The notes below the pieces were generated by a model. The model saw only the letters and a list, made by a program, of their open reading frames with translations. It was not told where the DNA came from and ran no database searches. Made by a program: the position numbers and the translations under genes. Below are positions 1 to 64,000 of a DNA stretch of 64,000 bases, piece after piece. Origin of the DNA: Nannochloris sp. 'desiccata' (lineage: Eukaryota; Chlorophyta; Trebouxiophyceae; Chlorellales; Chlorellaceae); assembly GCA_019044685.2 (NCBI GenBank), contig JAGTXX020000006.1, positions 2,561,501 to 2,625,500 on the forward strand. Direction: 5' to 3'. How positions within the stretch are numbered: the first letter of the stretch is position 1; each line of letters begins with the position of its first letter.

Positions 1-819
1 CCAAAGAGCCGAGTACTTCAACTAATTTCGAACAAAATGCCATATTGGCTCGGACGTAGGCAGACCAGAGACCAGGGTCGAATCGGCCAGTGGAGTTGGG
101 ATTGAGTGGAATAAGGTAATGCATCATAGGCCAGAGCTGCTGTTTGCAGAATTCTAGTGAAAAGAGGGGAGAGAAAAGGAAAGGGGGGGGGGGGGAGGCG
201 TTAGGTTTAAAAATAAATGAAAGTTTTCTCGGACTCAGGTTCGGAAAAGTTTAGAATTTAGAGCTTACTTTTATAATAGTTATTCTTGAGTTCAGCACCC
301 AGGAAGACAGGATGGCAGTTAAATTGGGTCATTAATTGCTGAGCTACCTCTTCCTGTTCATGGCCTTCCACCTCAACTGGGAGACAGCCAACATAAACAG
401 CCTCGACCTCATCTGGGAGACCCTCTTTTGCTTGAGTGATAAGAGCATCTTCATCAAGCTCAAATACCCATCCCTGGACCTCGTCACGCTTCACTATAAG
501 TGGTAGATGGTTGGACACGAAAATTAATCTGTAGAAGAAGGGTTGCGGGTTCAGTTAGTGAGGCAACAGAAGGGGGGAACAAAAGACGCCAGGGGTGATA
601 CTGATCAAAGCTTTAGTTTGAGAAATGTAATTCTTCCGGAACAACTCACCGCTGTGTTCTTTTACCGACATCGCCATCTAAAGAAGCTTGTGATCCTAGA
701 TTAGCAGCTGCACCAGCGTGTGACAAGGGACCCCCACCCTGAAGTTCCGACATTGAACCACCGAAATCCCCTTGAGCTAGGGCCGCTAAGTTAGAAAAAG
801 ATTTACGTGAAAATTGCAT
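1..819 (-). CDS. Trehalose-6-phosphate synthase, class II type (5' part, runs off left edge)
   Basis: Glucosyltransferase family 20 (TPS) N-terminal region. Three exons are visible: 819-650, 528-269 and 153-<1, with GT-AG introns at 649-529 and 268-154 and consistent phases. The N-terminus reads MQFSRKSFSNLAALAQGD, which resembles the conserved start of plant class II TPS proteins. It is followed by the GT20 core start (LIFVSNHLPL), a VQGWVFELDEDAL segment and FCKQQLWPMMHYLIP. Class II TPS proteins carry a TPS domain plus a phosphatase domain and are mostly regulatory; only about 190 residues are seen here, so catalytic residues further on cannot be judged. The start is the first ATG and matches the family start. 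Intron 2 contains a 13-nt poly-C tract on the sense strand (183-195). Confidence 0.9.
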
Positions 820-1279
820 CGTTATCTATGTGTTGATATAAGTTTAAACTAAGAGGTCAGCGTTGTCAATTATGCCATTGATGGCATCCGAAATGCGCCA
901 GAGCGCTCCAAAGAGGGTCAAGTGTCCTCTGCACTAGGACGCAGTGTAAACAAAGCGTTACTATATCTCAAATCTTTACAATGTGGAGGTGCATTGGTAT
1001 CTGTAGAGTTTTATCCCCATATTTTTGCACCCATCTGTGCTGGCACCCCCTTTCGCCTGATCTTCAGTTCAGTCACAGCAGCAGCCTGACTAGTGGCATT
1101 AAAAGAATATAATTCTAAACCCAGCTTTGTATGTTTACAGACATCTTACAAAGAATAGAACGAATATACACAGAACAACTGAAAAGAATAAACGAATACT
1201 AAAACAAAATTTGAACATTTCCGTCAAGGTCGCCACCGCTGCCGCTGCTGCTGATATACAACACAGAGTTAATTTACAT
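820..1279. other. Intergenic, TPS promoter side
   Basis: 460 bp between the TPS start and the end of the CX9C gene, both on the minus strand. It should hold the TPS promoter and 5' leader. I see no convincing coding exon, tRNA or repeat. Confidence 0.5.
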
Positions 1280-1812
1280 TTAATTATTCCTGGGATCTAC
1301 TTGATGCGCTGCTATACACATTTCTAGTTTCAGTGCTTGTTTCCGGCATCGATCTGGGACCAAAGGTGGCCCTACAGGCATTTTGCTACGTTGATTAACA
1401 ACACCGACACACCCTTCTAAATCTTCAACTGTAAAGAAAAGTAGAATAATTATAATAAAACAGTCATTGATTCTATTCTGCGAACGCAAATGCATCGGAA
1501 CTTCAATACTACTTGGCATTAGTAATAGCATAAATATTCCCAATTACTCTTTGTACCTTGAACTGGGCAAGCCACTCGAATTAAACACCACCCTGCCGCT
1601 CGGTGCAAGTGAGCACAGATAGTGTCTTGCTGCGTTGGATGTTTCTTAGCACAGTCTTGAAGAGACGCCAATATTCTATTACATTGCAGAGCTGAAAGAG
1701 ATTTTGGTGGGTTGATTGGATTGCTATCATTACTCCCAGAAGTACCACTTTTTACAGGAGGAGCAGGAGGTGGACTGGCGCCTCCGTCGCTGCTTTCGCT
1801 GCCAGAAGTCAT
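1280..1812 (-). CDS. Small quadruple CX9C (CHCH-like) protein, putative mitochondrial intermembrane-space protein
   Basis: Two exons, 1812-1557 and 1428-1280, join in phase across a GT-AG intron to give 134 residues. After a 40-residue Ser/Pro-rich leader there are four CX9C motifs: C44-C54, C66-C76, C82-C92 and C113-C123. The third pair is completed across the splice junction, which supports the intron. Twin CX9C proteins are imported by the Mia40/Erv1 disulfide relay and often act in respiratory complex assembly or as accessory subunits. NDUFA8 is a known four-CX9C protein, but I do not see its sequence otherwise. The family is assigned from cysteine spacing only; the specific function is unknown. 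Confidence 0.75.
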
Positions 1813-2355
1813 TTAGTACAGTCTTTCCTGGCTTTAATCTCGGCCTGAAACATAAAAATAGCTTCCTTTAAGTATCAAGAGCCTATTCATTTATCCGCAT
1901 TTGTCAATATTGATTCTTTAACCACATTGGATTCGGCGGGAGATTTTCAAAAGGAATTGCACAATGAACTCGTTTTAGAAGACAATGTACCGGCCTGCTC
2001 CGCTATAAAATCATTGATATGACATTAAGCAAACAAAATATTGATCATTTCAATAACAGTGTTCTATATTTCGCGGCGAAGTTGGGCTCGAATGGCCCGG
2101 GTCAAGTTAAGCACTTCGCCGAAGCACAGCGTGTCAGGGCGGCCCCGACGGCCTTTAATAATCTGATGCCCGGTCTGACTTTCCCATTATCATAATTTCG
2201 ATTAACGCTCCCAGCGAAGCACTCAGCAACAGTATTTGCGTCTCTTGGACAACGTTCATAGTCAGCAATCTTGTCAACCATCTCCCCCGACTGCCTTATT
2301 GGCCCTTCAGCGAACAAACTGGCTACCTCCCTAAATACCCGCTATATAAATAATC
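1813..2355. other. Intergenic with GC-rich, structured island
   Basis: Lies between the CX9C gene (-) and the SAMDC upstream ORF (+). It contains a GC-rich block at about 2070-2320 unlike its AT-rich flanks, with an 8-bp inverted repeat (GGCGAAGT at about 2074 and ACTTCGCC at about 2123) enclosing a smaller GGGC/GCCC stem. A 71-codon ORF on the minus strand (2102-2317) has no recognisable domain. A TATATAAATA element sits at 2342-2351. It could be a promoter/5' leader or an unrecognised structured RNA; no match to U1-U6, U3, SRP or tRNA consensus was seen by eye. Confidence 0.35.
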
Positions 2356-2793
2356 ATGAGTTCAGAATCTACGAGTGAACCTAGTAGTAGTCGAGTCCGT
2401 AGTAATCATTTTAGTAAAACCAAGAACAGCGGAAACACAGTTGCTGCCTTTGAGCCGCCCATTCCTCTCGTAGTAGAAGATCTTAGACCTTGGGGAGCAG
2501 GTGAGTTATTTGATGGTTTCAAAATTCGATTGGAGTTGCCCAGTGTGCATCTTGGGCTTCTGTCTGACGGCTGCCAGATGCTCCTCTGACTTATTTCTTT
2601 GGTTTTTTTCCTTCTGCAGAGCCCTTCAGCGCAGATTTTACTGACGTAAGTATAGATCCTAACTTCATGAGGAGTAAACCTCGCTAGATCGACCTCGAGG
2701 TTGCCGATTATGTTCGCCTGGTGGGCTGAAGCCTTTGAAACTAAACATGTTTCCTTCTTTTATTCCTCGCAGATCGTTAAAAAGCCTAGATAA
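2356..2793 (+). CDS. Conserved upstream ORF of AdoMet decarboxylase (SAMDC-type CPuORF), spliced
   Basis: Three exons, 2356-2500, 2620-2645 (a 26-nt microexon) and 2773-2793, join in frame to a 63-residue peptide ending at TAA. Its C-terminal half (PLVVEDLRPWGAAEPFSAD then FTDIVKKPR) aligns with the conserved part of the plant SAMDC small uORF peptide: VEDLRP against the plant IEDVRP block, then an F-S-A run and a KKPR terminus against plant RKPS. In plants this peptide stalls ribosomes when polyamines are high and represses SAMDC translation, and its coding region is also interrupted by introns. Here it lies 176 nt before the AUG of the SAMDC-ODC gene, and I see no other AUG between its stop and that AUG. 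The plant tiny uORF that overlaps the small one is not evident. That it is on the same mRNA is inferred from position. Confidence 0.82.
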
Positions 2794-2969
2794 CAGGATC
2801 CGTGCACCGTATACTTATAGATCTTAGTAAAGAGCCCACCTTGGACTCGTCTTAGTGCCTCCTTTAGACAGGCAATCTATCAATTTCAACCAATCCCTCT
2901 ACGTATTTCGTAACTCCACTGGTTTCTTTACCCCCCCTTTAGAAAAAGACCAACCAAACTTTAAACATT

Positions 2970-5641
2970 ATGTCTCCCCCTAGCAACGAAATCTTCCCTT
3001 GCCCCGTCTTCGAGGGGTCAGAGAAGCGTATCTCCATTAGCTTCTCCCCTTTATCTGGCGCACCCGCCCCCCCGGCCGCCGGACTCCGTGCCTTGACTCG
3101 CACTCAGCTTGATGCCATGCTTGAGCTCGCTGCCTGCGAAATCGTTTCTGTACGCAATGGTGTCTCCTTTGACGCCTATGTGTTATCTGAATCTTCTCTG
3201 TTTGTTTACCCTGACAGGATGGTTTTGAAAACGTGTGGCACTACTCGCTTGCTTGAAGCCGTGCCCAGAATTACAGGGTTGGCTGCTGGGTTGAACTTGG
3301 CCCCTTCTAGGGTCAAGTACTCCCGTGCTTCCTTCTTGTTCCCTGAAAAGCAGCCTGAGCCTCATCATGGGTAAGTAGAATTTACCCTTTTCTGTTGTAA
3401 AACTTCCCCTAGGAAACATCAAGTTCCTCACTTTGTTTTGGAAATGGCGACCATGTGTGGAAACTAATTTTTTCTTTTTCTTTAATAAACTACAGATTCG
3501 AGCATGAATGCAATGTCTTGCATGAGCAATTCGCCTCTTTAGGCTCTTCCTCTGCCTACGTCCTGGGCGATGCCCTCAACGGTTTGCAATGGCACGTCTA
3601 TGTAGCAGGAACTCATTCTGCTTCCGCCAGGACTCACCCTGCCGCTGCCCGTGCCCCTCGCCACACCTTGGAAGTCTGCATGACTGGCCTCGCCCCCCAC
3701 AAAGCAGCTAAATTTTTCCGGACCTCTGAGTTTGTTTCTTCCCAAGAGACCACAATCACCTCTGGCATTGCCAACTTGGCACCTGCCCATGCAATCGATG
3801 ACTACGTCTTTGAGCCTTGTGGATACTCTATGAACGGTATGTCTGGTATTGAGTACTCTACTATCCACATTACCCCTGAAGATGGCTTCTCTTATGCCTC
3901 TTTTGAGCTCTGTGGTTACGACCCTGCCGTCCACTGCCCTGCAGAGTTGGTAGCTCGCTGTGTTTCTGTGTTTGCGCCTTCTTCTGTCTCTGTAGCGCTT
4001 TCTGCTGATACTTTGGTGCCTGGACCTGCTTCTCCTGGTTGGGGAGACTCGTTCCAGGCTCCTCTTGGGTACGCCTTCCACTCTTCTTCTTATCAGGAAG
4101 TCTCTTGTGGAGGCTATGTGGCATATTTTACGTTGGAGGCAGGTACAGAGGCCCAACAACAGCCTGCTGTCCCGATGATTGCTACCACTGCTGATGTACA
4201 CAACAAGGGGGGTGTTGATGGAGGCTCTTCTGGCTCGGAATGCTCCAGCTCTCCTCGTGGTGTCTTGAAACACTTGCCGTCGTTCAAAACTTTACCCGCT
4301 CCTGCCTCTGTTACTGCTGATATCGACTTAATGGCTGGTTCTGACAACTCCTCCGACTGCGGCGTAGATGCTAGTGGTCGTGGTGCCATGGAAGCTCAGA
4401 TGCCTGCTACTGTTGAGGAAGTTGCTGCTTTGCACGCTGCGGTCCCTCTCCTCCACGGAGATGCCACCACTATCGATGCTCACATCCGTGACTTGATCGA
4501 TCGCCATTCTTTGGAGGATAACCTCTATGTTATTGATTTGGGTGCTGTGGATAGGCTCTATCGTGCTTGGGGTGAAGCAATGCCTCGTGTTCATGCCCAT
4601 TATGCGGTGAAGTGCAACAACGACCCTGCGTTGCTTTCTAGCTTAGCTGCCTTGGGTGCTGGCTTTGACTGTGCGTCTGAAGCTGAAGTTGAGCAAGTCA
4701 CTGCTATGGGTGTCTCTCCTGATCGTATCATCTTTGCAAACCCTTGCAAACGACCTGCAGACATCCGCTTTGCTGCTGCAAAAGGCGTCACTTACTCGAC
4801 TTATGATACCGAAGCTGAGCTCTTGAAGCTCCGTCGCTGGGCTCCTGGCTCGCGTGTGTTACTCCGTATCCGTGCTGACGATCCTACTGCCCGTTGCCCT
4901 CTTGGAAACAAGTTTGGAGCCGAAGAGTGGGAATGGGAGGAGTTGCTTGCTGCAGCTCGTCGTCACGGTGTTCCTGTGGACGGTATTTCCTTCCATGTAG
5001 GCTCTGGAGCTACCAACCCGGCTGCATTCTCCTACGCCATCGAGTTAGCACGTCGTGCGTTTGATCTCGGTGCTGCTTACGGCTTCCAGATGTCAATTTT
5101 GGACATTGGCGGCGGTTTTTGTGGTGGCCGCTTTTTCTCTGATGGTAGAGTCGACCTTGGAGGTGTCCCTGCTGCAGTCAACTCGTCTTTAGCACGTCAT
5201 TTCCCTGAAGGATGCGGTGTACGCGTGATCGCTGAACCTGGTCGCTATTTTGCTGAGTCTGTAGCAACCCTGGCGTGTTTGGTCTACGGCCGCCGCCAAC
5301 GCTGCTCCGAGCCTGGAGCCACCCCTTCTTTCGACTACTGGATCACCGATGGTTTGTACGGCAGCATGAATTGCTTGTTATACGACCATGCCACAGTCTA
5401 TCCACGCCCTCTGGGTGATCCCAACAGCTCTGCTGCGAAAGTTGCTCCCTCCACCGTCTTTGGCCCCACCTGTGATGGTCTTGATACTGTGGTGCGTGAT
5501 TACCCTTTGCCTGAGTTGCAGGTGGGTGATTGGTTGCTGTTCAGACGCATGGGTGCATATACTCTCTGTGGTGCTTCTAAATTCAATGGCGTGAACGCTG
5601 TTGATGTACCTACCTTCTATGTGGCATCTGCCGCCCCTTAG
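2970..5641 (+). CDS. Bifunctional S-adenosylmethionine decarboxylase-ornithine decarboxylase
   Basis: Two exons (2970-3370, 3496-5641) give 848 residues. Residues 1 to about 350 are an AdoMet decarboxylase. It has the FEGSEKR start with processing Glu15/Glu18, the self-cleavage motif LSESSLFVYP (pyruvoyl Ser75), Cys89 in KTCGTT, and Ser245 and His258 in CGYSMNGM...TIHITPEDGFSY. A low-complexity linker runs to about 455. Residues about 459-848 are a eukaryotic-type ODC (fold III): PLP Lys506 in HYAVKCNND, HVGSGA, DIGGGF, EPGRYF, catalytic Cys793 in FGPTCDGLD, and DWLLFRRMGAY. All key residues of both enzymes are present, so both activities are expected. Products are decarboxylated AdoMet and putrescine, the two substrates of spermidine synthase. 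The domain order matches the Plasmodium bifunctional enzyme. The 3371-3495 intron falls in the SAMDC half; nothing splits the two domains, so the fusion is in one open exon. Confidence 0.95.
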
Positions 5642-7511
5642 AATATTTCACTTGAGAGAGAATGCATTTACAAAAAAAAGTGTGAAATTAGAGAGCGAAA
5701 AAGAATTGAAGAAGGATAACTACACTTGCTTTGTCATTCACCTGTAGTGCTGCTATATTTGCGGAGTTTGGATGCTGTGTTCAATGGCATACATACCGGG
5801 CTGTGGCTGCTGGAAAGAAGCGCCCCCTTGTTGTATTGTGTTCTTAGAAAAGCGAACACGAGCTCCTCCTGCATCAGCAACGACAATCCATGCTGTCTTC
5901 TTCATATCTTCTTTCCTTCTTCTTCTTCACTCTCCTAGTCCTATTTAGTGTTCTACCTTCTAGCGAGTGCCCTCTGTTGCGCCCTCATATAAATTTAGAT
6001 CTTTGTACTTGTGATTCTCCCCAGGGGTGGTGGGCAAAAAATCAGGTCAAATCTATTTTTATCTTGAGGTTTATTCTTTTCTACCCCTTGGGTGTCGCTG
6101 CAACAACATTTTTAAAAGAGGATGTCACCCTGGCTACTAGCTTTCCTTAGCTGCCCCTTCTTTTAGCTTCTGTTTTAGATGTTTATTTCATATTTAGCTC
6201 GATGCTACTGTTTCCCTCTGCGTATTTAGCTAATATCAACCTTTAGCTACTCATAGTAAATATGACCAAGGAGATAGAAAGCTCGCTGAAACCCCCATGT
6301 TACTGTTCTTTTTTTTCAAAAAATATCTCAATGTCTACTTTTGTCTATCAAGAAATATACCAACGAGTACTTTTTTTTTTTATATACATTCCTTAGAAAC
6401 TTCTTATACGTATTGTTGTTTTCTCTAGCTCTTGAAACCTTCTGTTCGTTTTTCGTCAGTAGCAGTGCGAGAAAATTTTACATGCTAAGAAGTATGAGAA
6501 CTCGCTTAAGAGCTCGGATAAGGCGATGATTTACCTTTTAGTTTATTTTTTGCTTCTTTATTCGTATCGAAGCAAAGTAATCTTCTCAAGGAATTTCGTC
6601 TTTCCACTTTTGGTCCCCGCTGCTGGTAGTATCTGCAGCGGGGGGTGAGGAGGGTGCCTTTGTTTCAATTTACAGGTCCCCTGCGGCAAAAATCAAGAAA
6701 AATTTTCAAATATATGGTTTGGCTAGTTCTCTTTAATGATGACGGTCTTATCATGTTTTAATATTTGGGGCGTGGTGCAATGTTGTTTTTCGATCAATCA
6801 ATATCTAATATACATATGCGAGGATTTTCCTCGCTGTGGTTTGTTTTTTAGCGTTCTTTTCAATCTTTTTATTTTCAAAACATGTCTCATGCACCACTGC
6901 CCCACCGCAGTTCAATCTCCATTTTCTCCTTAGAGGAAAGTACAGATAAGAACGCCGTTGTGGTTTTCTTTCTGTCTACTCTCTCTCTACGTGAGGTGTC
7001 TCCTCTCTTTTTACCTTTGGCCCGTCTTGATAAGAAGAAAATTTTCATTTTTCATATATACTATTGCATCTCTTTCAAGGCGATTTGTGTTTGTTTGTTT
7101 GGCCATGGCAAGACTAAAAGGTGCTGCGTCTTACTCTGCTCTTTAAATATATTAATGGTTTATAGAGATAGAAGGAAGCCAGCTGCCTAAGCGCTGATTG
7201 ATTAAATTTAAAACTCGGAATTGTTCCCATTTGTTTTCCCATTGCTTCACTCAATGTAGAAGAAGATGACAGACTTTATTTTGTACATATAAATGGGTAT
7301 GTGTGGTTTTTTGTTTCTCATGAAGCTCTCGTACTTTTGATGACGAAAAATATAATCATTGTAATTTGTTGAAAAATAAGTTTATCGCTATCTTTAAATA
7401 AAAAAGTTTTATAGTAATGAGCAGGAAGGAAGGGATGGGGTGGAGATAATAATCTTGACAATGCCAGTAATAGGCTGCTTCGGCTTTCTTTGAGGGTCTC
7501 CTCTGCTTAAA
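5642..7511. other. Long gene-free T-rich region
   Basis: About 1.9 kb between the SAMDC-ODC stop and the CHRD gene end. The plus strand is T-rich with several short ORFs (for example 5726-5938, 6341-6529, 6882-7190) that show no domain, no splice-supported extension and biased hydrophobic composition from T-richness. A perfect 9-bp GC hairpin is at 6615-6643. It may include a long 3' UTR. I find no gene. Confidence 0.5.
6615..6643. repeat. Perfect 9-bp GC-rich inverted repeat
   Basis: CCCCGCTGC at 6615-6623 is exactly complementary to GCAGCGGGG at 6635-6643, with an 11-nt loop. It stands out in an AT-rich, gene-free region. It might be an RNA hairpin in a transcript 3' region or a chance palindrome. 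Confidence 0.6.
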
Positions 7512-8189
7512 TTACGCATTTAAAAAGCCGCGGAGGATGGCAGCATTTTCAGGGCCGTGCACATTAATGTAAATCTCATTTTGAGAGACAAAATCAGTAA
7601 TAAATTTGCGAATAGAGGTCACTCCAAGAGTATTTTTAAGCTCAGAAGTATCAGAAGAGCCCACATACAGCTTTGAGTCGGGAATATCAATCGGAGCAAT
7701 GAAGTCACCTTCGGCGAGTTCAGGCACCAGGTGCTGCACAATTGGTCCCGCAGGGGTGTTCAAATGGAGGTGAGCGCCAGTGAAGTCTTCGATATCAAAC
7801 AATGAGAGCTTCCAAATGATATGAGTGTCGGTAGCCAGCCAGCTGAAGATGGCCCGTGCATCTGCATTAGGGTTGGGGGTGTCAACTTCTTCTTTGTCGT
7901 CGATTTCGCGAACAGAAGAGACACGAACAGGCGGAGCAATAGAAACAGCAGGGGCAGGAGCATCAGGGACAGGTACCAACGTGATTTTATCGACGGCTAG
8001 AATGCCCTTGATGTTTACGTTGGGTAAGATGAAGGCGGAAAGCTCGGTGTCAGGGCCAAGTTTCTTCAATGCAGACACGAGGTTTGCAACCTCGAGGTCG
8101 AGAGCAGAGGAGGCCTCAGTGGTTGCAGTGGCTGTGCATGCGAGCAGAACCAGGGCAAGGCCCATCTTAGAAGCAGAGAAAGTCGTCAT
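7512..8189 (-). CDS. Secreted CHRD-domain protein, copy 1
   Basis: 225 residues, single coding exon. An N-terminal hydrophobic signal peptide (MGLALVLLACTATATTEA) is followed by a variable region and a C-terminal CHRD-like domain. This has the characteristic AHLHLNTPAGPIV segment and the end block YINVHGPENAAILRGFL, which parallels the CHRD pattern of an H-x-H-Gly region and a closing N-V-H...G-x-x-R-G-x-L strand. CHRD domains are found in chordin and in many uncharacterised microbial secreted proteins; the role here is unknown. It is a tandem paralogue of 8858-9451, almost identical over the domain but with an insertion of about 30 residues after residue 80. A 5' UTR intron is likely: donor GTAAGC at 8328, acceptor TACAG ending at 8206. 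Confidence 0.8.
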   Translation of the reverse strand: MTTFSASKMGLALVLLACTATATTEASSALDLEVANLVSALKKLGPDTELSAFILPNVNIKGILAVDKITLVPVPDAPAPAVSIAPPVRVSSVREIDDKEEVDTPNPNADARAIFSWLATDTHIIWKLSLFDIEDFTGAHLHLNTPAGPIVQHLVPELAEGDFIAPIDIPDSKLYVGSSDTSELKNTLGVTSIRKFITDFVSQNEIYINVHGPENAAILRGFLNA

Positions 8190-8857
8190 ATATGCTTAAT
8201 GTTCCCTGTAGAAGAGATGGAGCGTGAAAAAGAAGAGAGTCGTGGTTTCGTCAAACAGTGCATGCGGCGTTGACCAGAAAATAATTAATTAATGTTTAGT
8301 AGTCTAGTAACTGGCGATGCATGCTTACCTTTTAATAAGGCTAGGACTGGTTTAGTTATATATTATCGTTTGCAACGGCAGCATTAATTTAGTTGACTTA
8401 AATACGCAGAAAGTGGTTTGTATATCAAGAATCTCGATCAGCACATGCATCCAGATTTCGTCTTCTTTTTCTTTATAAAGTGACTTTAAAAGTCAATGCA
8501 TCGAGAATTGTCGAGGCAAAATTAGATTTTTAGTCAGATAAGAGTGCATTTTACTTTAGGTAAAGAAGATGGCAGTATTTGATCTTTGTTCATGCGCATA
8601 TTAGTTCCTTGAACTTGAAAGTTTCTCTTTTCTTCAATGTCTTTTGTATCATATCAGATACAGTGTATGTGCTTCTATTAGAGAAGCATTTTAGCACCAG
8701 TATTACACTCTATGAACAACAAGGGTAAGAGAGAGAGATAATTCAAGCTCAATATGAAGTATAAGTTCAAATTTAATAGCAATAGATGCAATTATTGCTT
8801 CAGTTTTTGGGAGGACAACACCTCTCCGTTCAAAACTCGTTTCCGTCTACTCGGTGA
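8190..8857. other. Spacer between CHRD paralogues, with 5' leader and UTR intron of copy 1
   Basis: Contains the inferred 5' UTR intron of copy 1 (8328-8206) and its promoter. TGCATGC motifs occur near 8261 and 8318 and also upstream of copy 2. No coding sequence is seen. Confidence 0.5.
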
Positions 8858-9451
8858 TTAAGCATTTAAAAAGCCACGGAGGATGGCAGCAGTCTCAGGC
8901 CCATGAACATTAATGTAAATCTCATTTTGAGAAATGTACTCACGGATGAACTGGCGAATAGAGGTGACTCCAAGGGTCTCTTGGAGTTCAGAAGTTCCAA
9001 AATAGCCCACGTAAACCTGGCTGTTAGGAATATCGATCGGATCAATGAAGTCACCCTCAGAGCGTTCAGGCACCAAATGCTGCACAATAGGACCAGCAGG
9101 GGTGTTCAAATGGAGGTGAGCACCAGTGAAGTCTTCAATATCAAACAAGGAGAGCTTCCAAACGATATGAGTGTCGGTAGCCAACCAGCTGAAGATGGCG
9201 CGTGCGTCTTCATTTGGAGTGCCTTCAACAACAGGCAAAGGAGCCAAGGTAAGCTTGTCAGCAGCGATGAGGCTCTTGGCGTCTACTCCGGGTAAGTAAA
9301 ACACGGAAAAATCGCTGTCAGCACCGAGTCTTTCTAATGCAGCAACAAGGGTACCAGGGTCGATGGCCTCAGTGGGCTCGGAGGTGGCGCAAGCCGTGCA
9401 TGCGAGGAGGGCGAGGGCAAGGCCCATAGTATATGCAGAAAAGAACTTCAT
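8858..9451 (-). CDS. Secreted CHRD-domain protein, copy 2
   Basis: 197 residues, single coding exon, with a signal peptide (MGLALALLACTACATSEP) and the same CHRD-like C-terminal domain as copy 1 (shared WLATDTHI, LFDIEDFTGAHLHLNTPAG and INVHGPE blocks). A splice acceptor (AACAG) abuts the ATG directly, and a GTAAGC donor lies at 9568. The leader intron (9568-9452) is therefore in the same relative place as in copy 1, which shows that the duplication included the 5' region. Function is unknown; it is likely extracellular or in the cell wall. Confidence 0.8.
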   Translation of the reverse strand: MKFFSAYTMGLALALLACTACATSEPTEAIDPGTLVAALERLGADSDFSVFYLPGVDAKSLIAADKLTLAPLPVVEGTPNEDARAIFSWLATDTHIVWKLSLFDIEDFTGAHLHLNTPAGPIVQHLVPERSEGDFIDPIDIPNSQVYVGYFGTSELQETLGVTSIRQFIREYISQNEIYINVHGPETAAILRGFLNA

Positions 9452-9883
9452 CTGTTTGAAAGAGGAAAATAGAGGGAGAAACGAAGCAGAGGGTGAGTTA
9501 CGATGGATTCAACGTGTGCATGCTGCATGGACCTTGCTGTAATTAGTATTTGATAGGGGTGTGCTTACCTTTAGGAGTTTAAGTGAATGTCTATTGGCGT
9601 TGGTAAGATTATTTACTAAGAAATACTTAACAAAAATAATGCGTAGTGAGGATCAAAATGTGGTCTTCTTCTGTCTGACGAATCTAATGCATTCAACATT
9701 TTCTTTTTTTGCACTGCCAGTGGGATCTGGAGATTGAATCTCAGATTCGAGGCAAAAATTTCAATGCAATAACTCAAGCTTATTTTTTTCTTCAAGTTAT
9801 TCTAACCAATCAAATATATATATCAAATATATATAAATCAATACACTACACTGAGTATGATAAATAACAACATGGATATTAAA
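9452..9883. other. CHRD copy 2 leader and HAD gene 3' flank
   Basis: Holds the inferred 5' UTR intron of CHRD copy 2 (9568-9452). A 13-bp AT-rich tandem duplication lies at 9811-9836 (CAAATATATATAT then CAAATATATATAA). No gene is seen. Confidence 0.5.
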
Positions 9884-11016
9884 TTACAGCGAAAGCCCTC
9901 TCGGTTTTAAAACAAACTCTCCAATCGCCTCAGCCACCCCGTCCTCGTCATTACTTGCCACCATCACATCAGCCGCAGCCCTCGCTGCAGCCCCTGCATT
10001 ACCTACAGCGACACCCAGTCCGCACAACCTCAACATTTCCACATCATTTTCACCATCACCTATGCCCATGCATCTCTCTGGATCTATGCCCAGCCTCTCC
10101 AAGAGCCATTCGACACCCGCTCCTTTTGAGGCCCCGCTAGGAAGAACCTCAAGCATACCAGGTATTGCAGCAGTTAATGCAGCCCTGCCTGAGAAAGTAC
10201 GTTCAGCAGCAGGTCGGATTGCAGTTATCCTCTCTTCTGGTGCCATGAATATGACCTTCATGATAGGCAATACACCTATTTGACTGTGTAATGGTCCTAT
10301 TCCTTCAGGCGTAGGCTCTCCGTAAAAGATCAATCTATCTGTATGTTCATCTCTAGTTTTGCAAACAATACGATCGCCGCAGTACGCAGTTAAGCTTAAG
10401 TTGTGTTCTTCTGCAAAGTCGATAGCTTCTTGTAAAATTTCTTCCTCTAGTAAACGTTGATAGATGATCCCCTCTTCATAGTCTCGTACTAGTAGGCCTT
10501 GAATGAAGATCTGAGGCATGCGAGTATCTAGTCTAGGTAATATTCTGTCTGTCCAAGGACCCAGGGCTTTGCCAGTAGCGACAACGAGGGGTACTCCGGC
10601 GGCTGCGGCAGCGGAGACGGCAAGTTCCACTTTTGAGGTTAATTCTTGCTTTGAGTTGAGAAGTGTGCCATCTACATCTGTGAAAATAAGATCTATTTCT
10701 CGGTTATTAGTGGATAGTGCATTTAGTTTACTACTAGATGGCTGTTGCTGCTGCTGCTGGGCAAGGTGAGGAGCCAGTGGTCGCTGGCGGGGAAATGGAA
10801 AATGAGTTGGGAGATTGATCTGCGGAAAATAGTTAAATGGGCTAGTTTAACTCATAGTCTAGAATCTCAACCAAGCTAAAATTAATGTAATCAACGCTGT
10901 TTCTCTATCAAGACAAAATTTGCAACTAATAATTCGCAACTGTCTGATGGTGGTTGTCTCACATTCAAACAAATGGCAGCATCAAGGCGCCCGACCATCA
11001 CTGATGATGGACTCAT
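9884..11016 (-). CDS. HAD-superfamily Cof-type phosphatase
   Basis: Two exons, 11016-10963 and 10819-9884, join in phase 0 to 329 residues. HAD motif I is FTDVDGTLLNSK, motif II is LVVATGKALG, the motif III Lys is in PSGASKGAGVEW, and motif IV is GIGDGENDVEML followed by GVAVGNA. This layout with a large cap between motifs II and III is typical of the Cof/YbiV-like class IIB hydrolases, which dephosphorylate sugar phosphates or related small molecules; the substrate cannot be told. Exon 1 is short (MSPSSVMVGRLDAAICLN) and was chosen because its donor GTGAGA and phase fit and motif I has no in-frame ATG before it. A Gln run precedes motif I. The gene is head-to-head with the SBP gene, 266 bp apart. 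Confidence 0.85.
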
Positions 11017-11282
11017 AATTTTTGAACGAGCTTTAAAATGCAGAGCGCAGACAATGTGTCAAACTGTAAATTGAGCTTTCACATTTGATGATTTAAAAAT
11101 GATGCGAGCTCGAGTCAGACGCGTGTTCAAGAAGTTGCGCTGTGCTGGCTAATATTCTGGAATAAACAACAAAAACGAACCTCCATTACCACAAACCCAT
11201 CTCTAATAACCCAGTAGAGACAACTTGAAACGCCTTAGAGTATCATCTGCCTTACCAATTTTAAATTTAAACCTGCAACAAC

Positions 11283-12096
11283 ATGAGTTCTTCGAATGAT
11301 GTTGTGCTGCCCCAAGCAGCTCAAAGCTCGGTAAGTATGAGACAGTTCCAGGCATTTCATACACAGGTTCAATAGCACACTTCCCAAGGCAAGGGCAGTG
11401 CTTCCAAGATGGACAAGACCCTCCATCCGCATCTTAGCCATGCCCTTCCTTTGACCGTTCCCTTTCTCCTACTATTTTCTCCCCCTCTCACATAAATCAC
11501 CTTATTTACCATATTGTCATGTCCTTCATCTTAATCCGTTCGCCTTCTCTCCTTGTTTACTCTGTTTTCCAGGACTCTCAACAAAGCTCCAAAGCGTCCC
11601 GTGGGCCCCGACCCCGTTTGTTTCTTAAAGATCGTTGCCAAGCTGACAACTGCTCTACGGCCGACCTCTCCAAGCTTCGATTTTATAACCGCAGAAATCA
11701 CATCTGCTTGAACCATCAAAAGGTAGATCAATACTCTCGCCGCGGTCAGATTGTAAGATTCTGCCAACGCTGTGCTGTGGGACACCCTTTGGAAGATTTT
11801 GATGGAGGTAAACGCTCGTGCCGGCACAAACTTGAAAAATTTAACTCCCGTCGCCGCAAAAGCATAAGTACACCTGCCATCAACAAGAAAAACCAAGGTT
11901 CTCCATCTAGCTCCCTTCTTTCTGAAGGTCTCAGCGGTTTACGCTCCGAGCTGCATGATCTAGATAATATCGACCTGGGCTTCGACATAGGAGAGTTACT
12001 GCCTGTAAATGAAGAATTCAATCTGGATTTGTTGTTGGCAGATGCTGCCCCACCTGCTCTACCAGCAGCAGCAGCAATAGGAGCCTTGGCAGCTGC

Positions 12097-12129
<33 letters not shown>

Positions 12130-12712
12130 TGCAGCTGTCGCTGGGGGGGAGGCGCAGCCTACTGTGAGCGCCGCCAACTCTATCAACTGCAATGAGCGGG
12201 TTTGTTGTAACACCATGGATGCAGAGTGTATGTGTTGTCAGTCATCTGGACAACACCAGCAGGATGATGCCAATGTGGCAACTTCTTCCTCACCTGCCTC
12301 TGCCGCTTCAGCCGACGACGACGTTGATGCCTGTCCTGCGGGATCAGTACCGTCAGTACCAGCAGCAACATCAGATTGTGATGATTCCAACGCCTGCCTT
12401 CCAGGACCCTCTCACAACGGCCTAGTAGCTGAAGATCAAGAAGATGAAGCAGCAGCTGCACCGACGACACCAAACGCTCAGGTCGCTGCCGCTGCTGCCG
12501 CAGCAATGCTCGAGGCAGAATTCGCTGCTCTTCAAGCGACAGATGCTGCTATGTATGCCATGATTGTTCATCAGCAGATTATGCAGGCCAGGTTACTGCT
12601 CGCGACAACAGCGAATGCATTACTACTGCAGAGAGCCAGATCTGCTTCATTGTCAACGTCCCAATTTTCTAGAAAAGAAAGTTTTGGTGAAATAAGCCCG
12701 ATGGTGACGTAA
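11283..12712 (+). CDS. SBP-box (Squamosa promoter-binding-like) transcription factor
   Basis: Two exons, 11283-11330 and 11573-12712, give 395 residues. The SBP DNA-binding domain lies at about residues 38-113. It has the first zinc site (CQADNC...ICLNH), a second site CQRCAVGHPL then SCRHK, and the basic nuclear-localisation stretch KRSCRHKLEKFNSRRRK at its end. SBP proteins bind GTAC-core promoters and are confined to green plants, so this is a strong lineage marker. The rest is low complexity: Ala/Glu repeats (GCC-GAG array at 12095-12130), poly-Ala tracts and acidic stretches that may act in activation. In land plants miR156 targets some members; I did not see a clear site. Confidence 0.93.
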
Positions 12713-13132
12713 TTAACATCAGTGTCTCGTGTTTAGTAGCTTGCTTACCCTCCTATTTGCCTTTGCATTATGGATTTCTCTCTATTTACAATATGAGCCT
12801 GTCCCCTTTTTGCTGCGGGATGCATTTTCATTGTACTTGTATCATTTTTTCAGTGTTTTTATCATGTGTCTTTGTTTCAATGTATATATGTAAATCTCAA
12901 ATAAAAGATACACAACAAAGGCTTCTTTAGTTATCTATTCTACTCTCTACTGGATAGGAGGGATGCTTAAAAGCAGTACTTTTTTTTTGTGGGCTGTGGT
13001 TTAAAAAGGACAAAAGGATATTTATCTCTAAATCATGAAAGGACGTGCAAGTATACAAATAAAATCATTGAACTCATAAGACATTCGTGTTTCTTTTTAA
13101 TAAAATTCTAATCTCTCCCCAAGAATCTCAAA
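12713..13132. other. Convergent 3' region
   Basis: 420 bp between the SBP stop (+) and the end of the SMSDG-repeat gene (-). AT-rich, with AATAAA-like signals (for example near 12900). It is presumed 3' UTR on both strands. Confidence 0.5.
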
Positions 13133-13778
13133 CTAATAGCCACTTGCAGAATATGAGTTATGAAGGCGCCCGGAGTCCGAAAATCCCACGTTTTTAGACG
13201 CTACACGCTGCATTAACGGCAAAGACTGAGGTCCGGCACTGCGATGAGACTGCAAAGGAAAGAAGGAACAGAAGAGATCAATCAAGTATACTATGTTGGT
13301 TAGGACGAAAGATAAAAACAAAGGCCTGAGTTTTTCTTACCTGTGAGCGTTTGAAATTGCGGGGGCCGGCACGAAGACTTGCTGGCATTTCATAATATCC
13401 GTCGCTCATTGAGCTTCCTATCCAAAAGGTATCAGGGTCAGACATGCTCGATAACGCAGGGGCTGTGGTTCTTCTATTTCTTCTTGATCCAGCGGCGTAA
13501 TTGCCCTCCGATAACGAGTTACCAAGAACTTCATGCTCAGTGAGAGAGTTTTGAGCAGAGCGAGCACGCTGTACGCGTGCATCACTTGATTTAGGCCAGG
13601 CTTTGGAGTCGGGAGCACGAGAAGAGGCAGCCTCGTAAAACCCGTCACTCATGGAATTTTGGAGTCCATCGTTAGAAGCAAATGATGCGCGTGCCAGTAG
13701 CATCGTTGCGTTTTCCAAGCTATATGGACTTTGCTTGATCGCCAATAGGGCACGCTGAACAGTAGTAGACAACGCCAT
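13133..13778 (-). CDS. Unknown protein with SMSDG(F/Y)YE repeats
   Basis: Two exons, 13778-13341 and 13249-13133, join in phase 0 to 184 residues. I recognise no known domain. The visible feature is a short repeat: NSMSDGFYEAAS, NSLSEGNYAAGS, SSMSDPDTFW and SSMSDGYYEMPAS, plus a degenerate C-terminal copy (GFSDSGRL...SYSASGY). Repeats are separated by basic, Arg-rich linkers. The N-terminus (MALSTTVQRALLAIKQSPYSL) could be an organelle-targeting amphipathic helix. The start is the first in-frame ATG. The Ser/Asp/Tyr repeats look like possible phosphorylation or docking motifs, but that is a guess. Confidence 0.65.
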
Positions 13779-14102
13779 TACGCGGATTTCGTTTCGGAAA
13801 TGAGGTTTTCGAGATTTACTAAAAGTGGATATGTGGGTAGTATTGGTGGTAAAGCAAGCAAGGAACAAAGTATAGACGAAGTTAAAATTTGCTGATAATA
13901 TATTGTATGCGTGTAGCGGTGTTGCAAGCGGACTTTTGGGAGGATTTAGTTGCTGCGGTTTCGTTTCGGAGCACGTGTTTGACAAAATCTGCTGCTCTTA
14001 GTTTGCAGCAAGTCTAATACTACTTTTTCTCAAAGTTTTACAACCTAGTAAAGCTATACATGGTAAACGTACCCTAAAAAAAACATCAAATTTACACACC
14101 AA
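13779..14102. other. Upstream region of the SMSDG-repeat gene
   Basis: 324 bp between two minus-strand genes. The reading frame stays open upstream of the ATG but without another ATG. No other feature is seen. Confidence 0.45.
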
Positions 14103-15936
14103 TTAAGCCCCCGAAACTCTCCTCTTCAATTCATTTTGTAAATGCCCCAATTCAATCCCAACACCGCCAAGCACATCCGAATTTTCTTGCGCCCTTCTCA
14201 ACAAATACGGCATCACTTCATCGACCCCACCAAAAGGAGTATACTTATATGCACCATACTTATGGGCGCCTAGAGTGAAGGTCAAGTGATCAGCCATGCC
14301 TAGAAGCTGCCCAAAGGTAACACCAGAAGATGGCGGCAACCCTAAAGCCGCCATCCCAGCGACTGTTTGCTCCACAGACTGTTGATTATGTGTCGCTACC
14401 ATAATCTCCGCTCCATTATCACGTACACTAGGCAACAATGCAGCAACAGCAGCATCGTAGGCAGCGTCAGTCTCTTCTTTTGTCTCCCAAATAGGCGAAG
14501 GTAATTTCAGTTCTGTGGCCCGTCGCCGCTCCAGAACCATATATGCCCCTCTCACTAACTTACACCCAAATTTATACCCTTCACGGTTTGCTCGTTCTAT
14601 ATCGACAGTAATTCTATCGTGAACGTCCTTCAAATAACACTGGTAGGTATTATAAATTCTTGGCTCGTCTTTATTATGTTCCCGCTGCAACTGAGCCACT
14701 ACAGCATCAATCGCAGGCTGGAAATACGAATGCTCAGCATCGACGAGTAGTCTCACTCCACTTGAAGCAGCGGCTTCTGCTAAAGTATTCACACGTTTGA
14801 CCATATTATCCAATAATTGCAATTCTTCTTTCGTTAGTGCGGCACGAGAGAATGGACCTTGTTCTCTACACCTAGCCCCAATCTCTGCACCGTCATAGAT
14901 AGTCACACCTTTCGTAAAGGCAACATAATCGACTTTACCATCGCGATCAGTATCTAAATAGTCAAATACTTCGTTCATTCTGGCTTCGTCCGAGTCCACA
15001 AATAGCCGAGAGTAGACTCTTGAAAACTCCTCAGGCTCCAAAAATCCATCTCCATTCTCGTCTAGCTGGCTAAACAGGGACCTGACTGCAAGTAATGCAG
15101 TACTGACACGTTCTAATAACCGTGGCATACCCAGCGCAGTGACTTTGATCGCTGTATACCCAGAACTTGAGTGCTCATCAGGACTGCGAGCGGCATCAAT
15201 TGACAGCAAAAAATTTTCCATGCGTCTATCACAAGCTTCTTCATCTTCATACTTGTAGGTACGACTGATGACGGTATCTATGGGTGGTTGACGACTTGCA
15301 GGACCTTCTTCTGCCTCTACATCGTCTTCTGCAGCGTAATCAAGCACCGCGCCCACACCTGCCTGTCGAAGGCGGCGCAGGGTTGGTTGAATGCCTGCAG
15401 CGTCGGGCCCTGCTACAAATTGCTTGTAGAAGGTGTGTTTGAGGACCCAATTGACGAGGGTTGAACCGAAGATGGATTTCGATTTTGAGAGGATAGTGTC
15501 AGCGTTATTGACGAGCCAAGGAAATTGGCATGCTCTAAAAACAAGAATTGATCTGACAATCTCTGAATTAGTCTTTGCCTGTAGGGAAGAATTGGAAGAA
15601 TATGATAAGAAAAAGGAAATTAGCTGGTATAATAAAAAAGTAAGATCATTAATTATTCTTCTCAGTGGCGGAAGGCTTTTTTGTAATAAATTAGTTTCTT
15701 ACCCTATATGCTTCCCAAGGGCTGTTGAAATCCAAAGAAGAGGGCAAGGGAACGGGTTTCTCTACCGGGGTAATTGGCGGATCTTCTACATGGGCTGGGT
15801 CGACAGCTGTTGCTGTAGAAGTAGAGAAGGCAGCACATTGAGTGGGGAGCGGTAAGCAAGGGCATTGGCGAGAAGTTGTCAGCTTTACAAGCCACTCCTC
15901 ACGGCGAACGAGTTCACGGGCGGCGAACCGTAACAT
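14103..15936 (-). CDS. Proline dehydrogenase with an EF-hand pair, mitochondrial
   Basis: Two exons, 15936-15703 and 15578-14103, give 569 residues. The N-terminus (MLRFAARELVRREEWLVKLTT) is a typical basic amphipathic mitochondrial presequence. The PRODH barrel shows LLVDAEHSYFQPAID, YNTYQCYLK, KLVRGAYM, LLGMADHLTF, YTPFGGVDEVMPYLLRRAQEN and a C-terminal QNELKRR. It oxidises proline to pyrroline-5-carboxylate with FAD, feeding electrons to the respiratory chain. Inserted between the first strands and the rest of the barrel are two canonical EF-hand loops, DENGDGFLEPEE (about 251-262) and DTDRDGKVDYVA (about 287-298), with correct Ca-ligand spacing. EF-hand PRODH forms are known in some eukaryotes; the plant enzymes I know lack them. 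Ca control of activity is inferred. Confidence 0.93.
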
Positions 15937-16375
15937 TTATAGACTGTGGATAAGTGTAAAACGTCTATACCCGCGTCTTCACAAGAATGACAGGTCCAAA
16001 CACGCTGTCTGCCAATCAATTCGACACAAAGTTCAACGACAGAATCTCCTTCGTCACGAAATAATTAACGCACTGGGCCTTGACAACAGTAGTGCCGTTT
16101 TGTGCCCAGCCAAAGTATTATACAATCAACATTCAAATTGCGAGCCAGACGGCAGGCGTGACTATTTTGTCAGACTTGCCAATTCAGTGAACGCGGATGG
16201 TGAGGTTTTTCTTCGTTCAATTTTTAACCTCTTCAGATTCGCTGACAGGAGCTGGTTATGGCCATTAACAATCAAACTACTTTAATAAACGTGCGGTAAG
16301 CGTTGGTGCTACAGCTGCAAATTTAGGTGACAACTGCAAATCTCAATCTCTTTCATTTATATCTAGCATAGCAAA
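15937..16375. other. Divergent promoter region PRODH / V-ATPase c
   Basis: About 440 bp between head-to-head genes. A plus-strand ORF (15842-16285) overlaps the PRODH presequence exon and has no domain. No RNA gene is seen. Confidence 0.5.
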
Positions 16376-17254
16376 ATGTCCACAACAGAAGTAATTTGGA
16401 ATGGGGACCAGGTACGTATAAATAACATATATCTGGCGTTTGCCTTGATGCGACAACCAGGCATCTACACACAAAGCTAATTAAGCATCTCTTGTTCTAT
16501 TTACAGGTGGCTCCCTTTTTCGGATATATGGGCGCAGCTGCTGCGCTTGTCTTTGCTTGTAAGTAGTCGGGATCCTAGATTAATCCACATTTCATTGGTT
16601 TTGATGCTTGTCTCGTTGCTAAACATTTGATGCCCTTGATCAACTATTTTTTGCCTGAACTCAACTGAGTTTCCTTTATGTTTCTAACCCACCTTGTTTA
16701 TGTCCAGGCTTTGGATCTGCATATGGTACCGCAAAGAGTGGAGTAGGCATTGCTGCTATGGGTGTCATGCGCCCTGAACTTGTCATGAAATCTATTGTTC
16801 CTGTTGTCATGGCGGGTATCTTGGGTATCTATGGCCTCATTATTGCCGTTATTATCAGTACAGGAATCAATCAAACTGCCGATAAAGCCTACTATTATTT
16901 CGATGGATATGCCCATCTTGCATCTGGTCTTGCTTGCGGTCTTGCCTCATTAGGTGCAGGTATGGCAATTGGCATTGTCGGTGATGCCGGTGTGCGTGCG
17001 AATGCTCAACAGCCTAAATTGTTTGTTGGTATGATTCTTATTTTGATTTTCGCTGAAGCGTTGGCTCTTTATGGACTGATTGGTAAGTAGATTGAAGTTG
17101 ATTATAGACAGCTCAATGGAAGAACGCCACAACTGACAACTGAAAAATAAAGTTACGGGTATCAACTTGTTTCTAACCCTAGTAATTTTTATTTCTTCCC
17201 CTTGCAGTCGGTATTATTCTGGCATCCAAGGCAGGCACTGCTGCGCCAATGTAA
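16376..17254 (+). CDS. V-type H+-ATPase 16-kDa proteolipid subunit c
   Basis: Four exons, 16376-16411, 16507-16558, 16708-17082 and 17208-17254, join in frame to 169 residues, the usual length. Four hydrophobic helices, [21 protein letters not shown] after helix 1, IISTGIN, and the helix-4 segment [15 protein letters not shown] with the proton-carrying Glu near residue 145 identify it. It forms the rotor ring of the vacuolar ATPase. The first exon is only 36 nt. Highly conserved sequence makes the exon calls secure. Confidence 0.96.
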
Positions 17255-17747
17255 GCTGTCTTGTGCGGGATATAGCTAGCAGAAAAGTAGCTACATAAAT
17301 ATAAAGAAAAATAGGACAGAAGAATATAGCCTTTCTGTTTATGAAGGATGGCTTGCTTTTTGACTTTCTTTTGTATCAAGCTCACGGCGCACTGTGCTAA
17401 GAGTTAATTTGTTTCCTTTATTTTTGTTGAGTGTGAAAGATAAGGTACCATTCAGGAAGCCTATTAGGTTTCTTCAAAATGTGACATATAGAAAGAGAAA
17501 AAGTTAAAGCAAGATTTGAGCGCCAAGAGCAAAAGAGAAATAGGAAGAAGAGTGCAAATGCTGAAGAAGAAGAAAATCTCTGCAGGACGAAAATTCTATA
17601 TTTACGGAATCTTGAAAGAAATATCTGCTGTGCAACAGAGCGGTTTTTCGTTCTGTGACGCTAAAATTTTACCCCAACAACAAAATTGAAATTTTCAAAT
17701 ATGAACAGAAGCTTATAGCAGCTAGATTTTAGAGATCATAAGTCGCT
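17255..17747. other. Intergenic V-ATPase c / IPC synthase
   Basis: 493 bp between co-oriented genes; 3' UTR of the first and promoter of the second. No further gene is seen. Confidence 0.5.
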
Positions 17748-19374
17748 ATGACGTCAATGCTAGCTATTGCTGGCGAACACATCCATGAGATACAGCGGAG
17801 GATTCGATTGGAGTTTAGAATTGAGGTTGGTGCCAACTGACAAAGCGCTGCATGGGATGAGCTCAACAAAGAACATTGTCCACAGCATTCCATAATGACA
17901 TTATTTAGATAGTGAACAGCAATAACCTTGTTTTATAGTTTGGTTACGCCCTTGCTTATTTTCATCTTCTTTATCTATTTATCTTCCTTCAGTTCCCGCT
18001 GCTTCGTGCTCGTTGGAAGCAAGTTTTATTCGGTGCTCTCTTTCAATATGTCCATGGCATGGCCACACAGTTGGCGCATCGTATGCATCAGCCTCAGGAA
18101 GTACCTTTAGGAGATATCGGATTTAAATATCTACCAGTAAGTTCAACATTTTGAATCTTATATTTTTAATTTTAGGACGTCCTTCCTTCGATTTTCATTA
18201 TTTTTGCCCATTTCTCTCCCTTTAAGAAGAAAACGTTTCCACTAAACTCAACTGTATCTCCCCCTCTACTTTACAGGAACTAGGTTTAGAGAACGCTTGG
18301 ATGAGTGAAAGTATATTTTGGTGCCTTTTCATCCCTTTTATACTCTGGTCCTTCTCTCCGTTTGTCACCGCCCGTAAACGTTTCTACACAGCAGTCATCT
18401 ATGCTCGCATCCTAATGGTCTTAACCACCTGTCAACTCTTACGTATTATCTCATTCACAGTCACCCAACTACCTGCGCCAAACTACCATTGCAGAGCAGG
18501 AGAAGAAACTGCAATAAGAGAAATGCCTACGTCATGGTGGGGACACATTTATGTCGACGTAGGCAGGCAAGCAACGCACGGATGTGGTGATTTAATCTTT
18601 TCTTCACATACTACATTCGTCCTTGTAGGCGTTCTTACATTTACCGAGTATGGGGAGACTCTGCTTATTAAATTAATCGCTTGGATTGGTGTTGCCGCCA
18701 TGGGGTTGTGTATAATCGCATCAAGAAAGCATTATTCAGTAGACGTCGTTGTTGCTTGGTATACTGTTCCGTTGGTATTCTATGCGATGCATAGACGCTG
18801 GACTACCAAGAGACCAGTGCAAGATTACTGGCCACATCGTCCCTTGGCTGGCGAAGGCGAAGGAACCGATGCTGGTGCCGCTGCGCATGAAGCGGCAGCT
18901 GCTTTGGATGGGGAGGCAAAGCCGTTGCTTCCTGTCGTCACTTCGCTGCCGTTGCACAGTAGAACGAGCAGCAGAAGTACCACAGATTTACGGTTGCTAG
19001 GTAAACCGCCATTGCCGCCTAAAGAGCCTGCATCACCGCCACCTGGGAGTGGCATTGGGTTTGCATCGGGGCTTGATGGATCTCTCAATGGTGGTGGTGT
19101 GGTTGCAACAGTCGCTGGTGCTCTACGTGGAGCGAGACCACAAAGACGGCAGAGCAGCATTAGCGGTAGCATTAATGGAAGTACCATACCTTTAGAAGTT
19201 GAAATGAGAGATCTAGAAGCTGGGGGAGGGGGTGCTCTTAGCAACGGTATTGGCGGTGGTGGTGGTGGCGGCGGAGGTTCTTCTAGTCAGGACTCTCCAC
19301 CACTGCAAAGGAGTCGTAGAGATTCTTCACCTGGTCCTGTCAATCCAGCAACACCAGAATGCTCTATGATGTAA
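17748..19374 (+). CDS. Inositolphosphorylceramide synthase / sphingomyelin synthase-like (PAP2-like)
   Basis: Three exons, 17748-17825, 17993-18136 and 18277-19374, give 439 residues. It aligns with plant IPC synthase (ERH1 type). It has an N-terminal IRLEFRIEFPLLRARWKQVL segment, FQYVHGMATQLAHRMHQP, GFKYLPELGLEN, then the catalytic motifs GCGDLIFSSHTTF (His185) and ASRKHYSVDVVVAWYT (His226, Asp230). The enzyme moves phosphoinositol from phosphatidylinositol to ceramide in the Golgi. The first intron begins GTTGGT, a weak but GT donor, chosen because the phase and homology fit. A cytosolic tail of about 180 residues, rich in Gly, Ser and Pro with a poly-Gly run near residue 400, extends beyond the family core and carries an acidic/Ser pattern. 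Confidence 0.9.
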
Positions 19375-19788
19375 TATAATTGCAACTATGATAAATACAT
19401 TCAACTCGAAATTCTCAAAAAAAGATATATTTATGCTCTTTTCTCTCCCGCTCTTTTAGATTTATTTTTCCCTGTTGGTCTTACTTCTATTCTGATTTGA
19501 TATTGCATTTGATTGTTATATGCCTCACCATGTAGATAATTCAGCACAAGGCGCAAGTATTATACGGAAAATAGGGAAAGTGAAGTGGCTGAAACTAAAG
19601 CGAAAATCCGCTGGCTGGAAAGCAAAAGAGGAGAATGAGGTAAAAGAAAGGCCGGATATCTTTATTAATTAAAGTTGTATTTATAAAATTGTATTCATAA
19701 AAATAGTGGCGAACGAGACCAGCGAAGTTTTTCCCGCTTGAAATGAAAGAAGAAAAGGGAAAATAAATAAAAATCCATCAATTTCTTT
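19375..19788. other. Convergent 3' region
   Basis: 414 bp between the IPC synthase (+) and callose synthase (-) stops. AT-rich; presumed 3' UTRs. Nothing else is seen. Confidence 0.5.
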
Positions 19789-22700
19789 CTACGCCATCTT
19801 GACGCCAACAGCTCCAGGAGGTGCAGTCGGCGGGGGAGCTCCACTCCCTGAGGAATTACCACCACCACCACCACCACCACTGCCCTTGTTAATCTCAGCC
19901 TTCAAGTTATTATTGATACGTTCACTCGCACGATCAATGTAACTAACCAAGTAATTATTACTTCCGAGCATCCTTGCCTCTTCCAATTTCCTAGAAAATT
20001 TAATATTGTACAGCAGAGCACCCTGTACAGCATTAAACACTTGAAGGAAGGAAAGCAAAAATAAGAAGAAGAAGAAGAAATAGCCGAGAATGTAGTCCAA
20101 AATACGGTATGCAGAGTCTACAATGCTACGAGGGCCCAAAGTACCACGAGGAGCCAGATACAATAAACTTTTGATAACCACTGACGCAAACGAGAAATTT
20201 GCAAAAATGATTAAAACAAGGTTTTTAACTCCTATACCGGACCCAGCAGAAGGTATAAACACAATAGCGCAGATAAAGAAGGCTAATAAACACAACATGG
20301 CAAAGGTACGGACTAATCGCCAAATGCGATAGTGTCTGCCGACGACCAAATACCGATATGCAATGACCAAGACGACCATAATGGACCAAAAGGCGCCTGT
20401 AATTACACCAAAGACAGCCCATTTGTTCCACCGGGTATCTTCCAAATTGGTGACAGCTCCCAACGTCATGACAGCAGTGGGAAGAGCGCCCAAGACGCCA
20501 CGAATACCGGTCGCGAGAGGGTTTGTTTGTGTTTCACGGTCGTTGCGTGGTTTTTCAAGTTGTTGTTTATTCCAAGAATCCCAAGTAGAGTTGGTTTCAG
20601 GGTCGACGACATCATTCATCCATAAAGACCACGCTTCAAAGTCATCTTTTGTCTTTTCCAATAAGAAAGACCCAGGATTAAACCAAAATGGTGCCCACAA
20701 GATGGAAATACAGACCATCCAGGTTGACCAGGTGGTAGTGGCATATTGAAGAGGGCCTAACAAGGCCAGCAGAATGAGTAACAACAACAGCTCCGCAGCA
20801 TAATACAAATGAGATCGTGCATAATTAGAATACACTTTAACAAATGAATTATGTTTTAAAGCATAGCCACGGCCTGTGGGGATATATTTGGCACCACCAA
20901 ATTGGACATCGGTAAGAAAGAAATAGGCGGTAGTACGAGAACGGAAAATAAAGAATGACAAAGACCCTTGCAACAACTGCAAAAACAACGTTGCTAACGC
21001 TTTTACTAGACCATATTCTAAAATTAATTCCACTGCATAGGTAATAATCGAAAACATTCCAATTTGGATCACTTGCTGCACAGCAACAGACGTCGGTTGG
21101 CCACTCAGAGTAGAAATAGTCCTCAAAGGATCGTTAGGATCAGGCAATAACTGGGTGTTGGTTAAGGCAAGCATGGTCAACATCCACAAATTAGCATACA
21201 CTGAAAACAGCACTAAATACGAGTTGATGAAAAAGCCAGGGCCCGAGTGGTAGAAAGCGAGTAATCTAAAGAAATCAAAATGGGTTCCTAGTCTATAAAC
21301 ATCACGAGACATGACCTGCTCACCATTTCCACCAGAAACTTTCGATTCAAATGAATTAATCGAATCGAAACCCATATCACGACCTTTTCCGCAAGCGATG
21401 TATTCTTTGAATTTAACTCGCCCACCGCGGACGACGTGGTTGTACCCAGCAAAGACATCTTCGGAAATGTGGAAGGCGCGCGTGGCTTTAGAAACACCAC
21501 CACGAGTCATCACGAAGATCTTATTCCACAGATCAGGATGGCCGTAATGGAATCGTACAGAACCAGGCCAGGTCATAATTCGCTGAATCATTGAACCAAA
21601 AGTGAATTCGGTAGCAGCGGCAAAAGATGCCAAGGCGCCGGAATCTTGCGAGAAGACCCATTCACGGAATCCAACAAGCGCGACAGGCATATTGCGCATA
21701 TCAGGGAATGGGCGTTCGTATGCATATTGGCCTGCACCAGCACCACGAAAGGCTGCAGGTGTTGCTCCGATGTTACTGACACCGCCGCTCCCATTTATCG
21801 CCATATCGCCTATTTCTTGGGAGACAGGGATGCGGACAGCATCAAGACCAGCACGACGTCTTGAAGCCATTTTAGTAGCGTTTACTAGAGCAGCTTCGGT
21901 ATAAGAAGGTGGATTAAACTCATTTATAAGATTTCTCATTTTTACCGCCTCACAGAGATAATTGTCTTGGTTCATATCGATGGCCTGAACGACCTCTCCA
22001 AAGCAGAAAATCATAGCTGCGTTTTGATTCTCAGGTTTACCTTCGCCGAGAATGACACCATGGCCACCACCCTCTAAATGATTGACTGGCAAGCGGACAC
22101 GGTACAACTCCTCAGTGCAATTTCTGTCCTCTACTGGAGTACCTCCACGTGCACGGACTAGTACAGCATGCTGTACTTTCTTACCACGAGCACCATACAA
22201 AGAATCTAAAAATGCAACACGAAGACCTAAATGTTGATGCAATAAATACTCGATTCCACGAGCAAGCCACCGCCCTTTTGCATGGGGCGCTTTTCGCAAG
22301 TCGCCATATTGCTGAGAAGCAACCACATAACAGAATTTAGAACGAACAAGGTCATCAATCGCAGAATTGTAGCGTAAAGAAGAGACACCAGGATTGGGGT
22401 TCTCTATACGAGCTAATAAACGTAAACCAGCTTCATATGCCATCATGCCACGCACAGTACGCGCGAGTAATTGACCACGGTATGATGCCCAATGCAGCAC
22501 TTGCATACGCTCAGAAGCTAAGGGGCCACCATCATCAAAATCAGTCTCATTGACTAATCTCCCATCAAGATTTGCCTTCTTTAAGGCTGGGTCTAAGCGT
22601 TCAAGCAAATTGTTCCAATCCAAAGGGTAGTTACTTCTCAACCACGCCATGACGGTAACACCATCTTCATTTTCACTCATCAGATCGCTAAGCCCTTTAG

Positions 22701-25700
22701 CAGAGGAAACAGGAAGACCGAAATGGTTGGCTACATTTTTAGAGTTCAAAGCATACAACACATCTTCTTCGTAATGAGGGGTCAACACATTCCATGAAAG
22801 CATGTCATCGACAGCAGGCGGTGTTTCCAAAGTAGGATTTTTAAGAGAAGCCATAAAGAAGGAAAGAATGCGCTGGGCTTCTTCACCACGAGGTTGTGCG
22901 CCTTTCGCAGAGGTGCTGAGCATCTTGTGGAGCTGTTCTACTACTTTAGCAACGTTGCTACGAGCGGTAGAAGGCGGCGCTTCGTGATAGATTCCTTCGA
23001 GGCCACCATTCTCACCCCAGAACTCCCGCCATTGCCAAGGATCTAACCGATTAGAACGCAGCTCTTCAAGCACAGCGCCCATATTTTTAGCGCGAGTATG
23101 CTGTAACCGGGAACCATCACGTTCTTGAGCATCACGAGCAGGTCTAGTGTGTTGCTCCAACACAGCCCCAACCTCAACATCAGAGATATTAATCAATGTA
23201 TGCAAGGTGTTTGCCATTGAGGAAATAGCGTCATTGCGGTTAGAAGCAGCAGCATGGTCTGTACAGGGCGACATGATTGCTTTAAAGGTGGTTAACAGCT
23301 TGGTGATGGCGGTCACACCTTTAGAGCGCTTGGTGCGGTGGTCTAAATTGATAGGCTTGGAAACAGGCTGGAAATCAGCCATAACAGCAGCTTGTGCTGA
23401 ATTAATAATTCCAGTTTGTACTAGTAAATACACCAATAAAGCGCGAATCTCAGAGAGAACCACATGCTGTGTTGGGTCGTTACCAGGCGCTTCAAGTGCT
23501 CTCGCCACCTGTCCACCATAAAAGAACACAGGCAACATGATGGGACGCATACCAGAAACGACTTCCGTAGTCTCGTCTAAACTAATATAGACAAAACGGA
23601 GGTTGTCAGCTTCAGCATTAGATACTAAATCTACCTGGCGCAACTCATCAACAATCCCGTTCCAAACATCAGAAAAGGCCAACCAACGAGGCAACTCTGA
23701 ATCTTCCAAATGAAATCGTTGACTGGACCTATCATTACGGATATTACGTGCCGTTAAAACAGAAGTAGCATCCACAACTTGTTCTGAAAGTAATGCAGCT
23801 TCCCGCTCGGTGTTGCGCCGACGAGCGGCATCAGCTAAAGATTCAAATTGATACGCTCCAGCAGGTTTCTGGGAGATATCAGGACTCATAGCACGCTGTA
23901 CTTGCCGAGCGATATTTTCAGAGCCACGATCAGACATGCAGCGATTCCACCAGTATTCTTGCGCCTTGTGGAAGGTCAAAACCAACTCCTGGAAGGAGGT
24001 GATTGAACCTAAATTAAGCTGTAAAAGTCCCTTTAGAACACCGAAAACAGACCCAATGATGTAATAAAACACTTGCATGTCGTTCATAATAACTAAGAAA
24101 CCAGGAAGCACACGTCCAATCGCAAGAATAACGTCTAAATCAAAGCCAGTGCGATTGGGAGTGAGAATTGGGGGATACTCAGGGCCAAGAGGATTTGGTG
24201 TTTCAGTATATCCTACATCACCGAGCCAATTCGCATTCATAAGAGCCTCGACACTGAGTTTCATAGTCTGCATGACTGCAAACCAATCGAATGTCACTTT
24301 ACAGCCGATAACGAGGATCCAAAAGGCCATGTTGCTGAAATAAGCGCTCCAGCCGGTTTTTAGAGTGTACGGCATGAGGTATTGCTCAGCAGGAGGGCGA
24401 GCAGAAGAGGCACCCAGCCATTCAAATAGCCACGCAATAGGGATTAAACCACAGGCTCTAAACATTCCAGCAATAGAATGAGTCACTGATATAGTATACC
24501 CATCTCTTTGAGTTAACACGGCGTGGATGACCACAAGGCCACCATAGCCACCAGCAGCATACCACCACAATGTGACACCTTTAATGAAATCAAGCCATTG
24601 AGCTACAAAACACAATGTTAAAACACCAAGAATAATCAACCAGTCAAGAATTCCACGGGCGTGGTGCTTCCAGAAAGGGGACCCAAGCAGGCGGACACTT
24701 CTATTCGTAGAGCGTTGAGTCCATCCTCCAGCAATTTCGTAAAGAAGATTGGCAAAGGCGTGGGTCCCTACTAAAGAACTAAGCCAATAGTACCGGTAGT
24801 CAGTATCCCAACCCCAGAGGAAGACACACATTGCTTGAAATTCAAGTACTAAGAATAGCCACACTCTATAAAAAGCACGGCCAATAGTAAGCCAAGATCT
24901 TCTTTCAATGTAGGTTTTACCAAAGACAACTTTAGACCACCAGTTACATGCATCTTGCCATCCCCAACCCAAAGTAGCAGCAGGAGCTACGGGCATTGTA
25001 CCATCACCGTCGTCAGCAACCACTGCAACTCTCTGCTCACCGACCTCGAGGAGAGTTTCATAAGGGTCTCTTTCCATTGTAATGACACGCTTTCTACTAT
25101 TAATTTTGATGCCCAAAACCTTTAGAACACGGTGGACTTGTTGTTTTGATGCTAAACTTTCGTTGCAATCATCGTAAGCGACTCTCCATTGGATATCTTG
25201 TCCTTTGGTTCCCAGCTCATCTACCTGGATAGCCAAATAATTGAAAATAGGTTCCACAATACGATCTAAGAACGCACCAGAGTCTCCATAGGCAACCATA
25301 TCAGCGAGGAGTTTGACTTCCATGGTAGCACCACCAAAAATGGGAGCAATCTTCGTTGCTGCAGCTCTGCGGATGTCAGCGAGATCACGATCACTTTTGT
25401 AATCGCCATCTGGTTTGACATTGTAATCGTTACGCAGCGCAGCGATTTCACGATGGTATCTATTGCGTAAATGCATTTGCTTACGAATCATCCCTTTGTG
25501 ACTCTCAGAACGACACGCTTGATTTGCTGAATCTGGATCATCTGCAGGAATTCCAGTAACCCCAGCAATACGATATTGAGAGTTACGGACAATCCAGAAG
25601 ATAAACCACATAGCTTCAGGCATATGACGTAAATTCGCAGCTTCAGAATAGATCAAAAAGTACAAGGCAAGCTCTTCTAATAAAAATTCCCATTCCAAGA

Positions 25701-26242
25701 CATTGCCTCGCACTTCACAAATTGCTTCCCACTCGAGCTGAGGTAAACGAGGGACGATGTCTACGTGTTTGCACCAATCACGGTATGCTTGGAAGATACC
25801 GGCATGGAGACGGTATACAGCGCGTTCGAATTTGTCATCATCGCTACCAGGAGCTTTGTCTCGGCGCAAGTAGTTTTTGACGAGGAGATGGTGCAAATGA
25901 TCTGTGACAAGGAAGATGGTGGCAGGAGTATAGGTGGGATTGGCAGTGTTCTATAAGCAGCAAAAAAGTATAAGGAACGGGTTAGTCGGGGTTAAGAAGG
26001 AGGAAGATGGGAATAAAAGTGTTTATGAGCAAGGGAGCAGCAGAAATGGTGATTGGGAAAACTTGGTAAGGGCGTATTTGCCTTTTCCTCAAGAATGGTG
26101 CACATAATGGAAATCTTACCTCTGTCCTGGTATCCAAATTGAAAGCCTGGAAGCCAAAATGCCGGCCGATGCGGAGGACAACCTGCAGTTGAGAATGGCA
26201 GTTGAAATTAATTTGAAAAGTGAGCAAACTTTTGATGCTCAT
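19789..26242 (-). CDS. 1,3-beta-glucan (callose) synthase, GT48, plant type
   Basis: The main exon 25950-19789 encodes 2053 residues without interruption; an upstream exon ends at 26120 and joins in phase. Blocks typical of plant callose synthases are present. Near the N-terminus are FGFQAFNLDTRTE and YFLIYSEAANLRHMPEAMW. In the catalytic region are GEGKPENQNAAMIF then EVVQAIDMNQDNYLCEA, VMTRGGVSKATRAFHISEDVFAGYN, EYIACGKGRDMGFDSI and GNGEQVMSRDVYRLG. Two clusters of membrane spans flank the cytosolic catalytic domain. It polymerises UDP-glucose into callose at the plasma membrane. The start is provisional: ATG at 26242 is in frame, but a TGCAG acceptor at 26184-26183 could mean earlier exons, since plant homologues have about 300 more N-terminal residues. 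The C-terminus has a poly-Gly/Pro tail. Confidence 0.92.
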
Positions 26243-26795
26243 GCCAGCTTGAAAACAATGTATCATTATTTGGATAGTATAAGGTAGCAGAAAATGTAGC
26301 CTAGCACAGTATACGCACTGTATGGATGCCTGCTTGCCAACCAGCATCGTTGGGACTGGCCCCAAACAGGACGTTTGCAGGTTTCGCTGTGTGCGACATT
26401 CCAACACGTATTTTAATTGGACATAGCGAAGGCAAAAGCAAGGGAATTTATTATTGTTGGCACTCAAATTGCTAGCCCAAAATAGCTGTTGGCTTCTGAA
26501 GTTGCATTCGGAACAGCTATGCGTCGTTCAGTAACTTGAATGCTTAAGTATAAATACGATATTATAAAAGTGCAACGCTGCAACTCTCTTCAGCGCTGCT
26601 TTCAACTGTTTTTGGAGCTATCCCCGACTTTCTCTCTCTAACGCGTTAAGACCAATTAAACACGCCTTGGATGGCCATACAGATTATTATTACACGTCAG
26701 CAATATTTTTGAAGACATTTATCACCCTGCGTCTAAGATATTGCCACGATTTTATTCTCTAAATTTGTGATCTGGGCATTTACTAATTTCCAAGA
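26243..26795. other. Divergent region callose synthase / fibrillin
   Basis: About 550 bp. The callose synthase frame stays open to 26467 on the minus strand, so undetected N-terminal exons may lie here. It also holds the promoters of both genes. Confidence 0.4.
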
Positions 26796-28269
26796 ATGCA
26801 GAGTGCAAGTTGTCTTGGATCTCGAATTCCATGCGTTCTAAGCATCAGATCCAATGCTGCAACGCGCTATAAGAGCCGCATAGCATTGCGTTCTGTTCAG
26901 ATAAGAAGTTCTTCTATGGCCAGCGACTCCCCGACTCCAGACGACGGTGAGCTATGTTCAACTTTTTTATTTTCCCCCTTCTGTAGCCCACGTTTGCCAC
27001 CACATCACGAGCGCCTCTGCCATTTACTGCCAAGATACCAACCGATCCTGCTACCTAGGCGCTGCCCAGTATAAGCTTTTCTTAGAAAAGATAATATAAA
27101 GACTAAGAGCGGGGGGTTATGAAACCTGTGTTCCTTGTTTATTTGAGAACTCTTGTGCCCATTGCAGAAAGTAGTGAAGATAGCTCTTTACCGCCTGAAG
27201 ATTTGGATGTTGTTGTTGATTTCTATACTCGTAGCTTATCAGAAAAGAAGGCAGCAGAGGAAGAGGCAACTGCTCCAATTGCAGGTGGCCGTGGTGGTGG
27301 AGGCAATGGCAATGGCACTGGTGGGGCGCTCTTTCTTCCTCCAAAATTCCCAAATTTTCCATTATTTTAAATCACATCAGTGCTCAATTAACCCCATGTA
27401 TTCCCTCCCCTTGTCTTTTATTATTTTAAATTGTAGATACCCCTGCAGAGCAACCTCCTCCTGCTCTTCCTCCCCCCGCTGAAGAACCTGAAGCCCTAAA
27501 GCTTGAAGCACCCTCTGCATCGGCTCTTCTCCCTTCTGATGCAGAATCTGTTCATGAAGACAGCAACAAGGAACACCACAGACACCACAAGAAACACCGT
27601 ATCACTGAATTGCAAGAACAACTATTAGCTCTCTTATCAACACTCGATAGAGGTCTAGCAGCCAGCGGTGATGACGTAACCAAAGTCGAAAATTTCGTTT
27701 TGCAACTTGAAAATGCAGGCGAACCTGTTGTTTTGGACATTCCAACTAGTGATAGTTCAACAAATAAAAGAAAGAGTTGTTTGAAGTTGTTGGATGGAAG
27801 GTGGCGTTTAGCTTACAGTAGCGGTTTCTCAGGAGGAAATCTTGGAGGCCGCCGTCCTGGCCCCCCTGCTTCACTTGCCCCTGTAACTCTAGGAGCAGTA
27901 TATCAAGATATTTTTGTAGCTGCAAAGAAGTTAGATAATGTCGTCACGTTAACTGCAAAGGTCTCATTAGCGTCGTTGTTTCAAATTGAACCCCCAGCTG
28001 TCACGGCTCGTTTGAAACATTCTTTTAGGGTTGAAGGCGCTGCTACCGTTCGTATTGTTTTTGAAAATACAATTGCAAAGACCTCTGGGGGTATTGGTGG
28101 GTGGTTGGATTCGTTACCGCAATTTGCAACGCCGATGCTGCCAGAATTTTTGCGACCTGTCATTGCTCCGGCCGGAGACGCTACGTTTGACGTTACCTTT
28201 TTAGATGAAAAGATGAGAATAACTCGTGGGGATCGGGGAGAATTGCGTGTCTTTGTCAAGGAAAGTTAA
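26796..28269 (+). CDS. Plastid lipid-associated protein (fibrillin/PAP family)
   Basis: Three exons, 26796-26946, 27168-27284 and 27437-28269, give 366 residues. The N-terminus is a chloroplast transit peptide (Ser/Arg-rich, lacking acids, about 40 residues). A Pro/Glu/His-rich linker follows. The PAP domain occupies about residues 150-366: KLLDGRWRLAYSSGFSGG, LGAVYQDIF, KLDNVVTL, TARLKHSFRVEG and the diagnostic end block EKMRITRGDRGELRVFV. Fibrillins are plastoglobule and thylakoid lipid-binding proteins linked to stress and plastoquinone storage. The donor after exon 2 lies in a GGTGG-rich stretch, so alternative in-phase donors a few codons later are possible. Confidence 0.9.
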
Positions 28270-29042
28270 GAGTTGTGGTATCACGCCGGTCGAAAGACCC
28301 TTTGTGAACAGGGCAGCACTACGTTCTTAAAAAACACGCCTGCGTGTTTCTCAAAGGTCTGGATTCAGTTATAAATTTCTGTAGACATATGCCGGTATTT
28401 GAAATAGAATAATGGGGTTTTACAATTGGATTCGAGTACTTGTGCTCCCGCCATATTTTCCTTTTTGAATGCAATTTTTGATAGCTTTAACGATGTTGTA
28501 GAAAAAGAGAGGAAGTTTTTTTTATTTTTATAGGATATGGTAAATTAATTTTATAAAAGGGGCGCATGTGACGAACGTTGCGTCAGCATGGCACGCACGA
28601 TGACTCTCTTCTTAATTAATCTAGAAATAAAAAGTAATTTTGTTTTTGGCCGCGGAGCAGTACTGGTGCCGCGATCAATGGAGAAAAAAGACAAGGGTAA
28701 GGGGTGAACTGATTAAAGGAGGAAAAAAGACGGTCCTTTCTTTCAAGAAATAGAACGAAATTGTAAGTTTATAAGACAGAGGCTTCCTCGTAACTCCCCA
28801 AAATCGAGGCAGGAATAAGGACAAGAGAAAATTGAAGCGAGAAATAAGAGCCAGAAAATTGAAAATATCTTGATAAAGCTTCGACTGCAAACAGTTTGGG
28901 GAGAAAGAAGACTATGGAGCCATCCATATAAACGACGCCGCAAAGTAACAGCGAAAAGAAACTGTTGAAACGAAATTTACTCTTTAATTTCACTTCTTGG
29001 TGCAAAACAGAAATACATTGATGCTTGCTACATCTTTTCTTT
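28270..29042. other. Convergent 3' region
   Basis: 773 bp between the fibrillin gene (+) and the cold-shock/RRM gene (-). Small ORFs at 28675-29095 (-) look like noise. No gene is seen. Confidence 0.5.
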
Positions 29043-30476
29043 CTAAGCAAATCTATCAAGACGAACCGACACAACTCTCCCTCCGATGGTTCCATTATTC
29101 ATTTTTTCGGCAGCCATCTCAGCTGATTCTCTATCCGGGAACCTCACAATTCCAAAACCACGAGATCTTCCTCGAGAATCAAACACAACATCTGCTCTTT
29201 CAATTTCCCCAATGTCTTGAAACGCATCCCTCAGCTGCTGCCAGGTGCAGTCCCACGGCAAATTGTGGACTACAACTTGTAAACCACTGCTAAATCCAGG
29301 CTGACCTGGTGGTGGGGGACGTGCACCTGCCCAGTTTCTACCTCCTGGGAAGTATTGCCCACGGCCACGGCCAAACATTGGGCCCCCTGGGTAGGCTCCT
29401 GGTCCTGGAGGAGGGCCGCCGGGGTAGCCCCCGCCCACACCGCCGCCGCCGCCCGGAGCTGGGCCTGCCATGGCATAATATCCCATGTATGCTGCTGCTT
29501 CTGGAGAAGGCATAGGAGGATAGAAACCAGGTTGCGTCATAGGACCTTGCCCTATGCTACCTGTTCCCCCACGGCCACTGCTCCCTAGAGGTGATCCTTG
29601 CTGCTGGTTTTGTTGCTGCTGCTGTTGGAGATGGCCGTACGCTGCTGGCGGGGTATGAACGTAAGGGGGTGCTCCTGGAGGGTAGGAAGATGCATCGAAT
29701 GGAGGCATTGCCATACCACGCCCTAAACTAAATGCCATTCTAGATGGATCCATCATACTTCCCTGATGACAAAAAATTAGAAGATAGAGCTGGGAGTGAA
29801 AATATGTGGGGGGGTGGGTGGGTGGGTGGGGGGGGGGGGGGGGGGGGGGAGATTTTTAATTTGTCCATCTATACTTACCAGTGGAGGTGCTCCGGCAGGT
29901 CCAGTTACCCTGTAAGCTTTCTTCTTTTCATCATCTCCTATAACTAGATCAAATTCCACTTCTTCGCCTTCTTGCAGGCTACGGAAGCCATTTGTTTCAA
30001 TGTTGCTCTGCAAACAGCGTCGTCGAGAATGAGGGTGATGAGATGATAGGGAAAAAATAGATTAAATTCTGTAAGTCTAAGTACATTCTGCTTCCTTAAA
30101 AGCAATCCACACAATGATATGCATACCTGATGGACGAATACTTCGTCCTCTGTGTCTTCTAGATTGATAAAGCCAAAGCCTGTAGGAGGGGGCAATTTGC
30201 GGCAGTGGAATGAGAAGAAAAAAAATAAGGCGATCCTCCAATTCCAGGGTCTATACGGCATGGCGATCACTCTTTTGATTGATGTTTTACTCACCTTTAG
30301 AGCTATTGAACCATTTGACGTGGCCTTTTAGCCTCTCAGGCTGAGCCTGCAACAAGGTAAGAATGAGTGTGGGGGGATAGTATCTAGGTGAATGCGAGTA
30401 TCTACAGCCTCCAAGCCTGCTTCATGTATTAATCAAGTAACATCAGAAGCTGTGGACGTACTTGGGGATCGCTCAT
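29043..30476 (-). CDS. Cold-shock domain plus RRM RNA-binding protein
   Basis: Five exons, 30476-30462 (15 nt), 30346-30295, 30179-30127, 30007-29879 and 29762-29043, all in phase, give 322 residues. Residues 6 to about 75 are a cold-shock domain: GHVKWFNSSKGFGFINLED (RNP1) and EVFVHQSNI (RNP2), then EGEEVEFDL. A central Gln/Gly/Pro-rich low-complexity region follows. Residues about 243-322 are an RRM: LQVVVHNLPWDCTWQQLRDAF (RNP2) and RGRSRGFGIVRFPD (RNP1). Likely an RNA chaperone or mRNP factor. The first exon encodes only MSDPQ; it is supported by its GTACGT donor and phase. Intron 4 carries a very long C tract on the sense strand. Confidence 0.9.
29807..29849. repeat. G-run / G-quadruplex-capable tract inside an intron
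   Basis: The plus strand shows a G run, four GGGT units and then about 22 consecutive G. This fits a G-quadruplex motif on the plus strand and is poly-C on the sense strand of the cold-shock/RRM gene, inside its intron 4 (29878-29763). Length may be affected by sequencing error in homopolymers. Confidence 0.8.
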
Positions 30477-30895
30477 TGCTATCCGAGTGCACCCAAGGCC
30501 CGTCCCACCGAGACAATAGAGTGATAAGAATCTTTAAATTTACTTGGTCTCGAGGCAATTACCATGCACAATGGGTGGCCTTTACTCCCGTATGAGCTTG
30601 GCGAAAGAGAGAAAAGGCCACAAATTAGACTGAATCCATTCTTAAGATCAAATTTTGCTACGGATTAGGACTTGATTTCTTGATTTTTCGACAGGATTCT
30701 CCGTTTCTTCCTATTAAAGCACCCAAAGCTGGCCGTGTTTGGATTCAATTGAGTGGCTCTTAAGGTTACTGCGCTACTTGCCACTTGGGATCTAGAAAAA
30801 TCTTAAAATTGGATCAAACAAGACAAAAGGGCAAGATTTTATTTTCAAATTTAACCAACACGTTGCCCAATCCAGCAAATAAACCTCCCGCACCC
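30477..30895. other. Divergent promoter region
   Basis: 419 bp between the cold-shock/RRM gene (-) and the unknown gene at 30896 (+). An acceptor-like TTTTTCGACAG at 30685-30695 could end a 5' UTR intron of the plus gene. Nothing else is seen. Confidence 0.45.
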
Positions 30896-31614
30896 ATGGA
30901 TGCTGCAGTTGTAAACAATCCAGATGGGTCAGCTGCTCTATTGGTGCCAGCGAAGAACTCTCAAACACGGGTAGCAAGGGTCTACCCACCAATTGAAACC
31001 CAGTCAATTCCTTCCTCTAAAATCCAAACGAATCCTTTCCCGGAACATGACCGAGTAGCGATGGAAAACCTTCAAATGATGCAGAAACAAGATGCAGCAG
31101 CCTGGGCTGAGCACAAAGCAGCAGACCCTGTAAGTTAGAGAGTAGTGGACGTGAACTGACGTTGCCTGGTTTTATGAGTCCTTTTGACTAAAATATGCAT
31201 ATTTCTCCATTAACTGCAGGAGCTATCGAAATTATTTCAACAAGATGCAGCAGATATAGGATCTCACGAGACTTTTATTACCTACAACGTATGTTTCTTC
31301 AACCTAATCTAGAGCTGATTTAAAGCTGCCCTGCGTCTCTATTTTTGAATTCTCTAATAATTTCTACTGATCAATTATTGCAGGCAAAGGCATCGACAAA
31401 TGATAACGCAATCCGTGTCACTGTTGAGAAAACTGATGCTGCTGTCCTACGTGCTATAGCAGCGGAAGCAGCAGGGCCGAACCCAATTTTATCACCACCC
31501 CGGGACGCTGTAGTGTCCACACCTGGAATGGATTGGCTAGAGAGAATGCGAGCCGAAGACGCTGCGTTACAACGTGCAGTAGAACAACATGATTTCATAT
31601 TGAAGAAACAATAG
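30896..31614 (+). CDS. Unknown small protein
   Basis: Three exons, 30896-31129, 31220-31288 and 31384-31614, join in phase 0 to 177 residues. I do not recognise it. It is hydrophilic, Ala/Asp/Gln-rich and probably mostly helical, with stretches such as MENLQMMQKQDAAAWAEHKA, LFQQDAADIGSHETFI and DWLERMRAEDAALQRAVEQH. There is no signal peptide or membrane segment. The start is the first in-frame ATG (CACCCATGG context). The regular three-exon structure with clean GTAAGT/GTATGT donors supports a real gene. Confidence 0.65.
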
Positions 31615-31845
31615 TTATTCTAGGAGTTTTTCTTTGTATATTTTCTGTGTTGTTTTCTGCATTTACGGCATTTTGGGGGGGTTGGTTTGAAAACTTTTAC
31701 AATTAAAAAATTTGACACGGCCGTGCCGTATGTATATTATACTCTATATGTAGCCTGTTACCATTTCTGCTATATTCTATGTACATCATCAACCAACTAA
31801 CTATGTACTCATCGTTGATACTGTAATTCAATGAAGAATCTTTTC

Positions 31846-32499
31846 TTAGGTGATGATGCCCTGGGCGTTCTTAAGAGGACGGATATTAAGTTCAGAGCAG
31901 ATCTTATCGTAGCTGGCGCGGTTTGTACGCTGCAAGTAAAGCATAAGCTGTTTACGCTGAGAAAGAATAGCCATAAGTCCGCGGCGGGTAGAATAATCCT
32001 TGGTGTGCTTTTGTAAGTGAGCGGTGAGCTGCAAAACACGAGCAGACAAGCGAGCAATCTGATACTCGGCAGAGCCGCTATCGTTGGTGCTCTGCTTGTA
32101 AGCCTCAACCTTGCTCAGATCAGTTCCTTTTCCGCGGTATTTAGCACTGCAAATGTAGTAAGATTATGAAAAAAATAAGTATTCTGTTGTTTTGAAGAAA
32201 AAAAGTGACTGCCGGCGCCGTTTGCTCGACTCAAGTTGTATTATTTAAAGGTGCAACTTACCTGACTGCCAAAGGGGCAAAAGCTGGTCTTGCTGCTGCG
32301 GGCTGCCTAGCGACGATTGATGTTCCTTGAAAGAAGCCTGCATAATAATATTAATAAGGAAAAGAGCAAAATTAATAACATGCGATGTTAGATGCCGAGG
32401 TCAGTATTCCCAGCGCCACGCATAGAAGATGCGTTAATTCATCATCCAGTACGTGTAAGACTCACAAGGGCGAGCCTGAAGTCCAAGAAGTCCCGCCAT
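31846..32499 (-). CDS. Plastid ribosomal protein uS15c, nuclear encoded
   Basis: Three exons, 32499-32466, 32337-32262 and 32146-31846, give 136 residues. The mature part contains the S15 signature: ARLSARVLQLTAHLQKHTKDY then STRRGLMAILSQRKQLMLYL, ending in DKICSELNIRPLK. The first 45 residues (MAGLLGLQARPCFFQGTSI...) are Ala/Arg/Ser-rich without acids, as in a chloroplast transit peptide; a mitochondrial S15 cannot be fully excluded. S15 binds 16S rRNA in the small subunit. In many plants rps15 is plastid-encoded, so a nuclear copy suggests gene transfer. The gene is head-to-head with uL13c. Confidence 0.88.
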
Positions 32500-32808
32500 T
32501 ATATCCAAAATTTATGATGGCAAGAAAATCACCAGAGAAATTATTGAATAAAAAGAAGTGCTGTGCTTCGGTGGGCCACGCAGTGCTAGTGATATATTTA
32601 TACAAGATAACAGAGCAAAGCATGCGTAATGCACTTGTTAATTGTAGTCTCAGAGCCATCAACAGGTGTTCAAGCCACTCGTTAGATCCTGGGCTGCCTG
32701 AGCTTTCGCCATCCTTGAAGCGAGTTTTTGATAATTTCAACTTGAAATTCCCGTCTATATAAATCACATTTAGGATAAAGGACATCTACGCATAACATTA
32801 GTGGGAAA
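32500..32808. promoter_or_regulatory. Shared divergent promoter of uS15c and uL13c
   Basis: 309 bp separate the ATG codons of two nuclear genes for plastid ribosomal proteins on opposite strands. A bidirectional promoter is inferred from position only. A plus-strand ORF (32385-32762) crosses it but overlaps the uS15c exon and has no domain. Confidence 0.45.
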
Positions 32809-33745
32809 ATGGCCGCCTCTACTATGCAGATGGCTGCTGCCCCAGCAGCTGTTGTGCAATGCAGCCGCAGCAACGTGGTAAGTTGGTGAATTTTTATTCG
32901 AAAATGTCGTAGATGGTTTCAATCTACATATTCTAAAAGCGCGATACGTTAATTTTTGCAGAACAAGGCAAACTTTATGGGAGCTCGTCTTCCCATGGCC
33001 AAGGTCCACAGCGTAGAGGCCCGCAGGTGCCAATCGATTATTGTCAGCGCAGGTAAGATATTTGGAGCATCTAGATGAATAAAATTATAGCAGTACAAAG
33101 CCTTTGATGAGCTCTCTCATGCAGTGTTTTGAATAATTCTCTGCATGTCACCCACAATAGTTTTATTTTTTTATTAATTTTCACTATAAAACGCCATTAA
33201 TTCTCATCGTCATTTTATCTACTGTCTCTACAGCAACTATGGATAAGAGCCTCGGCCCTGACAAGTGGAATGATACATACTACCCCACCGGAGCTGATGC
33301 CGCTGCCGTCCACAAGCGTTGGTATATTGTCGATGCTGAAGGACAGACCCTCGGTCGCCTCGCTACCTTGGTCACTGACACTATCCGCGGCAAGAACAGC
33401 GTGGGATACACCCCTTCTATGGATATGGGGTCATTTGTTATCGTCATCAATGCTGAAAAAGTTGCCGTCACTGGCGCCAAGGAAACTGACAAGACCTACT
33501 TCCGTCACACCACCGGGCGCCCTGGTGGCGGTAAGATTGAAGCTCTCAGAGATCTCCGAGTTCGCATCCCTGAAAGAATTATTGAAAAGGCAGTTAGAGG
33601 TATGCTTCCCAACGGCCGTATAGGTAACGCCTTATATACTCATCTCAAGGTCTACAAAGGTGCTAGCCACCCCCACACAGCGCAGAAGCCAGTTGATATC
33701 ACTAAAAATATCAGCAAGAAACCTTCTGAGGCTACACCGATGTAA
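32809..33745 (+). CDS. Plastid ribosomal protein uL13c, nuclear encoded
   Basis: Three exons, 32809-32877, 32962-33052 and 33234-33745, give 223 residues. A transit peptide (about 53 residues, [16 protein letters not shown]...) precedes the L13 domain: [57 protein letters not shown] and [16 protein letters not shown]. This matches bacterial-type L13 and the plant plastid RPL13. It acts in early 50S assembly. Confidence 0.95.
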
Positions 33746-33943
33746 AAACATTCTCTGAATATTCTTATATTTTCCACTATACATACCATAGGGTCCCAAA
33801 ATTTTCCCCGTCGGTTTTTAGAAAAAGTTGCAACAAATATATTAATGATAGCAATTCATAAAATAGATATTAGAAGCCATTCACTTATTCATGTAACATA
33901 AATTTGAATGGAATATTTAATAGTACTAGAGTTACAGAGTCAT

Positions 33944-35601
33944 TTAATTTTTAGTGGTAGCAGCAGGGCGTGAGGATCGTTTTTCTTCTTTTTGACGCCG
34001 CTCCTTTCTTTTTTGATACAAATGCGCCACCCAGGTGGCTAGTGTTGTTATCTCTGGAGCTCGAGGGTTCGAAGCATAGTAATCTGACCAATGCGCACCT
34101 AGTGGACCAGGCATTGTGCCAAATTTCAATTGTTTTCGCTGCTGACGGGGTTGGCGTTCCTTTTCCAAGTCACTTCCGTCTTTATTTTTTTCTCCTCGCT
34201 CTTCACTGCCACAAAGAGAAAGCGGCTCATCCTCACAGGGAGAAGAATCATCGACATCTGAACCAGTATTTGGAGTTATAATACCATGTGTAGCTTCATT
34301 TGCAGCTGTAAATGCATCTCGAATGGGTTCATTAGGCCCCCGGTGCTGACATTCAAAAAAAAAAGAAGCAAAAGCAAAATCTACCGCCGCAATGTCACCA
34401 TTATTGGCTAAACAAAGGTCTGGGTTGTTAAATTGAAACAACTCTATCGGAAGCCATTTAGCTTCTGTAGGATCACCAACAGTCTTCCATGTACTACTGC
34501 TAACTCCACTGCCACTACTATCCCCATCTTTAATTTTAATTTCCGTCATAAAGGCAGTAAAACAAATAGTTCTCAGTCGACGATGTCTTTCTAGCGGCGC
34601 AGCCAGCGGAGCTTGTATATACCTCGTTCCTTTGATTTCAGCATCCCAGGCAAAGTGGGTATGTCCAAACAAATGAATATCGGGTTTTAACGCTTCAATT
34701 CTTTCTGCCAAAGGAATGCTCCCAGAAGCCTTTACGAGAGGTGGATAAAAAAGAAATCTCTTTTCTGGCATAAGGGCGATATCAGGAAGAAAGTGAGAAA
34801 AAGAAATGACATCACAATCATGTCTTGTTTTCAAAAGCTCATCCCATATAGGACCATCGTTTAGACTATCGAACCATTGGGCCAACTCGACACTGCCATG
34901 ACGCTGGCTTCCTGGCGGGAGAAGATTTTCATTTTCATCTGGCCAAGTACAGGCTGCGTAGTCTGCAATAGTAAAACGAGTTGCAGCAGGAATATCTGGA
35001 ATATCTGGATCAGTGTCAAAGCTTTTATGATGCCAGCTTTGAAGAGGAGCGATCCATACCTTGTCGTCTATTTTTTGAGGAGTCGTGTGTACTCCCAAGT
35101 CTTGGCATAGAGTTAAAATACGTTGTAGCTTTTCGTAAGAGTTTTTAGAGGCATCTATGCTACGAATCCAAAGACAATGGTTGCCTGGACAGTAGAAAAT
35201 ACAAGCAAAACGGGATTTTAGGAGTGTCAGGGTGTCTTCTAAGAGAGTGAGTTCATCACAAACGTCGCCAGCGAGTAATAGAATATCATTTCTGTAAAAA
35301 AATATGCTAGTGGAGTGCGGGTTACTAGGCAGCGTCGAGTGCTTCTGTTGAGTGCTGCAATATATCGTCAAGCGCACCTGAATGCCTGTTTATCCAAAGA
35401 TTCAGCCCACTTAAAGTTCTCAAGGTAGTCGGTATGACAATCTGAGACGCCGAAGACGCGTGGAGCAGCCTCTGTCTTGCATTGTATAGATGGTTTAAAG
35501 ATGCTATATGATGGTGCTGTATGAGTCCCCGTCGACAGGGCAGTGTGATGATCTAATCTAATTTGTGACGATCTGAAATGTTGACCAAGCATCATTGCCA
35601 T
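33944..35601 (-). CDS. Calcineurin-like metallophosphoesterase
   Basis: Two exons, 35601-35378 and 35291-33944, give 523 residues. All metal-binding blocks are present in order: SDCHTDY, LLLAGDV, CPGNHCLW, ISFSHFLP and FGHTHFAWD. The N-terminal part resembles plant and fungal uncharacterised metallophosphoesterases that start with a VSDxHTDY block. The C-terminal 200 residues are not conserved domain: acidic, then basic (RKQLKF, KRKERRQKEEKRSSR), and may be regulatory. Substrate unknown. Exon 1 has a short unconserved leader of about 48 residues. Confidence 0.87.
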
Positions 35602-35889
35602 GAGACTAGTACGTATTCGATGTATTAACGCATAATTACCTCAGAAATAAAATGTCCGAAATCAAAGTTTAAAAAGATGTAGTTCTGAGTTCAAAATTTA
35701 GCCTCCTTAGTTCTTTCTCGTTTTTCTGCCGTCAGTCTGAAGGAAGCCGCAGACTCATTCTTCTAGTACTCTTGAGCTGAAAGCGACAAATTACAACAGG
35801 AAATCACGATCATTTTTCAAAGATGACAACAAAAAAATTCAAGCAAAACAAGTACAGTTAGGAAAATAGAGAAAGTCAACAAAAACAAA

Positions 35890-37683
35890 TCAAGAGCGAC
35901 GGGTCTTTGCCCTTGTTTGTCTTCTTTGTCCCCCTCCCCCCATTCCTCCCCCTCCTTCTTTTCTGTAAAATCTCACTGTCCAAGTACTAAAAACAATCAA
36001 GAATACTATTGATACAGTACCCCAGGCAACTAAAACATGCTTTGGCCATGGTTGAGGGAATAAGCCATGTCCAAATTTAATAGTGGCCAGTGTTTCTATA
36101 AACGCAACCGCCATGCCCAGCCACGCAAACGTACCGACCTTGCGGAAAAGATCCGTGTCTCCAGAATCAATAAACTCATAGTATTCCTGTATAAAAACGA
36201 TAAAGCGATAAGAGGAAGAGCGGTGTATCAAACGGGGAGCTTTCCATGCTGGGTGAAAAAATATATGCATAGTGTAAGGGAAATGAAGAAGCAAAAGACG
36301 ATTCTTTAGATTTCTTACCTTGATTCCTGGCAGGGCGAGTAAAAACAAGAAACTCAGACGAATGGTATTCAATGGATTTGTGGGTGGCACCCATAATTCA
36401 TATTTTAAGAAGAAATGGTTCACTTCAAACAATAAAATTATTACCGCAGGAAAAAAACATTGCAAACACCTTTTCGGTGAAGAAAAGGTCTCCCACCGAA
36501 AATCTTGATAGGAATACGGTGTAAATTGCAATAGCCCACGTCGTGCTTTGGCTACTAAATTAGGTTGTTCGCTAATTCCTCTCCAATTGTACTGCTTACT
36601 TTTGAAATACCGTACCGTCCACATGCCGGTCACAATACCAATTGCATTACAAATAGCCACGTCCAGTAACCAAGAGTCCCACCAACATTCGTTGAAGTTG
36701 GGAAGCCAGTGTTGAAAGGTCAGCTCCATTAACTCGAAAGAAATACTGCATTAGAAAAAGAAATTAGCCAAGCTAGCCTTCTCCGGTAGACATCAGAAAC
36801 GAACTAGAAAAATGAGAGCGAAAATCGTGATTGTTACTTCATAAGAGTGGCTGAATTCTCTTCTAATCTTACCTAATTATCCAAAGCATGACGTTATCTC
36901 TAATAATTAATGCTTTACCCCACCATCCAAGCGTATGTGCCACTACAAATTCATCAAATATTGTTGCCTTGATAACCGGCCAATTAATACCTCCTCCATT
37001 GGGAAGTATTAAAGCACAGTTACCACCGTAACTGCGTTCATCTAAATCAACGCCCAGCTCTGGATACATGTGCTGTAGAAGTACAATAGGATATTAGAGG
37101 GAGGGAACCGGGGGAAATAATCAGAAAACACGCTTCTCAAAAGGAAATATTGTGGTGGTTCCTATGCGTAAAAGACAAAACTCATATGAAGAATTAAGTA
37201 AGCCTTACCCTAAGGAAAAGTCGTGCGTCATCTACATTCTGGAACAGCATGTACACCCAAAATAGAAGGTAACATACAGTCATGCCGTGTACTAGTTTCC
37301 AGAATGCAGGATGTGGTCGAACCATTTTTGTCGACGGGCCCTGAACAACCGAATAGCCTAGAAAAACAAGAACCAAAGCCCAAATACCTGTCTTGGCATT
37401 AAAATAGGCAGTCTGGGCAGCATCTACTGGGTTCTCAGGGCGTTGTGGAGGGTTTAAAGGGTGGCTAAAGTATGCTAGAGCCACCAGACCTGTATTTATC
37501 CAAGTTAAGTGGGAAGACGAGGATGAGACAATTTCAAGTAATTGAACAGTATTTTCAGAACGTACCAGCTAAGAGGAATGTTACTGTATGTGGAACATAT
37601 AGAAATTGGGTTGTAGGGTCATAATCTTGGGGCCCTGCAGCTCTTGGCTTTGATTGCGATTGGCTTTTTGATCGTGGAGGCAT
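35890..37683 (-). CDS. Phosphatidylserine synthase, base-exchange (PSS1/PTDSS) type
   Basis: Five exons, 37683-37566, 37489-37209, 37072-36873, 36745-36319 and 36186-35890, give 440 residues. Family blocks: QNVDDARLFLR, LDERSYGGNCALILP, FDEFVVAHTLGWWGKALIIRD, ELTFQHWLPNFNECWWDSW, LLDVAICNAIGIVTGMWTV, then FGHGLFP near the C-terminus. The enzyme exchanges serine for the head group of PE or PC in ER membranes; about ten hydrophobic spans are visible. This is the plant/animal type, not the CDP-diacylglycerol type. Intron 4 (36318-36187) is 132 nt, a multiple of three without in-frame stop, so retention would insert 44 residues; homology supports its removal. Confidence 0.93.
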
Positions 37684-38183
37684 TCTGAATTTCGATCAAC
37701 CTAATCAACCCAAACGTGTTGAATATTATTTATTACGCTAAATAAATAGTGAAAATACACATTTCACAATTGTTACTTTTACTGTGCGCGGGTTGTTCTT
37801 TACAAAATTGAAATATACCTTTAGGCCTCTACCGCCGCTGTTGTTGCCCTCCTTCTAAAGAGGAAGACAACTCTGCTATCAATTACAAAGGAATACAAAT
37901 CGCATATAAGTAAATTGGGAAAAAACAATGGGGGAGGGTCAAGGCAATGCAGAGAGGGAAGATTCATGCAAATCAAACAATTCATATATAACGGCGACAA
38001 AAGTCGTGCCGTCGCCTCAGAAATAAATTGAACAAAAAAAACAAGGAGATAATAATAAGAAAATGAAATGGGGTGTATTTTCTGTAAATGTGTGTATGCA
38101 TTCAATCAATAAATGTAGGTTATAGAATAAGAATCAAACTTATCCCTACTCTTTTCTTTACTTAAATAATGACCAAGGTTTGG
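37684..38183. other. Intergenic RBR 3' / PSS promoter
   Basis: 500 bp between co-oriented minus genes. No coding sequence is seen; the 37821-38105 ORF is low complexity. Confidence 0.5.
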
Positions 38184-41100
38184 TCAGGTGTCACTACCAC
38201 TACCGCTTTCGCCACCACTACTGCTGGGTGTGCTCTTGCGCAGCTCTTCTTCAGCACCTGCCGCTGCAGCTAACAACGCGTCTACTGGTCTATACGTCCC
38301 TCTCGCAGGAGGTGTTCCAATAATAGTGGGGCCACTTCTTCTTCTTTCCTTCTTTCTTCTTTTTCGGCCTGTTTGTAAAACGCCGTGTTCTGGATAATCA
38401 CGATGAGCATGTTGCACTTGTTCTTCCGGGAGAGTAGCCATAGAGGAGACAAGCTGCGTCCCTGCGGTGCTGACGTTCCATCTGCCAGGGGAGAGCTTCA
38501 TTGTACGACTTGGAGAAGGGAAAGAAAACTCGGTAGCACTGCTAGTTTTGATCCGATGTATAAAAGGGAGGGTGCGAGTGTTCTGCTGAGACCAAGGAGA
38601 AGTGCCAGGAGGTGGCACAGATGTCGCTGTACGTGCTGCTGTGGCTGCCGGTACTACAGCTGGTTTCAAAGGGACAGTAGGCAATTGAGGTAAAAGCAGA
38701 AATTCCCCAGCAACGATGGCTTTAAGGATCGCATGGGTTTCTGGAAGGAAAATTGTATTATAAAACTGAAATATATGAATTGTAGGGGGATACCGCTGGG
38801 ATTGATTTCGTTCAGGAGGTTGTTGTTGCTGCGGAAATGCCGGCAGCGGCAACACGCCTGCTCCACCACTTCCACTGGCATTGCTGTTAAGATACTGGTC
38901 AACCCATAAGGTGCTGACATTATATATATAATCACTCCCAAAGCATCGATTATATGCATCAAGCAAGCCACGAAACCCACCACTGAATGCCACTACTTGC
39001 TGAGTAGCTCCTTTCGTGATCCCGTACATGGCACACACCATAATTTGATCTAGGTGACGTCCATACATCAACCACGTGTGTTCTCTTAAGATTGCGTCAA
39101 CAGCGGTGACTATCTGGAGAAGAAGATGATCAGAAGCAGCGGTGGCGGCGGCGGCCATGGATTGCCCACGTAGTCCAGTTGAGGAGAAGAGCAGGTGGCT
39201 CAGACGGACAGTAACTAGCTTCAAAGCTTTATCAATAAACGCAGAGAGTAATGTATGCGCTTGCGAAGTTATTGCTTTTGGTGTGTCGGTGGTCGCTACA
39301 GCGCTGCCAAGTTTCCGTGGGGGAAGTTCTTCAGCAGTGATACCAGATGTTGTTGCTTCTCTGAGCATTTCAAAGAGAGAACTACCTTCTTCCCATGCAT
39401 ATTTCTCAATAATTCGTTCTTCTACAAACAAAAGATGCCTTTTTAGAACCTCAGACATCGTTTTTTGATGTGTTACGAAGAAACGAGGGAGCAGCCTGGC
39501 GACGGCAAACGCCGAAGCGTTGTGACAAATTTTTAAAGATGCAGGAAAGTCATACGTTGCTCCTAATTGAGCGCTAGAAAGGACGCACTCTAAGGACAGT
39601 GCCATGATGCATTGAGTTAATACCGTATTTGAAGCGATCTTATTTATTAAGGCACTTGATGCTGTATTACTAGTTGTACTAGGAGTTGTACTAGAAGTAC
39701 CAGCAGCACTGCAAGTGGCCGATCCGAGCTCTGCTTGTAAAAGAGAATTCAAGGTGCAATAAAACAGAGACATCGTAAGCTTTTTTAGCCTAGAAAAATC
39801 TAAAGTCAGACCAACGAATGCCCCAGCCCCGCCACCAGGGCGTTCTTCCTCCAGCTCCATTGGCTGTGGCGCTGGCGCTGGCCACGCAGCGGTGTGTAGC
39901 ATGCTGGTTGCCGAGGTAGCTAGATGTGTACGCGTTTCCTCTGAGACACCATACGACACAAGATGTTTTTGAATTGTATTAATATCTATCGTCATGGCTA
40001 TATTATCCAGCCATTGAAGCGCTTCGAAAGCTTCAATTGTAGAAAGGCCTCTACTTTTTCTACTTCCAACCGCCCCGACTGCCGCTTGAGAAACATGGGG
40101 AATAGGCTGTACTTCCTCCCTGGTCTTGGCCTTGCTTGGCCGAGGAGGAGTGTGCATTATATGTCCTTGAAACAGAAACCCTAAACTTTGAACATTTTGC
40201 TGCTGCGTTGCTTGGTCAATGTGAGTGAGCGACACATTTTCCGGAACTGGCAGTGCCACTGTGGCTCCTTCTTGAGCTTCTTTCTCTTCCTCTTCTTCAA
40301 GGAAAACTCTCTCGTCGATCTCTACATTCGGACAAACCACCTGATCTATATACGTATTCAAAGCATGCATAGCACTTTCAGGGACCTGTCCATCGGCATC
40401 GATAAGCCCAACAAAGAGCCTGCCGCCTGAAAAAGGGACACTGGTACCTGGAGGTACATCAAGAGGAAAGGATGACTGGCTGCTGCTATACAGCTCCTCT
40501 ACGCCAACAGGGTGGAGCCCAATAGGTGCTAGAATTTCAGCTAAAAGAGCATCGACAGCTTGAGTTAGTTTTGTCGCAGCGAGGTAGACCTGAGGGGCTA
40601 GGTCGTGCTGCTGCTCCAAAGTGCGGCAGCTGAGGGAAGCTGCTACAAGGCATTGCAAAGTATCTGCAGCACCCTTATTTGTTCTATATGGGAAGTGAAA
40701 ATGATCTGAGAAGGGCTTTCGTAGGCTTGGAGAAAAGAGAGGTGTGCTAGAGAGCAGAATATTCAAGCACGCGAGGGGGAGAGCGAGTGCATTGTGGTTG
40801 GAGGGGTCACCGCCTTGTTGGCCCGGTAGCAAAGTATGGCGAGCAGCAAAACACAAGTTCCACAGAAAACGATACAATGAGCTAGGATCAGAAGCTATGA
40901 ACGAGCCTTGATATCTCAGAGTATAATAGAACGCAAAGATTCTCTGCAAAGATTGAAAATGGGCAAGATAGATAAAGTCAATCTAGAAAAGTGAGATCAA
41001 GAAGCAACAGATCAGCACGTCAAGGATCGCACATTCAAAGATTCTCGACTCGCGATGCAGTTATCATAGATCGGTTGTACCATTGCAAGCCATTCCTGGT

Positions 41101-41394
41101 ATTGGTGTTGGCTGTGAAGACCTTCTTGGGATCTTGCTTGCTGGAGCTCCAAAATAAATCGATGAATGCTGAAACAAAACGAAAACCAAAGCGTAGCGCC
41201 TTCAGTATATCAAATTCTAGATAATTAAGAAATTATTTAAAGAGTAGTGAAACATAAACTATGCCTTACCTGGCTCCTTGAAATGATTTTAGCACCTGGT
41301 GCAGGCGGAGGGTGGCTGGAGGCGGCGTGCTGGGCTCCCCAGTGGGATTAAGTCGGAGTAAATTCGGCAGTTCTGGGTTTGGATAAGCTGTCAT
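38184..41394 (-). CDS. Retinoblastoma-related protein (RBR)
   Basis: Three exons, 41394-41270, 41168-41033 and 40943-38184, give 1006 residues. Pocket A (about 385-610) shows IEAFEALQWLDNIA, SRLKKLTMSLFYCTLNSLL, LTQCIMALSLECVL and RHLLFVEERIIEKYAWEEGS. Pocket B (about 660-850) shows IDKALKLVTVRLSHLLF, YGRHLDQIMVCAMYGITKG and IFQFYNTIFLP. RBR represses E2F/DP at the G1/S point; the green algal homologue MAT3 couples size to division. The N-terminal region has a cyclin-like stretch and a Glu-rich tract; the C-terminus is basic (RKRRKKERRRSGPTI), with Ser/Thr-Pro sites typical of CDK targets. It faces NOP14 head to head. Confidence 0.92.
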
Positions 41395-41978
41395 AGTAAA
41401 GATAAGTGGTCAATCAGGCATGCAACCTACAGATGAGAGGAGATGCAATACGATCTTGCATTGTTGAGATCACTTCCGTTATATTCAGCTTTTATTGCCT
41501 CCTCTATGGTTTGAACAGCTGTTGAAGTATTCCAGACCGTATGCATGGGTTCGTAGGATCCACTGTCTTAAATATACGCCTTCAAAGCTCCCAATAAACA
41601 CTTTCGTGGACATGAGCATGAGCACGTCGAAACCCCAAAGTCACAGCAAGAGCTGCAGGCATCCCAGCCTTGGCTCACTATTTATTCTCTATTAGCTATT
41701 GCTCCAGGTGCTGTGTACTTAATGGCTTCTTTGGGGCGGTTTCATAAGGTCTCCGAAGTTTTTTTCTAGGCGCCACTTAGTGACTAGCTACATCAGCAGG
41801 TTCAAAAAGTTTGCAACTAAATGATACTTTTGCATATGAATTTGCATCAAAGATTGATTAGTAAATTTATATTGGAAGCTCAAACACGATAATTAGAAAT
41901 GTGCATGCACATGCAAGGACAATTTTAAAATTTTCGAATTTTTCTTGATTTACCAATTCAGTGTTAAAAGAGTATAAG
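41395..41978. other. Divergent region RBR / NOP14
   Basis: 584 bp with the promoters of both genes. A small plus ORF (41495-41695) has no features. No RNA gene is seen. Confidence 0.45.
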
Positions 41979-44900
41979 ATGGCTAAAAATAAAAATAAGA
42001 AAGGTCCCAAAGGCAAACCAAAGCGGGATACAGCTCCCAATATGTTTGAACGCCTCAGTAACAAGAAGCGATTCGATGTGCTGGGTCGCAAGCCTAAAGG
42101 AGACGTGCGCAGCGTGAATAAGCTTCGTTCTGCAGCAAGTGAGAAGGTAAAATTACGCTCTCTGCATCCCACATTGCAAAATTACCAACAGATCGGTTTA
42201 TTTCATCGCCGCCTTCAATCAATGAACATCTTCTCTCGCCTCTATTCTAATATTTTAATTTTTCTATTACAGCGCAAGACTACGTTGCTTGTAGAATACA
42301 AGCAACTCAAGAAGAACAATGCTTTCATTGATCGCCGCTTCGGTGAAGACGATGAATCATTAACCAACGATGAGCGTGCTTTACTCCGTTTTCAAAAACA
42401 ACGCCTTCGAGAACTCGCAGGCAGCAAGTTCACCCTCGCCGCCGATGAAGACGATAACGCTGGAGACGACGCCCAATTAACCCATTTAGGCCGTTCTTTA
42501 GCTGAAATGGATGAAGAGGATGCTCGAATGGGTCGCGGGTGGGATGATGATGAGGATTTTGATCCTAGAATGGATGCTCAAATGACAGGGGACCTTCATT
42601 TTGGCGGCGGGTTTGTGCCTTCAAAGACTACTAGAGACATCCCTGATAATGGAAGTGAAGGAGAACAAGGTCTTAATGGAGAGGGACATAGAAAATCTAA
42701 AAAGGAAGTTATGGAAGAAATTATAGCGAAATCTAAAATGCACAAGGCTTTGAAATCTCAACAAAAGGAAGAAGATATAGTCGCCACGGAAAAATTAGAT
42801 GATGCTTGGAAAGAGTTATCTCAAGGTGGTCTTCTCGCAGGTTTATTGCGTCCTAAAGGAGCGAGTAGGAATGAGATTAAGCAAATGACTGTTGACGAGT
42901 CGGATAGAGCGTTTGATGTGCTAACTAAAGAACTCATTTTTGAAGCGAAAGCTCAGCCTGGGGATAGGACCCTGACAGCCGAGGAGCTCGCAGATTTAGA
43001 ACGGCACCGATTGGAGGAGTTGGAGAAACAGCGTGTGAAGAGACAAAAGGGGGAGAGTGGATATATTGGTGGTGATGATTTGGAAGATGATTTTGAAGAA
43101 GGCCTTGGGGATGGAGCAGGTGGCAGTTATGGTGGTGGGGAAGAAGGAGAAGCAGTCATGCCGCTCGGTGGCTATGCAGCCCGTCGTGCAAAGCGGGCAC
43201 AAAAGGAAGCTGAACGTGCGAAAAAGAAACGCCGTCGTGGTGATACTAGTGATGATAGTAGTGGTAGTGAAGATGAAGAAAATGGCACTGGTAGTGAAGA
43301 AGAAGAGGAAGAAGAAGATGAGGAAGATGTTGATGCTCTGTTGACTGCGTTGGATATGAGAAGAAAACAAAGAGCAATGGGAGATCATCCTTTACAGGAG
43401 GCATTCCGTGGTGTTGCTGCAAAGTTAATGGTAAAGCATGGATTAGCGGAAGAAGAGGGGGAAGAAAGTGAGGAAGAAAGTGAGGAAGAAAGTGAGGGTG
43501 GTTCTAGTGGTTCTAGTGATCAGGAGAGCGAGGAAAGCCAAGAAGAGGACGCTTCCGCCCCTGCTACTGCTATCGTTGGTGGCAAACCTAGCAAAAGCAA
43601 CAAGTCTAATAATCAATACCCTGAAGAAAAATTAATTACAATGCACATGAGTTTCACTCCCCGGCTGCCGGAAAAGTATGCAGAGTTTTCTTCGATGGCC
43701 GAAAATCATTCTTCTGAAGACCTTGGTGAGCTGTTACGCCGTATCCGTGGGTTTAACGCAACTGCATTAAGCACCGATGGCCGTAAGAAGACGCAAGTCC
43801 TTTATGGCTGTGTCGTACAGCATTATGTGAGTATGGCTGGGACGGTACCATTGCCTATGAGTCACCTAGACGCATTGGTCCCTCATATTTTAGAATTAAC
43901 CCCCCAAGTCCCATTTTATGCTGCTACGTTAGCACGAGCCCGGTTACAACGAGCCCATCAACAGATGGCGCAACGTTTAAAAGATCCTGTCATGCGCGCT
44001 GCTGCCTGGCCGGCACCTAAAACATTGCTTTTATTAAAGTTATTAACCACTGTGTACCCTGTTTCTGATAAGAAACATCCGGTATTGACACCTGCAAGTT
44101 TGTTCGCCTGTTCTGCATTGTCTCTCTGTCCATTAGCGAGACCGAGAGATGTTGCTTCCGGGCTGTTTTTGGCAACGGTGGCTGTGCAAATGCATTCTGG
44201 TGCCAAAAGATTCTGTCCTGAACCTCTAGAATTTGCAGTTAACATCCTTCGTAGTTGCTACACTCGTACTGTTAGTGATACGAGAAATTCTACAAATGAA
44301 GGAGCTGAACAGCAGCAAATATGGCTGGCATTGACTGCCAGTGATACTTCAACTGCTCCGATGTCCCCATCAGAAATTGAAAACGTATCTTTACAGAAAA
44401 TTTTCAGCCCTACTGAAGATTCTTCCCACTATCTCATTTCTGGAGAGTTCAAGTGTGCTGCTGCTGGTGTAGCTATTCGCCTTATTGGTAGAGTTGCCGA
44501 GTCTTTAGATGGAGTTGATGCCTTACCTGAAATCATGGCGCCAGCAATAGAAGTTTTGAAAAATGTTGTGAAAGCTGCGTCTACCACCAGTAGTAATTCA
44601 GAGGGTGCTGGTGCGAATGGCATTGCAAATGGAAAGCACAAAAAGAAGAAAACGAGCGCTGATAAGAAAGACATTACTGTAGCACCAGGTGTTGCTGCAT
44701 TAGCTGAGGATATTTTAGAAAAAATAAATACCACAGTCACCTCTATTGCTTCTCGCCGTCGCCCTCTCTTCAACAAGACCCTTGCTGCAGTTCCTGAAGC
44801 CAGGCAATTCAATCCTCGGTATGAAGAGAACTTTGCTAGTGGTAAAAATTACGATCCTGATCGTGATCGTGCTGAAAGGAAGAAACTTCAGAGGGAGTTG

Positions 44901-45098
44901 CGGAGGGAGGAGAGGGGTGCTGCAAGGGAGCTCCGCAGAGATTCTGCATTTATGGCTGGAGTTCGTGATAAAGAAAAGGCCAATTTACACGCTGATTTGG
45001 ATGCGAGCGCCCGTCGTGCAATGTCATTCTTGGAACAGCAACAGGCAGATGCGAGGAGCGGTGGGCAAGGTGGACATTGGAAGAAAAAGAGAAAATAA
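41979..45098 (+). CDS. NOP14: Nucleolar protein 14 (SSU processome)
   Basis: Two exons, 41979-42146 and 42273-45098, give 997 residues, near the usual length. The N-terminus NPFERL-like block appears as NMFERLSNKKRFDVLGRK, followed by RKTTLLVEYKQLKKNNAFIDRRFGE, a strongly acidic central region with poly-Glu/Ser, LGELLRRIRGFNATAL, and the C-terminal block ARQFNPRYEENF then a KLQRELRREERGAARELRRDSAF segment. NOP14 is needed for 18S rRNA processing and 40S export. The start is the first ATG after an in-frame GTG. The 126-nt intron is a multiple of three and stop-free; it was placed by splice signals and homology. Confidence 0.93.
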   Translation: MAKNKNKKGPKGKPKRDTAPNMFERLSNKKRFDVLGRKPKGDVRSVNKLRSAASEKVKLRSLHPTLQNYQQIGLFHRRLQSMNIFSRLYSNILIFLLQRKTTLLVEYKQLKKNNAFIDRRFGEDDESLTNDERALLRFQKQRLRELAGSKFTLAADEDDNAGDDAQLTHLGRSLAEMDEEDARMGRGWDDDEDFDPRMDAQMTGDLHFGGGFVPSKTTRDIPDNGSEGEQGLNGEGHRKSKKEVMEEIIAKSKMHKALKSQQKEEDIVATEKLDDAWKELSQGGLLAGLLRPKGASRNEIKQMTVDESDRAFDVLTKELIFEAKAQPGDRTLTAEELADLERHRLEELEKQRVKRQKGESGYIGGDDLEDDFEEGLGDGAGGSYGGGEEGEAVMPLGGYAARRAKRAQKEAERAKKKRRRGDTSDDSSGSEDEENGTGSEEEEEEEDEEDVDALLTALDMRRKQRAMGDHPLQEAFRGVAAKLMVKHGLAEEEGEESEEESEEESEGGSSGSSDQESEESQEEDASAPATAIVGGKPSKSNKSNNQYPEEKLITMHMSFTPRLPEKYAEFSSMAENHSSEDLGELLRRIRGFNATALSTDGRKKTQVLYGCVVQHYVSMAGTVPLPMSHLDALVPHILELTPQVPFYAATLARARLQRAHQQMAQRLKDPVMRAAAWPAPKTLLLLKLLTTVYPVSDKKHPVLTPASLFACSALSLCPLARPRDVASGLFLATVAVQMHSGAKRFCPEPLEFAVNILRSCYTRTVSDTRNSTNEGAEQQQIWLALTASDTSTAPMSPSEIENVSLQKIFSPTEDSSHYLISGEFKCAAAGVAIRLIGRVAESLDGVDALPEIMAPAIEVLKNVVKAASTTSSNSEGAGANGIANGKHKKKKTSADKKDITVAPGVAALAEDILEKINTTVTSIASRRRPLFNKTLAAVPEARQFNPRYEENFASGKNYDPDRDRAERKKLQRELRREERGAARELRRDSAFMAGVRDKEKANLHADLDASARRAMSFLEQQQADARSGGQGGHWKKKRK

Positions 45099-45397
45099 GA
45101 TGAGTAGTCTTTATTATTTTACAATGCATTAATAATATACACAGAGCAGATCAGCTGTAATTCAATACAAAATTCAAAAAGCCGCTTGATGCAAGGTTCA
45201 AGGGAACCAAAACGAGGAATAATACCAAGAGCTAAAAATAACAGAACAGCACCAGTTATTAAAACATAAAAGTGCATGATGATTTTTCATAATGGGGGTT
45301 TTTATTTTATTTTATTTTACGTAGAAGTACACGTGGGAAAAGGGTAGAATTCATTTGAATTTAACTAAAACAAAATGGACAACTTTGAAAATTCTTT
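45099..45397. other. Convergent 3' region
   Basis: 299 bp between the NOP14 (+) and F-box/LRR (-) stops, AT-rich with a TTTTATTTTATTTTATTTTA tract near 45300. No gene is seen. Confidence 0.5.
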
Positions 45398-47197
45398 CTA
45401 ATACAAAAACGGATCACCGCCGCCACCTCCTCTATAATAAGTACTTCCACTACCATTCCCGTAATTTCTTTCATATCGGTCATTAAAACTGCTCCACGTA
45501 AACTCCTTACACGCAATTCTAACTCTTCTCAAAAACGGCAACCGTGACTGCAGCTTCTCCACAGCTTCTTTAGACACATTCCTCCCGTCAATCTCTAAAG
45601 AGATTAATTTTGGAATTCTTAACAACGCCAAAAGGCCGTGATCAGTGATACGTGGGCATTCCTTTAAGCAAAGGTGCTTTAATTGGTTAACAAAGCTGAC
45701 AGCTTGCATACAGCCGTTATCTAGTCGAGGGAGATGGCTGGCCTCAAGAGATCCTAAATTTGGGACGGCAGCAAGGTAGCCGAGACCTAGTACAGTAGCA
45801 GCACGATGACACGCAGAGATGTTTAAATGAGTGAGGGAAGTTAATGTAGATAAATAACGAAGCCCACTGGAGGTGATGTTTAAACAATAGCTGATGTCCA
45901 GGTGTTGCAATGCTGGAGCTGCTGCAGTGAGCGAGGCCAGGGCGGTGTCTTTCACTAGCGGGCATCTACGGAGGTGCAAATGAGCTAATTTGGGAAGTGA
46001 ATTAGCGCCTAATGAAACGAGCGAGATCTCTGCACAGTAGCTTAGATCCAGTTTATTCAGGCTAGAAGGTAATGCTGACAATGCACTGTTTACCATTTTG
46101 ATATTCCATCCCAGGTAAAGCTCTTGTAAATTTGGGAGAAAAGAAAGCTGTTGAATGCCTGCAGACGTCGTTCTTTGGCATTCACTGACATCAAGCATAG
46201 TCAAAGCGCTTAATGTTGATGCGACAGTGTGTAAAACTGCGTCAGTAACACCCTCAGCACCGCCTATATTAAGCATCTTGAGGGCGGGGAGAGCAGAGAG
46301 AACTCGCTGCAGGCCTTCAGATGTGTGTGCCCAGCAGCTATACCCCAAATCTAAGCCAGTTAGATGGATAAGAGAAGTTAAATGCAGAAGCCCAGCATCT
46401 GAAACCCCCTCCCCAGCCTCAAATAACGACAAAGTAACTAAATTTGGCAAAGCAGAGCATAGCGTCATCAACATGGTATCATCAATTTGCCAGCAGGCAG
46501 GCAAAAGAAGCGTTTTCAGAGATTTTGCAGATCCTAATGCAGCAAGACCGACTTCAGTGAAGTTATCACATGAGGACAAGTCCACTTTGATTAAATTAAC
46601 AAGGGTGCCGAGTGTGGCAAGAACCTTGTCGCTGACTCCCTGACAAGACCCTAATTCCACAATCTCCAAGTTTTTCAAGCGGCTGATGGCGGCATTTAAC
46701 GCATATTCTGAGAGTTGACGGCAGCCTAAAAGGGACAAGGCTGTTAAATTTGTCAAGCGGGACCAGTGGCGGAAGGAATTGTCGGTGAGCTGCACATCAA
46801 GACACTCAATAGAGCGTAATTGCTTTAATTTAGCGATGTTGGCCGCTCCAGAGGATGTCAGCTGGGATGTTTGGCCAAACCGTAAAGCAGTGAGGTTTTT
46901 GGCATGCTCCAAGCAGGCTAGTGTTGACTCCGACCAGGCACCCTGAGCAGTAACTGAGGAAAAGTCAACTGCCTCGAGACCTGAAAAGCGCGATAGCAGG
47001 TCTGCAGCCTTGATTGGCGTAAGCCGACGTACTGCAGCGGTAGCAGCAGTGCTCAGTTCCTTGTTCACGAGTCGAAGTTGCCGAATATCATCATGAGAAG
47101 AGACGTTGGAAAATATTTTTTGAATAATGTGGCTGGGTAGCGAGCTAAAGGTCGTGGTGCGCACGCTTTGAGTCTCCAAAGATGTCGTTTCACTCAT
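45398..47197 (-). CDS. F-box / leucine-rich repeat protein
   Basis: 599 residues in one exon. An F-box lies at about residues 16-60 (FSSLPSHIIQKIFSNVSSHDDIRQLRLVNKEL). It is followed by about 18 cysteine-containing-type LRRs of about 25 residues, each with the L-x-x-L-x-L-x-x-C/S-x-x-(I/V)-(S/T)-D/E pattern (for example LEIVELGSCQGVSDKVL, LIKVDLSSCDNFTEVGL, LQHLDISYCLNITSSGL). Such FBXL proteins are substrate receptors of SCF ubiquitin ligases. The C-terminal tail is Gly/Tyr-rich. Target unknown. Confidence 0.9.
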   Translation of the reverse strand: MSETTSLETQSVRTTTFSSLPSHIIQKIFSNVSSHDDIRQLRLVNKELSTAATAAVRRLTPIKAADLLSRFSGLEAVDFSSVTAQGAWSESTLACLEHAKNLTALRFGQTSQLTSSGAANIAKLKQLRSIECLDVQLTDNSFRHWSRLTNLTALSLLGCRQLSEYALNAAISRLKNLEIVELGSCQGVSDKVLATLGTLVNLIKVDLSSCDNFTEVGLAALGSAKSLKTLLLPACWQIDDTMLMTLCSALPNLVTLSLFEAGEGVSDAGLLHLTSLIHLTGLDLGYSCWAHTSEGLQRVLSALPALKMLNIGGAEGVTDAVLHTVASTLSALTMLDVSECQRTTSAGIQQLSFLPNLQELYLGWNIKMVNSALSALPSSLNKLDLSYCAEISLVSLGANSLPKLAHLHLRRCPLVKDTALASLTAAAPALQHLDISYCLNITSSGLRYLSTLTSLTHLNISACHRAATVLGLGYLAAVPNLGSLEASHLPRLDNGCMQAVSFVNQLKHLCLKECPRITDHGLLALLRIPKLISLEIDGRNVSKEAVEKLQSRLPFLRRVRIACKEFTWSSFNDRYERNYGNGSGSTYYRGGGGGDPFLY

Positions 47198-47923
47198 TCT
47201 TCGAGCTGTGCAATGATAGGTTGGGGTGGAGCTAAATAAAGTGATAGGGCTTTCAAAACTACCTTTTGGAATTTAAACAGAATCCAACAAGTCAAGGCTA
47301 GACTCTCGTATGCTTTCGGAGCTAAGCCGTATAGACCTTGAAAGCTACGTTCCAATAGTATCGCTTGTTATCGAATTAACGCCCAAACTGTGACTAGCGA
47401 CCAGCTAAATTTGAAGCTGTCAATTGTTGATCTGACACAAGACGCTTTGGTATCTATTATCCTCGCTTCCCCCAAAGATTACCCCAAGGGGGGAAATTAA
47501 AGGAAATATGAAGATACCAGGAAATGCGTGGTTCTGAGATATTTGTTAGAGATTTTAAATGCTTCGCGGCCCAGCGGACTGCTCTCTCTATCAAGATCCC
47601 AGGGATCATCCCTAAGATGGCTCAACTGCCTACAAATCGATATATATAATTCTACTGCAACCTACAAGGCTTACTTGTATACCTACATGTTAATCTAATT
47701 AATTACAATTCTTATTACAAACTGGAACAGGGATGGCCTCTCTGCTACAGCCGAGGAAAGATACAAAAACAAATTTCAAAGTTTTATACTGGGCAAAAGG
47801 CACAGGCTAGTGCTGAGAAATGGCAGAATTAGTACAGAGATACAAAAATAGCTGTAGGACAAGGCATGAAACATATGAAAGAAAAAATGAAGACGAAATC
47901 GTACACGTTTGAAGAAAAAATGT
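47198..47923. other. Intergenic, F-box gene upstream region
   Basis: 726 bp between two minus genes. A 7-bp inverted repeat (TTCCCCC at 47467-47473 and GGGGGAA at 47489-47495) is the only structure noted. No gene is seen. Confidence 0.45.
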
Positions 47924-48895
47924 TTAGTTCAAAGTACCAATAAACCACTCCTGGTAGACTCGATCAATGATTCCACCTCCACGTTCAATTCCACTTTTCA
48001 GCCTTTCATGCTCAGGAGGCACACCCCACAGCAACGGCAAAGCCAACGTCATCGTCAGGGTCTCATGAATACCGCTCTTTAACTCCCGCTGTACACGAAA
48101 GATTTCACCCCCACGCTGAGCGACTTTGCGCTCCACGGAATCATGAAGCATTTCTATGCTTTGACAGAATCCTAGGACGTTCATACGGCGGGTAACATCT
48201 ACTCCATTGGTGGCTGAAATAGTAAAAATAGAGCCTATGCAGAGACCTTGATCGTGAGGAGTGGGAAGGGAAACAAGGGTACTAGAGGAGCGATCTGTAC
48301 TGTCGATATGCGAGATAGATGGGATTGTGGTGATTGTACCATCGCTGCTAAAGATCGTGATAATCTGCAAAGCGTGGAGAAATAAGAAGAGGGTAGGAGG
48401 ATAAGCGGTGAAATATTGCCAGCTATAAGCTGTGTTGGCGAGGGCAAGCTCTAGTCAGGAATGCTTCGCACATGGGTACTTGCCTGTTCTGGAGATGGCG
48501 GAGGAAGTTCCCAGCTCTCAGACCACCAGCGTCTGCCTCTTCGAGCTTCCTGCAAAAAGAAGGTGAAAAAAGCAAGGTCATTTGAAATTCGAGTGATCTG
48601 TGACACTTGGTGGCCATAGGCCGGTTACACCGCCACTTACAACAACGCCCACTGCTCTTCTGCGGCAATGTCGTTGTGCTAAAGGGCGTTTAGTGACAGC
48701 TAACGACCCTCCTTTGAACAACTCGTATTGATCGCTCGAAGTCTTTTGCCCAGGAGTCCAGCCATGGGTCGTGCGCGCAAAAAATGGAGTAATTATCATG
48801 TTTACGAGTGTACCGATACATAAAATGTGGCACTGTTGAAGAAACGTGCGAGGTTTTCGAGCTTCGATAAATTTGGTTTTGGCGCTCTGCATCAT
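47924..48895 (-). CDS. Unknown protein, possibly membrane or organelle associated
   Basis: Three exons, 48895-48641, 48549-48484 and 48364-47924, join in phase 0 to 253 residues. I do not recognise the family. The N-terminus has one hydrophobic segment (QQCHILCIGTLVNMIITPFFA) after a basic start. Later comes an Arg-rich patch (RHCRRRAVGVV then EARRGRRWW), and a C-terminal part with SVERKVAQRGGEIFRVQRELK and GIERGGGIIDRVYQEW. Intron 2 appears to start with GCAAGT, a GC-AG intron; the phase fits and no GT donor nearby does. Evidence for coding is frame continuity across three exons. Confidence 0.55.
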
Positions 48896-48959
48896 CCAGG
48901 TTTAAAAACCAAAAGCAGAGCATGCATAATTTTTATCATTAAGTTTAGAAAACTGAATA

Positions 48960-50951
48960 ATGTCTGATTCTCCTCCTCCAGCAGAGGAACCTGTTTTACA
49001 GGGCGGTGATGCGGCCGATGCTGCCGAGCAAGATGCACCTGCTTCCAACCCCCCTCCAGATGGTTCAGCTCCTCCTAATGCTGGAGAAGATGTTGATGAT
49101 GCCGATAAACTCAAGGGAGGTGATGCAGCAGCTGCTACAGCTGCTGCCGCTGCAGTCGCTGCAAGATTGATGGCTGAACATGGCCAACAAGCCTACCCTG
49201 TTGGCTCTGGAGCTGAACATGTAAGACAGCACATTTAGTGCATCATAGATTTGACAAATTATGCAATCTACCTGGTTTTCATGCAAGGAGAGTGCTCAGC
49301 TGGAAACACTTTGGACACAGACAGCTGGAACTCCCTCCTTCAACCACCCTTTTTTCACCCTACTTTATTTTTCACACCATTCCTTCCATTCTCTTGCTCT
49401 TTACAGGAAAATACCGGCGAAGCCAACAATAGCAAAAGAGCTCGGGAGGACGACGAGGCAGATGATAATCTTGAAGGCCCTGACAAGAAGCGCCCAACTA
49501 ATGGCATGACAAGTGCTGGATTTGAAGGCTCAGACCCACCTGCTGGCGATCTTGACGGTGGAGGCGGCGCTGTGGATCCTGCAGGAGGCCCTCCTGGTGC
49601 TGATGTAAGTCCTTGTTTTTGTATTTTCTTTGTTAATTGCATTTTCACGTACAGCATTGTTCTTAGTCCTTAATCATTGCTGGCTAGAACATGCTACTTC
49701 TACAACCTAGCTATCACCTCTGCTGCTTCTCTTCTCCTTTCTCTGAATTCCCACTATCACGGATAATCTAACAATATATCTGTCGAATTCTTTTTCTCGC
49801 AGATGGTGAGCGAGACCTTTGATGTTCCCGCTGCCATGGTCGGCAAGCTCATTGGCAAAGGTGGTGAAACAATTCGCAACCTCCAACTCTCAACCGACAC
49901 CCGTATTCAAGTAGACCACACTGGAGAAGGTCCTAATAAACGTATCACAATCAGCGGATATACTGCAGAACACGTCCAACGCGCAAAGGACGCTGTGATG
50001 GCGCTCGATGTTGAGGAGGCCCAACGCATCGTAGAATGCCCTCCTAACCTTGTAGGCCGCATAATCGGTCGTGGTGGTGAAACTATCCGTGCTTTACAAT
50101 CTGCAAGCGAAGCACATATTACAGTAAACCAAGATTTCCCTCCTGATCAGAACAGACAAGTAGTTATTCAAGGGGGTGATCAATCAATAGAACGAGCAGT
50201 CTTGATGGTCAATGAATTGATTCATGGAGAGCCTGGCTCTGCTCAGGCAGTAATTCAAAGGATATGCCAAGCACACGGAATTGGTAAATCTGAGGTCATG
50301 ACTGCTCCTAAAATGATTATTGGCCGTATTATTGGCCGTGGTGGTGAGACAATCAAGCAAATTCAAAAAACTTCTGGAGCGACGGTGCAAATCGATCAGA
50401 GTGGTGATCCTTGTAAGCTTAGTTTGGCTGGACAACCTGCCGCTGTAGAACAAGCCAAGGCATTTATTACTGAAATTATGAATGGAGGCGATCCATTCGG
50501 TACTGGCATGATGGGTGGTGGAGGACCAGGTGGAGGCTATGGAGGCGGACCTGTCGGAGGGTATGGAGGCGGGGGCGCCCCTGGTGGGTATGGGGGAGGC
50601 TATGGAGGCTACCCTCCTCAAGCTGCAGCAGGTGGGTATGGTGTCTACCCTGGTGCAGGTGGTCCAGGAGGGTATGGAGGCGGTGGCTATCCCCCTCAAG
50701 CTGCCATGTATGGTGCTGGTGGGTATGGCGGTGGGTACCCGACTGATCCATACAGTGCCGCCGCTGCTCAACAATATGGCGGTGCCGGTGGGTACCCTGG
50801 TGGTGGTGAAGCTGCTGCTGGTGCCGCTGCTGCTGCCCCTGCAGCAGGTGGTGGTGGGGCTTGGCAAGAGTATAAAGATGATCAAGGCCGTGCTTATTAT
50901 TACAATGCGACAACAAATGTTACTCAGTGGGAGAAACCTGCCGATTTTTGA
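48960..50951 (+). CDS. Triple KH-domain plus WW-domain RNA-binding protein
   Basis: Three exons, 48960-49220, 49407-49604 and 49803-50951, give 535 residues. The N-terminal 150 residues are acidic/Pro low complexity with a putative nuclear signal (SKRAREDD). Three KH domains follow from about residue 155, each with the GxxG loop: LIGKGGETIRNLQ, IIGRGGETIRALQ and IIGRGGETIKQIQ. A Gly/Tyr-rich region (about 385-490) precedes a WW domain at the C-terminus (WQEYKDDQGRAYYYNATTN then VTQWEKP) with both Trp present. The layout suggests an FBP/KSRP-like nucleic acid-binding protein with a splicing-linked WW module; plant homologues with KH and WW together exist. Function is inferred from domains. Confidence 0.92.
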
Positions 50952-51700
50952 TTTCTTCGATAAATTAATTTCTTGTCGTTTTTTTCTTCCTATGTCTTCT
51001 TTATTCTGCCCCTTTGTCTTGGGTTTTTGATGGATTGCTGTTGTGCATGCTATGTCTTGGTGTACTTTCCTATTCATGAAACTAGATGCAGGATTTAGAA
51101 GAAGATGGCTGATGGACAGCGGCAAGAAATTTGCCAAGATCAATGGTAAGCCCCCTTACATCGCTATTGCTTGCTGCTATGATACATGCGTGCTTTGGGC
51201 TTTGGAGGATCTATTGGTTTTCTTTCTTGCTTTCTTTTTCCTTTTGGGTCGTATTTCAAAGTATCGTCCTCATTCAATTCTGCTTCTCTGAAAACTTAAA
51301 GAACAAAGGGGAAGAACCCCGGCGAGGTGAAAATCCCAACAAGAGGTGAAGTTCGTAATCACTGTCTTGTGCCCTTTTTCTTTCATCTTTCTTTACTTTT
51401 TCAGTTTTGAATAAATCAAAAAAACCTTTCGTTACATTATAATAATTGAAACTAACTATTTAGGGTGTTTAAGGAGGGGAAAGGATGGCAGCGGCGAGGG
51501 TTGGAGGGTTGCTAATTATTTGCTTTATAAAGCGGGTTGGTGATTTTCAAACTGCTTAGAACTTGCCTTTTCCTTACTCTGCCGTGTTTGTTTCTCTATT
51601 TTTCTTTCTATACAGAATCATATCATATTGTATTAAACACCAATTGTAATAGAAATCAATCTAACACAAAAAAATGAAAACGCTCCAAGCACCTTTTATT
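50952..51700. other. Convergent 3' region
   Basis: 749 bp between the KH-WW gene (+) and the ArsJ-like gene (-). T-rich on the plus strand with small ORFs (51043-51349) lacking domain evidence; probably 3' UTR. Confidence 0.5.
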
Positions 51701-53583
51701 TCAACGTGCCCCCACTCCACCAAGCGCAACATCCTCAGCTGCCTCTTTTTCTTTCTTTTCCTCTTCTTTCAACACCGCTTTCGCAGCCAACCTTTCCTTT
51801 AACTTTTCTTTCGATGTCCTGTCCGTTAAGCACCTATTAAACGGCCCCAACCACCAAGAACCTGGGGAATCCTCTTCCAACCAAGCATCTACCGCTGTGG
51901 AAATCATCGCAAACAACACAGATGCAAATAAACACACCCCAAACCTCTCTACATCAGTATCTCCAGCATAGGTATATAAGACACCCGATAAAATAGTCCC
52001 AGTTAACCTGCCTAACGCATTTGAGGCGTAATACGCACCTACTTGCATGGCGACTTTATCCCCCTCAGAGTATCGGACAATTAAATATGAGTGAATCGCA
52101 GAATTAAATGCAAATAGAACGCAATATGAGTACAGCAACACTGTTATTGCTACTATAGCTGGTGCTTCGGATACTCCAGGTCCGAATATGTCGGTACCGA
52201 GCATAATACCGCCCAAAATAGACAACGGAATGACCAGTGATGATGCCCACCAAAAGGCACCATACTTGTCAGGTGGTGACTGACGCAAAGGTTGCAATAC
52301 TAGCTGCGGAGTCCATGATTGGACTTGACCGTATACAATAATGAATATAGCGAGGAACGCGCCAGTCAATGCCCGTGACCACCCGATACCAGAAGCGGCA
52401 GATCGTAGGAAGAAAGGAAGCGGTACTTCAAACCAAAGATCTCGTGATCCAAAAAGAAATACTCTAGACAAAGATAATACATTGATATTGCGGTTATTGT
52501 TGAAGAGTTGAGAGAAGGATACGTTTTCTTTACGGGTGCGGCCTAGTTGGTTGCTCAAACCGACGATAGCCCAGGGCATGGCAGCTAATACCAAGCCACA
52601 GAGGATTCCTAGAGACATGTAGTAGTTGATACCTACAGTAGCAGCACCTAGGAAATAGCCAGCGCCTTTGAGGGAGTTTTTCCAGCCAGTAATAAAGGAT
52701 ACAAGTTTGAACAAAGATGAGTTTTTGCCTTCGGGTGTAACTAATTTTGTCACTGTTTTCCCTCCTAATTTAGTCAAATCTTTAGCTATTCCACACAGCA
52801 TTTGTGAGGCAGTAACGTAGAGAATCGCTTCAGCTTTAGACCAGTCTTCTTGCCACCCAAATAACATTCCTAGTCCAAATAACTGAATTGTGAGGCCAGC
52901 TAGTAGGGATGTTTTAATACCCCAGCGAGCACCAAGCATCCCTGCAGCTAAATTAGTGACAATTCCTGCTGCTTCATACATGCTGAACATGATGGCAACG
53001 TCTAACGGGGTGAATTGTTGCTGGTAGGCGTGGAGCAAAACAATCATTCGAACCGCTCCATCGGTAATGGTGAACAGAAGGTAGGATACAGAAATAATAG
53101 CAAAGGGGTAGAGAGCTCCATATTTCTGTTTGAATGTTTTCTTGCTTTTTTGAGGGATGCCCAGAGCTGGGCGAGTAGAGGAAGAAGTAGGAGCGAGAGT
53201 AGTATTGTCACCCACAGCGTCAACTCCGAAAAGCAATGGGACGGCGGTTCCTTCATGAATTAGAGCATCTTTGCTGAAGATTCTGCATCTAAGACCTTCA
53301 TTGGCTTCAGGGTCTACATGTTTGGGTAGCGATTCCTGTAATGAGTGGAGACCAACACTTGTTTGAGTAAAGTAAAATCTGATGGAATTCTGGCATTATC
53401 AAAATTTGAGCTTAAACGCTTTAAACATTTGACCCAACCTACCTCTGGCCCACAGCAGGTTACTTTATTGCCTTCATAAGCACCATCAAGGCTTACTTCC
53501 CCGTCAATTTCGCAGCGGAGCTCTGCTTGCTGTTCATCTGTTAAGTTTGCTTCGTTGAGACAAACAAGCCTCAATGACTCCAT
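51701..53583 (-). CDS. ArsJ-like MFS transporter (putative 1-arseno-3-phosphoglycerate exporter)
   Basis: Two exons, 53583-53443 and 53335-51701, give 591 residues. The transporter core (about 120-550) has about 12 hydrophobic spans and the motifs I associate with bacterial ArsJ: YLLFTITDGAVRMIVLLH, AIMFSMYEAAGIVTNLAAGML, SQMLCGIAKDLTKLGGKTVTKL and TGWKNSLKGAGYFLGA. ArsJ exports the arsenate ester made by GAPDH, giving arsenate resistance. The next gene upstream on the same strand is a GAPDH of the ArsJ-associated kind, 374 bp away, which strongly supports the call. Unlike bacterial ArsJ (about 400 residues) there is an N-terminal extension of about 110 residues with five Cys in the first 64 (C8, C24, C43, C44, C64), and a charged Lys/Glu C-terminal tail. 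Confidence 0.85.
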
Positions 53584-53957
53584 TTGCCCCGTTTCCTATT
53601 TTATTAAAAGATGATATATGCATTGTGGAACATAGCAGCTTATGTTTAATTAAACTAAAAGATTCCCTCTGAGCGATTCTTATTTAAAATGACACACCTC
53701 TCGTCATTGTGGCCGTGAGCTGCATGATGCTAAGCATGATGCTTTGCTTCGACTCTCAAATAAAAAGCAACTGCTTCTAGAGCTAAAACTGTCTTTATTT
53801 CCACTTCTCCATATTAGTTATACAAAGTTCCATACAGCAGGAAACAACAAAAGGCCGAACACGAAACAGAAGACAAGCAAAACGCATTTGAAATAAATTC
53901 ATAAATTCTGAAAGAACCAATTGGTGCAACTGAGACAGCGGCCATGTTGCACACTTT
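53584..53957. other. Spacer between GAPDH and ArsJ-like genes
   Basis: 374 bp holding the 3' UTR of the GAPDH gene and the promoter of the transporter. The ORF at 53795-54034 (-) overlaps the GAPDH end in another frame and is not supported. Confidence 0.5.
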
Positions 53958-55116
53958 TTAAATACTACGTGCCACCATTGCTGCGGTATTCGCCATCTGA
54001 GTAGAATACCCATATTCATTATCATACCACACATAAATTTTCACCAAACTCTTATCAATAACCTGAGTACAGGCAGCGTCCACAATACCAGCACGAGGAT
54101 CGTTGACATAATCAGTAGATACTAATGGCCTTTCTTCAAAACCCAGAATTCCCTTGAGATCACCTTCTTGAGCTGCTGCTTTGAGTAAAGCGTTGACTTC
54201 CTCTGCAGTAGTCTCTTTATTGACTTCAAAGACGCAATCAGTGATTGATGCATTGGTAAGCGGAACACGAATGGCAAGCCCGTTCAACTTTCCTTTTAAT
54301 TCAGGGAAAATAAGGGCAATTGCAGTAGCTGACCCAGTAGAGGTAGGTGCCAAGTTAACCAAAGCAGAGCGAGCACGTCTAAGATCGCTCTTCTTCACGT
54401 TGGGAGCGTCCACAATAGTCTGAGTGTTGGTCACATCGTGGACAGTAGTGATGCAGCCGTGCTTAATTCCAAGATTTTCTTGGATAACTTTGACAACCGG
54501 AGCCAAGCAATTAGTCGTGCAAGATGCAGCTGTGACGATGTGGTCCTTGGATGCGTCATAGAGCTGGTGGTTCACTCCATATACAATATTAAGAACGGGG
54601 TCGGCATCTTTGACAGGAGCAGAGACAACGACTTTCTTGATTCCAGCATCAAAGTAAGGTTGAAGAGCAGCACGGTTTAAGAACACACCAGTACCTTCCA
54701 ACACCATGCTTACATTGCTCAATTTCTCCCAGGGGAGGTCAGCGGGAGTTGGGGTTTGAGAGTAAGTGATGGTGGTTTTAGTGCCAGTAACTGCGTGAGT
54801 GATGACGACAGATCCATCCACAACGTCAACTTCATGAGGCCAAGTGCCGTGGACAGAGTCAAACTTGAGCAAATAGGCCGCAGACTCCACTACGGCAAGG
54901 TCATTGATGTGGACGATTTGAATGGTGTCTTGACAGGTATCAAAAGCGATACGCATCACCAATCGGCCTGCAGGAGAGATTTGATAGAGTGCCTTGTAAG
55001 TAAATATGGGTTGAATTGACCGGTTGGAGCAAAGCATATACAGCAGTCTGACAGCAGATGATGCTTCGCTTACCTATGCGTCCGAAGCCATTAAGAACTG
55101 CTTTTTGAGGGGCCAT
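53958..55116 (-). CDS. Glyceraldehyde-3-phosphate dehydrogenase, ArsJ-associated type
   Basis: Two exons, 55116-55074 and 54967-53958, give 350 residues. The intron interrupts the Rossmann Gly motif GFGRIGRLVMR, which is restored by splicing. The catalytic Cys is C164 in TAASCTTNCLAP; the His partner is H191 in VHDVTNTQTIVDAP. Ordinary glycolytic GAPDH has HSYTATQ there; the HDxTNTQ version is what I recall from arsenic-operon GAPDH. KFDSVHG, NDLA and STGSATAIALIFPELKGKLNG are also present. In bacteria this enzyme uses arsenate in place of phosphate to form 1-arseno-3-phosphoglycerate, which ArsJ then exports. There is no transit peptide, so it is probably cytosolic. A chloroplast or glycolytic GAPDH role is less likely given context. 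Confidence 0.88.
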
Positions 55117-55724
55117 CGCGCTGATGACGACTATTCTTATTTTAATGATTTAATAGGTTGCTGAAGGCGTCGATTCTTTCAGCGAAAAAGAATCAAAATA
55201 TGTTGCCATATAACGAGATTCGAGTTGAATTTTCGCGAATTTGAAATTCAATTTCCTAAAACGCCCGAATATGCAATCAGTTGTAATTCCTAACAAAATT
55301 TGAATTATAGCCATTTCGTTGGTTTTAATCGGATGTAGCCCAAAAATTGTGCAGCTACAAACAGCGCTTTCTGGCACCACCGCAAAATAGCACCAGTGCG
55401 GGCGGCACTTTTTTGCACCGCCGCAAAATAGTGCGGGCACAATTGCAGGATCGCCGAAACCTGCCTATTGCACTGGCGCATATCTGTAAACTCTTGCATT
55501 GTCACCAAAATGCGCAGACTGCACCAATGCTGCCTGTGGTTGCCACCCAAAACCCAGATGTGTGTATTAATGCATACACAATTTCTCGAAGAAAGTGCCT
55601 TTAAATACGACTCCTCTGTTCACTTGACTACATATTGTCACATTTCGAACGTTTCGATTACTCCTTTAAATTTTAATAAAGGTCTACAGGGGGTGCAAGA
55701 TGACAGTATAAGAACCAGGGGCAA
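55117..55724. other. Divergent region with short direct repeats
   Basis: 608 bp between GAPDH (-) and the unknown gene (+). A 16-nt near-identical direct repeat, CAC-C-(A/G)CCGCAAAATAG, is at 55375-55390 and 55416-55431, within a GC-richer block. ORFs crossing it have no domain. Likely promoter sequence. Confidence 0.5.
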
Positions 55725-57284
55725 ATGTCAGAGAAATCATGCATCTCCTTGGCAGGAAGGCATGGACCTCTTGGAACGTCAAATGCGCAACGCAGACATA
55801 ATACGCGAATAGTACCATTTACCAGGAAGCGAGATCATCATGTTAATTCTAACGAGGAAGGGGTCTTTAAAATAAATTACCCAAATGTTTCTTCTCTTGC
55901 TCTACCACTCCTAGCTGTTGCTTTTGTGTCCCAGCCAGCAGCTGCGTTAGCAAGGTAACTTTTATATGCATCCTATCAAACCCGGAATGAATGCATTGCA
56001 CTCCCCTGTGGAACTTCGTCATTTGTATTAATCAGTTCTGGCGTTGGCGGCTTTTTTATTTTTTTATTTTTTCGCAGTGACCTCACTCTAGACTCCAGAG
56101 TAGCCCTTAAGCGCGATGTCGTGGAAGACATGCTTATCCAAAGGTTTACGAACCGAATTCGTGGCGTTTCAGATGAAGAATTAGCTCAAATTACAGAAAG
56201 ACTGTTAGCTGAACAGTCAACCTTCCCCGCCGACTTGCTTCTCATCTCACCAGGGCAACAGCAGCAGAGCCAGCAAGCTTCTGCAGCACCTCATGCTCGT
56301 AAAGACACTATAGAAGCTCCCAAATTAAGCGAACTAAACGATTTAGAAGAAGAAGATGACGATACAGCAGAACTGTTTGCCACATTGGGCGACGTTGCTG
56401 CTGAAGGCATCACCGGCGCTGAGGCAAGCACTTCAACTGGTGCTATCACAACTGACTGGGCTTCTCAGATCCCTAGAATAGCGAAAGCGGTGTGTATAGG
56501 GGCTGGATTAGCAGCTACAGTCCCGGCAGCTTCTGCGTTGCAGCATTGGTATAATAAAATAAGGATTGGAGATGGTGGCGAAACGATGTCACCGCCAACG
56601 AGCACAAATGAAGAAGATGAAGAAGGATCTCGTACTACAGGTATTGGTGGATTCCTTAATTGGGTGTTTGGCGATAATTCACCGGAAAAGCAGCCTGAAG
56701 AAAGCTCAAAACCAGCATCTATTAATGCCTCTAGTAATAGTGGGGCTGTGAACACCGCTGCTGTTGATGATGTTGATGTTGCCTCGATGCAAAGAGAAGA
56801 AATTGATGCTCCTTCGTCTTCTTCGTCTTTTGATGGTGACCAAGTTTTATGGAGGAGAAAGGATGACACACGTTTTCAACAACCTCCTGTACTTAATGGG
56901 ACCAGCAGCGGCACTAGCAATGGAGAAGGAAGAGCAGTTTTGTGGCGTCGAAGTGAAAAGTTTGAAGAAGAAAAAACAAATAGCAATAGCAATGGTAATC
57001 AACTGAACAGTGGCTTAGACCAACAACAGCAGGATCTATGGAGAGTCCCATTAGAGTCTTTAATGTCGTCGGGAAATAAAGAGGAAGCAGTGGATAGGGG
57101 TAGTACTGCGATTTCTCCAAAGCCAAAGTCAGTTGCGGCCTCGCCACGGCCGGTGCCTGTAGTAAAACAAAATAAAGTTGTAAATGGCTTCTCGGCAGGG
57201 GTGGGGCCACCCAAGCTGAGTGATAGTGCCTTAGATAATGCCGAACCGCCTGATTTTGTAGCGAATGGCGTGCATAAACTGTAA
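55725..57284 (+). CDS. Unknown protein, possibly plastid targeted
   Basis: Two exons, 55725-55954 and 56078-57284, give 478 residues. I do not recognise a domain. A hydrophobic segment ending in Ala-x-Ala (SLALPLLAVAFVSQPAAALA) precedes the splice site and looks like a thylakoid-lumen or signal-type cleavage region after a basic leader (TRKRDHH). A short conserved-looking helical part follows (LKRDVVEDMLIQRFTNRIRG, then SDEELAQITERLLAE), then long acidic, Ser/Asn/Gln-rich disorder, with repeated VLWRR motifs (about residues 320 and 355). A second hydrophobic stretch is at IAKAVCIGAGLAATVPAASA. The N-terminal ATG is provisional. Confidence 0.55.
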
Positions 57285-57676
57285 AGTAAAAACCCCTTGT
57301 AACATTTCAAATCTTTTGAGCGAAAAAGTGCTTAAAGTGGTTTTGCGTTCTTTTCCTTTTTGTTGTTCGACGCGGCCGAGGCAAATAAATGCGCATCCTT
57401 GACAGCACATTGTCCATTATTTCATTTAATATTTCAACTCTGAATTATAACCGGACGACCTTGTGCCTCGTGAAGCACCTCAGGGATTTTGCAACCTTTT
57501 GATTAATTTCTCACCTGAAAGTGGGGTGCAATGTTCCTCTGATACTCTCTTTGCAAGCGCATTATTTCTTTTGGATCGAATCAAGCTATTGGAGACAATT
57601 ATCAATTCAAGCGGGGCTGAATTGCTCGCAAGATAGAATTGGCGAGAGGATTTGAAAGCGTTCAGAGGATACCTAG
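57285..57676. other. Intergenic upstream of response regulator
   Basis: 392 bp between co-oriented genes. Nothing beyond presumed 3' UTR and promoter is seen. Confidence 0.5.
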
Positions 57677-59671
57677 ATGTCTCAGTCAGCCCCTTCCGTT
57701 TCTGGACGCCGTTCAGTAGACCATGGGCTGCTTGGGAGACAGGATAGTTCAGCAGCGGACGGTCCATTCTCACCTGCAGGATTAAAGGTGTGTTTGTGGA
57801 ATTTGCAGTTTCTCCCTGGCGCATTGCCCTGTTGAACCCCCAAATTCTCACGTTCTAGGCTATTCAAACACAATTTGCAGGTTCTAGTAGTTGACGATGA
57901 TCCAATGTGTTTGAAAGTGGTCTCGGCCATGCTCAAACGCTGCAATTATGAAGGTATGTTGCCATGAATATCACTTCCACCCGATTCATTTCGTTTTAAA
58001 TATCCTAAAGAGTGCAATGTACTAACTTGCGTACTCTCTTAATGCGTTTTCGCAGTGACCACCCAATCAAATGGCCAAGATGCCCTTGCTCTCCTGCGAC
58101 AACGACAAGAGGACGGCAATGACCAATTTGATTTGGTTTTATCGGATGTCTACATGCCAGATATGGACGGATTTCGTCTTTTAGAGGCTATTGCCTTGGA
58201 GTTAGAGTTGCCGGTAATTATGATGTCAAGCGATGGAGATACCAACGTAGTCCTTCGTGGCGTCACTCACGGCGCTGTAGATTTCTTAATTAAGCCAGTC
58301 CGTATCGAGGAACTTCGTAATGTTTGGCAGCATGTCATTCGTCGCCGTTCTGTTCATATTTCTCGTACTGGCGATGATTCGGCAGCTGATTACGACGGAG
58401 ACTCTCGCACGCATGGTACTAAACGTAAAACAGAAACAGAGGCTCTACGAGCAGAGCATGAAAGTGTCTCTGGCAGTAAAAAGGCCCGTGTGGTCTGGTC
58501 TGTTGAAATGCATCAACAATTTGTCACTGCCGTCAACATGTTGGGAATTGACAAAGCAGTACCCAAGCGTATCTTAGATTTGATGAATGTTGAAGGATTA
58601 ACACGAGAAAACGTAGCGAGTCATTTGCAAAAGTATAGATTGTACTTGAAAAGAGTAGAAGGAGTGCAGAATGGTAAAGGCGGCCGGTTGCCCAAACCTC
58701 CGGTCGTGGAGAGGCTGGCAGCTGCTGCTGAAAATGATGCGATGGAGTTTGAGGAATATTCCAATGGTGGTGCTACACACACTGGAAGTATGAGTTACTT
58801 ACACCAGCAGCATCAACAACTCCAGAATCAACAAAATCAGCAACAACAAACTTCTGTCTTGCAACAGCAACCAGCAGCTGCTATGCTGCCTCCTACCTAC
58901 CCTCCCCCTGGCGCTGGTGTTAATATGATGGCGATGCCTGGTCCTATGGCTGCAGCACACATGGCAGCATGGCAACAGCAGCAACAAACAATGGCGATGC
59001 AAGCTGCAGCCAACGGAGCTCTCCCTCCACCAGGTGCCTATATGCCGCACACAGGTGCTGCCCAAGCTATGATGACCCCTGCAGCATACCCTCCCCCAAT
59101 GCCACATCCACACCCCATGTCTACTGGATTGTATTGCCCTCTGTCTCAACCACCCGGAGGAGCTGTCCCAGCAGCAGCGGCAGGACCGCCTCATCCAGTA
59201 GGCATTGCCACGCCTGGTATGCCGCCAGTTTCTGCATCAATGGGCCCTGTACACGGTTCACACGATAGTTTAGCATCTACGTTACAAAATCACCACTCCA
59301 CTTTGCTTAATACTACTACTAATGCTAATGCTAATGGTGGTATTGATATTGTCGGTGTTGACCCGAATGGAGGTGGTTCTAGTGAAGGTAACAACCCAGG
59401 AGACCAGCCTCACTCCCCCCCTGAATTAGACCCATCTCCATTGCAACTACCAGCGACCACCATGGCGGAAGCTATGCATGCAGTTGAGTACCAAAGTGGT
59501 GTTGATGAAGATGTACTGTTGCCGTCATTGGTTGGTGATGGGCCAGCGCTGTTGCCTGAAGAAGCACCGTTGAGTGAATCTTTACTGCATGATTTGCCAC
59601 CTGTGAAACATGAAGGAGATCAAGAGTTCTTTAATATCTTTAGCAGTGGAGGGGTCTCTGGTAGAAAGTAG
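57677..59671 (+). CDS. Type-B response regulator (receiver plus GARP/Myb-like DNA-binding domain)
   Basis: Three exons, 57677-57787, 57881-57953 and 58056-59671, give 599 residues. Receiver domain: [11 protein letters not shown] (Asp42-44), phospho-acceptor Asp92 in [14 protein letters not shown], and Lys141 in VDFLIKPVR. The GARP domain at about 203-262 reads [19 protein letters not shown] then [34 protein letters not shown] basic nuclear signal (GTKRKTE) lies between them. The C-terminal half is Gln/Pro/Met-rich, as in activation domains. Type-B regulators are the transcriptional output of His-Asp phosphorelays (cytokinin signalling in land plants) and are found in green plants. Confidence 0.95.
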
Positions 59672-60891
59672 ACACGTTAGGGAAATTTCACCAACAGGAA
59701 AGAAAAAAAAAGAAAAAATGAAAAAATGGTTTACCTCCAAAAGAAGAAGCCTTGTTCGTCTACTACTAGTAGCACTATCGTAGTGCAGCTATGTCTATAG
59801 GATTCTATAATGAAATTATCAAAATGGATTAAAAAAAACACGTATACCTCCCAAGAACAAGCATTTTTAGTGAAAAGTTTTTAATTTTTCTCAACGTTTT
59901 CTTGTTCTCTCCTTCTTTCTTTCCTTCCTTCCTTCCTTCCTTACTACCTCTATTAAAATAAAGGGTTGCATGAGAAGAGAGTTTCCTTGGCCTACTGCCA
60001 ACTCCTTCACGCAACCCTTCTTTTTACCTATTTTTGCTCTTTTTTTAGTTTTTTATCTTTCATTTATTTAGTGTTCATGTTGGACAACACCACCCTCGGT
60101 TAATTTTTATAAACTCTTCCCCCCTTTTTTATTTTTGGGGTTAAGAATGGATATGGATATATAATTAGCTGGACTGGACTAGAATGGGATGGGACATTTA
60201 TGTAGGAGACCTCTTCAAGATTGACTTTAACATTACAATTTTGGTTTTTTTTTTAACTTTATCATTCTATGATATCAGTTTTTGATTTCAATCTACTCTG
60301 CAGATCTTATTTTTGGTTCTCTGTTAATTCTCTGGCATAATGATAAAAGAAAAAACTTTGATAGTACAGCAGCCCCTTGGCCGCGACATTTCATTTGTCT
60401 TGTATACTATAGCAGAGGAGTAGAGGCAGAAGACAGAAGAAATCCTCAGGAAGACCTTCTGCTTGGCCACAGATCAGTTCTGTTTCTCTGTGTTTTTTTT
60501 CTTCTTGTTACATCTCTCTGTCTTTTTAATATCATATCGTTATGACAATTACAAGGTAGCCCTCAACAAATTATCCCAAGAAAGTACAGACAGACAAAGA
60601 AAAGAAATAATTATAAATTAGGGATTGATTGATTAATTCATCGAGGAAAATCAAAAATTTCGAGAGCTGGGTACCACAAAAACACAGAGAGGAAACACTA
60701 ACCATGCAGCTCTCTAAGTAATCTTAAATGGACGTTGGTCAGAGAAATGACGAGGTAGGTAGTAATTTGATGATGTCAAATGTATATACCTGATTGAAAA
60801 ACGTACCACTCTTTCGTAGGAAAGCGTGATTGGTGGGGGGGGGGGGAATCAATAACAAACCCCAAGCCCGGCCCGCGCTCCCTCTGCGTTG
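59672..60891. other. Long convergent 3' region with CCTT microsatellite and poly-G tract
   Basis: 1.2 kb between the response regulator (+) and the unknown ORF (-). Contains a pyrimidine (CTTT/CCTT)n tract at about 59910-59941 and about 12 G at 60836-60847. The ORF at 60282-60545 has no support. No gene is seen. Confidence 0.5.
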
Positions 60892-61623
60892 CTATGAAAA
60901 GCACTTGAAACATGTTGACAGCTTTATTCCTGATTTTCTATTCGCTTGATTTAACGGTAATTTTGAAGACACCCCTACAGAAGGGTGGACATCGTACGGA
61001 GGCCCTGCATCTTTCAACCACCGCCACATTCTTTCAGTTGTTCCCGCCTTGCTGCTCTCATTGCCGTACTGCTGTTTCGTTAACTGCTGCACATTTGACG
61101 CTGTTAGTTCCGTTGTTCTATATTTCGCACCGTGAACAGACTCTACCACGTCGAAATGAAGTCTAAAACTACCGACACCGCCACCAGTAGTGGCTGATCG
61201 AGCAGGTTCTGGCGTTGGTGTTGGAGCCCCACTGCCACCATTATTGAATGTAGGCGGCCTACTAGGCTGTGCTTGCAATGAATTTATTGTGAATTGAGAA
61301 GAATGCAACATCATCATCGGGGTTAAGGGACTAGTATGCGTTGGATCTGCTGGTAGTGGAGTAGCAGGGCTCTTCCCTAGGTCAGCGGTGGTGTGGTAGT
61401 GGTGTTCTAAAGAGGTGTGATTATTCGGCGTTGTTGAAGCGAATGGGCTTGGTTCTAGTGTCTTTAGAGCCCCATCTTCTAGTATTATATCTCCATCTTG
61501 CATCCGTAGCGTCGGGCGCTGTCCTAGTGGAGCTGCTGAGACGGCTGCTGCTGCCATCGACGTCGACTGAGCTGCAGGATTGTTTTTGCTCGAGGAACTT
61601 CGAAGAGCTCCGTCTGACGTCAT
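60892..61623 (-). CDS. Hypothetical protein, low complexity
   Basis: 243 residues in one exon with an ATG start. Composition is Ser/Pro/Thr/Ala-rich, with TP and SP sites (ATPLPADPTHTSPLTPM). The C-terminal part looks more ordered: GSFRLHFDVVESVHGAKYRT then LTASNVQQLTKQQYG and MWRWLKDAGPPYDVHPS. No known domain is recognised. The 732-nt open frame with Ala/Pro composition like other proteins here suggests it is real, but there is no splice or homology evidence. Confidence 0.45.
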   Translation of the reverse strand: MTSDGALRSSSSKNNPAAQSTSMAAAAVSAAPLGQRPTLRMQDGDIILEDGALKTLEPSPFASTTPNNHTSLEHHYHTTADLGKSPATPLPADPTHTSPLTPMMMLHSSQFTINSLQAQPSRPPTFNNGGSGAPTPTPEPARSATTGGGVGSFRLHFDVVESVHGAKYRTTELTASNVQQLTKQQYGNESSKAGTTERMWRWLKDAGPPYDVHPSVGVSSKLPLNQANRKSGIKLSTCFKCFS

Positions 61624-62332
61624 TAAGTGCGATTAATTCGCTGCCTACGCACCTTCTAAAGGTTTCTATATGACTGTGGTTATCCTAGCGAGCAGCGATC
61701 AAACGGGCTGCTACCACGAATGACAATAATGAATTATTTTTCGATGTCAAGTTGCGGGCACCTTTGAATTCACAAAACTCACGCTTAATAGAACATGTCG
61801 TTTAATAAAGTATCAATCAGCTGCTGATGGTTCACGTCAAAAGATTGCCCCTCTCTGGCTCGAATCCTTCAACTATTTATTCTAATTAAGCCTGTGCTTG
61901 TTCAAGAAAATTCCAACGATACACAGTAAACTAGATGCATATTCAGCTATAGAATTGTTTTTAATGTGCCGTGTTGAAAGGGAGAGGCTGTACATATCTC
62001 AAGGGTTTCTGATCACCCTAATTTTGGTACACCCCACCGCACACTCAGTGTGACACTGACAAATGATAAAAACAACAAAATTCGTAATCTCAGGAAAGAC
62101 AAACTTGGATTGAGTGAACTCTATCTAATCTACACCATATATCAATTTTACATTTATGGGTGAAGGAACTCGTCTCCCTCTATTTACCCCGAAAAGCAAA
62201 GGCATTTTTAAAAACAAAGAAATCTTCTCAGGTGTGAAGTGTATGATAAAGAGATACTAATAAAACTAGATAGTTTTAATTTGAAAAATAAAAGCTAGCG
62301 CATCTAAATTCGTTATAAACAATGATAATTGC
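61624..62332. other. Intergenic AtpC 3' / hypothetical gene upstream
   Basis: 709 bp between two minus genes; AT-rich. I looked for tRNA-like arms around 61850-61910 and found none complete. Confidence 0.45.
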
Positions 62333-63755
62333 TTAAGCAGAGCCGGCACCAGCGCAAATTTCTGATAATTCAGTAGTAATCTTGGCCTGGCGTTTACGGT
62401 TATAAACGCGGCTAAGGTTTTTCTTAAGGTCCTTGGCATTATCTGAAGCATTGCTCATAGCATTCATACGAGCAGCCAACTCAGAGGCAAGAGCCTCTTG
62501 GAGAGAACGTAAGAGGGAGGAGTTCATGTACAAGGGCAAGAGAGCATCAACAATCTGGACTGGGTCCTGTTCGAAAATAAGAGAAGAATCAAGTTCATCG
62601 GTTTCGGTGACAACCTTCTCAGCCTCAACAACAAGCTGACCTTCACGGGTAGTAAGCTTGAAGATCTCATCCTCAGCAGCATCGACGCAGTTGCCGTCAA
62701 TATCGCAAGTGGCACCGGCAGGAGTTAAGGGAAGCAGAGTTTGAATGACGGGTGCAGAAGAAATAAGAGAAACGAATTTAGTGTAAACAAGCTCAACCTT
62801 GTCAACTTCCATAGAGACAAAGTCAGCAAAGATCTCATCAGCAATAGCCTGAGCTTCCTTAAGAGTAGGGGCTTGGCCAACATCGTAAATTTGTTCGATT
62901 TTGTATTCAGGACGGCGCTTGAAGTACACGGCACCCTTGCGGCCAACGCATACCAAAGTGACGTTGATGCCCATTTTCTTTAATTCTGCGTGGCGCTGCT
63001 CGGTCTTCTTGATGATGGCATTGTTGTATCCACCGCAGAGACCACGATCGCCGGTAACGCAGACGAGGAGGACAGTCTTGACGGGGCGGATGGCAACGAG
63101 AGGAGAATCAACATCCTCAACGCGGAGGCGCTGGTTAACACCGTAAAGAACCTGTTGGTGGTATAGTACAAGGTAGGGAGATATTAATTAACGAGTAATA
63201 ATATAAGATAAGGAAGCAACTTTGTAAAATAAAAGCAACAAGATGGGTGAATCGAGCAAATTCATATTTCAGATATATTTGAAGTATAAACGCACCTTGA
63301 CGAGGTTCTCAGCGAAGGGGCGACCGTTAATAACGGCATCCTGAGCGCGGCGGACCTTGGCGGCAGCCACGAGCTTCATTGCTTCAGTGATCTTTTGAGT
63401 ATTTTTCACAGACTCAATGCGGTCACGAACTTCCTTCAAACCAGCAGCGCGGATCTGCACATTGAAAAATACGATACAAATATGTTAGGAATCGACTCAT
63501 ATATCGGACGCGCCATGCCTTAGACCTCAGGGCTGGTTTTGCACCCATTGCAGAACCGGCTAGCGCCCGTTGATGCCGCCCTTGGACAACAGGAGCAACC
63601 CCCAATGCCCCAAACTTGGTCATATAGACATCTAACTACTTTATTATGCCCCCACTGACCTGGAGCTGACCGCGCTTAGGGCCATTCTGGGGAGCGCGAG
63701 CCACATTGAAGGCTGCAACATTGCCAAGGCAAGCAGTTTTGCTGAATGCCTGCAT
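62333..63755 (-). CDS. ATPC: Chloroplast ATP synthase gamma chain
   Basis: Three exons, 63755-63660, 63454-63296 and 63151-62333, give 357 residues. After a short transit peptide (about 31 residues) the mature protein starts [20 protein letters not shown]. Other blocks: [18 protein letters not shown], and the C-terminal rotor helix [21 protein letters not shown]. The green-lineage thiol switch insert is present: Cys234 and Cys240 in [18 protein letters not shown], allowing thioredoxin-dependent light activation. It is the central rotor of CF1. This is good evidence for a green-plant plastid. Confidence 0.96.
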
Positions 63756-64000
63756 TGTTCTAACTATAGATCTAAATAAAGTAAAGAAATAATGCGCCTA
63801 TGGTAGCCCTGATGGAAGTTTTTAGTAGAGATAAAGTTCAATTCAAGGCGTGAGCAAACTCAGAGAGAGTGGACAGTTATTTGATCCTGGCGGATTCTCG
63901 AGGGCAGGCTCTGAAGCTCTTTGAGCAGGCTCTCTCCTTCGCAGGTGTTTGTAGGGTATATGTCAGATTGACAATATACCTATACATCATCCTGAGATGC
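63756..64000. other. Upstream of ATPC to window end
   Basis: 245 bp; promoter and 5' leader of ATPC expected. No start of another gene is recognisable. Confidence 0.4.

Follow-up and report, generated by a model that had tools for sequence, protein, structure and literature searches.

In the bifunctional enzyme of Plasmodium AdoMet decarboxylase (AdoMetDC) comes first and ornithine decarboxylase (ODC) second, and we know of no plant-type upstream open reading frame (uORF) for its gene. For seed plants, separate AdoMetDC and ODC enzymes are established. The plant AdoMetDC leader peptide ends in VRKPS-stop, and basic residues at the putrescine-pocket positions of the potato enzyme are the reason that plant AdoMetDC ignores putrescine. 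The active site of ODC is formed across a dimer.

Bifunctional AdoMetDC/ODC is presented as a Plasmodium peculiarity in the excerpted text of PMC10216422. The excerpt of PMC1890295 describes the P. falciparum enzyme as one polypeptide with a hinge, encoded by a gene of 4257 bp that carries six parasite-specific inserts, the numbering of which implies that AdoMetDC precedes ODC. Other fusions – SpeD-SpeDC and AdoMetDC-aminopropyltransferase of bacteria and diatoms – likewise join polyamine steps (excerpts of PMC10407285, PMC12803844 and PMC6356823); their partners differ from those of the fusion described here, and the bacterial AdoMetDC is of class 1.

The gene that concerns us lies in the trebouxiophyte green alga Nannochloris sp. 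'desiccata', in a window (the whole stretch of DNA analysed) of 64,000 nucleotides, C6:2561501-2625500, within a genome of 21.55 Mb in 18 contigs. As in Plasmodium, AdoMetDC and then ODC are encoded in one open reading frame and joined in one polypeptide, here by a coding sequence of 2547 bp; the likeness seen is one of architecture. The first-pass annotation had reported such a fusion, with the two enzymes ordered as in Plasmodium, in a genome of the green lineage, and both the gene model and the Pfam domains bear this out.

Results

The fusion gene comprises 848 codons plus a stop in two exons (Table 1; spliced model read from the sequence). Its protein matches, in each case above cut-off, the Pfam families SAM_decarbox (residues 13-306, 320 bits), Orn_Arg_deC_N (483-720, 242 bits) and Orn_DAP_Arg_deC (670-820, 68 bits), and alignments with the human and potato AdoMetDC chains and with that of T. 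brucei ODC cover the expected parts. That one gene encodes a complete AdoMetDC followed by a complete ODC, as first annotated, is thus confirmed by the spliced model, by Pfam and by the catalytic residues. The accompanying statement that both domains occupy the same open exon holds for the remainder of AdoMetDC, the linker and ODC; it fails for AdoMetDC residues 1-133, which belong to exon 1.

Table 1. Features of the fusion gene and its upstream reading frame (window coordinates).
Feature	Position	Strand	Content
uORF exon 1	2356..2500	+	codons 1-48 plus one base; AdoMetDC-leader-like peptide
uORF intron 1, predicted	2501..2619	+	GT-AG
uORF exon 2	2620..2645	+	predicted splicing
uORF intron 2, predicted	2646..2772	+	GT-AG, after codon 57
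uORF exon 3	2773..2793	+	IVKKPR, then stop codon
Spacer, uORF stop to main start	2794..2969	+	176 bases, without ATG
Fusion gene exon 1	2970..3370	+	AdoMetDC residues 1-133, including pyruvoyl-forming Ser75 and Cys89
Fusion gene intron	3371..3495	+	GT-AG, 125 bases
Fusion gene exon 2	3496..5641	+	remaining AdoMetDC (Ser245, His258, Glu262), variable linker (about 346-455), entire ODC (Lys506, Asp764, Cys793)

The linker, approximately residues 346-455, is the least conserved part of the protein: in an alignment of fused proteins (51 of the 120 listed) windows 337-456 have mean conservation of 0.07-0.31. The stretch that connects the two halves, 306-475 in the numbering of the window protein and including the C-terminal end of AdoMetDC, varies from 106 to 220 residues (median 145) in these 51 proteins.

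A second copy of the gene is present on the reverse strand of a 457 kb contig, where C13:208000-217900 corresponds to window 1-7941 with 99.5% identity across 7.95 kb, which is what a second haplotype or a recently duplicated segment would show. Its coding sequence is open and departs from that of the window by two bases, one silent and one giving G373V in the linker; the uORF peptides of the two copies are identical. The database protein P0002 differs from the window protein solely at residue 373, where it has the valine of the C13 copy.

Both halves retain the residues on which catalysis depends. The AdoMetDC half belongs to class 2 (TIGR00535, 290.9 bits; cut-off 233.15), keeps the self-cleavage sequence LSESS, and has the full active-site set: E15, E18, S75, C89, S245, H258 and E262, which correspond to human E8, E11, S68, C82, S229, H243 and E247 and include the four residues named in the first-pass annotation. 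The ODC half (E 3e-103 against T. brucei ODC) was examined for the PLP lysine, the histidine, the Glu/Arg phosphate site, the substrate-binding Asp332, Cys360/Asp361 and Tyr389; all are found, as K506, H634, E714, R717, D764, C793, D794 and Y822. The assignments of Lys506 and Cys793 likewise stand, aligned with T. brucei K69 and C360, and Asp764 aligns with D332. This last position is presumably that at which Asp is replaced by Glu in chlorovirus arginine decarboxylase. The effect of an Asp-to-Glu change is given in the excerpt of PMC6356823.

In the putrescine site, R20 and K116 stand where the human enzyme has L13 and F111, and human D174 is R189 here; R20 is common to seed-plant SAMDC. With basic residues of the plant type in this pocket, putrescine probably does not activate the AdoMetDC half.

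Upstream of the fusion gene and on the same strand there is a predicted 63-codon spliced reading frame, 2356-2793 (Table 1), which the first-pass annotation overlooked and which is likely to be a shared control element. Residues 21-62 of its peptide match positions 7-50 of the 51 in PF08132 (AdoMetDC_leader) with E 0.0048, at 17.2 bits against a Pfam cut-off of 25, and its VKKPR-stop resembles the VRKPS-stop of the plant leader; at its N-terminus it is longer than the seed-plant leader. Two fused gene models of Chlorokybus and one of Closterium include a leader that scores above the PF08132 cut-off. When the uORF peptide was compared with individual leaders, shuffled sequences did as well in 0 of 5000 cases for Closterium, 2 of 5000 for the angiosperm Tetracentron, and 41 and 11 of 5000 for the two from Chlorokybus. 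In three of these four gene models the similarity goes no further than the residue opposite codon 57; in the fourth (P0058) it extends about three residues further. Because the similarity stops in three of four models where intron 2 begins, we suggest that the position of this predicted intron is shared with the other leader-bearing models. A six-frame search of the whole genome with PF08132, in which no control genome gave a match either, returned nothing, the uORF being split by its introns. Homologues of the AdoMetDC uORF extend to Ulva and Chlamydomonas according to the excerpt of PMC2075485; in the open-licence literature we found no statement of a green-algal leader that precedes a fused gene and so would govern ODC as well.

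The fusion is not peculiar to Nannochloris. Among the 120 best of 567 matches to the full protein (8000 candidates), 119 hold both families – a proportion that is not a natural frequency, for the search was restricted to lengths of 0.55-1.75 times that of the query and so disfavours standalone enzymes. The exception, P0030, has 507 residues and ODC domains only. Fusions listed include chlorophytes (Micractinium, Trebouxia, Coccomyxa, Bryopsis, Tetraselmis, Nephroselmis, Cymbomonas) and streptophytes (Klebsormidium, Chlorokybus, the zygnematophycean Closterium, Marchantia, Riccia, Selaginella, Adiantum, Ceratopteris), and AdoMetDC precedes ODC in those examined; none from seed plants or Chlorophyceae is among these 120. 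Eight listed rows give MMETSP as their source and seven bear Trinity names; since we take these to be transcript assemblies, the fusion is probably transcribed as one open reading frame in relatives. The proposal that this is an independent fusion in one alga does not survive such a distribution, from chlorophytes to ferns, and we reject an independent recent fusion on this ground. The further statement that in plants the two enzymes are separate is right for seed plants, and wrong for liverworts, Selaginella and ferns, all of which carry fusions.

Standalone ODC and standalone AdoMetDC are both found in Chlorophyceae and Pedinophyceae. Standalone SAMDC occurs in addition in seed plants, Chara, Selaginella and Pyramimonas, and standalone ODC in Sphagnum, lycophytes, Mesostigma, Klebsormidium and some trebouxiophytes; part of these standalone records could be split gene models. 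The seed-plant SAMDC proteins sampled are without an ODC half, yet share the AdoMetDC lineage of the Nannochloris fusion and a related leader peptide. Green standalone ODCs (Chlamydomonas, Volvox, lycophytes, Sphagnum) are of the same ODC family with the same active site; they have no AdoMetDC half and are placed among or beside fusions in the trees.

In prokaryote genomes (80 of 125 related loci kept) the matched residues listed span the ODC half or the AdoMetDC half, none both, and by tblastn none of 19 pattern-matched stretches on viral contigs encodes a relative. Eukaryotic-type AdoMetDC matches were seen on Desulfobacteraceae and Endozoicomonas contigs (L058, L060, L068), in agreement with the excerpt of PMC10407285, which reports that certain bacteria have acquired class 2 AdoMetDC by transfer.

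Of the 119 fused proteins, 33 entered the trees of the two halves, 29 of them with an organism assignment and 4 of environmental origin, together with three sequences of solved structures. Standalone ODCs were 24 of 120 listed (21 green, 3 animal), with a 25th – the second part alone of a rearranged Stephania protein – added to the quick ODC tree only; standalone AdoMetDCs were 19 of 120 listed. The potato row of the AdoMetDC tree is without its beta chain, and the fusion of P0044 (Apatococcus), which lacks the cutting motif, was divided at fixed positions. For records labelled solely Chlat, Mesen, SM, Mesvir, Botrbrau, Chrzof or Astpho, we read the organism name from the database prefix.

The ODC tree has 58 rows (33 fusions, 21 standalone, 4 outgroup). 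Within the chlorophyte group (96/90) the early branches are fusions and a standalone clade lies inside (94/88). A streptophyte standalone clade (95/84) falls inside the main streptophyte group, itself weaker (80/79); the quick ODC tree places these standalones as sister to the fusions rather than nested. Near the root the standalone Mesostigma ODC groups with Chlorokybus fusions (96/81). A single clade of standalones is rejected (AU p 1.7e-6), as is a single clade of fusions (p 2.7e-8); the narrower within-lineage tests, framed after the trees were seen, give p 0.015 and 0.020 and are of moderate weight only. With outgroups coded as standalone the tree needs a minimum of four label changes, for which one gain and three losses suffice. 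Separate ODCs co-occur with the fused gene in Klebsormidium (P0075/P0155), Myrmecia (P0032/P0130) and Coccomyxa elongata (P0039/P0216), and these separate ODCs sit in the standalone clades.

The AdoMetDC tree (54 rows) likewise rejects standalones as one clade (p 3e-65) and fusions as one clade (p 1.8e-6). Here seed-plant SAMDC and the fern fusions are sisters (99/91), nested within the streptophyte fusions (100/97); a tree constrained to keep the 14 streptophyte fusions in a group that excludes seed plants is rejected (p 0.00046, again framed after the trees were seen). Six label changes are needed, and because standalone Pyramimonas is sister to fused Cymbomonas, more separations are required than the ODC tree alone shows. 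Deep nodes are weak in both trees. In the AdoMetDC tree resolution is poor at the deep chlorophyte nodes, the branch to the human outgroup is very long, and Bryopsis, Tetraselmis and Nephroselmis are placed elsewhere than in the accepted phylogeny.

In the Nannochloris genome the AdoMetDC family has four matches, namely two exons in each of the two fusion copies, so that the whole-genome search found no separate AdoMetDC gene. Matches to the ODC superfamily also number four: the two fusion copies and one gene each on C11 and C12. As a second ODC the C11 gene is rejected by its score as a DAP decarboxylase (400.8; cut-off 297.9), and the C12 gene by its score as an arginine decarboxylase (533.5; cut-off 369), although under a second arginine decarboxylase model, TIGR01273, it remains below cut-off (513.7 against 624.1). 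No separate ODC gene was thus found among the superfamily matches of the genome. An agmatine deiminase is present on C9 and, since arginine decarboxylase and agmatine deiminase were both found, the alga appears to possess the opening two steps of the arginine pathway to putrescine; ODC may therefore not be the sole source of putrescine. Spermidine-synthase-type matches comprise a strong one on C11 and a weak one on C1. The strong match and the DAP decarboxylase lie about 4.4 kb apart or less (C11:946502-950933). A search for ODC antizyme (PF02100), in which no control gave a match either, found none in the genome.

Discussion

We consider it quite probable that the gene encodes a bifunctional proenzyme behind a plant-type uORF, that the fusion is ancestral in the green lineage, and that the standalone enzymes are later separations. 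On sequence evidence the protein is probably bifunctional. The AdoMetDC half would cleave itself between Glu74 and Ser75 – as the LSESS site and the conserved partner residues lead us to infer – to yield a short beta chain (1-74) and a pyruvoyl alpha chain, which would stay covalently attached, via the flexible linker, to the PLP-dependent ODC. The ODC half is expected to form the usual head-to-tail dimer. A single protein would then deliver both putrescine (from ornithine) and decarboxylated AdoMet to spermidine synthase, and it is plausible that the fusion fixes the ratio of the two. If putrescine does not activate the AdoMetDC half, coupling of the two steps would come by equal dosage and shared translation rather than by allostery. 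The predicted uORF probably throttles both activities: high polyamines would stall ribosomes there, and both enzymes would be lowered together.

A critical issue is whether the gene and its leader are what they appear to be. That an assembly or gene-model artefact has fused two adjacent genes is a possibility we regard as negligible: nothing speaks for it beyond the caution sounded by the first-pass annotation, exon 2 stays open through the linker, and the fusion recurs in other species, including in proteins with transcript names. A chimeric join is, moreover, unlikely because a 99.5% identical copy with the same structure stands on another contig, and on these two grounds – second contig and other species – an assembly chimera is rejected. 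A precedent for a fusion with a dead or structural half is human spermine synthase, the partner domain of which is a dead AdoMetDC (excerpt of PMC12803844). For the green fusion such an arrangement is very improbable: across the 33 fusions in the trees both halves preserve the catalytic positions surveyed, save for no more than one gapped row at any position and a single record that has D in place of E15 and E18, and the Nannochloris genome search found no separate AdoMetDC or ODC gene. The small upstream frame could, for its part, be a chance reading frame or a separate small gene, a view to which its sub-threshold Pfam score and predicted splicing lend some colour. We think it improbable nonetheless, given that position and strand are right for a leader, that no ATG intervenes before the main start, that the best similarities are to leaders of the same gene by the shuffle tests, that three of the four models lose similarity at one common point, and that the peptide has a plant-like ending.

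The alternative history, in which the green lineage began with a standalone ODC and fusion took place independently at least twice (once in chlorophytes and once in streptophytes, for instance), is in our judgement unlikely. The standalone Mesostigma ODC near the root, among basal nodes that are weak, is as this history would have it, and so is the placement by the quick tree of standalones as sister to streptophyte fusions. Yet chlorophyte fusions branch outside the standalone clade, the domain order is the same in all fusions examined, independent gains counted on the ODC tree exceed the minimum of four changes, and the fused models of Chlorokybus and Closterium share with Nannochloris a related leader across the deepest green split. 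The distribution of the fusion, the standalones nested within or adjacent to fusions in both trees, and the sufficiency of one gain and three losses lead us to place the fusion, with moderate confidence as regards the exact node, in the ancestry of green plants; against this, the grouping of the Mesostigma ODC with Chlorokybus fusions also fits a later origin. On an ancestral fusion, standalone seed-plant SAMDC and the standalone ODCs of several green groups would be later separations and not the starting state. A more specific picture, towards which we lean slightly, is that the last green-plant ancestor had one translational valve, a polyamine-sensing leader before a single AdoMetDC-ODC: seed-plant SAMDC would be the surviving front half, still behind its leader, and the standalone ODCs would be back halves freed from the control of the leader.

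Should the fusion indeed be ancestral, it would follow that crops have their two separate enzymes as a derived state, that database names reading 'ornithine decarboxylase' or 'S-adenosylmethionine decarboxylase' alone conceal half the pathway, and that entries of 'SAMDC absent' may be wrong. One uORF would put feedback control on both committed steps – a candidate reason that the fusion lasted – and every loss of the fusion would alter that shared control. We found no description of a green AdoMetDC-ODC fusion in the open-licence literature. Table 2 of a 2018 microalgal review (PMC6356823) lists XP_003057072.1 of Micromonas pusilla under both ODC and SAMDC, and records SAMDC 'absence' for Chlorella variabilis; the excerpted text of the review carries no remark on a fusion. 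As far as that excerpt goes, the green fusion has stood in plain sight, unremarked, in a published table.

Other genes in the window

Further genes of the window, all on the reverse strand, include two adjacent reading frames (7512-8189 and 8858-9451), each with a CHRD domain just above the Pfam cut-off and possibly forming a small tandem family, and a Retinoblastoma-family protein with RB_A and RB_B domains (38184-40949). At 14103-15356 a proline dehydrogenase domain and an EF-hand pair lie within one reading frame, a combination that hints at calcium-linked proline breakdown.
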